DNA of 64,000 nt, taken from the NCBI GenBank assembly GCA_000827325.1, contig KN832873.1:944245-1008244 (forward strand). Reading direction: 5' to 3'. Under the pieces are notes generated by a model that ran no database searches, was not told where the DNA came from, and worked only from the letters and a program-made list of their open reading frames with translations. Source of the stretch: Oidiodendron maius Zn. Taxonomy: Eukaryota > Ascomycota > Leotiomycetes > Myxotrichaceae. The position numbers and the translations under genes are program-made. This document shows, one piece after another, positions 1-64,000 of the stretch (positions are counted from its first letter, which is position 1; every line of letters begins with the position of its first letter).

Positions 1-3000
1 AAGGCTGCGCCCGCGCATTGCGGTTGCTGGTCCGAGATGGCGACCAATCTACAGCCATCTCCCCACATCACACTGGAAACATGGGACCAGATGCGATAAT
101 TCTCCGAGATCTGTATGGTCGTCTAATCCTCGCACGGCTCTGGGTTTCCGACGTGCATAGCTTTCACTCATGAGCAGCCGCACTAGTATCTTCGATCTGC
201 TGAGAACTCCAGCGGAGCGATGCCACTGCACTCGGAATCACCGCGAGAAGAACGAAAAACGGGGTCTGGAGGCATTTGAGATGATAAGCCAGCGCAAACC
301 GGCTCCATAGCCGGCAGTGGCCAGAACCACACTCACTGCAGTCAGCGTCGAGGTGTACGGTGGCGGCGGTCGCCTATATGCCGCGTCTGGTATATTCACC
401 AGCATTCTGCCCATGTGCTCTGCTGCACTGGAGCATGCACCATGTTGAAACAGAATCGAAACGGGGACTCCGGCTGGGGGTTTGGTGACGGCCATGCGAC
501 TTCGTACGTATGTACCACCCACAATTTGTGGTGCGTTGCGGTTTGCTCCTGCTGAGGCCTTTCTACTCACACTGGACAATTACCCGCTTCGGATGATTGC
601 CCGGATGCGGAATATTTAGCCAGTGATAGCCTCCCCCTCATCGCCATCCTCAGCCCACCACTGAACGAACCCCTTATTCAAAAAGCGCCAGGCGGGCTGG
701 TTGCCTGAATCGATCCGCTAAGGTATGCGCGGTGGCTCCAGATCGCCTCTGAGACATATCGCTCGCTCAGCATTTGCCTTAGCACCTCCGTCTCCAACTA
801 AGAGCTTCAGTCCCACCTGCACGTCTGGCCCTATCTCCAAGACATTAGAGATCGCAGCATTAGTCAAGAACTGGGTCATACGGCCATTCTCCGACCATTC
901 ATGAATCTGGAAGGCCACCCAGCTCCCTATCGCCCTCATATGGGCGCCGTAGTTGCATGACCCCGCGCCCCGGCCGCGCGTTAGTTTGGCCCGCTCTCGA
1001 AGAGAGGAATGGCATCCAGTTCTCAACTTCACTTCACTGGTGTACGTATTTATGCCATTGAGTGATTGAGTGACCAGGCCATTTTGGAATTACCTCATTA
1101 TAGCCAGCATGCCGCCGACCGAGTCCCGTCCCTGACCTGCGTCTTCCCCGCAAGATCGCCATCGACATTGTGTCGCCCGCCCCAAAGATGGTGGATACTG
1201 TATTTTACGCGATCTTGCCACTGCAGTTAGTCTAAGGTATCCAGGGCTCATGGCATTGGACACGGCCCGGAGGCTATGCCAAATTCCAAATCAGCCTTGT
1301 ATCGCCTCGCCTACCTATTAGTTATCGACGACGGTGGCACTATTTGCGGGCCGTCCAAGGTATAGTTTACGGCATCATCGCGACGGACTACGTATGCTGC
1401 CTCACAAACGCTTAGGGGTTCTCGTATCGAGCGTCGGGATCAACCTTGAAAGCAGGTTGTAAGGATGCAGGATCTTGCCGGCCGCTGGGGCGGGGGGCGG
1501 AATGCCCAGTTGGCCTCACTCTCGGTCTGGTTCTGCCACCACCGAAGCATCGCCTGGGAGGCATCATGCTGAGATTCTGCAAGCCATCGACAGAAGAACA
1601 GCCTAGTTTGACGCTATCCTTAATGTTTCTTGTTTACTGCGCAACATGGCTCGTCAGACACGTCTGTAACGCAGAATTTAAAGGTGAGACTGCCAGGTCA
1701 AGGGGGGGGGGGGCCACCCAATCACCCCGATCCATCTTTGGGGAGTGGAGCGTTGTCAGCAAACCGGTCCTTTCCTCTCCACTAAGGGGTCCTAGTGCAT
1801 CAGACACCTCTGTTGCAGGCCACGTTGTTCTGGGGAGGAGACACGCTGATTCTGCAGACCACTACTGCGTCGGGGAGATTCCACTTGGCGAGCTAGAACT
1901 ACTTTAGCACAAACGGCCGTCGGAACAGGTCCTAATTGCGAAGTACTCCGGGTTACACCGTAATGGATACGCAGTAGCTCCCCAAGGAGCTAGACTGTCT
2001 AACCATAATTGCCGCTTCGTGATCCACCTTCAGGGCCGAAAGTAGGCATGGGGAAGGAGAGGAAAACATCTGGTCGAAACCTTGCAAGCGTGGGCGCAAG
2101 GTAGATGACGATCACTGGTTTGCGGCAAACCGCCCTGACTAGATTTGGCTCTTGTGGCCTATAAATCGGGGTGGGCGCACGGGTAGCTGAGTATTTATCC
2201 GTTATTTGGGACACGATTGACCGTCTTGTGCCCAGTCGAACTGTATCAGCCCAACTAAACTGGCGATGGCAGTGCATGATGCGTGTCAAGTTGGTGAGCT
2301 TTGTCCTCCTGCGCAGACGAGAGTCAGGTACACCACAATACCGCAGCGGGACGATGATTCCTATCCCGTCTGTGCCGCCGGAAGGTCCCTGCTGCAAATC
2401 TTCGGAGAAAGTTCTACCTCCGTAGGGTACAGCAGTAAAGTAATCCTGAGGCTTTTTTAATGTGTTCTGATTCACTGTTCTTTTTGCGTAGGGTGGCAGC
2501 TCTCTGTCCAATCCGCAGACCACCATGTGGATACGACTCACTGGTGCATGTGAAGAACGCGAGAATTACAAAGCAAAGGGGAAGCATACTCAATCGCAAA
2601 TGCCGACATAAGATGCCGCATGTATACCATCAGTATGTAACTCGAGGTATTTTCTCGCGAGTGGATTTCCGCTATCCCCACAATGTTGTTTTGTTGTTGT
2701 ATCATGGCGTTCACCTCAATCTGGCTAGTGTTGGTCCTCGGAGGGACCAGTGATGCTCTACGAGGTACTGGTGATGAGATTGTCACTGGGCGTTGAGGAA
2801 AAGGGCCAGGATATCTTCCAAGCTCCTGAACTACTTTCGTCGAGAGAAAACAAGATGAACGTGCTCAAGCATGATCTTATGTGGAGTTTCATTTGTCCTG
2901 GAGAATTTGCCATAGCCATGGTGAAGCACCAGTGATGCACGTAGGTAACGCCCCTTGGCCCCAAAAATGGTTCTCAAATCTAGCGTCAAGCGGGTTTCTG

Positions 3001-4967
3001 AAGACGCCCTGAACGAAGTCTACAAGGAAGGGCGATGCCGTCGCTATTATCAAAGGTTATTTGCAGTGACGTGTCACCTAAGATCTTCCTCCTGCACCCC
3101 ACAGTCTCGGCCATCTGATAGATGGTGTGCCGCGGCATCCCCAACCATGAGAGATCTTGATATCCAGAGAAAGTTGGGGAAATCCCATCATCGGGAGCCA
3201 ACCATCTTGAAAATTTTTCTCCAAACCCCAGGCGATATCGTGCCCGGACCATCACGACTGCAATACATAGCATGCAAGTGCTTGCCAGCTTCTCCTGGGC
3301 ATCAGCGTACCCGCATGCATTAGTTTATAACCTGCAGCAATATCGCATCTGCCGCATACCAAATCCACGAACTTATTGCATCCTCAGGAGACAATATGGG
3401 CGAAGGTGAGCAAATAGAACAGTGCCGAGGCTATGTGAGAACCTCATCTCGCAGTCAAGTTGAACCAGACACCGCATCCCGAGACTGAGTTGAGCAAGAT
3501 AGTTTGCTAAACGAAACTTGAATCGACAAAATAAGAAGTCTTGCAAAATCTTCAGGCTTGTTGGCTTCTCCCATTCGAATATTCAGTTCACTTTTTATTC
3601 AAGTTGTACCATCTACTGCTTCCTATTTGATTCAACATTTTTTTCCTGTTGCCTTTCCTTGGCCCGCATGTCGATAATTGGCGGCACTCGAGTGTGCCGA
3701 TCCGAGAATCGACGAAATGTCGGCCATCGCACAGCCATCGTAATAGAACCCCACAATCACGCACCGTCCCCAAAAACACCGAATTTTGGGCAGTTCCTGT
3801 GAAGATAAGATGAACGACGGCTCGTCTCTTCCCGCTGCATGAGCTCAAATCCGGGGTCGGCTGCGTTCATTGCTATAATTCATACCTTAAGCGTTATCAG
3901 ATCTAAATACTCGTACCTCGGTGTGGGCATTTTCCCTCGGTGTGAAGGCGGACCGGCATCCAGCAGGAATCCAAACATTCCGGCATGCGGGGTAGCGAAC
4001 CGTACCGTCGTCTAGGGGATAGTGTTACAGCAGCTCGATCCCCAGATACCCTCCACCATCCGCGGGACGGTGCGACACAATGCCCTCGTAATACTACATA
4101 CTTATCGCACTTGTGGAAAGAAGTGTGTCGCTACCAAGCTCGAGTCAGACTTGAAACTTATCCTTGCTTCGTTGTTGGAACGCTGCGTCCCGCCCGGGTA
4201 CTATTCCGGCGCCGGTCTGGCCGGGAGATACGACTTCAGTCCCATGCATGAACTGCAGTACGTACACCATGTAGTTTGTGATAGCAATGGCTTCGGTAGG
4301 GAGCATCACTGGAAAGTGGTTGCTTAGGCCCCTGATACTTCTCCCTGTTCCGGAGAATTTGCAGACTTCCACCCCGGTCAATAACGTTGTGGGGTCTTAA
4401 TCGCAGTATTAAGCTCATGGGTAAATGCTTCTCTCGAAAAAATGTTTTGTGGAAGCGAGGTCGCTGCAACCCGGCCCGGCATGGGTGAATGTATCTCTAT
4501 TACCCAGGATATGGTGACCGTTTTGCAGAGAGGCGGGGCGGGTTCCACTTGTAACTGTCTCCCCTGCAGCTTCGAAGGTAAGAGAAGGCGGGCAATGGCA
4601 AAAGAAGTGTTTTATGGGGGTTCTCCTGCCGCGTGCTAATGATGCGAGATTAGGAACGAGGCAAATGGGCTGTCTGGGGCGATTTGATCCACCGGTGTGC
4701 TCCACTGCGTGGGCAAAAGAAATGCGTACCTGAGCGGTGGCCAACCCCTTCAGAACAGGTTTTGTATTGATGAGGGGCAGGAAGCGATGTTGACCTTCCT
4801 CTTTTCTCTTGGAATCATCTGGTATTACTGTACTATCCCCCCCACCAACCGTATATCAATGGACACTTCACGGTAACTACTCAACTTGGCAGGTGGAGTG
4901 GATAAAATCGGGCACGTGGGGAAATTTGCTTTTTTGATAGTCTCTTGCGGATACAGAACAGACGCCG
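1..4967. other. Gene-free stretch
   Basis: I see no supportable gene here. Open frames up to 180 codons occur on both strands, for example 1999-2541 minus and 1446-1907 plus. They overlap each other, lack recognisable domains and have chance-like composition. A 12-G homopolymer lies at 1702-1713. No tRNA-like, rRNA-like or transposon-like structure was recognised. Confidence 0.5.
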
Positions 4968-6116
4968 TCAGTAAGTCCCCGGGACTGTGAGACTCAACCT
5001 ATCCAGGACATATCTGCCGGCCGTAATGGGAGGAAACTTTGATGGGTTGTCCTCACTTACGCAGCTCGGGATGGTCTCCACCTTCTCGTCGTAATTTATA
5101 GAGAAGAATATCGGTATGCTGTATCTCACCTTATCCGTACGATTGATTACCCGGTGCACCGTACTCTTATAGATCCCATTCGTCCAGCGCATCAAAAAAT
5201 CGGCAACATTGACGACGATTCCCCCATCGACCGGAGCAGCACTTATCCAGTGCCCGTCAGGAGACAAGATCTCTAGCCCTGGGTTGGAATCTTGCAGAAG
5301 AAGAGTGAAGCACTCATAGTCTGTATGTGCTCCAAGACCAAGCTCGTCGTCTTCGGTGGTCTCGGAAAGCGGCTTAGGATTCGTATTCGCTCTATACTTG
5401 ATCAAACGGGCAATGGCCCCAGGGTGAGTCGTCATTGACTCAAAATAGTCCTCTCGAAGAGCGAGGGAGAGTGCAAAGAGCCTGAAAAGGTGCCTTGCTA
5501 ATTGGAGCATCTAGTCCTCATCAATGTGTCTTCATTCTTAATGCAAATGGGATATACTCACCTGTCCATAGTACGACTTGACTCCCTCATAAAATTCCGG
5601 AAGCTCGGTTTCGTCCGGCCAGAGATTCACATTTGCAGCCGGTGATCCGTCTAGCTCCACATACTTTCCATCGCCACCAGTTGGATCAAGGCCAGCTTCA
5701 TACCCCCAGTTGAAGGCCTCTTTCGTCTCCTTAGTCGTGAAGTCGTTCACGCTCGAATAACTAGCTGGCTCATATCCCCTGAAGTATTTCGAGTGCTTCA
5801 TATGTATCTTATCTTTAGACTCCTGAGACAACTCGGAAAAGAAGCGCTCGGCCAGTGCTAGGGCTTTGGGGCAGGTGGATTCCACGCCATGACCAGTTAT
5901 ATAAAAGAACCCGACCGTCATACATGCTTCATTTATCTGTTTAGCTACAGACTGTCGATCAGACAGAGACGTATAGAAGGACGGGGAGAGGTCTATGATT
6001 GGGATAGAGCGAAAAGAGGTTTTGGTCGATGTTGGCTGGAGTCGGGCCTTGAGGTACGCCTGCGCCTCAAGAGCGGCAGCCCGATTATCATCAAGAGGCG
6101 ATGCTGAAGCAGGCAT
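4968..6116 (-). CDS. 2-oxoglutarate/Fe(II)-dependent dioxygenase (isopenicillin N synthase-like)
   Basis: Two exons: 6116-5562 (185 codons) and 5510-4968, with a 51-nt intron (GTGAGT...CTAG). The junction rebuilds the family-typical helix SYYGQ|MLQLARHLFRLFAL, which supports the splice. The product is about 365 aa, normal for fungal members. The N-terminal half is the DIOX_N region (IPIIDLSPSF; GFFYITGHGV). The C-terminal half is the Fe-binding double-stranded beta helix. The iron ligands are H247 and D249 (AHTDYECFTLLLQD) and H304 (STVHRVINRTD), with the 2-oxoglutarate-binding R314 in VRYS. These enzymes hydroxylate, desaturate or cyclise small molecules in the cytosol; the substrate cannot be told from sequence. 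The last residues (SLTVPGTY) could be read-through of a small terminal intron, since the family often ends soon after the YVxxRL motif. No partner biosynthesis gene is adjacent. Confidence 0.88.
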
Positions 6117-7535
6117 CGTTCACCGAATGTTTAATACCTTATTGCACTTTGTTGAGGAGTTGAAGTGGCTTGATCATGGAAAAATGGGGGTCTGCTCTTA
6201 TCGATAGACGTCCTGCTTTCCTCCGACATCGTATCAAATGTGGCACCACATTTTATATGCTAGACAACATATATAGTCTCTATCTATTCTTTTCGTCCCT
6301 ACTTGTTGACTACTATCTCAAAGCCATATTATATATACATTATGAACGAGATGGATGTTTTCACACTCCACAATATCGGCTTCAATGTTGCAGCACTTCC
6401 GTTTAAGAAGCAAAGAGATGGAATTTCACACTCCATCTTGTTTATTTCAAAGCTTCATCTCATATAAAAAACACGTGCAATGCATCTGGGAATTGCCCTT
6501 TGCTTGAAGTCGTTTGGCTCCACCTCCGTGCGCAAAATAATTCCCGTCATGCTCCATTTCGTCAGTCAAGACATGCTAGGCACGCTCAAAGCCTGCAGTG
6601 CAGTCAACCCTTATTCCTATCAGACTAACATATATACATAATTGTCTTATCATACGATATAAGTCACGCACGGTTTCGATGGCCCATGATTGAAATCGAC
6701 TTCCGTTAAAAACTTGGTATAATTTATCCTCTCTGAGAAGCAAGTCGACTCCAGATACAAGCTAGAATTCAATCCTTACACACAATATGGCTCGGCTCAA
6801 TAGCGACAAGAATACCAGGTGATGGTATTTCCTTACGATTTTGGTCTCTATCCTCTATGGGCGACTTGTTCATTGCCCACAACGAGAACAATCCTGCTCC
6901 CTTCTACATCTCCCACGAATGTTAGGTTCTGAAGATTGACCCGCCTGCCGATATTTATAATCTGCAATAACATTGCAAGTACGAACAACAAGGGAGGAAG
7001 AGGATGTTAAGAAAGATGGTAGGGTTGATATATGTCTTTTATGGTTATGCCTGCTTTAATAGGAGGTTTTGATAATTTTTCTTCAGTTAGCATCCCATCA
7101 TTTACAACTATTCATAGAATAGGTGTTTAAAGTTGACAAGATTTGGAAAACTTATATCAAAAACTTTTGGATAACTAAGATCACTTTTAAGTCGTGAATT
7201 TGGAAATTATTTTGTTCCTTTATACTCTGTTCAACTTATAGTTGACGTCCTAGCATATCTGTCGTAGTAAAATATAAGGTACACCATCACAATGGCACAA
7301 ATATGAACATATGAACATACAGTCCCATGTAGGAAAGAGAGAGCTAATAGGTTCGGAGACATCATTTCTCGTGACAACGTGAACGCCATCATTCTAAAAA
7401 TCCCAAACTCCACAGCGAACCCGATATATAAACAGAACAGGTAAGAGAAATGTAGCTATACTACTAAGCCTTACTCGACACATACCATGAACAATCGAAG
7501 AGAAATGGGGTGAGAGAAGTATCCATCAAGATGGA
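6117..7535. other. AT-rich intergenic region
   Basis: No gene seen. It lies upstream of the dioxygenase (minus) and downstream of the zinc-finger gene (minus). It therefore holds the dioxygenase promoter and the zinc-finger 3' region. A 60-codon frame at 7231-7413 looks like chance. Confidence 0.5.
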
Positions 7536-9550
7536 TCATTGAAAAGGAAATTGTACAGAATCGAGACCAAGTAATTGGTCATCAAAGGTTTGATGAGCAA
7601 GAAAGATGGGAGATGATTCAGAGAACGCCAGATGGTCGTTCTGGGAAAATGAGAAGGTGTCAAAGCTATTTTGACTGCCAGTTATTGACGAGTCAATGCT
7701 CTGCTGTGAATGTTGAGTGAGATCAAGGAACTGCATGCTTTGCATGCCAAACAGCTCGCTGTTCGTTGGCGAAGAATAGGCGTTGAATGTCGCATCGTGC
7801 ATGAACGGGCTGGTGTCGAAGTTGCCACCCGTTACACCGTTGATAGTGCTTGGCGATGATTCTTCGATTTCCTCCTCATCTGATGCCTCAGCTTCTTCCT
7901 CTGGGCAGGCTATACATGAGTAGTCAGTAGCCAACTCCTCCACTTCCATCATCCAATGCTTCAGCTCAGACATTGGCGGCCAGTCGCCCCCTGCTTTCCC
8001 ACCACGCTTATTTGCTTCGTCTACTTTGCTTGACTTTCCGCGCCCCCTCGCCTTAGGACGAAAGTGAGCGCGACGCAGGTGTGCAGCCGCATTATAGTAC
8101 GCATTGTATTTTTTTTTCTGCTGTGTGCATGCTTTGCATCTTAACAATGGTTGCGCTGGTTTGGGATGTTCTAAGCCGGTTGGTTGAATGCAGACCCACT
8201 TCCTAACCATCTTCCTGTGCTGTCGATCCTGATGCCTTCGAAGCTCATGTTCGCCGCGAAAGCCATCAGGGTGGTCGTCACATTCCTTACAATAGACTCG
8301 ATCATGCTTCGGTCGTTGATATGAAGGCTTCGAGACAGTAGCCTCCTCTTGCGACCCATCTCGGGACCCAAATCGAGACATAGACTGTGATGATTTGCTT
8401 AGAGACATCGCGTTTTCGTCGCCACCGAATTTGGGTGCGAGCGGCCGTGAGGCAGCAGTTTGAATCTGAGCTTTCAAGCGCTCCTTACTTCGAGACGATG
8501 ACGACGATAAGGACGAAGTACTTTCATTCGACGTCGACTTCTCCATCTTCTCACCAGAAAAGTTTGAAGCGTGGCATTGTGCCACGTCATCTGCAATAAA
8601 ATAAGAGTGCGAAAACTGAGAATCGTGACTTGCACCGCCAGTCCCTTTGAGGAGAAGTGACTGCTCTTCATTCGAAGAACGACGACTCTGAAGAGAGGAT
8701 ACATAAGGAGCAATAGCATGATCAGACGTAGTATGATCAGCACTACTGAAGTCTGTAGAAAGGAAAGAAGTGTTCGAATTGAACTTCATCATCTCTATAC
8801 TTTGGAGCAGAGGATCATTGCAGAGACTGCTTTGTCGACTCATGTTACTAGTGAGAGTTGTTGCATTCGTGAGTGAGGTGCTGGTGGGAGTTGTTGGCGT
8901 CAGCATGCTCTGTGTGGAAGATGCACCGAAAGACTGTCGGTTTCGGGTAGGAATGGGGATTGAAGAAGGAGCGAGCGAGAGCGTGGGTGTTCCACCAGTT
9001 CGATGTATCCATGCCGCTGGATCTTCGCCGACCTCAAGAACCTGCTCGAGGTCTGGCTTTCGTTGGGATGGCGAGGGCTGGAGATCGTAGGTATAAGCGC
9101 TCCAAGGTTGGTCGACTGGTGTTCCTCGCGGGAAGTCGGGGAGAGGCGGAGACATCTGGCTGGAAAAAGGAGGGTTCCCGGCCCGAGCCGAACTGGATCC
9201 CTTCGAGTTCGTTCGCGTCATCGAGTGCGTTGAGCGTTGGGATGGGCTCTTCTCGATCCGGTCCTGCTTGCCATTAGAGCGTGGCCTGGTAGAAAGCCTA
9301 AAGTGTGTCCTACAGATGAGAGACGGCGTGCCATGGTGGCTCCAGAGGGAATGCTTCGAGGGGCATCTCGAGGATGTTGTTGATATTGCTTGTGGTGTGC
9401 AATTCGGTGCTGTTGGAATGACGTCGCCGATGGGATGAGCGCAGCGATCTCCGCCTCGATTTCTGCTGCTCGAGCTTGCTTTTCTGCCTTCTCAGCCAGG
9501 AGGAGCTGGACCCGTTCCTGGATTGCCGAGTCGATGGATGGATCTGACAT
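7536..9550 (-). CDS. C2H2 zinc-finger transcription factor-like protein
   Basis: Two exons: 9550-9314 (79 codons) and 9263-7536, with a 50-nt intron (GTAGGA...GCAAGCAG, CTAAT near its end) in phase 0. The product is about 654 aa. The N-terminus has a short Ala/Glu-rich coiled coil (about 8-40), followed by a long Ser/Thr/Pro-rich disordered region. A C2H2 finger lies at about 404-428 (C-x2-C-x15-H-x4-H: VYCKECDD...LRRHQDRQH). A second atypical Cys/His block follows (LLRCKACTQQKKKYNAYYN, then AAAHLRRAHFRPK). A Gly/Lys-rich basic stretch and WPPMSELKHWM come next, then an acidic and Gln/Ser-rich C-terminus that could activate transcription. Role: probable nuclear regulator, targets unknown. The frame stays open upstream of the chosen ATG, and a GTAAGT...TTACCAG pair at about 9657-9712 could mark a 5'UTR intron or an extra 5' exon. 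The start is the least certain part. Confidence 0.8.
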
Positions 9551-11469
9551 CTTCCCTCCGGGTTGCGTTCTCGAGGTTTCAAGGGCCGTCGTCGAACCGC
9601 TGGTGGTGATAGAGTAGGAGCAGGAGTAGCTGTCACGCCTGCGGCACCGCCTGGTAAGTGGGACGTTCTACTGGACCACACAGAGTGAGATGAAGTTATC
9701 CACTTACAGGAAGAGCGTTGCTTTCCACGAACAAATTGTGATGAGGAGGATGAGGGACAGCTGGCGAGCATAAAGTAAGGCGGATGGCCGCTGTACTTGG
9801 GTACAAATCGCGGCGACATACGATATGCAGATTGACCAGGATGTTGTCCGTTCTCATCAAGCTCACTCGTCGCCGGCGGCTTGCATGCCTTGCCTGCACT
9901 ATTGGTCTCTCGCAAGCGTCTCCACTGCAACTGGAATGCCTATCATGCCCCCGGGCCAGCACAGGCAGCAGACCAGGTGGCAGCAATTGGCAGTAGATTG
10001 GCAACACCGCTGGGAGGGGATGCGCTGTAACCCAGCAGCAAAGTGCTCTCTGGTCGGGCGTGGATGGACACGGCAGATCTTCTCCACACCTCAGAATACC
10101 GCGAATCAAGACTGCTTTTGCCCTCTTGGCCTGAGCAGCGGCGCAATCCGACTGGCGCACCACTGTTCTCTTGCAACCACTGAAAAAGTGAGGCAACCAG
10201 CAAACACACGCTTGTCCGCCTCGATCCATTCCTGTGGTGCTTCGCTGGCATCCCGCCCTGGAGGCTCGCCTGATCAAGTCAGGGGTCGCACCTCGAAATC
10301 TCGCGGAAGTCTTCCTGGCCCGTCTCGTATTGGGCACATCGAGCCATTTGGTTGCTCAACGCCCGGCTGGGAACCAGAGTTCTGGATGCTGGTCTGACGT
10401 GAGAAGCGGCTGCGGTGTGAGGTTGCAACAAAACCTTCCCACCTGTAAGTAATGACTCGGGCGAAGCAGAGTGCACGCGTGCTCTCGGTTGCTCGCGATG
10501 GTTGGCCATCTCCACACAGAGCGATTATGGCACTCAGCGAAATCGGCACTCGGCGAGTTTGTATTCGACCAGTTGAGCCTCAGCGAAGTTTGAGCAATAT
10601 TGGGCTGGGATCCAGATGTGCTACCCAAGTCCGTGGAGGCTGAGGGATGGGACTGCAAAAGATGGTGCCCGATCAAACCTGAACGACTGAGAGATCCACG
10701 TGATATATATTACACGTGACAAACCTCTTAACCGCTCCAACTCCTCTAACTACCTTGGCACTTGGAGTTACGGTGTGACTGGTGATGAGAGTAGCTAATA
10801 TAAAGGAATGCAACATTTTTAGAAGTGTTCTGCTGTGTAGTGAGAGCAGCCAACTAACATACCTAAGGTGCCTACGTATGGCAGGCGCCTTACCGTAGCC
10901 TGACCGTCCATGTAATCATGTGATCTGCCGAAGTGAGAATGACAGTTGCTTGCACATGATCTCGTCTCTACATTGGGCTTGAGTGAGCCATCGGTTTTAG
11001 AATATCAAGAACCCATTGTTGGGAATGGAGTATCAATCTACTTCCGAAAAAAATATGCCGTGCGATTAAAAGCATTTTCGCAGTACCTCCTGAATTCATC
11101 TCAAGTGGGAGCCAAGATCTGCGGAGAGGAAAGCGACATCATCAGCATCATCATCAGCGCACAGTTCTCCAACTTCCTATTTCCGCTACTTCCTATTACC
11201 TATGCTCTCTTATACTCAAAGCTTTAAACAATGAATGGAATGCAGGACCAATTGACTATGCATTTCAGGAGCATCCGCTGCTTATGACTCTCTTTACTGA
11301 TGAAGATGAGGTCTATAAATAACTCAAGATACGACCTGCTAAAGGCATATTATCCTCCTATTAAATTAGTACTTGGGATATCTACTGATGCAATAAAGGC
11401 TTTCCCAGAAATCCTTGCCCTTACAGGACTATTATACGAACAGCTTAGTAACAGAACAGGGTCGGCACA
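9551..11469. other. Intergenic region with overlapping chance-like frames
   Basis: Frames of about 100-210 codons lie on both strands between 9696 and 10676. They overlap heavily and show no domain, so I do not call a gene. The part next to 9551 probably holds the promoter and 5' leader of the zinc-finger gene. A 93-codon plus frame at 10946-11227 has no recognisable features. Confidence 0.4.
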
Positions 11470-12513
11470 AAGCATTGAGATCGCAAGAGCCTGGATGAAA
11501 CCTGTGACTCTATATCTCATCTCTCTTGTTTTTAAATACTCCAACATCACAATGGTTTCCCACCAGAGTCATTGACGTCGGCGATCCCACAGTCAACCCT
11601 CCGGCACTGCCCCGCCTCGCCCTCAAACGCTCATCGCCGCTCGGAAAACCGTACGCGACACTCTCCCATTTGTTGGGGCGGCTCCAATTCCACGATCCTG
11701 ACTGAGGCCATACTTACGACGTACCAAAACGCGCTTCCGCAACTCCCGAAGTCCTCCCAGGATGCCTGCAATATCTCACGTCAACTTGGGTTTTAATATG
11801 TACGGATTGATTCCCTCAGCATCATCTAACAGCAACCATCCTTAACAGATTGGTTAGCAGAGAGTCCCCTCGTGGGTAAAATCTACAAAATCTCCTCCCT
11901 CACCATATCCGCACTGGTAGTAGAGGATAGCCAGGGTGGATGTTACCGAAAACGGAACGCTCTTACCATGCAACCTTGCATGCTCGTCAGTCATCTGTAT
12001 CATGGAACAGATCCAGAAGAGATGTTGGTGTATGATATCCAGGTAGGGTTTTGGGATACAGAGCCAGGTGGCAAGACAGCCTGGTTAAATACCCGGGCTT
12101 GGGTGATGCAGGAGCGCATCCTGTCAAGCATTGTCCTGCACTTCGGCACCAAACAGATGTTCTGGGAGTGTACAGTAACACCAACCTATCCTGTAAAGTA
12201 TTCCCAGAATCTATCTCTCTCCGGACAAAACAGGATTGGCGCGATGAAAAATTTAAGATCATCGTTCCTGCAGCCACCACTTCTAACTGAACATGTAAGT
12301 CGTCGGTTTTGGGCCGCCAATGCCAAACTTGTAAGGTACGTGGACTGGGCAATAATTGCGCATTATAGCTCGAGATTGAAGTTAACATACGGAAATGATA
12401 GGCTGGTGGCGATCAGCGTGCTTGTACAAGAATGTGAGGGTCTACTTGGAGATGGCGAGGAGTATTTGGCAGGGCTTTGGAAAGGGATTTGCACAGACAA
12501 TTGCTCTGGATGA
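11470..12513 (+). pseudogene. Decayed HET-domain (heterokaryon incompatibility) gene
   Basis: Family landmarks occur in the usual order. First comes an IARAWM-like lead-in, then FPTRVIDVGDP at about 11556, a relic of the LSHxWG block (YATLSH), WLAESPLVGKIYKISSLTISA at about 11851, and LNTRAWVMQERILS with VLHFGTKQMFWEC at about 12085-12170. The usual tail (RLKLTYGNDRLVAISVL, then EYLAGLWKGI) ends near 12513. HET proteins act in the cytosol in non-self recognition and cell death. The copy looks broken in several places and is treated as a fossil. Weak similarity may continue to about 13010. The order of blocks is clear, so the family call is firm; the limits are approximate. Confidence 0.75.
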
Positions 12514-13716
12514 TGGGTTATACAGAGGTAGTTGACAGGTAGAGGTGCATGCTGTAGCGGGCACCAACTTGGAGCTGGGCAAGCATCGAGGGCTCTGTTT
12601 CGATATTTCGAATCCTCTGATATATTATACCTTGTGAGTTGAGGCCTGTAACCACGGCGCCCAGGTAACGAGTACCTTGATTCGACCTGTCAACGAGGAC
12701 ATCACACGGGACGGGTCTCCAATGCAAACATTGTTTTACAAAGACGGATCAAAGTGACGAGAATAAGGAAAGAAGCTGAGGGCTGCATCTATCGACTAGA
12801 TAACTCGGACTTACCAACCGGCCTGCGGATGGAAAATACGCGTCCGCTTTTGCCTCATCCAGGTTTCGGTCTTCAGAAGAGGCAGCAGGCAATCTGTCTC
12901 CTGATTCTCAACGTTGATGTATACCCTGTCAGCGACGCCGGACCGGCGGCTTTGGGATCGCTTCTAGAGCAAGCTGAAGGGGGTTGGAGAACACTTATGA
13001 CAGATTGTTAACCTTCAAGTTGAGTGGAGACCACTGCTCATGGTTTGATAACTGTGATATACAGAAAGTTATAATAATATGATATTGGGGGTGAGTAAGG
13101 GTGTTTAAGATCCCTTCGATGTCTCGTCCTTTGCCAAACTCAATCTGGTAGTGACTTGAGGACCTTCCTCTTCCTCTCCACTTCCCCCCCCCCCCCCCCT
13201 CTTCCGGCAAAAACACAAACCTACAACAGGCTTAAATCTTTTACAATGATAGACTAAAGCATATTAACAACTCTCTCTTGGAAAACCTGGTGCTATTGTT
13301 GATATGTTTGAATATCAGATAATTTGGATAGAAATGGCCTCGAACATCATTCTGTAAAGTATTTGTTGCGTAATTAGACTTTTACGTTTTAGACAAGGCG
13401 TGCTCGAAGATATTAAAGTCCAACAACATTTAGTCCACGAAACCCAAACGGCAAAGACTAACTTCAATACGCACGTATAATCTATGAAAGTCAGACTATT
13501 GCATGGTTTACAACGCAAATTTTAAAATTAGAGTAACATTTAAGGAGTAAATGCGTTGGCTGTGACCGGGGAACCCTTATTGATAAGTTAACTTGAGTTG
13601 TGCAACGATGACTAATCAAACCATGTTTGTAAGTTACCTTATCCGCCACGCTTGAGGACAGCTTGGAGATTCGTGAACGAGTCTAGGATTCTCTCCACCA
13701 TTGCCATGCGGCAAAA
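12514..13716. other. Intergenic region with 16-C homopolymer
   Basis: No intact gene seen. The left part (to about 13010) may hold the worn 3' end of the HET relic. A run of 16 C lies at 13184-13199. The rest is AT-rich and includes the promoter of the Yos9 gene. Confidence 0.45.
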
Positions 13717-15184
13717 ATGCGTCAATTTATTACGGCTGCGTTGGCTATTACGCCAGTAGCTTTTGCAAGCCAATCTGGATTCAGTGTCCACGATGACTTG
13801 CTTGCATTTCCTCAGGTCAGTTGAAACCTCTATCTTCCGCCGCTCCACCAGCTAACGAATTCAGTACGAGGTGATTTTTGCCGACTCATTTATCTCAGAT
13901 GTGGATGCAAGCGCCATACTCGATCATGCGTCCTCAGCAATACCAGAAGCTCCATCACAGGGTACTAGCACGAATAGCATAGCTCCGAATAAACCGAAAT
14001 TCGCCAACGACCACGCAAGCCATGGCTTTGACCCAGCAAACGAGATCTACGAACTGTTGCAGCTACACGGTGATCCGTACCTCTGTTCCATTCCCATAGT
14101 TGAGCTGCCAGTCAAGAACGAGACGTCAGAAGCCGAAGCACGAGCAGCGGAACAAAAGGAGCTTGCCCGGGCCGCTGACCGAGGATGGGAGCTGCTTCAG
14201 GATCTTGAAGGCAACTGCCTCTACTATGGGTCAGGATGGTGGTCATATTCATTCTGTTATAATTCTGAAATTATTCAATTCCATCCACTCCCTCCGCAGG
14301 CCGGAAAACCCTCGATTCCACCCGAGAGGGACCCTACAACGAAGCAATATATACTAGGAAAGGCGAAGCTGAGCCAGAGCAAGGAAGATGAATGGGGCAA
14401 TCAGATAGATGTCCGTAAGGGCAAGGGCAATGATGAGCCGCCAAAGACAGAGCTGCAGATCAAGGGAGATACGAGATACCTAGCTCAGAAGATGGAAGGC
14501 GGCACGAAGTGCGATCTTACTGGCAAGCCTAGAAAAGTTGAGGTGCAGTATCACTGCAACCCCCATGTTACAGACCGGATTGGTTACATCAAAGAAGTCA
14601 CCACCTGTTCGTACTTGATGGTGGTGTACACCCCACGTCTCTGCAACGACGTGGCCTTCATGCCACCTCCTGACACCAAAGCCAACGAGATCGTCTGTCA
14701 TGCCATTGTGTCCGAGGACGATATGGAGGATCGTAACGAGCTTCGGCTGCTTGAGGCCGAGATAGACGCTGCAAATGCCGAGCTTGATAAACCCATCAAT
14801 ATTGGGGGCGTGATCTTAGGAGCCGGCAAATGGGCGTCGAAGGATGGGCAGCGGATGCCGATTCCCGCAAACTTCGGGAAGGAGCCTCTCGGCCGATCTG
14901 TGGAGGTCATCGCCCAGGCAAAGAGCAAGGCAGAGGGTGGACAAGTCGAGCAGGCGTCCGATGCGGCATTGCAGAAGATGGACCTCGATCCAGAGATTGT
15001 GGATGCGATGCGGAAGAAGGTACAGAAGATGGCTAAAGATAAGGGATGGAAGATTGAGGTCGTCGACGGGCCTGGGCAACTTCGGGAGATATTAGGAGTT
15101 GTAGATGATGACGAGGATGAGCCGGATGGCGAGGACGGTGACGCTGAAGAGGGCAGCGAGGAATTATACAAGGAGGAGTTATGA
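13717..15184 (+). CDS. YOS9: ER lectin Yos9/OS-9 (ERAD)
   Basis: Two exons: 13717-13815 (33 codons) and 13865-15184, with a 49-nt intron (GTCAGT...GCTAAC...TTCAG) in phase 0. The product is 472 aa. The first exon gives a signal peptide (MRQFITAALAITPVAFA) and the family-typical FSVHDDLLAFPQ|YEV. The MRH mannose-lectin domain spans about 147-295 and has six cysteines (GNCLYYG, SFCYN, TKCD, QYHC, TTCSY, RLC). It also has the WW pair (SGWWSYSFC) and the sugar-contact Arg, Glu and Tyr in KPRKVEVQ and KEVTTCSYLMVVY. Known role: in the ER lumen with the Hrd1/Hrd3 complex, it reads trimmed mannose on misfolded glycoproteins and sends them to degradation. The C-terminus is acidic and ends YKEEL, resembling K/HDEL retrieval signals. 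A GH47 mannosidase, the kind of enzyme that makes Yos9 ligands, lies at the far end of the window. Confidence 0.93.
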
Positions 15185-16018
15185 TGATGATTGTACTTTT
15201 ACGAACAAAGCACTCTGAAGCACTTTGCGACGATGGCCATAACAGCATAATCGTGAGGTTGCTATTTCAGGTCCAATGGAGTTGTCCTCGCCGCCTGAGC
15301 ATGGTAGCTGAGGTATTGCGGATGTGACGAGCTCTGCGGCCAGCTTCAGAAAGCTTCCTTCGAGGTCGCATTCTGCAAAGCATTACGGCACGGACTACGG
15401 AGCAGGTAAGCTTAACTTTCTAATAATACCAACATTTCGTAAACCTGTACCTGTGGCTGGGCAGCAATCAGCCTGCGCCAAGCACGGTTTGCCAGAAGAG
15501 GCTATCACCACGAAGAGGTGCCCCCAGATCCACCTAGATCAACTTAGATCTAGGTATGGGGGAGGATTCAAGCTCTTCATGCCCCTTAGGCCCTGCGACA
15601 CGATGGTAAGGGGAAGAGCCACTGCCATTTGCCTGCCTAGGGGCGGCGCGATCTAAGCCTTGCTTTCGCTACGAGACCGAAGGATGCGCTTACCACACTT
15701 ACTTTCGTAGATGCGCAAACATCAAACAACAGTCGACTGCTGCGCCATAGCCGCAACCATTCGTGGTCGCAACAAGATGGGCCATGAGCGGCTCTCCAAG
15801 TGGTCAGCGGCTGTCCAATGGGCAATGTAGGACCGTGTTGAGCAGGCATTATTATTTAAGCTTCATTCTAATTATCGTGTCGACGCTGGTTCGCGGAAAT
15901 CCTAAAGGATGGCATCCTCCATATCACTTGCGACTCGATGAGCCTCTTGTCGGACAATTGGCAGCTCAGCCATCGTGATATCTGCTCTCTATTCAGGACT
16001 CTTGCAGAGCATCTCTGG
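15185..16018. other. Intergenic region with small hairpin
   Basis: No gene supported. A 9-bp perfect inverted repeat (ACCTAGATC / GATCTAGGT, 6-nt loop) lies at 15532-15555. It could form a hairpin, but its role is unknown. The right part is upstream sequence of the repeat-peptide gene. Confidence 0.4.
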
Positions 16019-16240
16019 ATATATAATAAGTTCGTGATTCCTTTCTCGGAACATCATTCTCATCATCATCATCCGCATATCATCATCTCCATCCTCTTCC
16101 TCTCCTCTTCTCTTCCTCTCCTCCATCCTCTCCCCTCCCCCCCATCTCCTCTTCTCCCATCAGTCTTAGCGTCTACTTCTCATTGCCCCTTGTTCTTTCC
16201 ATCTCCTCCTCCCCTCTTCGGAATCCATCCCGCATTCACC
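16019..16240 (+). promoter_or_regulatory. Core promoter and CT-rich leader of the repeat-peptide gene
   Basis: A TATA-like TATATAATA lies at about 16020-16028. A strongly pyrimidine-rich stretch (about 16080-16235, many CTCC/TCTCC runs) leads straight to the ATG at 16241. TATA plus CT-rich leaders are common in highly expressed filamentous-fungal genes. The expression level is inferred, not shown. Confidence 0.55.
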
Positions 16241-18122
16241 ATGCATTTCTCTGCACAACACTCGGTTGCCCTGGCGGTGGCCATCCTTTCCACCCGAGCT
16301 GTCGCCTCCGGTGTCAAGGCCGCCCCCATCCCGAAGGTCAACCTAGAACAGATCGCTCACGGCGTGTCCACCGGGACCGGAATTGTCAACGACCTCACTG
16401 GAGCCTATGAGACCGTCAAGGGCGCGATCGAGGGCAATCGGAAACGTGACCCTAAGGTCAACCTAGATCAGATCGCTCACGGCGTGTCCACCGGGACCGA
16501 AATTGTGAACGACCTCACTGGAGCCTATGAGAACGTCAAGGGCGCGATCGAGGGCAATCGGAAGCGTGACCCTAAGGTTAACCTAGAACAGATCGCTCAC
16601 GGCGTGTCCACCGGGACCGGAATTGTCAACGACCTCACTGGAGCCTATGAGACCGTCAAGGGCGCGATCGAGGGCAATCAGAAGCGCGAGCCGGAGCCAG
16701 TTAACTGGGGAACGATTGGCAGCATTGGCAAGGATGTTTTCAGCATTGGAAAGGACGTCTATGATGGCGCTGAGGACCTCTTTGGAAGCAAACAGCCCCA
16801 GCCATCTGGGCAGCCACAGAAGCGTGAGCCTGAGCCGATTAACTTGAAGTCGATTGGCAGCATTGGCAAGGATGTTTTCAGTATTGGAAAGGACGTCTAT
16901 GATGGCGCTGAAGACCTCTTTGGAAGCAAACAGCCCCAGCCATCTGGGCAGCCACAGAAGCGTGAGCCTGAGCCGATTAACTTGAAGTCGATTGCCAACA
17001 TCGGAGGTGATATCTTCAAAGGCGTCGAGGATATCTTCGGCGGTAGCAGCAACAACCAGCAGCAACAGCAGCAGCACAAGCNNNNNNNNNNNNNNNNNNN
17101 NNNNNNNNNNNNNNNNNNNNNNNNNNNNNNNNNNNNNNNNNNNNNNNNNNNNNNNNNNNNNNNNNNNNNNNNNNNNNNNNNNNNNNNNNNNNNNNNNNNN
17201 NNNNNNNNNNNNNNNNNNNNNNNNNNNNNNNNNNNNNNNNNNNNNNNNNNNNNNNNNNNNNNNNNNNNNNNNNNNNNNNNNNNNNNNNNNNNNNNNNNNN
17301 NNNNNNNNNNNNNNNNNNNNNNNNNNNNNNNNNNNNNNNNNNNNNNNNNNNNNNNNNNNNNNNNNNNNNNNNNNNNNNNNNNNNNNNNNNNNNNNNNNNN
17401 NNNNNNNNNNNNNNNNNNNNNNNNNNNNNNNNNNNNNNNNNNNNNNNNNNNNNNNNNNNNNNNNNNNNNNNNNNNNNNNNNNNNNNNNNNNNNNNNNNNN
17501 NNNNNNNNNNNNNNNNNNNNNNNNNNNNNNNNNNNNNNNNNNNNNNNNNNNNNNNNNNNNNNNNNNNNNNNNNNNNNNNNNNNNNNNNNNNNNNNNNNNN
17601 NNNNNNNNNNNNNNNNNNNNNNNNNNNNNNNNNNNNNNNNNNNNNNNNNNNNNNNNNNNNNNNNNNNNNNNNNNNNNNNNNNNNNNNNNNNNNNNNNNNN
17701 NNNNNNNNNNNNNNNNNNNNNNNNNNNNNNNNNNNNNNNNNNNNNNNNNNNNNNNNNNNNNGCGTGAGCCTGAGCCGATTAACTTGAAGTCGATTGCCAA
17801 CATCGGAGGTGATATTTTCAAAGGCGTCGAGGATATCTTCGGCGGTAGCAGCAACAACCAGCAGCAACAGCAGCAGCACAAGCGTGAGCCTGAGCCGATT
17901 AACTTGAAGTCGATTGCCAACATCGGAGGTGATATTTTCAAAGGCGTCGAGGATATCTTCGGTGGTAGCAGCAACAACCAGCAGCAACAGCAGCAGCAAC
18001 AGCATAAGCGTGAAATCCAGATGCCCCCATTCCACGTGGGCGTCCCCGTCCTAGGCCCAAACACTCCTCACTTTGGAGGCCACGGACCTGTCGTACACCC
18101 TCAAGTACTAGCCCAGGCCTAG
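16241..18122 (+). CDS. Secreted Kex2-processed tandem-repeat peptide precursor
   Basis: The start at 16241 gives a signal peptide (MHFSAQHSVALAVAILSTRAVA). The rest is tandem units ending in Lys-Arg. Three A units of 40 aa run as VNLEQIAHGVSTGTGIVNDL, TGAYETVKGAIEGN, then KR. Two B units of 46 aa run as GSIGKDVFSIGKDVYDGAED, LFGSKQPQPSGQPQ, then KR. At least three C units of 40-42 aa run as INLKSIANIGGDIFKGVEDI, FGGSSNN, polyQ, HKR. A 36-aa Pro/His/Gly/Val-rich tail (EIQMPPFHVGV...HPQVLAQA) closes the protein. Every internal unit after a KR starts with DP or EPEP, the X-Pro dipeptides trimmed by Ste13/DPP4-type enzymes. Kex2 in the Golgi would cut after KR, releasing at least eight peptides plus the tail. 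The units look amphipathic (I/V/F alternating with D/K/G). There are no cysteines. The 680-N gap breaks the array and the frame does not carry across it at that length, so copy number is unknown. Function unknown: candidates are a RiPP or other KEP, or a surface-active peptide. No modifying enzymes are adjacent. Confidence 0.9.
16331..16687 (+). repeat. Type A coding repeats, 3 copies of about 120 bp
   Basis: Copies lie at 16331-16447 (joined to the leader through AAPIPK), 16448-16567 and 16568-16687. They are almost identical at the DNA level. Differences include GAA/GAT in the LEQ/LDQ codon, GTG/GTE, ETV/ENV and the final NRKR/NQKR. Such high identity suggests recent duplication or gene conversion. 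Confidence 0.9.
16688..16963 (+). repeat. Type B coding repeats, 2 copies of 138 bp
   Basis: Copies lie at 16688-16825 and 16826-16963. The first begins EPEPVNWGTIGSIGKD and the second EPEPINLKSIGSIGKD. The head of the second matches the following type C units (EPEPINLKSI), while its body matches the first B unit. Confidence 0.9.
16964..18011 (+). repeat. Type C coding repeats, at least 3 copies of 120-126 bp, interrupted by the gap
   Basis: One copy runs from 16964 up to the gap, and two follow it at 17766-17885 and 17886-18011. Each encodes EPEPINLKSIANIGGDIFKG, VEDIFGGSSNN, a Gln run and HKR. The last copy has two extra Gln codons (126 bp), so the CAG/CAA run varies in length. The gap probably hides more copies. 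Confidence 0.9.
17082..17761. other. Assembly gap (680 N) inside the repeat array
   Basis: The sequence is N from 17082 to 17761. The flanks are the same repeat junction (CACAAGC before, GCGTGAGCC after). The length is neither a whole number of 120-bp units nor compatible with a continuous frame, so it is probably an estimate. Confidence 0.97.
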
Positions 18123-19076
18123 ATGCAGGACGCGTGAGCGATACAGGACCTCCTCCACCTCAGGATTTCGATTGATCCTCTTCTTTTCTCGAACCCCCTC
18201 CTCAACCCCCACTTCTCTTTTCCTTTGTTCTAGGTGTGTATATGGATAGGCGACTTGTACATTTATCAAGAGTTCTTCATTTTTATGGCAAGGAGTTATG
18301 GCGTCCAAAAATGAACCCGGTGTTCTACAAAAGTGCTTTTTTTCCTCTTTTCTCTCTTCTGGATTTTTGACCATGGTCCACCCGGGCCGGGTGGTGACAC
18401 AAGGCTGATGACCAATCTGTGCCAACAGCTATTTTGAGGGATTCTACAATTGCGGGTTTGATTTTGGGGATATCATTGGTTCCGTTTCGGATTGGTGTCT
18501 TTTGAGGGATTTCAAGGGTGTCTGGAGTTTGGAGCTCAGTACATAGGCAGGTAGCATGGGAATGCAAAGCTTGTAACATCAATGACTGTGCCCCTATGAT
18601 TTTTATTGAGGTTTGTGATCATGGGGTGATAGGTTTAAAACAGTGAGATCGTGGCATCTTTGCGCGTCCCAAACAGCCCAAACTCTAATCATTGTACAGT
18701 ATAGGAAAGTGTGTACTAATTGTGTATCCTTTGAATCCTTCTTCAGTTCAGTTGGTGGGTAAGCAAAGGATTTCGATTACTGAACACAGCTTTCCTCTGC
18801 CCTACCCTAATAAATAACCATGGCTAAAATGGCCAATGTTCGTAATAGATACGGTAGATAGGTGTAGTTTGGTTATGCGCGATTAGTGACGTACATGATG
18901 AAAATAAGATTAATATTCGACGAAGTAGCTTTTAGGTTGTATTACCAATTGCTCATGCATATCGAATAGAGTATTCACAGACGATTGATGGTGAGATGTC
19001 CCTAATTCCTCTCCTCCCTTCCCCGTATGTTATAATTCCAATCCAATATCAATCCTACCATGACCCCTACCAAGTC
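18123..19076. other. Intergenic region
   Basis: This is the 3' flank of the repeat-peptide gene and then AT-rich spacer. Short frames on minus (18108-18582) overlap the 3' flank and look like chance. No other feature seen. Confidence 0.45.
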
Positions 19077-19924
19077 CTCCCTCACGACACATATGGCCGC
19101 GACAGGGGCCTCTTCTTCAAAGCACACCTCCCATGCGGCCTAGGAACCAACATCGCCGGCATCGTGACCAGACTCGGTCCCGGCGTCACGAAATACCAGA
19201 CCGGCCAGCACATCTTCGGACAAGGAAGCCCCGTCGCCCCAATCCCAGACTCCACGGGGCTGCAAGAATTCGCCACGCTGCTCACGAGCGACAGCGCTCT
19301 TCAACAAGTCCAATTTCGCTTTCCCGTACCCTCGCCAGGGGGGTTTCGATTATGCCGCGCAGACTTTGGTGGTCATTGGCGCGGGCTCGAATGTCGGGCG
19401 TCTGACAGTGCAGATGGCTAACTTCGTCGGTCTGGGCAAGGTCATCGCCGTGGCTTCTTTGTCAGGGGAGAAGGAGCTTAGAGCCATAGGGCGCCACGCA
19501 CGTCGTAGATCGATACTCGGACGATATCGCCAGGGATATATATGCCGTAACTGACGGACCGGGTTCCGTGACGAACGTGATGGACTGCGTGAACTGGACT
19601 TTCGAATTCGCGGCACAGCTGGTCTCCAGTTCGCGGCCGGGCAAGATCATGACGCTGCACCAGCCGCCGACGGCGCTGGCGGAGTTGGAGCGGCCGGGGA
19701 AGAAGGACGTAAAGGCCGGGATTGTGTTGGGCATCAGAGAGTACTTCGCTGAGCTGGCGGAGATGTTCTGGGGAAATATCGGGGAGTGGGTGGCTCAGGG
19801 CAAGGTCATGCCTGGGAAGTTCAGGGTTATCGAGAGACTAGATGAGCAAAAGATCAACGAGGCCCTGGATTCGTATCAGGATGGTAAGCCTGTTCTCCAG
19901 GCCATCGTTCATCCAAATGCCTAG
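19077..19924 (+). pseudogene. Broken zinc-type alcohol dehydrogenase/quinone oxidoreductase (MDR)
   Basis: Three consecutive blocks match the MDR family but lie in different frames. Block one is a GroES-like segment (GLGTNIAGIVTRLGPGVTKY, then GQHIFGQGS) up to LQEFATL near 19285. Block two starts near 19300 (LFNKSNFAFPYPRQGGFDYA) and carries the Rossmann nucleotide-binding segment TLVVIGAGSNVGRLTVQMA to about 19485. Block three (GATHVVDRYSDDIARDIYAV) runs to HPNA and stop at 19924. At least two frameshifts separate them, a stretch between blocks one and two seems missing, and the normal N-terminus is absent. Intact members are cytosolic NAD(P)H-dependent reductases of about 350 aa. Sequencing error cannot be excluded, but the missing start favours a pseudogene. 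It lies just downstream of the repeat-peptide gene on the same strand. Confidence 0.8.
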
Positions 19925-20506
19925 GCCAAGGTCAGGAAAGCATAGCTATGCATAAAATAAAGCGAAAAGGCTTTCAAGCCAACAAGTCCAAATGGAAAAG
20001 GATGCCAACTATGAGACACTGGACTCGAAAGATGTACTCTTTCATCTCTTCTTAAGCCCGCAGACACTTGTCAGTTCTCGTTGATCTATATTAACATATG
20101 AAGTCCCTAACCTTCCCTTTCAACCCTACTTGAGACGACTGCCGTATTCTCTACCCTACCTTTCTTATCTCACAAACTTGTATCACTATCACTCATACGC
20201 TGGATGTTTCCAACTGAAAGACATGATGTATAATTTCCTATCCTCACTAGCCACATCTAGACAAAGTCAGTCGTTCTTTTTTTGGTCTGACGACACGCAA
20301 GACGCCAATCTATGCATATGCAAGCTATCCATCCAAGGAGTCGCCCAGAGGAAAAGATCAGATCCAGTATATATAAAAGCCCTGTTGAAACCTCGTACAC
20401 ACTTACACCAATCCACTTTCTATTGAAACATGTCGAATAATTGATACACCTTTTTTCCCCCTCATTCCCCAAGAAAGAAAGAACTAGTGAGCGGTCTGGC
20501 TATGGT
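19925..20506. other. Convergent intergenic region
   Basis: This lies between the MDR relic (plus) and the Uds1-domain gene (minus). It is AT-rich with pyrimidine runs. No gene supported. Confidence 0.5.
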
Positions 20507-23138
20507 CTATGAGGGTGTCCGGACACTTTGTGATAGACCCGACTTTCCGGGTCCATGCAGTCTCTTGAGTGCTCTCAGCTCGTCCTCGAGTTTGCGCCTT
20601 TCAGCTTGTTCGGCCTGTGGTATGTCAGTTTCCCAGATACAGCTAAACACGAGATAGGATAGGAATGCATACCCTCAGAGCCTTCGTATTCTCCGCTCTT
20701 GTATCTCTCATCATCTTCTTGAACTCGTTCCGCAGCACCATAGTGCTAGTACTCGTGTTGCCGGGCGTTTCGGTGCTGGGGCTCTTCATGCCCATGCAGC
20801 GGACTTTCTCCTCGTTCAGCTGGGTCTCGAGGTTCTCCTTCTCATCTCGGAGCTTGTCGATCGCCTCCTCCATCTTATCTCTCTCCTTTTCCCACTCGAT
20901 ACTGGCCTTAGTCATGGCCTCGTATTCCGTGATGGTCTCCTCGAGCTCCTTCTTTAGGGTCTGCACCTGTTCCGTGGCAACGGGCGACATGGCAGCCGCC
21001 TCCGCCGCCCGCTCCGCGCGTGAGCCATAGGCGCCATCAAGTTCAGCGCGCGCAAGCGTAACCTCGGTCTGCAACCGTGCCACCTCAACCTTTACGCGAT
21101 CCACCTCTTGCTCCTTGTCCTTGATCGCAGTCTCAGCCGCCTTTAATTGGACAGTGAGGCCAGCGATCTTTGTTTCCGATTCCGCAACCTGGGACTGAAT
21201 CTCGGCGCTGGTAATCTTGTGATCGTCCTGTAGCTCTTGGAGCTGGTCCTCGAGATAACGGATCTTTTGAGTAGCAGCTTCATGCTCAGCTGCAGATGCA
21301 CCAGATGATTGTAGACCCTCGAGCTCCTCTATAGCCTTGCTATGCGCTTCCCGAGTACGATCGGCATCTGCCTCCGTCCTGGTGAGCAGGTCTTTGACCC
21401 TCTCCAGTTCCTCGACCTTTGCTTGCATCTCGGCATCTTTGGTGGCGTCCGATTTGCTATTAAGTTCTCGTTGCTGCTTGATCTGGCGTTGTAGAACCTT
21501 CTTCTGATCTTTCAACCTTGTCGCCTGCGTGTATAACATCTGGACCTTGGTGGAGAATGCTTGAAGTGAAAATGACTCGACTAAATCGGGACTGTCATCA
21601 GGAGAATCATCCTCGTCGGGCGAAAGGCCCTGGGTAGCTCTCGCCACCCTCCTTTCCTGCTTCCGTCTTCTGATATCTTGCTCGCCAGACAGGATGATGT
21701 CCCAAAGTCCCATAATCATTTTCTCCATTTCCGCTCCGTCAGTAACTTTATTCCCCTTCTTCACAGCGCTTGAGAGTTCCATCTCGACCGCGCCGATGCT
21801 ATCCTGGAAGTATAGCAATTGTTGATTCAGCCCTGTCCCGGTGAGGACTGGTGGCTCAGGATGATAGGGGTCATATGGGAGTAGAAGGCCCCGGACTTCG
21901 CGATTTAATTCCTCGATCCTCTCTTCCGCGACCCGTTCTGACTCTTGCTGATATTTTGCAGCCAGGCCATGCTCCTGATCGATTGTCTGAATGCTTCTCT
22001 CCATGTACTCTAGGTGATTCTGCAATGTCTCCCCAGGACCTGTAGATCTTCCTTGAGCATTGGTCTTGGCGAGAGGTGGAAGGCTGTAGGTTCTTTCCCG
22101 TCGAGGATTTGCTTTGACGATGACATCTCTTAATCTCTTATTGAGACTCTCCAACGTTTGCTCCGTCTTCGCAATCATCTGCATCTGTTCCCGTGCCTGT
22201 GATTTCGGTGGGGGTCCAAAGCTATCCCTCCCGCTGAAATCTGAGAAAGCGTCGAGGCGATCAGCAGTTCGATAGTAGCTCCTCTCGTCAAAGACAATCT
22301 CATCACTGATAGGTTCTACACTCGTCCGGGCATTGTGATATGTGTATATGCTCTCAGGGCTTCCTGGAATTCCACCGGTTTGCGCTGTGGTGCCTTTAGG
22401 TGCATTCTTAGGGCCTTTATGCGTCATCTGGAGGATACCAGCAGTATGCTTCAAGAGTTTGTTCTGCGGCACCATCAGCTTCTTCTCAAGGGACCACAGC
22501 TCATTCGCCAGCGCCTCGCATTTCTTCTCGCTTTGTATGCGTTCGAGGTCTGCCTCCTTGACAGAGTCCGTTCGGGAATGCATGATACCGTTCTTCTTCT
22601 TGCCATCGGGAGAGCTATATAACTTCGCCATCGAGTTCGCTGCATCGCGGTACTTGGATTGTATCACCAGGTTCTGTCGCGTTTGGTCGATGCGTTGGGA
22701 TAGTGCTTGTATCTCTTTCTTCAGGTCATCGACTTCCTCCGGGGCTAGAATCTCGTACTCGCGGCTGTCTCCCAGCGCGGTCTCGACCAGGAGGTGCACT
22801 TGGATTGGATCGTTGACGTTGAGATGCATTGAACTCTGCGGTCGAGTGGTATTTGCCTGTTGCACCGGACGATTAAACTCACCCCTTCCATCCCCACGGC
22901 CGCGTTGCAGACTCACTGGATTGTAAAGCGGCCTCTCTCCTTCAAACCCGTTGTCCATGTCGTTCCTGTACCCTTCTAATACCACGGCATCTTTGGGGCC
23001 TTGATGCTCCGTCTTCAGTGCCAGCGGCTCCTTGGTCTGCAGTCTCGAGTCGTACCCTACTCGATGGCTGCTAAAGGGGTCGTCCTCCTCCGTATATCCA
23101 TTGAGGCCTGGCCTTCGGGGCAGCAATCGGCCGCCCAT
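20507..23138 (-). CDS. Uds1-domain coiled-coil protein (up-regulated during septation)
   Basis: Two exons: 23138-20673 (822 codons) and 20614-20507 (35 codons plus stop), with a 58-nt intron (GTATGC...CCACAG) in phase 0. The product is 857 aa. The Uds1 region lies at about 100-240 (MHLNVNDPIQVHLLVETALG, then EYEILAPEEVDDLKKE). A very long coiled coil fills the C-terminal half (about 550-850). It is rich in Glu, Lys, Gln and Ala heptads and ends with AEQAERRKLEDELRALKRLHG. In fission yeast, family members are induced around septation; their molecular role is poorly known. It is probably a cytosolic or cortical scaffold. The ATG at 23138 (MGGRLLPRRPG) is the first in frame. Frames on the opposite strand here are antisense of the coiled coil. 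Confidence 0.85.
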
Positions 23139-24519
23139 CGTGGCTCAGGCGTTGTCTCGTCCGTCTGTGTTTCGTGGTGAGTCTGGTACCCGCCCGGCCT
23201 CGTTATCGCATTGCGAAGGGTTTGGTGGTTGTCGGTGGACGAGCAGGTCAGGCTGTAGGCATTCAAGTCGTTGCCTCCAACCGCGTGGTCTGAGTATGGT
23301 CAACAATCCTCCTTCTTCCTGCCTCTGTTCGATGATTGTTTTACCTGCTCCCTCAGTTCCCGCTCAGCCAACGTCAAACCTTCCTCTTGGCTGTAAAGGA
23401 GCAAGGTGGCCCCTGTCGTCCCGTGATTGGCGCTGTGTTGCTTTTTTGGGCCTTGGAATGAGAAGTTTCTTTTGTTTTCCCCCACCGCGCAACACAAAGC
23501 AGAAGCAGAATCGCAGCCGCACAAGTAAAGAAGGGCCACCGCAGACGCCTTTTAATCTGTGTTTGGGTCGAGAGCGCAAAGGCCGCTCGCAGCACTTGGC
23601 ACAGGAATCGAAGGGGGGAACTGTGGACTGTCGGTAGGCCAGCCGCAGGGGCCGACAGATTGCACACGTACGGGGCTTACAGGCACGCGGAAATTCGCGT
23701 CTGCCGCGTCTGAGCCTCACTGGACTCTCTGGGCCCGACCTGAAGGGGGTTGTTGGTTGGCCTGCGGAGATCCCGTCCATCGGGAATGCATTCTTGGGTC
23801 CCTCTACGTAGTTGTCAGTGTGATATCCTACCATGTGCTATGGGTGTCCGGTACATACAGGCCCGCAATTCTTCAAACCCAACACCTGCTAGGAGCCTTC
23901 TAGGACGAGCAGCCAGCTTCGACAACCAACAACCAGTTCACCTCAGACCAGTCTCTCTTCTCACCCTCCTCCTTCGACTCCTTCGCACGTGTTGAAACCG
24001 CAATTTGACCCCGGCTGCGCGACCTCTGTCATCCGCAGCTCTCTGGAAAATCGGGAGCCGACCCCCAGCATGATGATGCCAGCCCTGTCGATCACCATTT
24101 GGGCATGTCACATTTCTGCTCCCAGGCATGAGTCGCGTCGCGAGTGATGTAATAACATTTCCTCCAATTGGGAACAAAACCCTTCGCAGTGAGACTGTCT
24201 GTGCCCAAATACCAAAAGAAATGTTCCGATGAGAGCGATGGCGGCTGGAAAGGGGAAGGATTCCGCAGAGGATTGAGGAATATCTCATCACGTGCAGGTT
24301 GTCCTGTTTTGGCAAAAGAATAGTTGGAACTACCTCCAATAGGACCTATCTATATCTCTCTTGTTATGAGGAGTACAGTAGTAAGTAATAGTCAGTTCTC
24401 ATAACCCTGAGGCAGTCTAATGTCATGTAAACTATACAATAATGTACCGCAACACCTCAATGCATGTCGCCTACCTAGGATCTCGGTTATCCGCAAACCC
24501 CTTAAACATACATGTCTCT
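23139..24519. other. Upstream/intergenic region
   Basis: This is the promoter and 5' leader region of the Uds1-domain gene, followed by the 3' flank of the next minus-strand gene. Frames of 80-156 codons (for example 23364-23834 minus and 23032-23637 plus) overlap on both strands and show no domain. No gene called. Confidence 0.45.
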
Positions 24520-26325
24520 TCATACTATCCAGGGCTGCGTATTGTCAAACACTATCCTCCTTCCCGGACCCAAGGGACTCTCTGCTACACCTAACCAACG
24601 CTCCCTACCCCGATCTCCCCTACCAAACTCAGTAACCTGCCCACCCATTTCCACTGTAGTGCTCCTGGGAGGATAGCTGCTGGAGTCTTCGTCAGAATCA
24701 AATCCACAGCACACAAACCAGAGACAACCCGCGCCCTTGTTGCGTATTCTGGCCAACTTCTGACCTAGAGATTCAAGCTTGCATCTCCAGCATCGTTTGT
24801 TCTTGCTCGAGAGATGGAGGAGCGGTTGATTGTCGTGTAAAGACGAGGCATGGGTTGGGGACGGGGAGGGAGCAATGAGTGCACCGCTCATGAGGTGTGT
24901 GGTTGAAGAAGTGGAGCAGGCACCGCTAATGGGTTCAGTATCGATGACGCCAATATCCCAATTGCTCTCGCCGCTCAGAGGCCAGCCGCTGGAGGTGGGA
25001 TGGGTTGGAGAAAGTGGCGGTGGACGTGGTAGTGAGGCATGTGAGCGTTCGCGAATGAGAGGATGAGAAAGTATAGCTTGGTAATCGATACCTGTCAGGG
25101 TAGAGTCAGAGTGCTTTAACTGATTGAATGCTGCATGTCGTCCTTTGCGATGTGGACAATCTCTTTGCTTCACTGGACTGGCGGATGAGGGTGCAGACTG
25201 ATTAGGGTTTGATCCTATCTGGCTATTTGCATGCGGTGAACTGAAACAACCTTGTTCAATTTCAGTCTGCAAAGGCAAAACCTCAGTGTCTTGAGCTGTA
25301 GTTGAGGGTGTAAAGCGAACTACTTTGCGCTTTCCTGAGGCCTTTGCTGATACCGGCTGTTGAAGGAATGGATCAATGGCTGCCGTTGGGGCACGGTTGA
25401 AGGGATGCTGGTCAATTGGACTATATGCACTTCTGGGCGGTCTAAATCGTGCTATCCTAGGTGCTTGGGCCCCTACAGGAGCCGACGCTGAGCGACGCCC
25501 GCTTGGTAGATCTTGGCCGTCCGTGGTCGCGCCAGTCCCAGATGACCGAATTGAAAAAAATTGTCTAAAACTAATGGAAGTTCTTAACCCCGGTCGCAGC
25601 TGAGGCGGTCGAAGTTGATGCTCCGTCCAAGAAGGTATACCTGGAGGAGTGTCTGGTCTATGTGGTGGCTCTTGAATGGGCGTCTTCGGTTGTGCATAGA
25701 CTTCGTGTATTTCCAAAGGATTTTGGGTTTCGTGTTGATCCAAGGCACGTTGCTGATCACAAGAATCTTTGATCAGGTCTAGATCGTCCATGCTTAGGGA
25801 CTTTTTCTGTTGAAGGCTCTTCTCTGAACCAAAGCTCTCGTGACGGTCAAGTGGTGGATCATTACGAAAGTTATCCGCAGACTTTGCTCGCGCAATTGTT
25901 CTAATTGATCCAAGACTAGTCCGCTCCGTGATCGTCTCGAGCAGAGTCCCACGACCATATAGAAACTGGTTTTCGTTCCCAATGAGTACATTTTTCGATA
26001 TTTGTTGTTGTTTGGTGCTCTCGTCATTGTCTCTTGGGTCAGATGGAGAGACTGAGCGACTAGAGATAGGCAAATGTTTTTTCGGTAATGAATCGAAGTG
26101 AACGCTATCTTCACTGTTCGTCGTTGAATGATAGAGTGCCTCGAATATTGAGCCATGTGGACTTGGAGACTCTTCGGACGAATCCACTCGGCGGATGAAA
26201 GAGCTTCTGCGACGGATCTGCTTTGGCGGGGTCTTAGGAGGATTCTTCTTTGGCATAAGCGGAATCCTTGATCGCGTCTGCGGTAGAACAACTATTTCCG
26301 GGTTGGCATCATCTTGCCCGTCCAT
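24520..26325 (-). CDS. Hypothetical disordered protein with C-terminal Cys cluster
   Basis: This is an uninterrupted 601-codon frame, MDGQDDANPEIVVLPQTRSR to IVFDNTQPWIV. I do not recognise the family. The first 480 residues are Ser/Pro/Arg/Gln-rich and probably disordered, with basic patches (KKNPPKTPPKQIRRRSSFIR) and many SP/TP sites. The end is different: KNKRCWRCKLESLGQKLARI followed by RNKGAGCLWFVCCGFDSDED. This gives five cysteines and a short amphipathic helix, which could bind metal or carry lipid on the CC pair. The frame is the only long one here and codon use looks coding. It lies 257 bp downstream of the TFIIH p62 gene on the same strand. Confidence 0.72.
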   Translation of the reverse strand: MDGQDDANPEIVVLPQTRSRIPLMPKKNPPKTPPKQIRRRSSFIRRVDSSEESPSPHGSIFEALYHSTTNSEDSVHFDSLPKKHLPISSRSVSPSDPRDNDESTKQQQISKNVLIGNENQFLYGRGTLLETITERTSLGSIRTIARAKSADNFRNDPPLDRHESFGSEKSLQQKKSLSMDDLDLIKDSCDQQRALDQHETQNPLEIHEVYAQPKTPIQEPPHRPDTPPGIPSWTEHQLRPPQLRPGLRTSISFRQFFSIRSSGTGATTDGQDLPSGRRSASAPVGAQAPRIARFRPPRSAYSPIDQHPFNRAPTAAIDPFLQQPVSAKASGKRKVVRFTPSTTAQDTEVLPLQTEIEQGCFSSPHANSQIGSNPNQSAPSSASPVKQRDCPHRKGRHAAFNQLKHSDSTLTGIDYQAILSHPLIRERSHASLPRPPPLSPTHPTSSGWPLSGESNWDIGVIDTEPISGACSTSSTTHLMSGALIAPSPSPTHASSLHDNQPLLHLSSKNKRCWRCKLESLGQKLARIRNKGAGCLWFVCCGFDSDEDSSSYPPRSTTVEMGGQVTEFGRGDRGRERWLGVAESPLGPGRRIVFDNTQPWIV

Positions 26326-26581
26326 CTTTGGTGCTCAAAAATGCTTGCTAAAGTGGAACACTTAGGTTTCTCAAGTAACGCAGGCAAAAATTGCTGAAGC
26401 CTCAATAAGCAAAATTCGCTGATATGTACATCATCGCTCATGTCGATTGGGAGGGAATTTGAGAGAGCAGATACCATTTGCTTTTACGGTAGCATTATCA
26501 TGATTGCTGGTAGGTGCCATCTAACCCGTACCTTCCTTCACGACGCCCAACACCATCGCTATGATACTGGTTGAAATCATA

Positions 26582-28559
26582 TCAGCTCATGGAAGCATCT
26601 ATACTTTCGGTAGCCAACGCCTTTCTATACTCTCTAGATGCCTTTTGGAGAGTCTTTATTGTTGGTGCCATCATTTCTCTCACCACCTTCTCGCCCCCAC
26701 TGACGGAATTGGCATTCCACTTCAGCTTCTTTCCAGTCTGTTCCCAAACATCCCGAATATGCTTCTTCTGCTTCTGAATAACTTCCTCTCGCTCCCTCTC
26801 CGCATCAGCAGCAACAGCTTTGATACGGTCCATGGCCCGTTCAAGCGTCTCCACCATTTTGGCGAGCTCCCCGGCGCGATCCGGGTCACCAGAAAGGAAT
26901 ACTACCCAGAAGTGATGCAGGAATTCAGTGGTAGTTGCATGTGTCAAGGTCAATCTGTCAAATATCTTTTGTGACAATCCCGCAAGAGCGTTCTGAGAGC
27001 TTGAGCCATCAATTTCGAGTCGTCTCGCTGCAATACCCTTCAGTATATGCTTTTGAGCATCCAGACGGCTGGCTTTGCTACCCACATGTGGCGACTTCTC
27101 TTCTTCATCCTCTTCACTATCACTGTGTTCCAAGACGCCGATTGCAGCCTGGAGGTCAAAGCCACCGGCAGCACTTCTTTCCATCATTGCAGGATCAAAA
27201 TCAGTCTCCAACTCCATCAAAACCTCTGATGGCACTTGTTTCGCGTACAATGCAGCCTCGGCCGACAACTCGGACTTCTCATTCGAGAAAAATTGCGTCT
27301 GTTCTTTGATATTGAGCATGATTCGATGCTCTTCGGCATCCCCCTGTAAATCTTTAAGGGCTAATGCGTTGAAAGTCTCTTCATCCATGCCAATTGGGTC
27401 CGCAGGATCAATATCCGAAGGCGTAACATGAGCCATTATTTTCTCGCTGAGGCTGTTTAGTGTCCGAACGATCGGCACCTTAGCCGTGGATCCTGGCCTC
27501 ATGGTAAAGTCTTTCCGATTTCCACTCTTTGTACCACCTTGATTCTCTTCATTTCCTTCTAGATCAATTATATGTGGAATATGAGCCTCAAGAAGTCTCC
27601 TAGCTAGTCCGTCATCATTGCTAGCGTCGAGATACCGATCAAAGATGGGGTCTGTACTGTCCGCTTCCGTGATGCGCCCTCCCTTCAACTTCTTGAATAA
27701 ACGACTAAGAAAAAATCGAGACCAGAACTCCATCTCGTTGAGTTTTGGGACATTTTCATCGTATACCCGTTTCACCAAGGGATGCTGGCTAAAAATCAAC
27801 TGAACTTGTTCAGCACTGATATTCATCTTCAACTCTCCATCAACTTGACGAGGCTTCACAGCAGATAGGACATTATAAGAGCCCCTCTTTTGATGCGTCT
27901 CAACAGCATGTGCGCGTAATACATTTGTGCGGGTAGACCAAAATTGTGAGTTGAATTGAGAATCTGAAATGGTGTCAGGCTTGGTTCTTCTCGCTTCCAT
28001 ATACGTTCTGTGCAATGCTGGATCTTTCTTCATAAGAGACTGCTGCAACTCAATGTCGGTTTTGAGCTGTGCATCGTCATACCATCGATTTGTGCCGGTG
28101 ACCGACTTAACAGCATTAGCGATTGCCATCGCTGCTGATGCACCATTTGCTCTTGGAACACTACTATCAGTGGCCTTAGCCGCACTGATAAGGTTAGTCA
28201 AAATATCTTTGATTGAATTTGCTTCGCCCCGAGGGTTCGTGGGAGAATTGAAATGGAAGAGATGGGTGACGGGATCAGCCACATCAGGTGACTTTTCGAA
28301 GACTTTGAGCATCACCTTTGGCGCACTTTCGGGTGTCTGCTGTAAATCTGTAGGGGTTCAGCATCATCTTTGGTGATAATTTACCTAGGCAGAACATACT
28401 GGTGATATCTGCTATATTGATGGTCACGCTGGACGCATCTCGACTCTGGATCGGAATCCATAGCATGGACGTCTGATCCTTGGAGATGCTTAGAGTCCCG
28501 TCTTTCTTCTTATAAGCAGCAGACCCTCTGATGTTCGTGGTGCCTTTGGAGGGCGTCAT
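26582..28559 (-). CDS. TFB1: TFIIH core subunit Tfb1/p62
   Basis: Two exons: 28559-28400 and 28347-26582, with a 52-nt intron (GTATGT...CCTACAG). The phase-1 join gives IADIT-N-LQQTPESAPKVM, typical of the family. The product is 641 aa. The N-terminal PH-like domain spans about 1-110 (GSAAYKKKDGTLSISKDQTS; MLWIPIQSRD). It binds activators and XPC/TFIIE in known homologues. Two BSD regions follow. One contains DSQFNSQFWSTRTNVLRAHA at about 205-260; the next contains EFWSRFFLSRLFKKLKGGRI. The C-terminal helical part (WVVFLSGDPDRAGELAKMVE; LKWNANSVSGGEKVVREMM) anchors p62 in the core. TFIIH acts in the nucleus in promoter opening and nucleotide-excision repair. It diverges from the 2-oxoglutarate dehydrogenase gene across 527 bp. 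Confidence 0.95.
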
Positions 28560-29086
28560 TTTGGAAGCTCAAATTCTATCTGATCCATCAGGCCCCAGCG
28601 TCACCGAGCCATTCAAGATGTCAACGAAGATGCGGAATCCCAGGCATATATCTCATCACCTCTTTCTGTTCGTAGGCTCAAGAAGCCTTTGCTCAACCGC
28701 CAGAGAGGCCAATACTATGGGATTCAGCGATGGCGATGCCCTCAGCTCAACGATGAACGTGCAGCTCGACGGTCATAAAAAAAGTCGAGTGAACAAGCAA
28801 GGCGAGAGCAATGGGTGATGACATAACCGAGAGCCTCTCTGCCTCAAGTAACAGGCGACAAATTATTATTCATCTTTGGCCAATCACATCGTGGGACATG
28901 TCATATTTCGGCGTGGTGCAACTCTTCCTCGTCGCCGTGTTCCCGATCACTCTTAAGACTTACTCCGCCTCTCTTTATTGCCTCAATCCCCATTTTTGTG
29001 AGCCCACAGTTTCTGGGTGGACTTATTTGCACTCCTATATTGTCTATAGGGTCACTGACCCTTCAGCTCCTGCATTGACCGGCGCA
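28560..29086. promoter_or_regulatory. Shared divergent promoter region of TFB1 and KGD1
   Basis: 527 bp separate the two start codons, which point away from each other. An open frame upstream of the KGD1 ATG (from 28811) exists in phase with it. It has no targeting-like or conserved sequence, so I treat it as leader. No specific binding site is claimed. Confidence 0.6.
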
Positions 29087-32000
29087 ATGCTTCGATCATC
29101 CCTTCGTCAGAAGAGCAGCCAGCTCCTCAAGACTGGCTGCTCTGCCAGATCTCTTGCCACAGCCTCTAGAGCTCCTCTAATCTCTGCAAATGCCTCATCG
29201 AAATCTACTTTGGCATTGAAACGTCGAACACTAGCTATTACCGGTCAAAGACGTTATGCCGCGACCACCGCTGAAGCTCCGGCGTCGAACGACAACTTCT
29301 TGTCAGGAAATACCGCAAACTACATTGACGAGATGTACATGCAATGGAAGGAAGATCCGTCTAGTGTTCACGTCTCATGGCAGGTATACTTTAAGAACAT
29401 GGAGAGCGGCGATATGCCAATGTCGCAAGCTTTCACGCCTCCTCCAACTCTAGTGCCCACACCCACAGGAGGTGTACCCAGCTTCATGCCAGGGATGGGC
29501 ATGGCTGCTGGGCAGGGCTCAGACGTTACCAATCATTTGAAGGTCCAACTTTTGGTTCGTGCATATCAAGCTCGAGGTCACCACAAAGCCAATATTGACC
29601 CCCTTGGAATTCGCCGTGAAGCTAAGGAATTTGGGTACAGCAAACCGAAGGAGCTCCAACTCGAACACTACCAGTTCACCGAGAAGGATCTGGATACTGA
29701 ATATGAGCTTGGCCCTGGCATCCTTCCCCGTTTTAAAAAGGAGGGTCGCGAGAAGATGACACTGAGAGACATTATTGCTGCTTGCGAACGCATTTATTGC
29801 GGTTCCTATGGCGTTGAATACATCCATATCCCTGATAGAGAGCAATGCGACTGGCTCCGTGAGCGAATTGAAGTCGAGCAACCTTTCAAATACTCAATCG
29901 ATGAGAAGAGACGTATTTTAGACCGCCTGATTTGGAGTTCGAGCTTTGAATCCTTCTTGGCGACAAAATACCCCAACGACAAGCGATTTGGTCTGGAAGG
30001 ATGTGAGACACTCGTTCCGGGAATGAAGGCATTGATTGACCGAAGCGTGGACTATGGCGTTAAAGACATTGTTATTGGAATGCCTCATCGTGGCCGCCTC
30101 AATGTTCTAAGCAACGTTGTCCGTAAGCCAAACGAGTCCATATTCAGCGAGTTCGGAGGAACCATCGCCGCCGAGGATGAAGGATCCGGTGATGTTAAAT
30201 ATCATTTGGGCATGAACTTTGAGCGACCCACTCCCTCTGGCAAGCGCGTACAGCTTTCGCTTGTTGCTAACCCTTCGCATCTGGAAGCCGAAGACCCCGT
30301 CGTGTTGGGCAAGACCAGAGCTATTCAGCACTACAACAATGATGAGAAGACACACAACACTGCCATGGGTGTCCTCCTACATGGTGATGCTGCTTTTGCT
30401 GCTCAGGGTGTTGTGTATGAGTGCCTCGGTTTCCACTCCTTACCGGCCTATTCTACCGGTGGCACCATCCACTTGGTTGTTAACAATCAGATTGGCTTCA
30501 CAACCGATCCTCGATTTGCTCGTTCGACGGCCTACTGTACTGACATCGCTAAAGCCATCGACGCACCAGTGTTCCACGTAAACGCTGATGATGTGGAAGC
30601 TGTTAACTATGTCTGCCAGATCGCTGCTGATTGGCGTGCCGAGTTCCAGCGTGACGTTGTTATTGATCTTGTTTGTTATAGAAAACATGGCCACAACGAG
30701 ACAGATCAGCCTTCCTTCACTCAACCCTTGATGTACAAACGCATTCAGGCCCACGAGCCGCAAATTGATATCTATGTGAACCAACTGTTGAAAGATGGCA
30801 GTTTCACGAAGGATGACATTGAAGAGCACCGCAAATGGGTCTGGGGCATGTTGGAAGAGAGCTTTGCAAAGAGCAAGGAATACGTGCCAACTTCGAAAGA
30901 ATGGACCACATCTGCTTGGAACGGGTTCAAGTCACCTAAGGAATTAGCCACCGAAGTCCTTCCCCATCCGCCCACCGGCGTCCCTGCCCACACCCTGGAG
31001 CACATCGGCACAACTATTGGTACGGCACCTGAAGGTTTCAATATCCATCGCAACTTAAAGCGTATCCTTGCAAATCGTGTCAAGACTGTCCATGAGGGAA
31101 AGAACATCGACTGGTCGACTGCAGAGGCGCTCGCTTTTGGAACCCTTGTGTCTGAAGGACACCACGTTCGTGTTTCCGGGCAGGATGTGGAGCGTGGAAC
31201 GTTTTCGCAGCGACACGCCGTGTTCCACGACCAGGAAACCGAAGCAACTTATACGCCGTTGCAACACATCAGCAAGGATCAAGCTAAGTTTGTTATTTCT
31301 AATTCCTCGTTGAGCGAGTATGGCGCTCTTGGATTCGAATATGGCTATTCCTTGTCATCGCCTAACGCTCTAGTTATGTGGGAGGCTCAGTTTGGTGACT
31401 TTGCGAACAATGCTCAATGCATCATTGATCAATTTGTCGCCTCTGGTGAAGTCAAATGGATGCAAAGATCTGGCCTTGTCATGTCATTACCCCACGGCTA
31501 TGATGGACAAGGCCCTGAACACTCGTCTGGCCGTATGGAGAGATATCTCCAACTTTGTAATGAGGACCCTCGCGAGTTCCCATCGCCAGAAAAGTTGGAC
31601 CGCCAACATCAGGACTGCAACATGCAGATTGCCTATATGACATCTCCATCTAACCTGTTTCACATCCTGCGAAGACAAATGAACAGACAATTCAGGAAGC
31701 GCAAGTCACCCGAGGAATATGCAGAAATGTCTGATACTAACTCTCTCTAGCTCTCATTATCTTCTTCTCTAAGTCTCTTCTTCGTCACCCTCTTGCCCGC
31801 TCGTCTATAGAAGAGTTCACCGGAGACTCCCAGTTCCAGTGGATTATCCCTGATCCAGAGCACGGTAACACTATCAATGATCCAGAGCAAATCGACCGCG
31901 TCATCCTCTGTACCGGTCAAGTCTATACCGCGCTGTACAAACACCGTGCCGATAATGGCTTCAAGAACACCGCTATCACTCGCATCGAGCAACTTAACCC

Positions 32001-32289
32001 CTTCCCCTGGCAACAGCTGAAGGAGAATCTGGACATGTATCCCAACGCCAAAACCATCGTTTGGTGCCAAGAGGAGCCTCTTAATGCTGGTGCCTGGTCT
32101 TTCACTCAGCCGCGTCTGGAGACTCTGCTGAACCAGACCAAGAACCATGATCGCAAGCACGTCATGTACGCCGGCCGTGACCCAAGCGCTAGTGTGGCTA
32201 CCGGTTTGAAGGCCATGCACACCAAGGAAGAGGCGAAGCTGTTGGAGACTGCTTTCGAGGTTACGCAGGATAAGTTGAAGGGCGAGTGA
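29087..32289 (+). CDS. KGD1: 2-oxoglutarate dehydrogenase E1 component, mitochondrial
   Basis: Two exons: 29087-31700 and 31751-32289. The 50-nt intron starts with GC (C|GCAAGT) and ends ACTAACTCTCTCTAG. Splicing there restores the invariant [17 protein letters not shown]; no GT site nearby does. The product is 1050 aa, normal for the family. The N-terminus ([20 protein letters not shown]...RRYAATT) is a mitochondrial presequence. Next comes the OGDH N-terminal motif [20 protein letters not shown]. The thiamine-diphosphate domain has [14 protein letters not shown] near 432 and [20 protein letters not shown] near 468. The transketolase-like domain has [20 protein letters not shown] and [14 protein letters not shown], and the C-terminal domain has IWCQEEP-like [16 protein letters not shown]. 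It decarboxylates 2-oxoglutarate in the TCA cycle with E2 and E3. Confidence 0.96.
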
Positions 32290-33842
32290 TGGAATAAATC
32301 AAAAATATGAAAAGGTGTCCAAAATGGTGTTGTTTGATGAAGGAGGTAGTTCCATTGTCTGAGAATGGAGTGTATTATTGTATAGAGTTGTTCTTGTGTT
32401 AGTGTGGAGGCATCCTAACATGGTCATGAATTTACATTTTGTTTGCTTCACCTCCCTCTCGCAAATATCTCGACTTCATGCTTCGGAGGATTCACTACTA
32501 ACCCCCCCACCATCTAACCAAAAATAGTTCATATCTCGTCATCAGTAGACCTGAGGTGTCGTCTTTAGACATTTATCTCATCTGGTTCCTCTTTATCCTC
32601 ATCCATAGCCCTCCTATCCTCGCTGCTGGTTCCAACTTTCTACCCCGAGAGTCTTCCTGCGTTATAAGTAGAGGGATGATTGAACTTACAACAATATTTA
32701 GCCCAGGACATTTCTCAGCTTCCAACCGCCACCAATCATCAACATCATCATACTTTGCTCCTAATCTCTTGGTCTGCAGTTCGTCTGGAAGAATACTATA
32801 TAGGTTTAAGGCATTTCTGGTTGCTAGCATCTGCGAGTCGCCGTATCATCCACTCCTGCCGCTTCTACTCTGGATTTCTAGGATTCTTGCTCTGGATCTC
32901 ATTTCTACTAGTTGGTGGAGAAGCACATTCTCCGCCAGCAAACTTCAATCCGACAGAGGGTGATTGGATCAGGGTTGATACGTTGGAGATTTTTCTAAAA
33001 GCGTATATCGTGCTAGATTATTGCTCTGGGGAAAGGACTTTGTCTTTTAGTGTGGTATCTTGATATCTCGGATATCAAGATAGTGAGAGACATCAGACAC
33101 CGAGGCTCATGAGGGACTTCAGATTTCATCAGTTAGATTGATGCCAGGAACGACCAGCCCCCTCCTGCTCTTCTCTCTGCTCCTTTTTGCCCCACGTCAG
33201 ACTTAACAATTGGATCCTATTGATATCGTCATCAAATCATTGAGACATGGGTACGGAGACTTGGCTGTCATGATTTGGGACGAAAGAATTGTAGTGTTCG
33301 AGGCTGGTAGCTGATTTAGTTACTTGGTATCTAGGGAAAATAAATTTTTACCCGCTCTTCGCTTCAAGGGTTCTTCACCAATAATATATATAGAAGGTCC
33401 TAGAAGCAAGGAACAAGGTGTACATTTATTTATCCTAGATACCAAGTAGTAGATATGCAAGGTTTGACAGAACACTGAATTTCGAATAATAGAGACTTGA
33501 ATTCACTGGATTGCTCTTAGGATCTCTTGCATCTATTCCTACGACAGAAGATTCAATTATCCATGGCTACCCAACAATGCTCATACATATAAATCAAGTT
33601 CTTGTGATTTGTAGGCTTAAGATGTTCGTATGGCCCTGCATGGACTAAAGAACTCGCATGTTGTCTTTCTCCAGGATTTGACAATACCCCTGAACGCTTC
33701 AGGGGGTGCGGGATGACGTATTTCTAGCGAGGGGCCTTGAAGTTCCAAGCTTTCACAACATCAATCACACTTCCAACCTCCGAATAGCATGAATAGAGGA
33801 ATGGATTTAGTCGTCTGTTGACCTGACCTTCGCCACTTTACC
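32290..33842. other. Intergenic region; possible small relic
   Basis: No gene called. On minus, 32573-32830 contains a coding-looking stretch (LQTKRLGAKYDDVDDWWRLE, then AEKCPGL) without a recognisable family or full gene model. It may be a relic. An inverted repeat at 33321-33448 is listed separately. The right end is the promoter of the uniporter gene. Confidence 0.4.
33321..33448. repeat. Short MITE-like inverted repeat
   Basis: TACTTGGTATCTAGG at 33321-33335 is exactly repeated as its reverse complement at 33434-33448. Imperfect pairing continues inward (GAAAATAAAT against GATAAATAAAT). The 128-bp AT-rich unit with inverted ends resembles a small non-autonomous DNA element. No clear target-site duplication was seen, so it could be only a hairpin. 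Confidence 0.45.
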
Positions 33843-35469
33843 ATGCGATGGACAATCCCTCTCGCCCGTCGCGGCTTCTGGAATGCTCCTCTCACTCCTT
33901 TGCAGAGACTGGCCTCGCTGTCTCACCCTCTCGTTCAATTCCGTGAGTTCTCGTCACCAAATTCCTTGAGAAATGGAAGGTCTTCAGCTCGGATAAAAGC
34001 TTTAAACCAGAAGAGCTTGGACGAACACGAAGAGAGCGTCAAATCTCGGATTAGCAACAAAGTGGGGCAGTCCGAAGAAAGGCAGCTGAGGACACCATGG
34101 CTGCGAGAAGGAAGCGATGCACCGCCGGTAAGGCGCCTACGAAGTGCTGGCACAAGGACTAAAGGTTTTTCATCTGGTCTTTCTTTTTGGCAAAAAAAAT
34201 TCTGGAGGAAGGCTGATACCTTGAACAGGAAAGCTACTCACTACGCCTTCGCGACTCCTGAAATTGATCCTTCCTCTGCAATCATTGTCCAAAAATGATG
34301 ATCCTAAATCAATTGAACCACTAGCCCTTTTGGTACATCCCCAGCAGCCGCTGTCCTATTTGGAGCGATTAATACAAGCTGAACTTCCAATTATCAAAAC
34401 CGAGGGCGGGAAAGAAAAGGTTCCAGAGGTATTCTTCCGCGCGGAAGACTCCACGCAATATAACGACTTAGGAAAGGAGGTTGATTCCAATGCAGAAGAA
34501 GGTGGCGAGAAAACTATGATTGACGGGGAATTGGTTAAGGTTGGAAAAATAAGCAAAAAGGATCCTAGAGCGTCTGAATCAAATGCCAGGCTGCAGGCGG
34601 AGGCTGGATTAAGAGGCGGGCCTGGTGAAGGTGGCGTAGAGAGCTATAGTGGTTTGGGGAGGGAAGTATCTACACCTCTAGATGATGCAAGATTCGTTCG
34701 TTGGTCTTCAAGCACAGAGATTGGTGATTTCATCCGAGATGCTGCACGCGGGAAGGAATTCGCTGTTGAGATCGAGGGGGAGAGAGAGGGCATTCGCGTT
34801 GGTGTCCCATCTTTCAACGATCGCACACACTACCTACGACTCAGACTGAAGAAGTCAAGCAGGAAATTAGAAGACATGGCAAAACTTAAGAAAGAGTGCG
34901 ATGATATTGCGCACAGGAGCGCTCAGAGAATCGCCATGGGCGGGTTTGGAATATTAGTAACGTGGTGGGTGGCGATTTATCACTTCACTTTCCAGACAAG
35001 CTATGGTTGGGACACAATGGAGCCCATCACCTACTTGGCTGGCCTCTCGTCCATCATGATTGGCTACCTCTGGTTCTTATACCACAATCGCGAGGTTTCG
35101 TACCGCGCTGCACTGAACCTGACGGTGTCGCGACGACAGAGCGCCCTCTACACCGCTCGTGGCTTTGACCTTCATAAATGGGAATCGATGGTTGAGGAGG
35201 CGAATGCACTGCGAAGGGAGATTAAAAGCATTGCGAACGAGTATGATGTTGAGTGGGATGAAAAGCTTCACGAGATGAGTGATGTAGTTCATAAGGCACT
35301 GAAGAAGGAAAGGGCCAAAGAGCGCAAGAAAGAGGACGAGGAGAACGAGGACGACGACAAGGAGGAGGAGGAGGGGGAGGAGGAGGGGGAGGAGAAGGAG
35401 GAGGAGGAGAAGAAGAAGAAGAAGAAGGAAGAGCTGGAAGGGAAAAGGAAGGATGGGAAGAACGACTGA
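33843..35469 (+). CDS. Mitochondrial calcium uniporter (MCU)
   Basis: Two exons: 33843-34176 and 34229-35469. The 52-nt intron (GTCTTT...TTGAACAG) gives [20 protein letters not shown]; the 5' site is weak and other choices are possible. The product is about 524 aa. An Arg-rich N-terminus ([20 protein letters not shown]) fits mitochondrial targeting. The conserved [20 protein letters not shown] is the matrix MCU domain. A coiled coil ([20 protein letters not shown]) precedes TM1 ([17 protein letters not shown]). Next come the pore loop WDTMEP (372-377) and TM2 ([19 protein letters not shown]). Asp373 and Glu376 form the selectivity filter in known channels. The position usually Ile or Val in this motif is Thr here. 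A second coiled coil leads to a long Glu/Lys low-complexity tail. The protein carries Ca2+ across the inner membrane. Confidence 0.92.
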
Positions 35470-36232
35470 TTTGATATTATATGGCCATAGAATACGGCAT
35501 CTAAAGTTCAAGATCCGCGACGTTTTCGGCTGGCTCGAAATAGGGAAGAAAGACGAAGCGGAGAGTGTTTCATTATACCCGTGGCATATGATCCGTATTC
35601 TCACTTGAGAGGAAGCCTAAACCTCAGACAAAAACAGAGGGTAATAGAAATATACAAGCTGGTGGAGACATAGCAGATATTTCCGGCTGGCGGAGACTGT
35701 GTCAATGGATGCCGAACCAATAGTCTAGGCTGGTCCTCCACATGAATCCATCCCAGCACCCATCCGCCTGCTAATTCCAACTAGGTACGGTAACTTGGCT
35801 CAATTGTCCCGGTCATAGCTGGCTGTCCAGGAACTAGATGCACCCCAATATACGCGTCTGCAACTGCGGTGTTGCCGAGAGAGGGCTTGCCGCACCCTGC
35901 CAAGACGAAGATTTTCTTCCGGAAACGGGCCAAAATGATAGCAGTTCAGATAACCGTGCGCGACGCCACCGCGCAAGGGAACACAACACAACACCACTCC
36001 ACGACATATAACACGACAGCCAGAGCCTGCCGCAGTCACAGCAGCCGAATATGTGCATATAATCAGCTATGTTGATACCGCTTTCTCGTTGACTCTTCTG
36101 ATACCCAAGGCTCGGAGCGCCCATCACCGCCAAATCTAGATTTTGAGGCGTGTAGCCGACAACCCAACAAGAAATATACGGTTGTACAGCATCTCATGAC
36201 TATACTGACCTGCAGAACACTGCATCAGCAAC
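35470..36232. other. Intergenic region
   Basis: This is the 3' flank of the uniporter gene and the promoter of the acyltransferase gene. I looked for the ATCWGATAA site of the SreA iron repressor and did not see a clear one. No gene supported. Confidence 0.5.
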
Positions 36233-37986
36233 ATGGCTCCCACACCGTCCATCGTGCATCTCCCCAATGGCCAGAATCTGACTGTCGTTCCAGTCTTTGG
36301 CGGCTTCTTCTTCAAAGCCAACGAGCTCAGCGTGCACAGCAGCATCTTCCCTGCTGGCTGGACCGTCATTATACAGTCCGAAGACTACTATGAGAACCAC
36401 TTTCCGCATGTAGATGCACAGGAGGGTGAGCCCAGCGATGCGCCAAGAGAGAGGCACCGCCACATACATCCATTCAAGGAGCCGACGCTGCAGAATGACA
36501 ACCTCTTTATATCCTCGATTTCGAACCCTTCGAGCAATGACTTCAAGTCGCCATCGAGCCCGAGCAGACTGATTGCTATGATGCTCTGGGCATCTCTCTA
36601 CTGGTATTTCCACCAACCTGAACCGAAACCTTATTTGACAACCGATGCGTCGAAAAAGACACCCGAAGAAGGGAAGCCGAGAGGGGAATGGCGAATAAAC
36701 ATCAAGCGGGAGGGTGTGTTTCGAGGTCGAAATCTCATACAGAAGCTCGAGCGGATGGGCCTTATAACATCAGAGGACTCTTCTGTAGGTGTTAGTTCGG
36801 AGGAAAATACGCCAGAGGGTTGGTCAGAGATGTTTACCACGAGAAAAGCATTCTGGCAGTTGCCAGCGAGACAGTTCCTCTTCACACTCAGCCCTGCAAG
36901 TGGATCTTCTTTCCCTGGGAGCCCATATGGCAGTCGACCCAATTCTCCCGTATACGGGGCCACCGACAGAAGCAACTCGCCACAGAAGAGAGATTCCATA
37001 GAGCAAAACTCTCAACAGGGTCTCTGGTCCCCCACCGTACCAGGTCCTTTCACCTCCGGAAGCCATCTCCCAACATACTTCCCTCCACCACCTCTACAAT
37101 ACACAATGACATCCGGTATCCGGCATCCAAGACGGCCAAAACCACCCCGCCAGGGTGAGATATTCTACATTCGCTACGTGCCCAGCGTGGGCCAATACCT
37201 CTCCTTCCGAGCTGCCTCCCTCTCCTCTAAGCCCGTTCCATACACCGGAGCTACAGTACACAACGCTTCGGGATCAATCCTGAGCCCATCGAACTTCCGG
37301 ACCTCGCTCTCCTCCCTCCCGGCACACATTTCCGTGGTCTCGCTCTCGGAGCCCAAGGCCCCCGCATCATCCTCGGACGCGGAGGACACGATGCAGATGA
37401 CCGACGTACAGCTCTTGCACAAGTGGATGAATATCGACCGAGTTGCAAAGTTCTGGGGCTGCGCCGGGTCCGAGAGCACGCAGACGGAGTTCCTTCGGGC
37501 AAATCTCTGTTCCAATAACTCCTTCCCTGTCATTGGCATGTGGGACGGCAAGCCATTCGGCTACTTCGAGATATACTGGGTAAAGGAAGATATTCTTGGC
37601 AAACATCTCGGTGATAGAGCAGGTAATTTTGACCGGGGTATTCACGTGCTTGTTGGGGAGGATGAGTTTAGAGGAAAGCATAGGGTAAAGATATGGATAA
37701 CATCGTTGGTACAATGGGCGTTTGGGGCGGACTATCGGACAAATGCCGTGGTACTCGAACCGAGGGTTGATAATACGAGGTATGCCGTGCATATTTTCTC
37801 TCCTTTCGTCCTAAATTTTTATGTGCGGCCATTTCCATATACTGTTTCCATGCTAACATTTATGCAAGGTTCATTTCTACTCTAAATGAGGCGGGATTCT
37901 TGAGCCAGGGCGAGATCACATTTCCGCATAAACAAAGTGCGTTTGTAAAGTTGACGAGGGATAATTTTGAGGCGCCTGAGCTATGA
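36233..37986 (+). CDS. Siderophore N5-hydroxyornithine acyltransferase (SidF/SidL/IucB-like)
   Basis: Two exons: 36233-37779 and 37869-37986, with an 89-nt intron (GTATGC...ATGCAAG). The phase-2 join gives EPRVDNTR-FISTLNEAGFLS. The product is 554 aa. The N-terminal half starts APTPSIVHLPNGQNLTVVPV and is typical of the fungal family. A Pro/Ser-rich linker (about 220-310) is longer than usual. The C-terminal GNAT-like domain contains VIGMWDGKPFGYFEIYWVKE, RAGNFDRGIHVLVGEDEFRG and WITSLVQWAFGADYRTNAVV. These enzymes acylate N5-hydroxyornithine with acetyl-CoA or an anhydromevalonyl-CoA-type donor during hydroxamate siderophore assembly. The donor cannot be decided here. No siderophore NRPS or ornithine monooxygenase is adjacent. 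It ends EAPEL, with no clear peroxisomal PTS1. Confidence 0.85.
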
Positions 37987-38203
37987 TACCATGTTACGAT
38001 TGCGGCATATAGATGAAATAACACTACTCCATAATAATTTACGAACTATGATCTCTTGGTCATCGATCTGACTTTGGAGAGCAAGCTCCTTACAAGAGGC
38101 CTCTGCGACTTGAATACGGCGTGATATCTCTCAAATTTGAAGTGTGGCCACCTCTATTACACTAAACACCCAAACAAGCAATGCAACAATGGCCATTCAT
38201 ACT

Positions 38204-39085
38204 TCATAACCCACCCCGGAATTGATCCAGAAGCTGTCTCCCCAGCGTTCTCCGTCTCCCCCCTTCCTGTGCCCCGCTACCCGTCGCCAATATAGGATTC
38301 GTGTTCTCTCCCGCAAGCCGCCTGCTCAAACCCTCGAAATCTTCCGCCCGGTCCTTCTCGCGCATGCCTACCATCCAGCCCGGTACGCGGCGTCGGATCA
38401 GACTGCCGGGCAGGAGATCATGGCGCCAGCTGTACCCCACTATCCAGCCCACTATGGCGCATAGGATTGAGCCTGGAAACTGCGACAATGAGAGCTGGAG
38501 AGCAGGGAGGTAAGTGTACGTCTTGTCTGAGAGCGTGACGCCGACGAAGGGCTCAGAGAGGGGCCGATCGCGCGGAGAGGCAGCGAGGCGGTATTTGTAA
38601 ACGTGGGGAATGGCGGCGTGGTACTGGGCGAGGATGGCAAATATCAGCGCCGTAGGTCCTGCCGGGAGGTAGTTGAAGGTGTTGAAGGAGAGGGGCCGGA
38701 TGAAGAGGGAGAGGAGGAGTGGAGGGATGATGGTCGTAAGTGTAAAAGCTGTGACGAAGAATGACTATTATCTTATCAGTTATTTGTTTTAAAGTAAAGT
38801 CAGGAGGGAAGAGGAACACACGGCGTATTTACGTGAGCCCCAGAGGCGCTCTATCACTCGCATGTTGTATATCGTCATGGCCGCAAATAGCACCTCGGTG
38901 GAATTGGTGTAGCACAGTTGGTAGATCAGAATTCGCCATGCTTGGTGGTATCTCCACAGGTGCGGATCGACCTGGATATAGAAGTAGTGCTTGACATCTG
39001 TTATGCTGGCGAGAATCGAGGCCCCGACAAGGCCGTACACGAGGCTGCGGGATACTGGGGCGTCTGCGAAGCCGCTGGAGAGCAT
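38204..39085 (-). CDS. dsc2: Dsc2-like rhomboid-family subunit of the Golgi Dsc E3 ligase
   Basis: Two exons: 39085-38822 (88 codons) and 38764-38204, with a 57-nt intron (GTGTGT...AATAG) in phase 0. The product is 274 aa. It begins MLSSGFADAPVSRSLVYGLV and continues with DVKHYFYIQVDPHLWRYHQA and YNMRVIERLWGSRKYA-SFFV. This is the pseudorhomboid core of Dsc2/UBAC2-type proteins. More membrane segments follow (LTTIIPPLLLSLFIRPLSF; LSLSQFPGSILCAIVGWIVG). The end, RRTLGRQLLDQFRGGL, matches the short C-terminus of fungal members; I see no obvious UBA domain. The Dsc complex ubiquitinates Golgi membrane proteins and in several fungi activates SREBP for hypoxia response. The catalytic rhomboid serine motif is not evident, in line with a pseudoprotease. 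Confidence 0.85.
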
Positions 39086-39914
39086 GCTGAGAGGTAATTT
39101 CCTTAGGAGGCTAAGCTGGAAATCTTATATGGGATTATTGAAGCATCGCCGCGAGTAACAAAGAAGTGTTTGGTCGAGGAAGGTGATCGAAGTCGTCGTT
39201 GGTGTTGTCGTCGAGAAGGCCAGTTGTTCTGTGCGGGTAGAGTATCAGCCTCCTCCCACCGATATAAGTCCGCGGCTCGGAATCGTCAACGCTGTCAATA
39301 TATCGTTTATCGAGAGCGCCTGCAATCTCCCTAGCTTCCAATTGCAATCTACTTCGAGGCTGTGTATGATGCGACATGCAAAGGTCGAGGTAGAAGAGCT
39401 GGCTGGGCATGTACTTTACGTCCTACCGAATCGGCGACTGGTACCTGCTTACCGAGGCGAGTTTTGGATGAAGCTATACAATTGCACTAGGACAATTTGG
39501 CACCACAACGCAAATTGTGATGGAGTAAGAGACAGAAAACAGCATGGCAACTCAGATAGAAGCTCCCTGGATGCCAAATATTCCTCTGCGACTCCCCCAG
39601 GCGGCGTTTTCAGTGGATACAAGTCAAGTCACGTGCCAGATAAGCTAAATGTTTGCATGTTTGTCAAACATGATGATGCTACAAGGAAATCAATTCTAAC
39701 CAGGAGCTGGAAGAACTCCTCCTCCCCCAGACCGCACGACGCCATCCCATGAGGACCTGCGAACACGCCCGATTCCTGACGCCTTGCTACAATGGAATCC
39801 CGCAGTTAACTCGTGCTCTTTGTCCTCTCTCCCCCCTCTGAACACACCCTGTGCGCCTCGCACAACTGTCGTCCCCGACACCGACAGCACTCATCTCCTC
39901 TTTTCGCGCACGCC
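39086..39914. other. Divergent intergenic region
   Basis: This separates the Dsc2 gene (minus) from the ING gene (plus) and should hold both promoters. A 189-codon plus frame at 39183-39752 has no domain and is not called. Confidence 0.5.
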
Positions 39915-42114
39915 ATGAAGACGAGCAAACCACTCCCCCCAGACTTCGGCTCGAGTCGCAGAGCCCAGCCTTTGCGCCAGACTCGCACTAACCCACCGCG
40001 ATCATCCATAGGATCCTCTTACCCCTATGGTGCTCGCGGGTCGCTCGCCGGCCTCGATGGCGCCTCCAACCCCGACCAACCGATCGAGATCTTCCCCGCG
40101 ATCACTCACTTCGCAGATGTCATAACGGCTCTACCCAAGGAACTCGTGCGACACTTTACGCTGCTCAAAGAAGTCGATGCTAAGATCTTTGCGCCCGAGC
40201 AAGATCTTGACCGTCTCGTCGACGCGGCGCTAAACACCCCTCCTCCAGAGCGAAAGCAACTTGCCGACACGATTCCTGCTTTCGGCCCTACATCTACACC
40301 CATGAGCATACAAGGGAGCCTCAATGGTTCTCAGACAAATGGTCAGGCTAGGTCTGTCACATCTGCGCCTGGTTCCACCGACGGCTTCGATCCGGCGGTG
40401 ACTGCATTCGACCCTGCCAATGTCCATCGGCGACAACTCTTCCAACACTGCGCGTTCACGATGCAAAATATGCTCGTGTCTCTCGACGAAAAGAACCACG
40501 TTATCTCTACAGCTGCCGAAGCACTCAGCAAACAGCTCGCCCGCATGGACGATTGCTTCCCCTACATCGAACTCGAGATCAGCGACGAGGCTCGGTACGG
40601 CAGTCTTACGCACTGGGCGTACCCAGAGAATCGCGCAGTCAGATCCGGAGGCCGAAGAGACGGCGGCTCAGTAAACCACTTGTCAGCGGCGGCCCAGCAC
40701 CTCGTCGACGAAGCAGCGGCCAGAAGCGACGCGAGAAAGCAAGCCCTCCTCGCAAAGAAAGGCAATAGACACTTCGCCGAATCCGAATTTGACGACCATC
40801 TGGATGGTAGGCATAGGGACTCTACGAAGAAGCTCCACGGGAACAGTAAGATCCGTAAAGCTGCCGATGCCTCATTGGTGGGGTTGGGCATAACCAACGG
40901 CGCCGGCCTACAGGGCAATCCTCCGAAGCGCCGCAAAGTCGATAAAGGGCCTGGTGGCGGCGCTGTTATGGAGCGAGCTCTAAATGGTGTCTTTGGCAAC
41001 AGTAGCTCTGGCTCAAAAAAAGCAGCAAGTCCAAGAGAGACTCCCCCGGGCGACGGCTCCAAGAAACGACAAAGAGGTCCTACCACGACAAATGGACATT
41101 CCAGGAAAAGGTATGTTATCTACCCAGGTAGGATTTTACTTTTGCTAACCTTGGCGGAATAGGAATAACACAGTCACCTCAATAGCGATGTCTCCTTCTC
41201 AAGCTTCATCCCCGATACGAAGCACGTTTCCCGAATCGAAAACCGCCGCTCGGTCGTCTCCTGCCCCTGCGAACGGTGGACGTCCAGCGATATCAAGAGG
41301 GAGACAAAACTCCATACAGTCGGGCGCAGAGAAGCGGCCGTCACCCGCACCGAGCAAACAGGGTGGTAGCGGGGTCGCAACGCCAGATGCTGGAGCTGCT
41401 GCTAGCGCCGCGGGGCGAAGTATAACAGAGATAAAATCCTCGATGAAAGAAGCCGGCACCAACTTGAAAGGAGAGAGTGTCCAAGGCGTTACTGATAAAG
41501 AAGAACCGGAAATGGATGGCGAGCCTGTCAGTGGCGAACGGACAAACAGTTCCATGAAGCGAGAGGACCCGGAAAGCAATGGAGATGCTGTGCAGGGCAT
41601 CCAGTCCACAATTGTGACTACTACCAAGAGTGGACGCGCGAGCAAGCCTTCCACACCTGCCCTCTCGCAGTTCCCTGACCCTATTCGCTCGCGCTCATCT
41701 CGCAATGCTCTAGAAACAGGCTCCAACAATAAGCGGAGCCATAAGAAGGGTGCTGGAGCCGCAGCTCAACAAATCATGGCGCAGCGTGCATCAGAAGCAG
41801 ATGAAGGGAGTAGCATACAAGGCGACGATGAAGAGGCGGATGTTGATGCAGATGAGCCCACATATTGCTATTGTAATGGAGTCAGTTATGGAGAGATGGT
41901 TGGATGCGACGCCGATGACTGCGAGAGGGAATGGTTCCATCTCGAGTGTGTCGGTCTAAAAGTTGCGCCTCGGAGTAATGGTAAGACCTAATATCGCGGG
42001 GCCTTCCGTGCTATTCCCGACCTTGGACATTGATTGCTGACGAGATTAATAGCGAAATGGTATTGCGATGACTGCAAAGAAAAGTTAAAGAATAAGCGCT
42101 TCAATAACCGATAA
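39915..42114 (+). CDS. ING-family PHD-finger chromatin protein (Pho23-like)
   Basis: Three exons: 39915-41110, 41163-41980 and 42053-42114. The introns are 52 nt (GTATGT...GAATAG) and 72 nt (GTAAGA...TTAATAG). The product is 691 aa. The N-terminal ING domain has [20 protein letters not shown] and [20 protein letters not shown], and ends in [21 protein letters not shown] long basic, Ser/Pro-rich disordered linker follows, with possible nuclear signals ([15 protein letters not shown]). The C-terminal C4HC3 PHD finger lies at about 634-681 ([37 protein letters not shown]). The Tyr, Met and Trp expected for an H3K4me3 cage are present. Known homologues sit in Rpd3L deacetylase or NuA4/NuA3 acetyltransferase complexes. 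The ATG at 39915 is chosen; the frame extends to 39813 but that part looks like leader. Confidence 0.92.
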
Positions 42115-43278
42115 CCCCACGAAACTCGCAAGGCTGCGTGGCTGCGTGGCTCGGGAGTAGCTGGTTGCTAGACGCATAGGGAAAAGACTTGCCTGGATGG
42201 CAAGATGACATAATGGAGGAGTTTGGGATTTGATACTTAGGTCCTGGCTTGCTGGCTGTCTTGAGTGCAAGCTCCTGGATATAAGGTGTCCATTGTATTC
42301 CGACGGGATCTCTTTCTTTCTTAGTGCCAGCGCATCTGCGACCTCGGGATTGGGGCATGGATTATGGCTCTATTGATGGAATAGTCTACATCCCAGATAA
42401 TGATCGAAATGAAGGTCTTCTCATCTCTAGAAATCAAGACTCTGAAGTGGCTGATGTGAGAGTGATTAGGTAGCCTGGTGACAGCATAGTTACTTTCACT
42501 GGCGCTGTGACGAAAGCCAAGAGTGGGCGCATAAAGCTGCATGCTTTAGTAGACCGAAAGGCAAAGTTGGAAGCTCGTAAGACAAGAGGTCATTGGATAG
42601 ATAAATTTTCAGAGCATTATCCGCTCTGAAAGGTAAAGATGGAGAGAACAGGCGGGAAGGAGGAAATTGGGTCACGTGCGCAACTCGCTACGAATTCAAC
42701 TTTAAACCCTCCCAACATCCACTCAGAATTATCTTTGTTTCTCTTACGACGCCACAAATAAGTTTTTCTCTTGCCTGTCATTAACGCCTCCTATTTTCTA
42801 ACTGAATATGGCTGCGAGTACCCACTCTCAAAGGGTTTGGGAGACAGTTCTCTTAGCTGAGAACTCACCTGCTGACAATAGTTTGATCACAACCCGATAT
42901 AAAGAAATGCTCCAAGGCAGTATGTTGCTGCTGCTTTACATTTTTTTGTCTTTCTTAGCTAAAATTTGGATTCTTTCTACTCCGGTCAGATTCGCAGCTG
43001 CAATCATCGACGAAGAAGTGCCGCTTTGATAGATTATTACATTGCTAGTCCACCGCTTTTAGGATCTCAGAGCTCGTTTATAATGAAATTAGCAAAGGAG
43101 GCGAAATTAGTAATTATTGGTCCCAGATATGTTTAAATTTTTGAAAATTTAACCCAGATGAATTAATCTACATGTGCAAACATCCCCCTCAATGGATTTC
43201 CTACAGTCTTCTTTACCACCTTTAATATAGGAGGTGCGCGTGGGTTTATAAGCTCTAACAATATGCTAGAATACCAGT
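42115..43278. other. Intergenic region, mostly AT-rich
   Basis: No confident gene. A frame at 42808-43029 begins MAASTHSQRVWETVLLAENS and has a GTATGT...TTCTTAG pair inside it, so a small spliced gene is conceivable. No family is recognised. Confidence 0.35.
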
Positions 43279-44275
43279 ATGCCTAGGTCTGATCACCACT
43301 GCCCTGAGAGGAATGGAACGGTCGGGAACGGTCCGAACGCGACCTCTGCTGGGGGCTGCAGAGGTGAACGTTCACCAATCCCACATTGCGCCAAGCATCA
43401 AAAGTACTGCATACCACACAATAGAGCGTATATGAAATTCAAGGTATGCCCATCATGTGAAGGGGTGCGCAGTGCAAAGTAAGACAGGTTCAAGCATGCA
43501 GTGAAGCGTAACTAGACTAATAAGTATAAATTAGACACAAAAATAACAACGGATATATGAAAATTGTAGTGGCGATAATGACGGGATGAGTAAGAATTCG
43601 AAACAAAATAGTAATAGTAAGAATAATGGAAAATGGAGTAGATATAGCAAGAAATAGAATAATGGCGGCAACGGAAACAGTGGCAAGAAGAAGAAAGTTA
43701 GTGGCCAAAAGTTGAAAGCCAAAGCAGTTGTGTTATTTTTTCGGAAACCTCACAAGCTTGACTTTCAAACAACGCAGACACAAAGAGTGCCAATATCGGT
43801 CCTGATAATACTCACCATGCCAAGGCCGGATCCACTCGAGCTTATACTCGCAAAATCGAGGACACATCCAAGAAAGTTGAAAGAGAAGGACAAGACACGA
43901 CGGCAGAAAGCAACGGATCAGGCAGAGAATATTTTTCGTAAAAAGTCACAGAAGTGAAAGGGCCTTTAGGCGGTGGAAGGTACTTGAAGGCGATAATCTA
44001 CTAGAACGCCGCGCCATGCTACTTCGGGAAAACTTTAGCCTCCAGGATGCCAAGGAGCGTGTAGAGCAGCGCAAGCTAAGTATATTCTCGACCGCTTGTT
44101 AAATTTGCAAAGCGCACTAGATATGAAAACCAGGTTGAGCTGCAGGACGACAGCGAGTCCGAAAATGAAGATGTGGAAAATGTGTTTGAAGATAACGATT
44201 ATGAAATGATGGAATAAGAGGCTGCAGACGAAGATGAAGTGATGGAAGAGGAATCCGAGGACAATTGATTGATGG
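43279..44275 (+). pseudogene. Relic of a Cys/His-plus-Lys-rich hypothetical gene
   Basis: Coding-like blocks follow one another but in different frames and with stops between them. The first has spaced Cys and His (CAKHQKYCIPHNRAYMKFKV, then CPSCEGVRSAK; 43279-43482) and suggests a zinc-binding knuckle. Next come a Lys/Arg-rich block (KLKEKDKTRRQKATDQAENI, about 43875-43957) and an amphipathic helix (LLRENFSLQDAKERVEQRKL, about 44010-44080). Last is a highly acidic stretch (DDSESENEDVENVFEDNDYE, about 44146-44212). The order resembles small lineage-specific fungal proteins with a Cys/His N-terminus and charged C-terminus. That family recall is weak. I infer a decayed gene. Confidence 0.45.
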
Positions 44276-47200
44276 AAATTGAAGCGGAGGCTGAAGCACC
44301 TTCAAACAAGCAACCGAATTCCGGAAATTAATGCATCCTTGAGAATATTGTTTTATATTTTGGGAAGCTAGAGCGCATGTGCTCTCTTGATTTGACGGTT
44401 TGGTGGCGAAATACATACATAATGATCTCCTGCCTGTAGTTCAGCAGCACCATCGCAGCTGAGCTTTGCTTCCTGTTTATTGCCACCTGTATGGAATGAT
44501 CCATATATTAGGTTGTTCGCTGTACAATTACTTATTCTTACTCTTTATTTGAACATGAGTTACATCTTTATAGAGTCCATACTTGATGATATTCTTATCT
44601 ATTTGACTGTCACTCGTGATGTCGTGTCACGAGTTTCCCAGAACTATCTCATGATTTACATGTCACAGCCTCGCCAATCCCACGCCTTCCTTCAGCCTCG
44701 CCGCTCACTCAGACCCTATCCACCAGTACTAAAAGTACAATTTTTTAACTCCTTCAGTCCCGACTTCAACCAAACAGGGACCAAAACCCTTCGAAAACCC
44801 AACACCCAAACTCAAGGGCCACAGATCACACGTCACAATCCAACCCAATCCTATTACCGTCCTGCACGGACCTGGCACAGCTGAACCCAAAACAATAAAG
44901 AGTTGACTGCAAATGTAAGACCCCCCCCTGCGCAGTGCCTCCCCAAGCTGACCCCAACCCCGGCACAGCTGGGCCTTGCAGGTTCCTGGTCACACGCGCC
45001 GTTGGTACATAGGACAAGTACCCCAGCGGCGGAGGTAGAGTACCGTGCATGGCGGTAGCCGGAGCCTCGGGACTGGAACGTCCAGGTGCCTCCTCCTGGT
45101 TTGGGGAGCAGTAGATATGCAGGGCGTCCACAATCGATGCCCTTCGCATGGCTCATTGGAGGCCTTGATTGCTAGGCGCCGATGGTGAAATCCGAGATGT
45201 GGCGCGATCTACATAAATACAGACATCAGCTATCATGGCCACATTGTGTTTCGCGCGGGAACTGAAGGATCCTTCCTAGCGGGTCGTCATATCCGAGCGC
45301 CAAACGGATACGAAAGAGGCAGGCAAACCGTGGCTGGCATGACCAGTTCCATGCGGTACGGAGCGCTGGGACCCAATATCAAGTCTGACCCCAGCGCTTC
45401 CCGTTCCACGGTACCAGTCCAACATGGTGATCGATCGGATTTTTTCCCCATTAGATTTAAGCCGACCCGTCTTTCATGGAATTGCGACACATGTACGTAA
45501 AATGGGGAAGTTCTAGAAGGATATCCATGTGGCGCCTAGTACAGCGATACGGCACATGGCCAAGCAACGACCTAGTTGGGAATACTTGCCGAGAGCCTCC
45601 TGAAATGGCCAAAATATTGGCACTCTCAGTCTCTCCACCTCGGCACAGACGTCAGTGTGAAACGAGCACTGATATGCCTTGCGGGAGATTGCCTTACTAA
45701 TATCATGGAAGCTGTGCGTTTTGCGATGTCCTGTCTTGGAATACGCAACCCCAATCTCCTGTTACATCCGGAATTCCCCAGCCGCCCGTAACACAACATT
45801 GTGGCCAGGTAACTGCCCGTCCAGGCAATCCCCGAGCCTCCCCAATCTGTCGCATACTCTTCAGCACTAACGAAATTCTGCCCCCTCCCCCCCCTCCCCT
45901 GGCTGCAGGTATTCGGTTCCGAACCATGTACAGTAAGTGCTGTACCTGAGCCTCGAATCTCGACGCTTAGTCGGTGACGCAATTCCTGCAGTGAGCATCA
46001 GGCACCCTTGATAATTATCAATTTAATTTGCTTTCAGCTTGTCTACATAGCTGGTCCTAATACTGGCGTCTTGTTCCCGTATCTCGCAGAGGATACAGAG
46101 GAGAAGGGTGGGTCTCCCGCTAAAATAGGGGCGCTCCGGTCCGTACATTACAGTACAGTACAGTAACAAATAAGGTTATGGGACCTCTACACTAGTGCCC
46201 GCAAAACCTAAGGCCGCAAACCAAGGCTACAAGGAAATAGCCCCCAAGCCTGTTCGGTTTTGTGATCCAAAATGTGCCATCGAAATGCGCCGAGTCCACC
46301 AACGCGTTTGCCGCCCGATTCTCAGATCAGCAAATAAGAGGAACTGGCAGACCACTCGCAAAACCGTACTAGCCAGCCAGCTAGCTCAATGGGCGGGGAA
46401 TGGCATTACTGAGAAAGGAAAGCCGAGGGTGGATGGTGTGAATCTCGTGAAGGGGTCTACAGCCTTGCTACGCCACGCAAAGCCGCTACCTCAAGTGGCC
46501 CAAAGCTGCCATTTTCCTCCGTTCCTCAGCCTGCTAGGCGTTCTGAGTCCTGGAGTCAGGAAAGAATGGGAAATTTCTCTTTCCCCTGCAGCCTGGAGTA
46601 CGACGGGTGCCAAGGGGAGGGAGGGCTTGTCCTTCATCGCAGAAAAATTTGCTCCCAAATCTCCAGCCTGCTGCAGGTCCAGACACACGGGGTTAAGCGC
46701 TGACGATCGAGTTGCATATTACGATCCTGATGGATGGGAGTCAATTGGAAGCGCATATGGGGATCGGCGCTGGGGAGCAAGGGAAATTGCGAGACTGACA
46801 TCTAGAGATACACTCATTACCATGGAAATGAAGTCGAAGATGAAGTGCAATGAATTCAGTTCTGGGTGCGTTCGCAGAACGCGAAATGAACCTCGTTTCA
46901 GATCCGGGCTGCATGGAGACCAGCATCTTATGGATTGGCTATTCCAGCTGCAGCGAGCAGAATGGGTGGCCTGCACAGAGTCCTCATCACCTAAGACTAT
47001 CCGTATCTGTGCCTGGTTCCGGGAGTCGATCCTCAACATGACGCATCCCCTTCGAGGCACAACGGGCGTGAAGAAACTTCTCTAACACTAAGCGAAAAAT
47101 ATATCCTGGAGAGTAGTATTTACACGATATCCGGTACAGGGTTGGACTTAAGCGACGATTTTCCCAACGAGACCCCCCTACAACATCGCTGCCAATCGGT

Positions 47201-49554
47201 TTGTATGCATTCACTTGAGGCCTCCCTCCTGGCCGCACTTCAGACGAGTCCAACTCCTGCCATCTGCAGGTGAGTTCTCTTTTGGTATTGGCGGCACAGG
47301 GACTCGTATTCATTCCCGTTATTTGGACCACCTGGTTGGGGAAAGGGTCGATGGAGAGAGCGAAAGCACAGTGTGCGCCTGACTGATGCTGACACTTACC
47401 AACATATACGGCGATAAGGCCAAGTGCCTCGAATCGCAGGCGCTTATGGGGCGTGTCGAAATGTGGGAATGTGGTCTCCAACCGCAGTCCAACTGCCGGT
47501 GGGTCACACCAGGGAGATAGCACAGATGATTCAGCGCCCACCCAGCGGTCTGACAACGTGACAATGAAGCACGTAGAGTAGGCAAACTGGTAATGACCGT
47601 GCGTCGGAGATCAAATCAGTGGGAGGCGTCGCTGAGCAAAGATCCCTTGTCCTGGCATGGCAGCGTTGCACGAGCAGGCGAAAACCCCGTGGTCGTTAGA
47701 ATCCCTGGAACGGGAACGCTAAAGACATCACCTTGTCGGACCCGGATTCTGGATCGCTCACCCGCTAGACTTGCCTTGTTCGGTGGCGTGGGCATGGTTG
47801 CGACAGTGGTAAGGCTGAATCATACCACTCGACTGACTCTGGAGGAGGGGGAGGTTTGTCCGTGTTTACTGTTCTCCGTACATATGTGGCCAAGGAAATG
47901 CACCTCCCCCCTCCCCCTGAGGCCTCCCGCACCCCGCCCCATTTGGACACCGGCCGTGTCTATGGGCGGTGCCATTTTAGGCTTACACAGCAGTGCAGAT
48001 GCTACCAGTGTGCTCGCAAGTCGGAGGGTTTGAGACCAAGGCTACACCCGCTCGCCAGGTTCCTTGGGGTTTGACAGCTACCAGGATTGGCTCCTGCTCC
48101 GATTCGACGCTGGCGTGAGGCCATCTCCCATCTCCACGCTGGCGACAAGCCGCATTCGCGCTACGCCCTCCCAGATGACGCAGCAGACTAAGGGACGCAG
48201 CCCTCGAGGGCCCCCAGTTTGAGCCCGTACAGAAATTCACAGCGAATCGGAGAGTTGGCAAGGCAGAAAGATCGCTTCCACTGATATCAGGAAGTGCAGG
48301 AACTGCCCGTTGAACACAGCCTCGAGGAGAGAACCCCGCTGATGTCTGTCGACGTGTGTGTCAACAGCATTGCCAGCAGGACGATCTTGAGATCCACGCA
48401 TGGTTAATCACGCCCCGGACGGGGGCCGGCAGGGGCGTGCGCGGTTCGTCTATGATGGTCGCCCCTTTCCTACGGTACGCTGTCCTCCCGGCACTCATAA
48501 TCTGTATTCCCTGCCTACTATACGATCTCTCAAGTCGAGGGCGTTATTTCCCTGCATCATCTGGATTGCAGTTTGAAGGCGGCGGCACGAGACGCATGGC
48601 ACAAGGGTCACGACTGGAGAGGCCTCTGGTCCGGCCGTCCTAACGGGTCATAAGAGTACCCAAGAGAAAAGAAAGTGGACAGGAGTAGAATGTCTGCTAG
48701 GGGTCCCCGCTCGTACAGCGCAATCCTGCGGCTCTCACCTCCTCTGGCCATCATCGCCGTGCTGCTGCTGTCGCAAAGAGAAAGCCAAGCAACCTGGTGT
48801 TGCCCTTCAAGCAGATGCGCGCCAGGGGGCTTTCCGTCTTCCGGTCTCCCCTGCTTTGCGCGGCAGGCGGACTGATTTCCTATGCTAGTACGGCGCCCGA
48901 AAGAAGTCGGCCTCCATTCACCAGTCTCGAGGCCCCCAATTACCCTGGGTGAGAGGCAGGAGTGTTTCGAGTCCCCGTACCGCCAGCACCCTGTCGCCTT
49001 CCAGGATCTTCTGGGGTCTAGGTACGAGGAGCCTTTGCGAATAGAACCCTTACGCTGGCACTTCCAAACTTGACTTTGGCTAGACATGAGGCCCCCCCCT
49101 CATCTGCCTCATCGGTTTTCTGTGCATTCTCTGCCCCGGGCGACGGCCCAGACTAGAATATCACTGTACCGCCCTGCCGCCCCCGATCAGACCGAGGCGA
49201 CAGCACACCGCGGGTTATAGAGATGATCACCGTTATTACCAACGTACGTACATGACTTTCCTCTGCATCCCCTCTGTTCTTCCCTCCAAAATATAAATCG
49301 TGCTTGGCCCCCTCCTAGCACCCTAGCTCTCAATCAGGAGAATATTTTCTCTTCCCACCTATACACGCTAAGCCTCAGGGCTCTCAGCTCCTGTGGGGCC
49401 CTCCAGTACAGTCCTACTTATCCTCCCTCCTGCTCCCATCGGATATACTCACGCTCACGTGCGCTCACGTATCTCTTATACCTCTCTCATACAACCTACC
49501 TCCATCTTCCTCCTGCCACTTGTCTCAGGCTCATCTTGTTCCAATCCTTTGACC
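44276..49554. other. Large gene-poor region
   Basis: I cannot support a gene in these 5.3 kb. Long frames exist, the longest at 46195-47085 plus (296 codons, no ATG at its left end). They overlap others on both strands and have no domain, signal peptide or repeat. A short ACAGT tandem run (CAGTACAGTACAGTA) lies near 46150. The right end (about 49290-49554) has a TATA-like AATATAAAT and a CT-rich leader belonging to the next gene. Confidence 0.45.
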
Positions 49555-50049
49555 ATGGCCCACCACTCCTCAACTGCTGCCACGAATGGCTCCGCCAAAA
49601 GGTATGTCCAGACACCGTTGTCTCTTAATGATCGTCCGCCAGTCCTAGAATTGGAGTGATTACTCAGTCTTATCCCGGCTGGTATTTATTATAGCAGTGG
49701 TGGCATCCATTTCTTAGCACACGTAAACTCTTGCTAATAGCAATTACATAGCTCTTCCCAGTCAAGCGGCACAAAGTCCTCCAAGTCGAGCCACAAAAGC
49801 TCGCAATCGTCATCTTCGTCCTCCTCATCCTCGTCGTCATCTTCCTCGGGTGCATCATCAACTAACTCCGTCGACAACGGCCATGACTATTCCATCTATC
49901 GGTACATGTCTGACTCAAACAATCCGAACCCGGACTACCCAGACTGTACGGTAGGTGAGAGCATTGGTGCCCATACGGACGCTATGGGTCAGCACTTGCA
50001 AGTCTTTGATGAAGCATTCTCTGAAGCGATCGACGAAGAATTCCTCTAG
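49555..50049 (+). CDS. Small Ser-rich hypothetical protein
   Basis: Two exons: 49555-49601 and 49752-50049, with a 150-nt intron (GTATGT...TACATAG), longer than its neighbours. The product is 114 aa. It opens MAHHSSTAATNGSAKSSSQS, carries a run of 14 consecutive Ser codons using mixed TCN/AGC codons, and ends in an acidic, His/Asp/Glu-rich part (YRYMSDSNNPNPDYPDCTVG, then ESIGAHTDAMGQHLQVFDEA and EFL). There is no signal peptide or membrane segment. A TATA-like box near 49290 and a pyrimidine-rich leader support transcription. I do not recognise the family; the gene model rests on the leader, splice sites and the clean frame. Confidence 0.6.
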
Positions 50050-50957
50050 TGATGAAATCCCTTGTCGTACCCACGGTCGATGAATGAGTAATGACATGAA
50101 TGGTTCAACGAATGGATATGGTATGAAATTAATCACGATCAACCACGTCAGCAGCACAGATGCCTTGTGTAAGCATCCCAAGCCAGTTCATTGTAATGCA
50201 CCGTCAAAGCAACGAGTAACAAAGGCAAAGCACCACGCACCACAAGGACCCTGCGCGAAAACGACACAGCGCAGATACGATGCAGCACCCAAAGGACATT
50301 GACCCTCATGACCATGCCAAGCGGGGAAGGTGAATGGCATTCTCGAAGCCCAAAGCGCCCGGAGGTCTGTCTGCACTGACATCAATCGCCCAGTGCGCCG
50401 TACGCGATGGCAGCCACGCCCAGCCGGCCGCCAGCTGGTCGGGGTCCATGCGCGTCATACGGCGTTTCCCGCGCCCCAGAGGGAGATCAGCCGAACGGAA
50501 TGCGAACCGTCGCCCGAGATGCTTTCCAGAAGCATTGGAAACATCAACGGAAACAGGACGAACGCCAAAAATTACAGTATCAAAACATAAAATCCAAATC
50601 TTAGAAGACGCGTCAGATATAGATCTTCAACACTAAGTAGGAATTAATTCAACTTATTTTGAAAAAATTTCTCCCTTCTCTTTTTTTGGATGTCGGCATG
50701 GCCGTGATGAAGAGAATGCCCTTGTTCTTATACAAACAGTTGGTTTTAAACCTTAAACTGCCCAACCAAACGAAACGACACGAAACGCATGGACAAAGGA
50801 AAACGCACGGAGGGGGGAAAAAATTAATTGTCATTCAGCATTATTCGAAAAGGGGTATTATAATATACCATCCCAATGCAACCCTTCCCATCTAATCTAA
50901 ACGCCATGCTAACTTCAAACCAAAACACTGCCGATTTCGTTGTACAGTTGGTGGGTA
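50050..50957. other. Convergent intergenic region
   Basis: This is 3' flanking sequence between the Ser-rich gene (plus) and the Dlt1 gene (minus). Overlapping frames near 50330-50636 are not supported as genes. Confidence 0.5.
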
Positions 50958-52301
50958 TTATCCCCTTGAAGGAGTCACGGTAAGCGTATACGGCATCTCG
51001 CCATCCTCGCGCGACGGATTCAAGCGGATCACGCTCCCTTGGCTCGATGAGCCCAGACTCTCGCTCGATGGACTGGCGCTGCCTTCATACATCCTCTTAC
51101 TCTGCGCAAAGCTGTTCGCGCTGGCAGATCTTGGTAGCCTGTGCCTCTTCTTGCTCCTTGGAGTTCCCGGCGCCGCCACACTGCTCTGCTGCGAGAGGCG
51201 ATGGGCGGTCGTCGACGTCCGGCTTGTTGTACCAGCTGGCCGTGACCGGGCTGTCCGGATTGTGCCAAGGCTACCGCTGTGCGTGCTGGCGCTGTGGAAG
51301 GAGAGCATTGAGGCGCTGGTGGACGTGCTGACTGCAGAATTTCGGTCGTCGTCAACGTCGCTCGCATCGGAGTCGTGCTCGAGGCTGATGAGCATGGCAG
51401 GGAGAATGGCACGCATGCTGCGGAGCAGCTCGGCGAAGAGCTTCATAAGATCCCGGAACTGCGCCTCCGAGAGGGGTTGGGTAGAGAAGCGCGCGTATTC
51501 GTAAGCATTCAGAAATGCACTGGCCGTGGAGGGAGAGGCGATTACTTCGAGGCTGACGAGATGTTCAATGTAATCGCGGAGACCCATCGACAGCGGTCTT
51601 GTCAGTAAATCCACTGCTCGGAGATCTGGCATGGGTGGTTCGGAGGAAGAAGTTGGGTCCGCAGGCGCGACGGATACCGCTCTGGCTTCGACAAGATGCG
51701 GCAGCTCTTGAATGACGCTGGTATACTGCACGTTCGGAAGATCCGGTGAAAGGGGTGATGACCAGCCACTATGCGCAATGCTATCCCACGTCGGTTTGAA
51801 AGGAGGCATCACCATTGCCTGCTCCTCCTTCTCCTGCTTTGTCAACTTCTTGCGAAACTTTCCAAACAGCTTCCTCCTCTCCTCTGGCTCAGCTGATTGG
51901 ACAGCAGATTCCCTCGCCTCCTCTTCCGCAGCCTCGGTCGCAGGTTGCGCATCTGCTCGCGGCCGAAATTCCCACGCAATTGCAGCGCTCCTCTTCAGAC
52001 TCCCTTCAATCATCTTCCTAACCTTCTCCCCTACATCGCCCTTCTCTACTGGGATATATGTCTTCGGAATTGCCTTCAGCACTGTATTGCTCGTCCACAG
52101 CCGTGAGGCGTAGATGATAATAGCGAGGAGCACAGTGAGGAAGTACACCCCCGCAATGACGAACACATTGTACAGCTGGTGGTTGTCGAGCGCTTGCCTG
52201 ATAGCATCGGCAGGTGTGATTAAGATTAAACCTAGCAAGACGATGTTTAAGACAGTGAAAATGGTCTTGTACAAGATGCTGAAGAATAGCCTCGCGTTCA
52301 T
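50958..52301 (-). CDS. DLT1: Dlt1-like membrane protein (defect at low temperature)
   Basis: Single exon of 447 aa when started at the ATG at 52301 (MNARLFFSILYKTIFTVLNI). An upstream ATG at 52433 adds 44 residues without family-like sequence. Two membrane segments lie at the N-terminus (about 6-28, TVLNIVLLGLILITPADAI, and about 45-65, NVFVIAGVYFLTVLLAIIIY). The conserved SRLWTSNTVLKAIPKTYIPV and the SAAIAWEFRPR block follow. The middle has the family-like WDSIAHSGWSSPLSPDLPNV and a helical part (DYIEHLVSLEVIASPSTASA). The C-terminus is Ser-rich and basic. Yeast Dlt1 is a poorly understood membrane protein needed for growth in the cold; the molecular role is unknown. Confidence 0.88.
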   Translation of the reverse strand: MNARLFFSILYKTIFTVLNIVLLGLILITPADAIRQALDNHQLYNVFVIAGVYFLTVLLAIIIYASRLWTSNTVLKAIPKTYIPVEKGDVGEKVRKMIEGSLKRSAAIAWEFRPRADAQPATEAAEEEARESAVQSAEPEERRKLFGKFRKKLTKQEKEEQAMVMPPFKPTWDSIAHSGWSSPLSPDLPNVQYTSVIQELPHLVEARAVSVAPADPTSSSEPPMPDLRAVDLLTRPLSMGLRDYIEHLVSLEVIASPSTASAFLNAYEYARFSTQPLSEAQFRDLMKLFAELLRSMRAILPAMLISLEHDSDASDVDDDRNSAVSTSTSASMLSFHSASTHSGSLGTIRTARSRPAGTTSRTSTTAHRLSQQSSVAAPGTPRSKKRHRLPRSASANSFAQSKRMYEGSASPSSESLGSSSQGSVIRLNPSREDGEMPYTLTVTPSRG

Positions 52302-53124
52302 GTTGGTGCATGGCCTGCACCAAGCAGGGATTGCTCTCACAGATCTCGAGGCATCGATATTACTCAGAGCCCGAATTCTGGAATATAGAGCTAGGTTGCA
52401 GGTGATTTGATATCCTATGTCTTGAGGAGGCAAAGCTGAAATACGGAAGAGGGGAATGATGTCGATCAGGCTGATTGTTGTGCAGAACCACCAGAACAGT
52501 AATCAGTGATTAGTAATAGATCACGTTATCACGCTAATCCCAATGAAGAAATACGTTCATGAGATGGAATGCTCGACAGTTGAAGACCTCTTGAACATGC
52601 TCCTAAATTTATGGCACCGCCAGCCGGGCAATTGTGTAGGGTTTAACTGAGGGTAATTGAGATACGACCAGAAACACCGTCAAATCATGGTTCAGTTCTG
52701 CATAAATATTAAATGACGCCAAGATTTGCAACAACTGCTGGGCCTTGTGTGCTCACAACAATGCTCAATAATGTCGCCATTATCTTGAGACGGCCATCTA
52801 CATACCTAAATGGATATAGGCGCTAATCTGGATTCATACTTAACAAATACTTCTTACGTGTGTTATAGACTCGGTGGCCCGCCGTCGACTGCCACAAATC
52901 CTGCCTCAAAATTTCTCGATCCAGTCGAAGGCGGCTTCTGGAATGGCAGTGTGCCCCGTCTGATCAAATGCTTCGTTGATACCAGACTTTTTCTGAGACC
53001 AATAACTTCATATCAGAAGAATCCTATTCCTCATGACAGTGGCGCGCAATTCGAGTTCTCCGTCTTTTCAAGGGGTGCCTGAGCGATAGTATTCGGGTTG
53101 AATTGTTCCAGGCTTTACTCTGTG
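52302..53124. other. Intergenic region upstream of DLT1
   Basis: This holds the DLT1 promoter and AT-rich spacer. A 90-codon plus frame at 52810-53082 just before the HET-like remnant may belong to it, but nothing in it is recognisable. Confidence 0.4.
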
Positions 53125-53400
53125 AAGAATATAGAATGGCATATGGGGCATTATCTTACACATGGGGATCTGCTGTAGTACCCGAAGACATCTTTTTGGA
53201 GGAGAGCGATGAATAGAGCGACATAAAGGAATAAAAGTTACCCGTGACGATGATCTTGCATGCAGCACTGCGGCACTTAAAGTCTCTAGATCGAGAGACA
53301 GTACTTTGGATTGCCGTTCCATCACATATATTTGCGAAAATGCCTTCCCTGCTAGCATGGAGAGGAGATAGTCGTGCTCAGCTGTTTTGACGTAATACCT
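53125..53400 (+). pseudogene. Remnant of a HET-domain gene
   Basis: The opening HET block YGALSYTWGS is seen at about 53143. A worn segment follows with the RxLWIDAxCI-like position (TVLWIAV) near 53300. The rest of the domain is not recognisable. It looks old, short and broken. The family call rests mainly on the SYTWG motif. Confidence 0.45.
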
Positions 53401-53874
53401 AGGCAATCACGAGAGGAATTCTGGTGGCCTGATAGGCGCAATATTCATTTCCTACTAAAGGAATTCGCTAGAAGCCAGGCATAAGATAGAAGAGACAAAG
53501 TCTTTTCTTTACTAAGAATATCTCCCGATGCTTTTAAGAAAAGTCTCTTGGGAAAAGTGCTCATATTCTGTTAAGAATGAAGTTCCCTCTCGGGGAAATC
53601 CTTAGTATCTAAATAATCTAATCACGAAGAACACGTCGTTTCCAAACGGGCCAGCATAAGTTATACGGATCTTCGAACTAGGCTTAAAGACGTAGGAAGA
53701 TTCTAGAGTCTAGAAACAACTTCAAGCTTGAAATCTTTCGGGAGCTACACCGCTGTCGGCCGTAGAGGTTCTTGGCCACTCTCGCATTGAGGATATTCTA
53801 AATACGAATACGCGTGGGAAGATTGATGTCCCTAAGGATGTTATAAATGAGTAAGATGTTGAACGAGGCCGGAC

Positions 53875-54177
53875 TAGCGTATCTCGCAATTATGGCTAGA
53901 CAATGATGTCGAGGGTATGAAAGAGTTGGACAAAATTGGCGTCAGCCTCGGAGGCATAGATAGTAGCGGATGCACGTTCTTGGTCCGAGCAGCTATGATA
54001 GATGCGTTGTCAGCTGTAAGATGTTTAGCTAATGACTGCAGCGTCGATTTGAATGGCAAACTTCAAAGGGTCGAATCGAGTTCTGCGCTTATATATGAAG
54101 AGAGAGATCATGGAACTATATGGAATTTCCTACGTAATCTAGTTGACAACCTTAAAAGCGAAGACTACTACTACTAA
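53875..54177 (+). pseudogene. Ankyrin-like remnant
   Basis: The frame contains GVSLGGIDSSGCTFLVRAAM and IDALSAVRCLANDCSVDLNG. These loosely fit the ankyrin pattern (D-x-x-G-x-T-x-L-x-x-A followed by AVxxLL). It lies 0.5 kb downstream of the HET-like remnant. HET or NLR proteins with ankyrin tails are common in fungi, so both may come from one old gene. Evidence is weak. Confidence 0.3.
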
Positions 54178-54780
54178 TGCTACTACTACTACTATTAAGT
54201 AACTAGCTAGGGACTGGGCACAAAGGGAGAGATGGGTTGATGAGCAACTTGATATAGAGGTGGAATACTTCATTTCCCCTTCCTCTCTAATTGACTTGAT
54301 CTTCTCCAAAGAATAGAAATGAAACTGTTCTGCCATAGGATATCTTCGACGGAGCCTCTGCCTTCAACGTTGTCACACTCGATAAAGACTTTGTTGTCAG
54401 ATATCAATAAATTCTGGGACAGCAACCCGTACCGGCCATTACTGGTGCTTATACTAAGGCAGTTCAACAGTTTTAATAAATACCTCCAGTAGGATGGTGC
54501 TTTCAAGAATAATATGCAGATGTAAAGGATCAATCTTGCTCTATTTTATATTTATTCAAGTGCTGGTGTGCTAAAATCGCTCAATCGCGGGATCACTCAT
54601 TTCCAAACGCTCACTTTTCGCCACCTACTCCAATCCGAAGAAACCAACCCCCTTTTGTGCAGTGGACAATCGCTCGTCCAGAAAGATAGTAATTATGCAG
54701 CCGTCGCCATGCAATGCTCGAAGTCCGTAGCTTTTCTCTTCCAGAACCAATATATAAAATCGCTTAAATGCTGTCACCTT
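54178..54780. other. Intergenic region with ACT microsatellite
   Basis: A (TAC/ACT)n trinucleotide run lies at about 54164-54196. No gene supported between here and the stop codon of the F-box gene. Confidence 0.5.
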
Positions 54781-56958
54781 TCATCGCTTGAACATGTAGT
54801 GGCCATACATGCCACCAACATCGGTTTGGGCCATGGGAATCTTCCTCATTCCCCAGAAACTGGCGCCCCACTTCCATCCCCGGCCTCCACTGTCCCTTTG
54901 CATAGTTACGCCTCCTTCCTTGACTAATCGGTTTCCAAAATCTCTCACAACCCACCACCTTCTCCCAGCATCCTTCACGCACCAGCCGGCTCTCTGTAAA
55001 GACACCTGGCTCTTCTCTAGCTTCTTGCTCGTCTCAGGGCCAACTTCCAATACCTCAAGCGGCAGAGATGTATCCTTGAGTAGTGGGCAACGCATGCTGA
55101 ACAAGTATGGGAGATCGAACGCGGCCCATGGGAGGTCAGATACATCCAAGTATCGAAGCTGGGGTTGCGTCCACCCCTCTTTGTGTTCATCCTCTGGTTT
55201 AAATAATTGAGAGATAGCGTCCAAGTCCAGATTTCGCCCCAGCGAGAGCTCTTCTAAATGTTTTGTCAAAGGAAGCAAAAGCGGGATATGTTCAGAGACC
55301 ATTTTTGATCCTTTCAAGTTTAGGGAGCGAAGTGAGGCTGGTAAGAGCGGAATGAGGGTGGCGAGAGTATCTTCGTCGAAGAGGTCGTGAGACTTCGCAT
55401 CCATGCCGAGATTCAGATAGACGAGTGTAGTCGCTGCAGGGTGATTGGCTAGAAATGAGATGACGCCCTCATCGGTCAAGTAGGCACACTTGGAGAGATT
55501 CAAGTGTGTGAGATGTGCCGTCTTCGGGATGCTGTGTAGCGCTTCATCGGTTATGCGCGTGTGAGCGACATCAAGGTGGGTGAGATTCGGCATGCGCGGC
55601 AGAAGCATGCCAAAGACCTCGGCAGGCAAAACCGTGCATTCGTGAAGACCGAGGCGCTCAATCGGTAAGGTTTCCGGCAGCACGGCCGAGGATTCCAACA
55701 TCCCATTCCATGCATGCTTGAATTTCGTGCTCGAGCAAGCGCAGAAGTCCACTGCCTTCAGCTTCGGGAGCTCGCAGAGCAGGTGTCTCAGGACATTAAT
55801 ATCGACCTCGTCATCGATATGTTCCTGAACCAAGAATTCTCTGAGATTCGGTGTCAGTTCCAGGCATTGTTTTAGCGTCTCCGGGATTAGATTCTTGGTC
55901 TCCATCCTCTCTCGTTTAGACAACCCTGCACCAGTTGGGTTATAGTGGGAAAAATCCAGTCTTCTCACAATAGTGCCCAGAGCTGGATGGAGGCTGACGT
56001 GGGTGAGGAACTTGCGGAATATCCGAGAATGCGGGATGGTAATTTGAGCGTAGAGAGTGCACAGAGTGGCAGAGTGCAGCGAGCGGGAGGTTAGGAGGAG
56101 GGACATCAGGTCAATATTCCTGGAGGTGAAGCCGTTTGGAGGGATGTCAGTCGCAAGCTGGTCAATGATGGTGCCTGGGAAGGTTAGAATGCTCCTTCTT
56201 GAATCTTGTTAAGTGTGATATAACTGGATTATTGTACCCGATGGAGGCGAGATCATGATCATGTGACTTGGTCACATTTTGGATCAACACGAGCGCTGCT
56301 ACACGCTCGAGGACCGAGAGCATCACCAGATTCTGTTTTCGGAGTAATATATGAACAGAAGGGAAAGAAACTCACCAAGTAGTTCCATAGGTAGCCTCTC
56401 AAAAGGGCTTTTACCAGCTAAGAAGGACCCATCTCTCTGCTTCAAGTCCGTGGTGGCGAGTTGAGAAACACTAACGTTCTTGGTCTGCTGCTCATTGGGT
56501 TCCCATTCCCATCTCAGGGCTAGCCGTCTTAAATCACTAAAGCTCTTGCTGGCAACCTTACCACCAAGGCTGATGTTCTTCCACCCTCTGAAACTGTCAC
56601 AAGGGCATACTAGTCCATGCAAGGTGCTTTGGGGGTTCAACATGGTAATTTCTTCTGGCAGCAGCTCAGTCTCCGGGCTTTCGCCAGACCGGATCGACGC
56701 TGTGTCGTCGATGGCCTCCTCGGATCCTGAGACTCCAAACTCCCACCGGAGATAAGATGAGGTCTTGGAATTGGTGAACGATTGCGCCACACCAGTGTCA
56801 CTCTCCTTGGTGCTGGAGAAGCTGGTACGATCCGCCCGATCGGGGAACGCTGCCGCGATGCAGTGCTTCCTCAATGTATGGGGCTTCTGGAGATCGATAG
56901 ATGGGATCTCGGGCATCGAGGCAGGCTCCGGGTTATGGTGGCATGAGGGCTGCATCAT
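54781..56958 (-). CDS. F-box/leucine-rich-repeat protein
   Basis: Two exons: 56958-56376 and 56174-54781, with a 201-nt intron (GTGAGT...TTCCCAG). The phase-1 join rebuilds an F-box, PFERLPMELLG-TIIDQLATD, continuing to NIDLMSLLLTSRSLHSATLC. The product is 658 aa. The first 180 residues are disordered and Ser/Thr-rich. The F-box (about 184-230) would bind Skp1 in an SCF ubiquitin ligase. The C-terminal part has at least six leucine-rich repeats (MPNLTHLDVAHTRITDEALH; HLTHLNLSKCAYLTDEGVIS; LPASLRSLNLKGSKMVSEHI), the substrate-recognition module in such proteins. It ends in a Trp/Gly-rich segment (AGRRWWVVRDFGNRLVKEGG). The substrate is unknown. The intron is much longer than others here, and without splicing the F-box is cut in half. 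Confidence 0.87.
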
Positions 56959-59735
56959 GGCGAATCTCGGCGGGCTGGATGCCGACCCAGACTTTATATT
57001 TTGGCAGGTCAGCGATGCCAGCAGCGTAGCAAAGAATGCCGCCTAAGCACGCGACGGCCGTATAGTTAGTGGTCCTGGCAGTGGAGTGCTGGCAGTCAAA
57101 TGAAGAAGCGGAGTTGGGAAACTCTTAGTCAAGGAAACGCGAGAGCCGCCAGAGCAAATGCGGGGAGAGAGGCAAGGACGACACCAATAGCAAGAATCGA
57201 CAGGAATCAGTGAGATTGGATAATAGAATGACGAGGTAGGAAGGTGCAGTGCACTCGCATTAAGGGTCTGAGAAAGGTTGCGAAGTGAAGGCGGAGAAGT
57301 CGAGGGGTAATGGCGAAAGGCAGAAAGAGAGAGGCTCAGCCTTTGTATGTGAAATTTGCCTTTGGCGAGGTCGCCTCGGCCTATGATTTCATTCCGAGGC
57401 AGCGTAAATAAATGGACCTTATTAAGCAGGGATAGTAGTGACTGAGATAGAGTGGCCTCCTCCGTTATGAGAGACGCCTCATCCACTACTTTGTAATGCG
57501 AGCTGCCCCAGAGGAGAGGCGCTTTGTCCACAGTGCGTTGCCGCTCGGCCGCCCTCTTTGTCGGCCGTGACCGAGGGAATGAGGATGAGAACAGACCAGG
57601 TGGGAGACGCGTGATCACTCACAATGCCCCAGCCGCCGGGCAACGGACCAACACCAGGGGCACGATGGCGAGACGGGCACCAGCGATGTGTCAGAAGCAG
57701 GAGGTATGAGGTAATGGGAATGACGGTATTCGGTGGCCCGTAGTAATTATTAGCAACGAGAATGCCGCGCCCGTATGATCCGGGGCAACGTTGGCTGCCC
57801 AGAGAAACGTGACCGATTTGATGGGAGACGCGGCGCCGACGGAAAGCGACGGGGTGTTTTTTTGGCTACTGGCTCTAGCAGTCTGCTAGCTGATGGGGAT
57901 GACAGGCTTATGGCTTCTCGCTGGCTGTGTTCTGGTTCCTGGGCCGGTGGCGACTCCGGCTCTGTAAAATTTCACTGGGGCTTGCGCTGGGCCCGATCAC
58001 GTGCGGCTTGAGTAGTTTCCACAGAGGAAGTAGTGAAGGGAACTTGGGATCCCGTCGTCATTGCGCAGCTCACGTGAAAACCGAAGATAAAGGCTTAAGG
58101 GCCATTGTCTTCCTTGGGGCATCTCCCTTGCATTATGTACCTTCGGGCATGCAGTATCTCGTTGAAGCAGGGCTGGTTCCCCTGGACGCCCGGTTTGGTC
58201 ACGTGTTGTCGGAGCCCGCCGGGAGAATGTGAGGAGTTGCCCTGCTTTGCGATTGGAGTGAGAGGGCAAAACCTGTTGTGAGGAGAAAACTCGCAGAAAC
58301 TCCTATCAGATGTTCATCTCTTATCTCTCGTGGAGAGCATCATACTCGCAATCAAGGCAATACCAGAGGGTTCGAGATAACAGATTTCCGCTCCATGGTT
58401 GAATGGTGGGATAGGCTTTGAGCAGATCTCTTGAATTGGATCTCAATTGGCTCTGAATAAAAGCTGTCGTTGAAAAGAGCTGAAAGTGGATAGGAGTCTT
58501 CCAACTGGCCTACATACTTATCATGGCGTACACCGACGACACGGGGTCAGCGCCACACATAAGTGGTTGGTAAATATTAGATGCGGATCTGGAAGCAACC
58601 CTAAGAGTGGGAACTAAGATAAGAGTTGTTCAAGGTCAGAAAATCGACTTTTCAATCTATCAAAGCTATCACGTGATTTGGTTAATCAAATGGACTCCAT
58701 AGTCGAAACGCACCATTTTCTGATTTCTGTGATAGACCTATATGCTCTTATATCCTACCCCTATGGAAAGGTTTTGATCATACATTTTTGATCATCGTTC
58801 GCCTGCCAATTCTGGCAATTCGCATGCCCTTGCCCTGTCGTTCGGGCTGACTAACTCTACACCCTCAATTCTCTCTTCTAATCTCTTCATATTTGGAGGG
58901 AAAAAAAAGCTCAATCTATATTGTTACTTTGCTCTGGACAGCATGGTAACCTTCTGTCATTCAGAATTTCGACGCTTGTTTCTGTATCCCAGAACCTCAC
59001 AACGGAGTCTGGTGAACGTTTTCGAGCATCTCTTCCCCAGTGATGGAAGCTACTACTCTACTTGTGCCACGTTGTCCTAATTGTAATATATATTTTGGTG
59101 TATGTAACTAATACAACTCCAGCTAGACAGTTCGTAGTGGTGACTAATTGTATAATGTGGCAAGCGTGGTCAATCTCTTGACCGCCCAACATCAGGCGAA
59201 AATTATGGCTTTAATATACTGATCAGGTTTCAGGAAGTTTGGAATATCTTACGGCCGCAAGGCCACGATTATTGAGGCTCGATTCAACCTCGGATGCTTG
59301 ATCCTTTACCTCCGGAAAATAGAATCTAATGCGCATGTGCCTGATCATCCGGCGTTCCAGCTTGGACATAGTTGTGGCGCTTCTACAATTAACGGCGCCA
59401 AAGGGTAGTCTTTTATCCGTATCGTGTGTCTTTCTGCGTGATCATTTGCTGCACATTTCGTCAAGTTCTGCCAAATAAAAAAACGAGCCCCCCTTAGGTG
59501 GAAGATTGGCGGAACATCTCTCTTTGCCCGCTACCCCACAATCGGATATACTATTAATCCAAAACATGCTTGCTTACCACCCACCTTCAGCTGTTCAATT
59601 TATACTAATTAGTTTCAATGCTATAGTTGTTCGCTACAGATTTATCCAGCACAGGCAAATTGGATTCCGACACTTTATATCCGCTTGATTGGCTATCGGG
59701 TCGGATCGTCCGAAGTTTCCCAGAGAAGGTAAGGA
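56959..59735. other. Long intergenic region
   Basis: The left part (to about 58260) is GC-rich with overlapping short frames on both strands (for example 57043-57618 minus), none supported. The right part is AT-rich and leads into the xylanase promoter. No RNA gene or element recognised. Confidence 0.45.
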
Positions 59736-59742
59736 TTTAGCC
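59736..59742 (-). promoter_or_regulatory. XlnR-like site upstream of xylanase gene
   Basis: TTTAGCC on plus reads GGCTAAA on minus, the core site of the xylanase activator XlnR/Xyr1. It lies about 180 bp before the start codon, with a TATA-like GATATATAGA at 59751-59760. A CreA-like CCCCAC lies farther up, near 59533. Use of these sites is inferred from other fungi. Confidence 0.5.
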
Positions 59743-59826
59743 AGAAGACGGATATATAGAATTTGGATCAGGATAGCAGGCTATGAGTCTATAAGATAAT
59801 TTACATTCCCTTCTCCCGCAAGCTGA

Positions 59827-61214
<1,388 letters not shown>

Positions 61215-61845
61215 GAAGCTATAGGGTGAGAAGTTATGGTTTGAAGCAGTACATAGTGGGGTATGTTGAGAACGGTGTAAATATTGTATATACTTTCACA
61301 ATTCGGTGTATATAACCATATGCCGATTTTATTAGTGCGGTATATTTAATAACTCTATGGCAATATAACGCATAATACGGTGCCTATATCGTGCGTCTAA
61401 TCAAAGTATTTCGTGCTACTTTTGTCGTCGGGGCTGGTTGGTAACTTCTCGCTTAATGAAAAGGGGGTTACACAACATACTTTTCCCCAAGGCGCTTGAT
61501 TTATGTTGTATCCTCATCAAATATTGGGTAGTACTAGCATATTACAATAATATTAATTTTTTTATTCGGGCCTCTCTATTTTTTGCTTAAATATGTCTTC
61601 ATGACCTTATACCTTTGATATCAGATCCGCACCCTTGGAAATAATACAAATTCACAGTGTACATCCAACCAATCTAACAAAATGCGCTGGTGGTAATTTA
61701 CTACATTGCACTGAACACACTGCCTGAAACATTTTAAATAAAAATGAAGAGGAGCTCTATTGATTCGTACAAGTACTCCTTCGACGTAGGATCAAAAAAG
61801 AAAGAAAGAAAGAAAAGCAATAGCCGGGATGCATCCAACTTTGAC
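61215..61845. other. Convergent 3' intergenic region
   Basis: This is the AT-rich 3' flank shared by the xylanase (plus) and GH47 (minus) genes. A GAAA microsatellite lies at about 61794-61817. No gene. Confidence 0.6.
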
Positions 61846-63659
61846 CTAGAGATGCTCCCTACTACTTTTCAACCTCTTTAGTGGATGTGCCTCAGTGTTC
61901 AAAACCCAGTCATCCAAGCTAATCAGCTCGGGAGGAGAGAAGATGAGATAGAAATATTTGAGGGTCTCCGATAGCCAGAAACTCTGTCGTCCGTTGTTAG
62001 TTTATTATTTAATGCTACGGTAATAGAAAGGCTTACTTCCATAGAATCTCTCCTAGTAGGGGAATCAGTGACCCTGACGTCATCAATAGCCGCATTTCCG
62101 TATTCAGTCTCTGTCGCCTTTTGGATGTTGAGAAATATTTTATGTGCCATATCAGAGAATTCTCTACGGCCAGTGACGCGGTAGAGCACGAAAATGCTCT
62201 CGATGGCTTCTGGACGGAGAAGATACCCCGCATCACGAACTTCAGTATAGCCTTCTGGGAGTGACATATTTCCCACCGCGCGCCATATCTCCTCGTCCCA
62301 ATCGCAGGGGTCTAGCGTGATGCTGGGACACGGAAGCATGGTGAAAATCTCAGGGGCAATGCCTGTTGCAAAAGAATTGTATGCATGAATGCAACCACAA
62401 GTTAACTGCACGCCAATGTCGACATAATCCGGACGGTCAAATAGACGGCCAGCAAGTCCGAACATTCCACCAGTGAAGCAGCTCAGATGTTGGACTTGTG
62501 GTTCTTTGACGATTCGCCCGCTATCCAAGACGTGGGCGTTGCCCGAGAATAATATGTTTTCTCTGCCGGGGAGCATGGGGCGGAAAAGGATGTGGTCCTT
62601 GATTGCCGACAATGACTGCTTGGCAAGCAACTCGTAGATGGCATCTGTAGTTCCTAGCATTGCGTGCATCTTGGGCAAGTACTCATACAAGGAATCTGCA
62701 AGAGCTCCCAGGGTAAAGTGATATCCATCCCGGAATTGTCCATCTCTTGTATTGACGAACTTAGGCCATATCCCGGGGATTTTCGTAACACTCTGACTCT
62801 CCGCGAGTAAATCCGTTATTCTGCTGATTGCATCGTAATATTTAGGATCCCCTGTGAGTTGAGATAGACGCGTGAATTCTAGAGACAGTGACCCTGGTGA
62901 AGCAGAAGGCTGGCGAACATCCCCAACCAACTCTCCATTTTTTACTGTTTCGAAATGTAGCCAGAATGGGGGTAGGCGGGTTGGTGTATCGAACGCAGCG
63001 TAGAGCATGTTACCAAGTTCTGTAGCTTTGATAAGCAATACTCGCTGGCCACTGAGATCGTATGCCGCCAGGAGGCCACCGAGATGCCTGATCGTCGTCT
63101 CGAACACATTGCAGCCAATGGCGGTGGTGTTCGCCCAGTCAATTTTTGCCACGGCTTCCACTGCTTCGATGAACTCTTCTTTTAGGTCCATTATCCAGAG
63201 CGTATCCAAATTATCAATCAAAGTCGCCGCCCAACCCCCGTATGTATCCTTCCCATTTCCAGAAATGGGCGCGAGCTCATCCCTCATCCATGCGTACTCT
63301 TTATAACTCCTCCAACTTTTCAAAAATGTCGCTTTAACTTCTTTTCTCCACGATGCAAGTCTTTCATCATATGAGTTCCCACTATCCCTCCCATCTGCTT
63401 GAATCCGAGGTTGTAAATGAGGCTTCCCTTTAGGCAGATCCTTAGCTTTTGTGACAGGCCAACGACGAGGTAAACTGCTCCAATCGAAGCTACTCTTCAC
63501 CAAATAATCCATTCCAATGTCACCCGATACCAATATTCGATGTTTTCTATGGTCATACCTCAAGCGGTCATATGTTGGCCATGAACTGCCGAAATATAAC
63601 AATGCCGCGAAAAGCACGACGAGGAGGGCATAGCGAAAGGTGCGATGTGGAGATAACAT
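61846..63659 (-). CDS. GH47 class I alpha-1,2-mannosidase, type II membrane protein
   Basis: Two exons: 63659-62037 (541 codons) and 61983-61846, with a 53-nt intron (GTAAGC...GACGACAG). The phase-0 join gives [20 protein letters not shown] and the calcium-ligand block VLNTEAHPL. The product is 586 aa. A short cytosolic tail and one membrane segment ([18 protein letters not shown], about 10-27) anchor it in the ER or Golgi. The (alpha/alpha)7 domain shows [70 protein letters not shown] and [20 protein letters not shown], including the usual acidic catalytic residues. It trims mannose from N-glycans. Whether it is a Golgi mannosidase I-type enzyme or acts nearer ERAD cannot be decided by eye. 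The membrane anchor argues against the soluble secreted group. Confidence 0.93.
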
Positions 63660-64000
63660 GCTCGGGCGCGGAGTATCCTTCGAAGGAGTGACTCACGGAT
63701 ATTACAAGAATTTGAATACAAAATAATCTATAAGGACGACGAATAAAAGAGTCAATTCGTAAATATTGTTGACGAACAGAGAAGTGAGGCCCAAGAAAGT
63801 CTATGATGTTTGATCTCATGGGCCCTGCAAGTAGTCTCGGCAATATCTCCAATCCCCCATTGGTTAGTGAGCGACGACTTCGATTAAAAATAAACAAATC
63901 TTCAGCGTCTTATCTTACAGAATACAAAAACGCCAAAATAAAATCGAAGACACAATTTTTAGAGAAGGGAGGATATAAAATTACCTCAAAAATGAAAAAT
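63660..64000. other. Upstream region of the GH47 gene
   Basis: AT-rich sequence with no supported gene. It probably contains the GH47 promoter. A frame at 63568-63897 minus overlaps the GH47 start in another phase and is not called. Confidence 0.5.

Follow-up and report, generated by a model that had tools for sequence, protein, structure and literature searches.

The window, that is, the whole stretch of 64,000 nucleotides of Oidiodendron maius Zn DNA that was analysed, carries on its forward strand an open reading frame for a protein with tandem repeats (16241-18122). Two parts of the frame are legible, 16241-17080 (280 residues) and 17763-18119 (119 residues); both are free of stop codons, and the frame ends with a TAG codon at 18120-18122. 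Between them, inside the array, lie 680 N (17082-17761); the window contains no others. From ATG to stop the gene measures 1882 nt, which is not a multiple of three, so that the real gap probably differs in length from the run of N, or else the frame is not intact. The run may be an assembly gap of estimated length. Since it is located inside the array, the visible copy number is a lower bound, and unit counts given here refer to the units visible on either side of it. The features of the gene are as follows.

16241-16333, forward strand: leader MHFSAQHSVALAVAILSTRAVASGVKAAPIP, with a signal-peptide-like hydrophobic stretch and the conserved ASGVKAAP[IV]P, ending in the X-Pro dipeptides AP-IP
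16334-16447, forward strand: unit A1, core KVNLEQIAHGVSTGTGIVNDLTGAYETVKGAIEGNR and KR
16448-16567, forward strand: unit A2, DP spacer, core and KR
16568-16687, forward strand: unit A3, DP spacer, core and KR
16688-16825, forward strand: unit B1, EPEP spacer, VNWGTIGSIGKDVFSIGKDVYDGAEDLFGSKQPQPSGQPQ and KR
16826-16963, forward strand: unit B2, EPEP spacer; reads as a B/C hybrid, beginning as in unit C1 and then B-like
16964-17080, forward strand: unit C1, EPEP spacer, INLKSIANIGGDIFKGVEDIFGGSSNNQQQQQQH and K; the remainder of the site lies in the gap
17082-17761, no strand: 680 N inside the array, of a length that is out of frame
17766-17885, forward strand: unit C2, EPEP spacer, C core and KR
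17886-18011, forward strand: unit C3, EPEP spacer, C core longer by two Gln, and KR
18012-18122, forward strand: C-terminal non-repeat peptide EIQMPPFHVGVPVLGPNTPHFGGHGPVVHPQVLAQA (36-residue tail, 18012-18119) and stop

The first-pass annotation had described a signal peptide followed by at least eight units of three types, and this description holds: three A, two B and three C units (the first C cut by the gap) follow a leader that resembles a signal peptide by eye. The first A unit adjoins the leader directly, without a separate pro-domain. Without X-Pro and KR, an A core has 36 residues, a B core 40 and a C core 34 or 36, similar to the range of about 34-42 residues annotated for the released peptides. 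The visible protein is free of cysteine and the C units end in six or eight consecutive Gln plus His, again in line with the annotation.

The units of each type are similar at the DNA level. Differences amount to 5/114 nt between A1 and A2, 4/114 between A1 and A3 and 7/114 between A2 and A3, while B1 and B2 differ at 8/126 nt and units C1 and C2 at 1/102 nt. Counted from the start of its EPEP spacer, B2 is identical to unit C1 over the first 31 nt and identical to B1, with one mismatch, over nt 26-75. This change of partner along one unit suggests that units have exchanged sequence by recombination or gene conversion.

Downstream of the gene, an ORF at 18996-19421 shows a match to ADH_N just at the cut-off (23.5 bits). 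By eye, the ORFs 19366-19554 and 19568-19924, the latter without a Pfam match, appear to continue it in other frames. The set (18996-19924) may reflect introns or a degraded gene.

Lys-Arg sites and X-Pro spacers

Seven complete Lys-Arg sites are found in the visible protein, every one of them at the end of a unit; the site of unit C1 runs into the gap. When the composition of the two pieces was shuffled 5000 times, 0.76 sites were obtained on average and 5 at most. DP or EPEP follows six of the seven sites, and the seventh opens the tail (EIQM). As annotated, the units are closed by Lys-Arg and the internal ones are opened by DP (A2 and A3) or EPEP (B1, B2 and the three visible C units).

The same pattern was observed in the wider family described below. 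Runs of one to four X-Pro dipeptides follow 37 of 47 Kex2-type sites (EPEP 21, EPEPEP 10, EPVPEPEP 2, DP 2, EP 2, none 10) in 11 sequence pieces, some of which overlap (P0001 and P0004 strongly) and are therefore not independent. In the KEP survey of PMC6339444, the STE13 signature is defined as XA or XP after a KEX2 site, which bears out the alpha-factor-like layout proposed earlier, with X-Pro in the place of X-Ala.

At the locus on contig C23, both EPEP and EPEPEP precede the identical core FNFGSLIKDGEQILGSVL. Such a variable number of dipeptides is as expected for a spacer that is trimmed away. The locus on contig C8 features the arrangement RR-EPEPKR, in which the spacer is flanked by a basic pair on each side.

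Leader family and its relatives

The leader is common to at least eight loci of the genome: the window gene and the loci named here C23, C8, C3, C1, C21, C11 and C1b. The last is a second locus on contig C1, at C1:3469937, which was obtained with a composite query (E=0.01). When the eight leaders are compared without gaps over their first 81 nt, the pairs agree at 41-65 of 81 positions. All 28 pairs lie above a codon-shuffle null, with 0 of 4000 shuffles reaching the observed value; this null preserves codon content but is not drawn from unrelated signal peptides. In 19 of the 21 pairs that remain when C1 is excluded for its in-frame stop, dN is lower than dS, with dN/dS ranging from 0.13 (C4/C23) to 0.62 (C3/C11); dS is saturated in the other two. 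A search with the window protein alone yielded an unconvincing value for C11 (E=0.37) and a modest one for C21 (E=4.5e-4), and both are assigned to the family because of the leader DNA test. ASGVKAAP[IV]P is conserved in most family leaders, from which C11 and C1b depart. The cargo behind the leader differs between the loci:

C23: units of the form EPEP(EP)-FNFGSLIKDGEQILGSVL-KR
C8: VSLGHVADGVGIASDIAQGVGAF in seven similar copies, with VQRR-EPEPKR behind six
C21: Pro/Ala/Gly repeats
C1b: an amphipathic stretch (p=0.008) and a poly-Gln tail
C11: a short peptide with a Pup-like end
C1 (region of C1:872120): in-frame TGA in the leader; ShK domain in a later piece (PF01549, E=2.3e-9)
C3: in-frame TAG, then a four-Cys peptide without a Pfam family (best match Defensin_beta, E=0.099)

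The two of the eight loci with in-frame stops, C1 and C3, may be pseudogenes or assembly errors. The C23 array likewise holds an N run, of 652 N (C23:380514-381165). As N runs interrupt this array as well as that of the window, the tandem arrays of the leader family may be poorly assembled.

The end of the C11 peptide (C11:975421-975513) resembles the C-terminal half of bacterial Pup. It scores 31.6 bits against PF05639 (cut-off 27, E=3.3e-7), 32.9 bits against TIGR03687, which is under the cut-off of 41.45, and E values of 0.001-0.01 against Pup chains in the PDB. This is the sole PF05639 match found in the genome, and one of 14 control genomes (Corynebacterium glutamicum) contained a match. 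When the 48-residue piece of C11 was used as a pattern to scan prokaryote genomes, no relative was confirmed, and nothing on a fungal Pup was found in the literature titles searched. The likeness may be due to chance or convergence. A further observation concerns a probably secreted protein at C1:1635902-1636078 with a different leader (ending in AVAAPVPV), the C-terminal stretch of which resembles the C1b cargo (E=3.9e-7).

Searches of the protein collection, one of which scored only the 8000 candidates with the most words in common with the query, revealed seven further family members, P0001-P0007. P0004 is without a leader and has units in common with P0001, while P0006 and P0007 hardly differ from each other. 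In P0003, C8-type and C23-type cores occur side by side in a single precursor, and P0005 combines other cargo with a leader and first unit that closely copy those of C8. The alignment of P0002 spans A3 and B1 (E=3.9e-5), a score which the A3 half may carry; against the region from B2 to unit C1 its value is E=0.56, and P0001 matches the A3/B1 region at E=0.008. From these alignments, homology of the B and C units of the window to the C23-type core is not established. With the C array and the tail as query, no homologue was found in the protein collection.

Several candidates were discarded. A match of contig C14 to P0002 (E=0.19) lacks the family leader and by eye resembles part of an unrelated enzyme, and P0008 (E=0.22) has little in common with the family beyond KREPEPEPF. 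Pfam and NCBIfam matches of the repeat proteins to EarA and YbjQ_1 (both above the Pfam cut-off), SspL, HTH_10 and enoyl-CoA hydratases were rejected as short and partial; several of the rejected matches are inflated by repeats. The pre-gap protein gave a single match in a sequence search of the PDB (E=0.7). Pattern scans with P0003 found no relative in the collections of viral and prokaryote genomes, five short sequences typical of the family did not occur in the open-licence literature, and titles and abstract openings of that literature contained no description of the leader family that we could find.

Predicted processing and peptide properties

By each feature testable from sequence, the gene belongs to the KEX2-processed repeat proteins (KEPs). 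One criterion for a KEP is a minimum of three similar units with Kex2 sites between them, and three A units and three C units (one cut by the gap) are present; the STE13 signature is an optional feature. The precursor architecture as described is highly probable.

For the processing we infer the following route. The hydrophobic N-terminus, judged by eye, offers two possible signal peptidase sites, between VKA and AP and between A22 and S23. The leader would direct the precursor into the ER, and a cut between VKA and AP[IV]P would create the new N-terminus AP[IV]. Such a start would match the Erv29/Surf4 export tripeptide of many pro-alpha-factors. Under the -3/-1 rule, the site between A22 and S23 is at least as good a candidate as the one after VKA, and its use would remove the AP[IV] argument. 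Trimming of AP and IP would leave a first A unit starting with KVNL..., like A2 and A3 after removal of DP. Among the pro-alpha-factors of 45 Saccharomycetales, 24 start with APV and 8 with API (PMC6097701). Further along the array, kexin would cut after Lys-Arg, a putative Kex1-type carboxypeptidase would remove the basic ends and the DPPIV/Ste13-type peptidase of the genome would strip the DP and EP dipeptides. The expected secreted products would be of three types, all linear, cysteine-free and weakly anionic; their cores would measure 36, 40 and 34-36 aa, with B and C clearly amphipathic.

Sequences of the types needed for two of these steps were found in the genome. One DPPIV_N match lies in an ORF of 906 aa (from the first Met) that has a hydrophobic segment near its N-terminus and contains GWSYGG, which we take to be a catalytic motif. 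The one kexin P-domain match is partial (57/86 positions) and contains one in-frame stop, perhaps an intron.

The hydrophobic moment exceeded that of the core's own shuffles (p<0.05) in 10 of the 12 cores predicted for the window, the paralogs and the relatives. Correction for 12 tests was passed only by B1, B2 and C of the window. A1 (p=0.16) and the first unit of C23 (p=0.12) failed the test, and A2 (0.048) passed it uncorrected only. The released peptides had been annotated as amphipathic, which stands for B, C and A2 but not for A1. The predicted cores have a net charge of 0 to -4. An AlphaFold model (mean pLDDT 40, pTM 0.28) was unusable; its helices coincide with the cores but carry no weight.

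Function and significance

Compared to the described KEPs (Le Marquer 2019, Umemura 2020; PMC6339444, PMC7329392), the window gene is alike in its signal peptide, tandem units, Kex2 sites and STE13-type X-Pro. It differs by its three unit types and by a leader common to loci with seemingly unrelated cargo. Umemura ascribed the top 8 multi-copy KEP types, found in one or two strains, to gene duplication, the example being three almost identical copies (PMC7329392). KEPs are widespread in fungi (PMC7329392) and their functions are largely unknown (PMC9769878). The KEP layout is already known; new here is a leader in at least eight loci with different cargo.

A close parallel in layout is Rep1 of Ustilago maydis, which has Kex2 sites and 12 amphipathic repeats, each of 34-55 aa, and is processed to surface-active, amyloid-like fibrils (PMC4617103). 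Together with Hum3 (31-36 aa), it resembles the window gene in having Kex2-separated amphipathic repeats of similar length and several peptides per precursor (PMC4617103). Kex2-separated repeats in the Rep1 range of 34-55 aa are present in the window protein, with a moment above shuffles for B1, B2, C and A2 but not A1. Rep1 and Hum3 are basidiomycete proteins, the available part of PMC4617103 notes no X-Pro spacer in them, and the likeness described here is one of layout. By analogy with the Rep1 repellents, for function we infer that the released peptides would be surface-active, would self-assemble and would exert their effect on hyphae or other surfaces. This role is put forward tentatively and ranks first among the functions considered, followed by action on membranes. 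The complete reading, a KEP from one of at least eight leader-sharing loci with differing cargo, the peptides of which would most likely be surface-active and repellent-like, is on balance probable.

The same precursor and processing could instead supply peptides that act on the membranes of competitors, predators or a partner, as cytolytic or antimicrobial agents like Ece1 or defence peptides. The Ece1 precursor yields several different peptides, as would the window gene, and elsewhere the leader carries the ShK domain (PF01549, E=2.3e-9) and the four-Cys peptide. Both of these loci contain in-frame stops, however, and the cores of the window are neutral to anionic (0 to -4), whereas classic antimicrobial peptides are cationic. 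Ece1 of Candida albicans is alike by description, as a linear peptide released by Kex2, and its product candidalysin is counted among linear KEP products (PMC9769878). We regard a membrane-active role as rather unlikely.

A peptide signal, either pheromone or hormone, released by the alpha-factor route is improbable. The precursor of Saccharomyces alpha-factor is alike in its leader, in its KR with X-Ala or X-Pro spacers and in a possible AP[VI] start. PMC6339444 describes the STE13 signature as being, in Ascomycota, generally reserved for alpha pheromones, and owing to this signature many ascomycete KEPs are regarded as precursors of pheromones (PMC9769878). Cores of 34-40 aa exceed the 9-24 aa of known alpha pheromones (PMC6339444), and both the three cargo types in one gene, which is without the separate pro-domain of the alpha-factor precursor, and the unlike cargo of at least eight family loci argue against a signal. 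A genome scan for WC...GQ.C returned two single matches, neither in an array, compared to three in the reversed control, and the cysteine-free cores fall outside the two-Cys pheromone class. Core length and cargo diversity thus sustain the earlier view that a mating pheromone is unlikely.

An uncut repetitive wall or matrix protein with incidental Lys-Arg is very improbable: repeats of wall proteins exchange sequence readily, as do the units here, and the C-terminal tail is not a repeat, but Lys-Arg occurs at unit ends only, X-Pro follows it in phase and the C8 locus has its paired RR-EPEPKR.

A precursor of cyclic, oxidised RiPPs of the dikaritin/ustiloxin type, for which the KEP layout and a genome rich in UstYa sequence (PF11807; 70 matches, exon fragments counted apart, all counts being lower bounds) could be cited, is the least credible reading, since no UstYa match was found near any family locus: about 182 kb separate the window gene from the nearest one, the C23, C8 and C3 contigs yielded none and the distance at the other loci is at least 270 kb. 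Dikaritin cores are also short, unlike the long amphipathic cores found here. Where the annotation had suggested a RiPP/KEP or a surface-active peptide set, a KEP and a surface-active set are possible, but a RiPP in the dikaritin sense is not supported by any UstYa match closer than 180 kb. UstYa clusters at C1 6.50-6.60 Mb, C15 0.92-0.93 Mb and C17 37-46 kb are possible dikaritin-type loci in their own right.

For the family as a whole, the leader may tentatively be seen as a reusable secretion-and-processing cassette, possibly with an Erv29-type AP[IV] tripeptide, that is joined to unlike cargo in one genome. The cargo would then comprise recombining amphipathic arrays, a poly-Gln amphipathic peptide, Pro/Gly repeats, ShK, a four-Cys peptide and a Pup-like peptide. 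Precursor families of the conotoxin and MSDIN types also combine a conserved leader with variable cargo across paralogs, but stem from different organisms with different maturation, and MSDIN precursors are not secretory. If the cassette reading is true, the family would be a fungal counterpart of the venom precursor families with conserved leader and variable cargo, and recombination within arrays, and perhaps from one array to another, would be the source of new units. Should the peptides prove surface-active, they would represent a repellent-like system outside Ustilago. The family separates the demands of secretion and processing (leader, KR and X-Pro) from the functional demands on the core, and its conserved leader with exchanging cargo provides a natural experiment on the evolution of new secreted fungal peptides.
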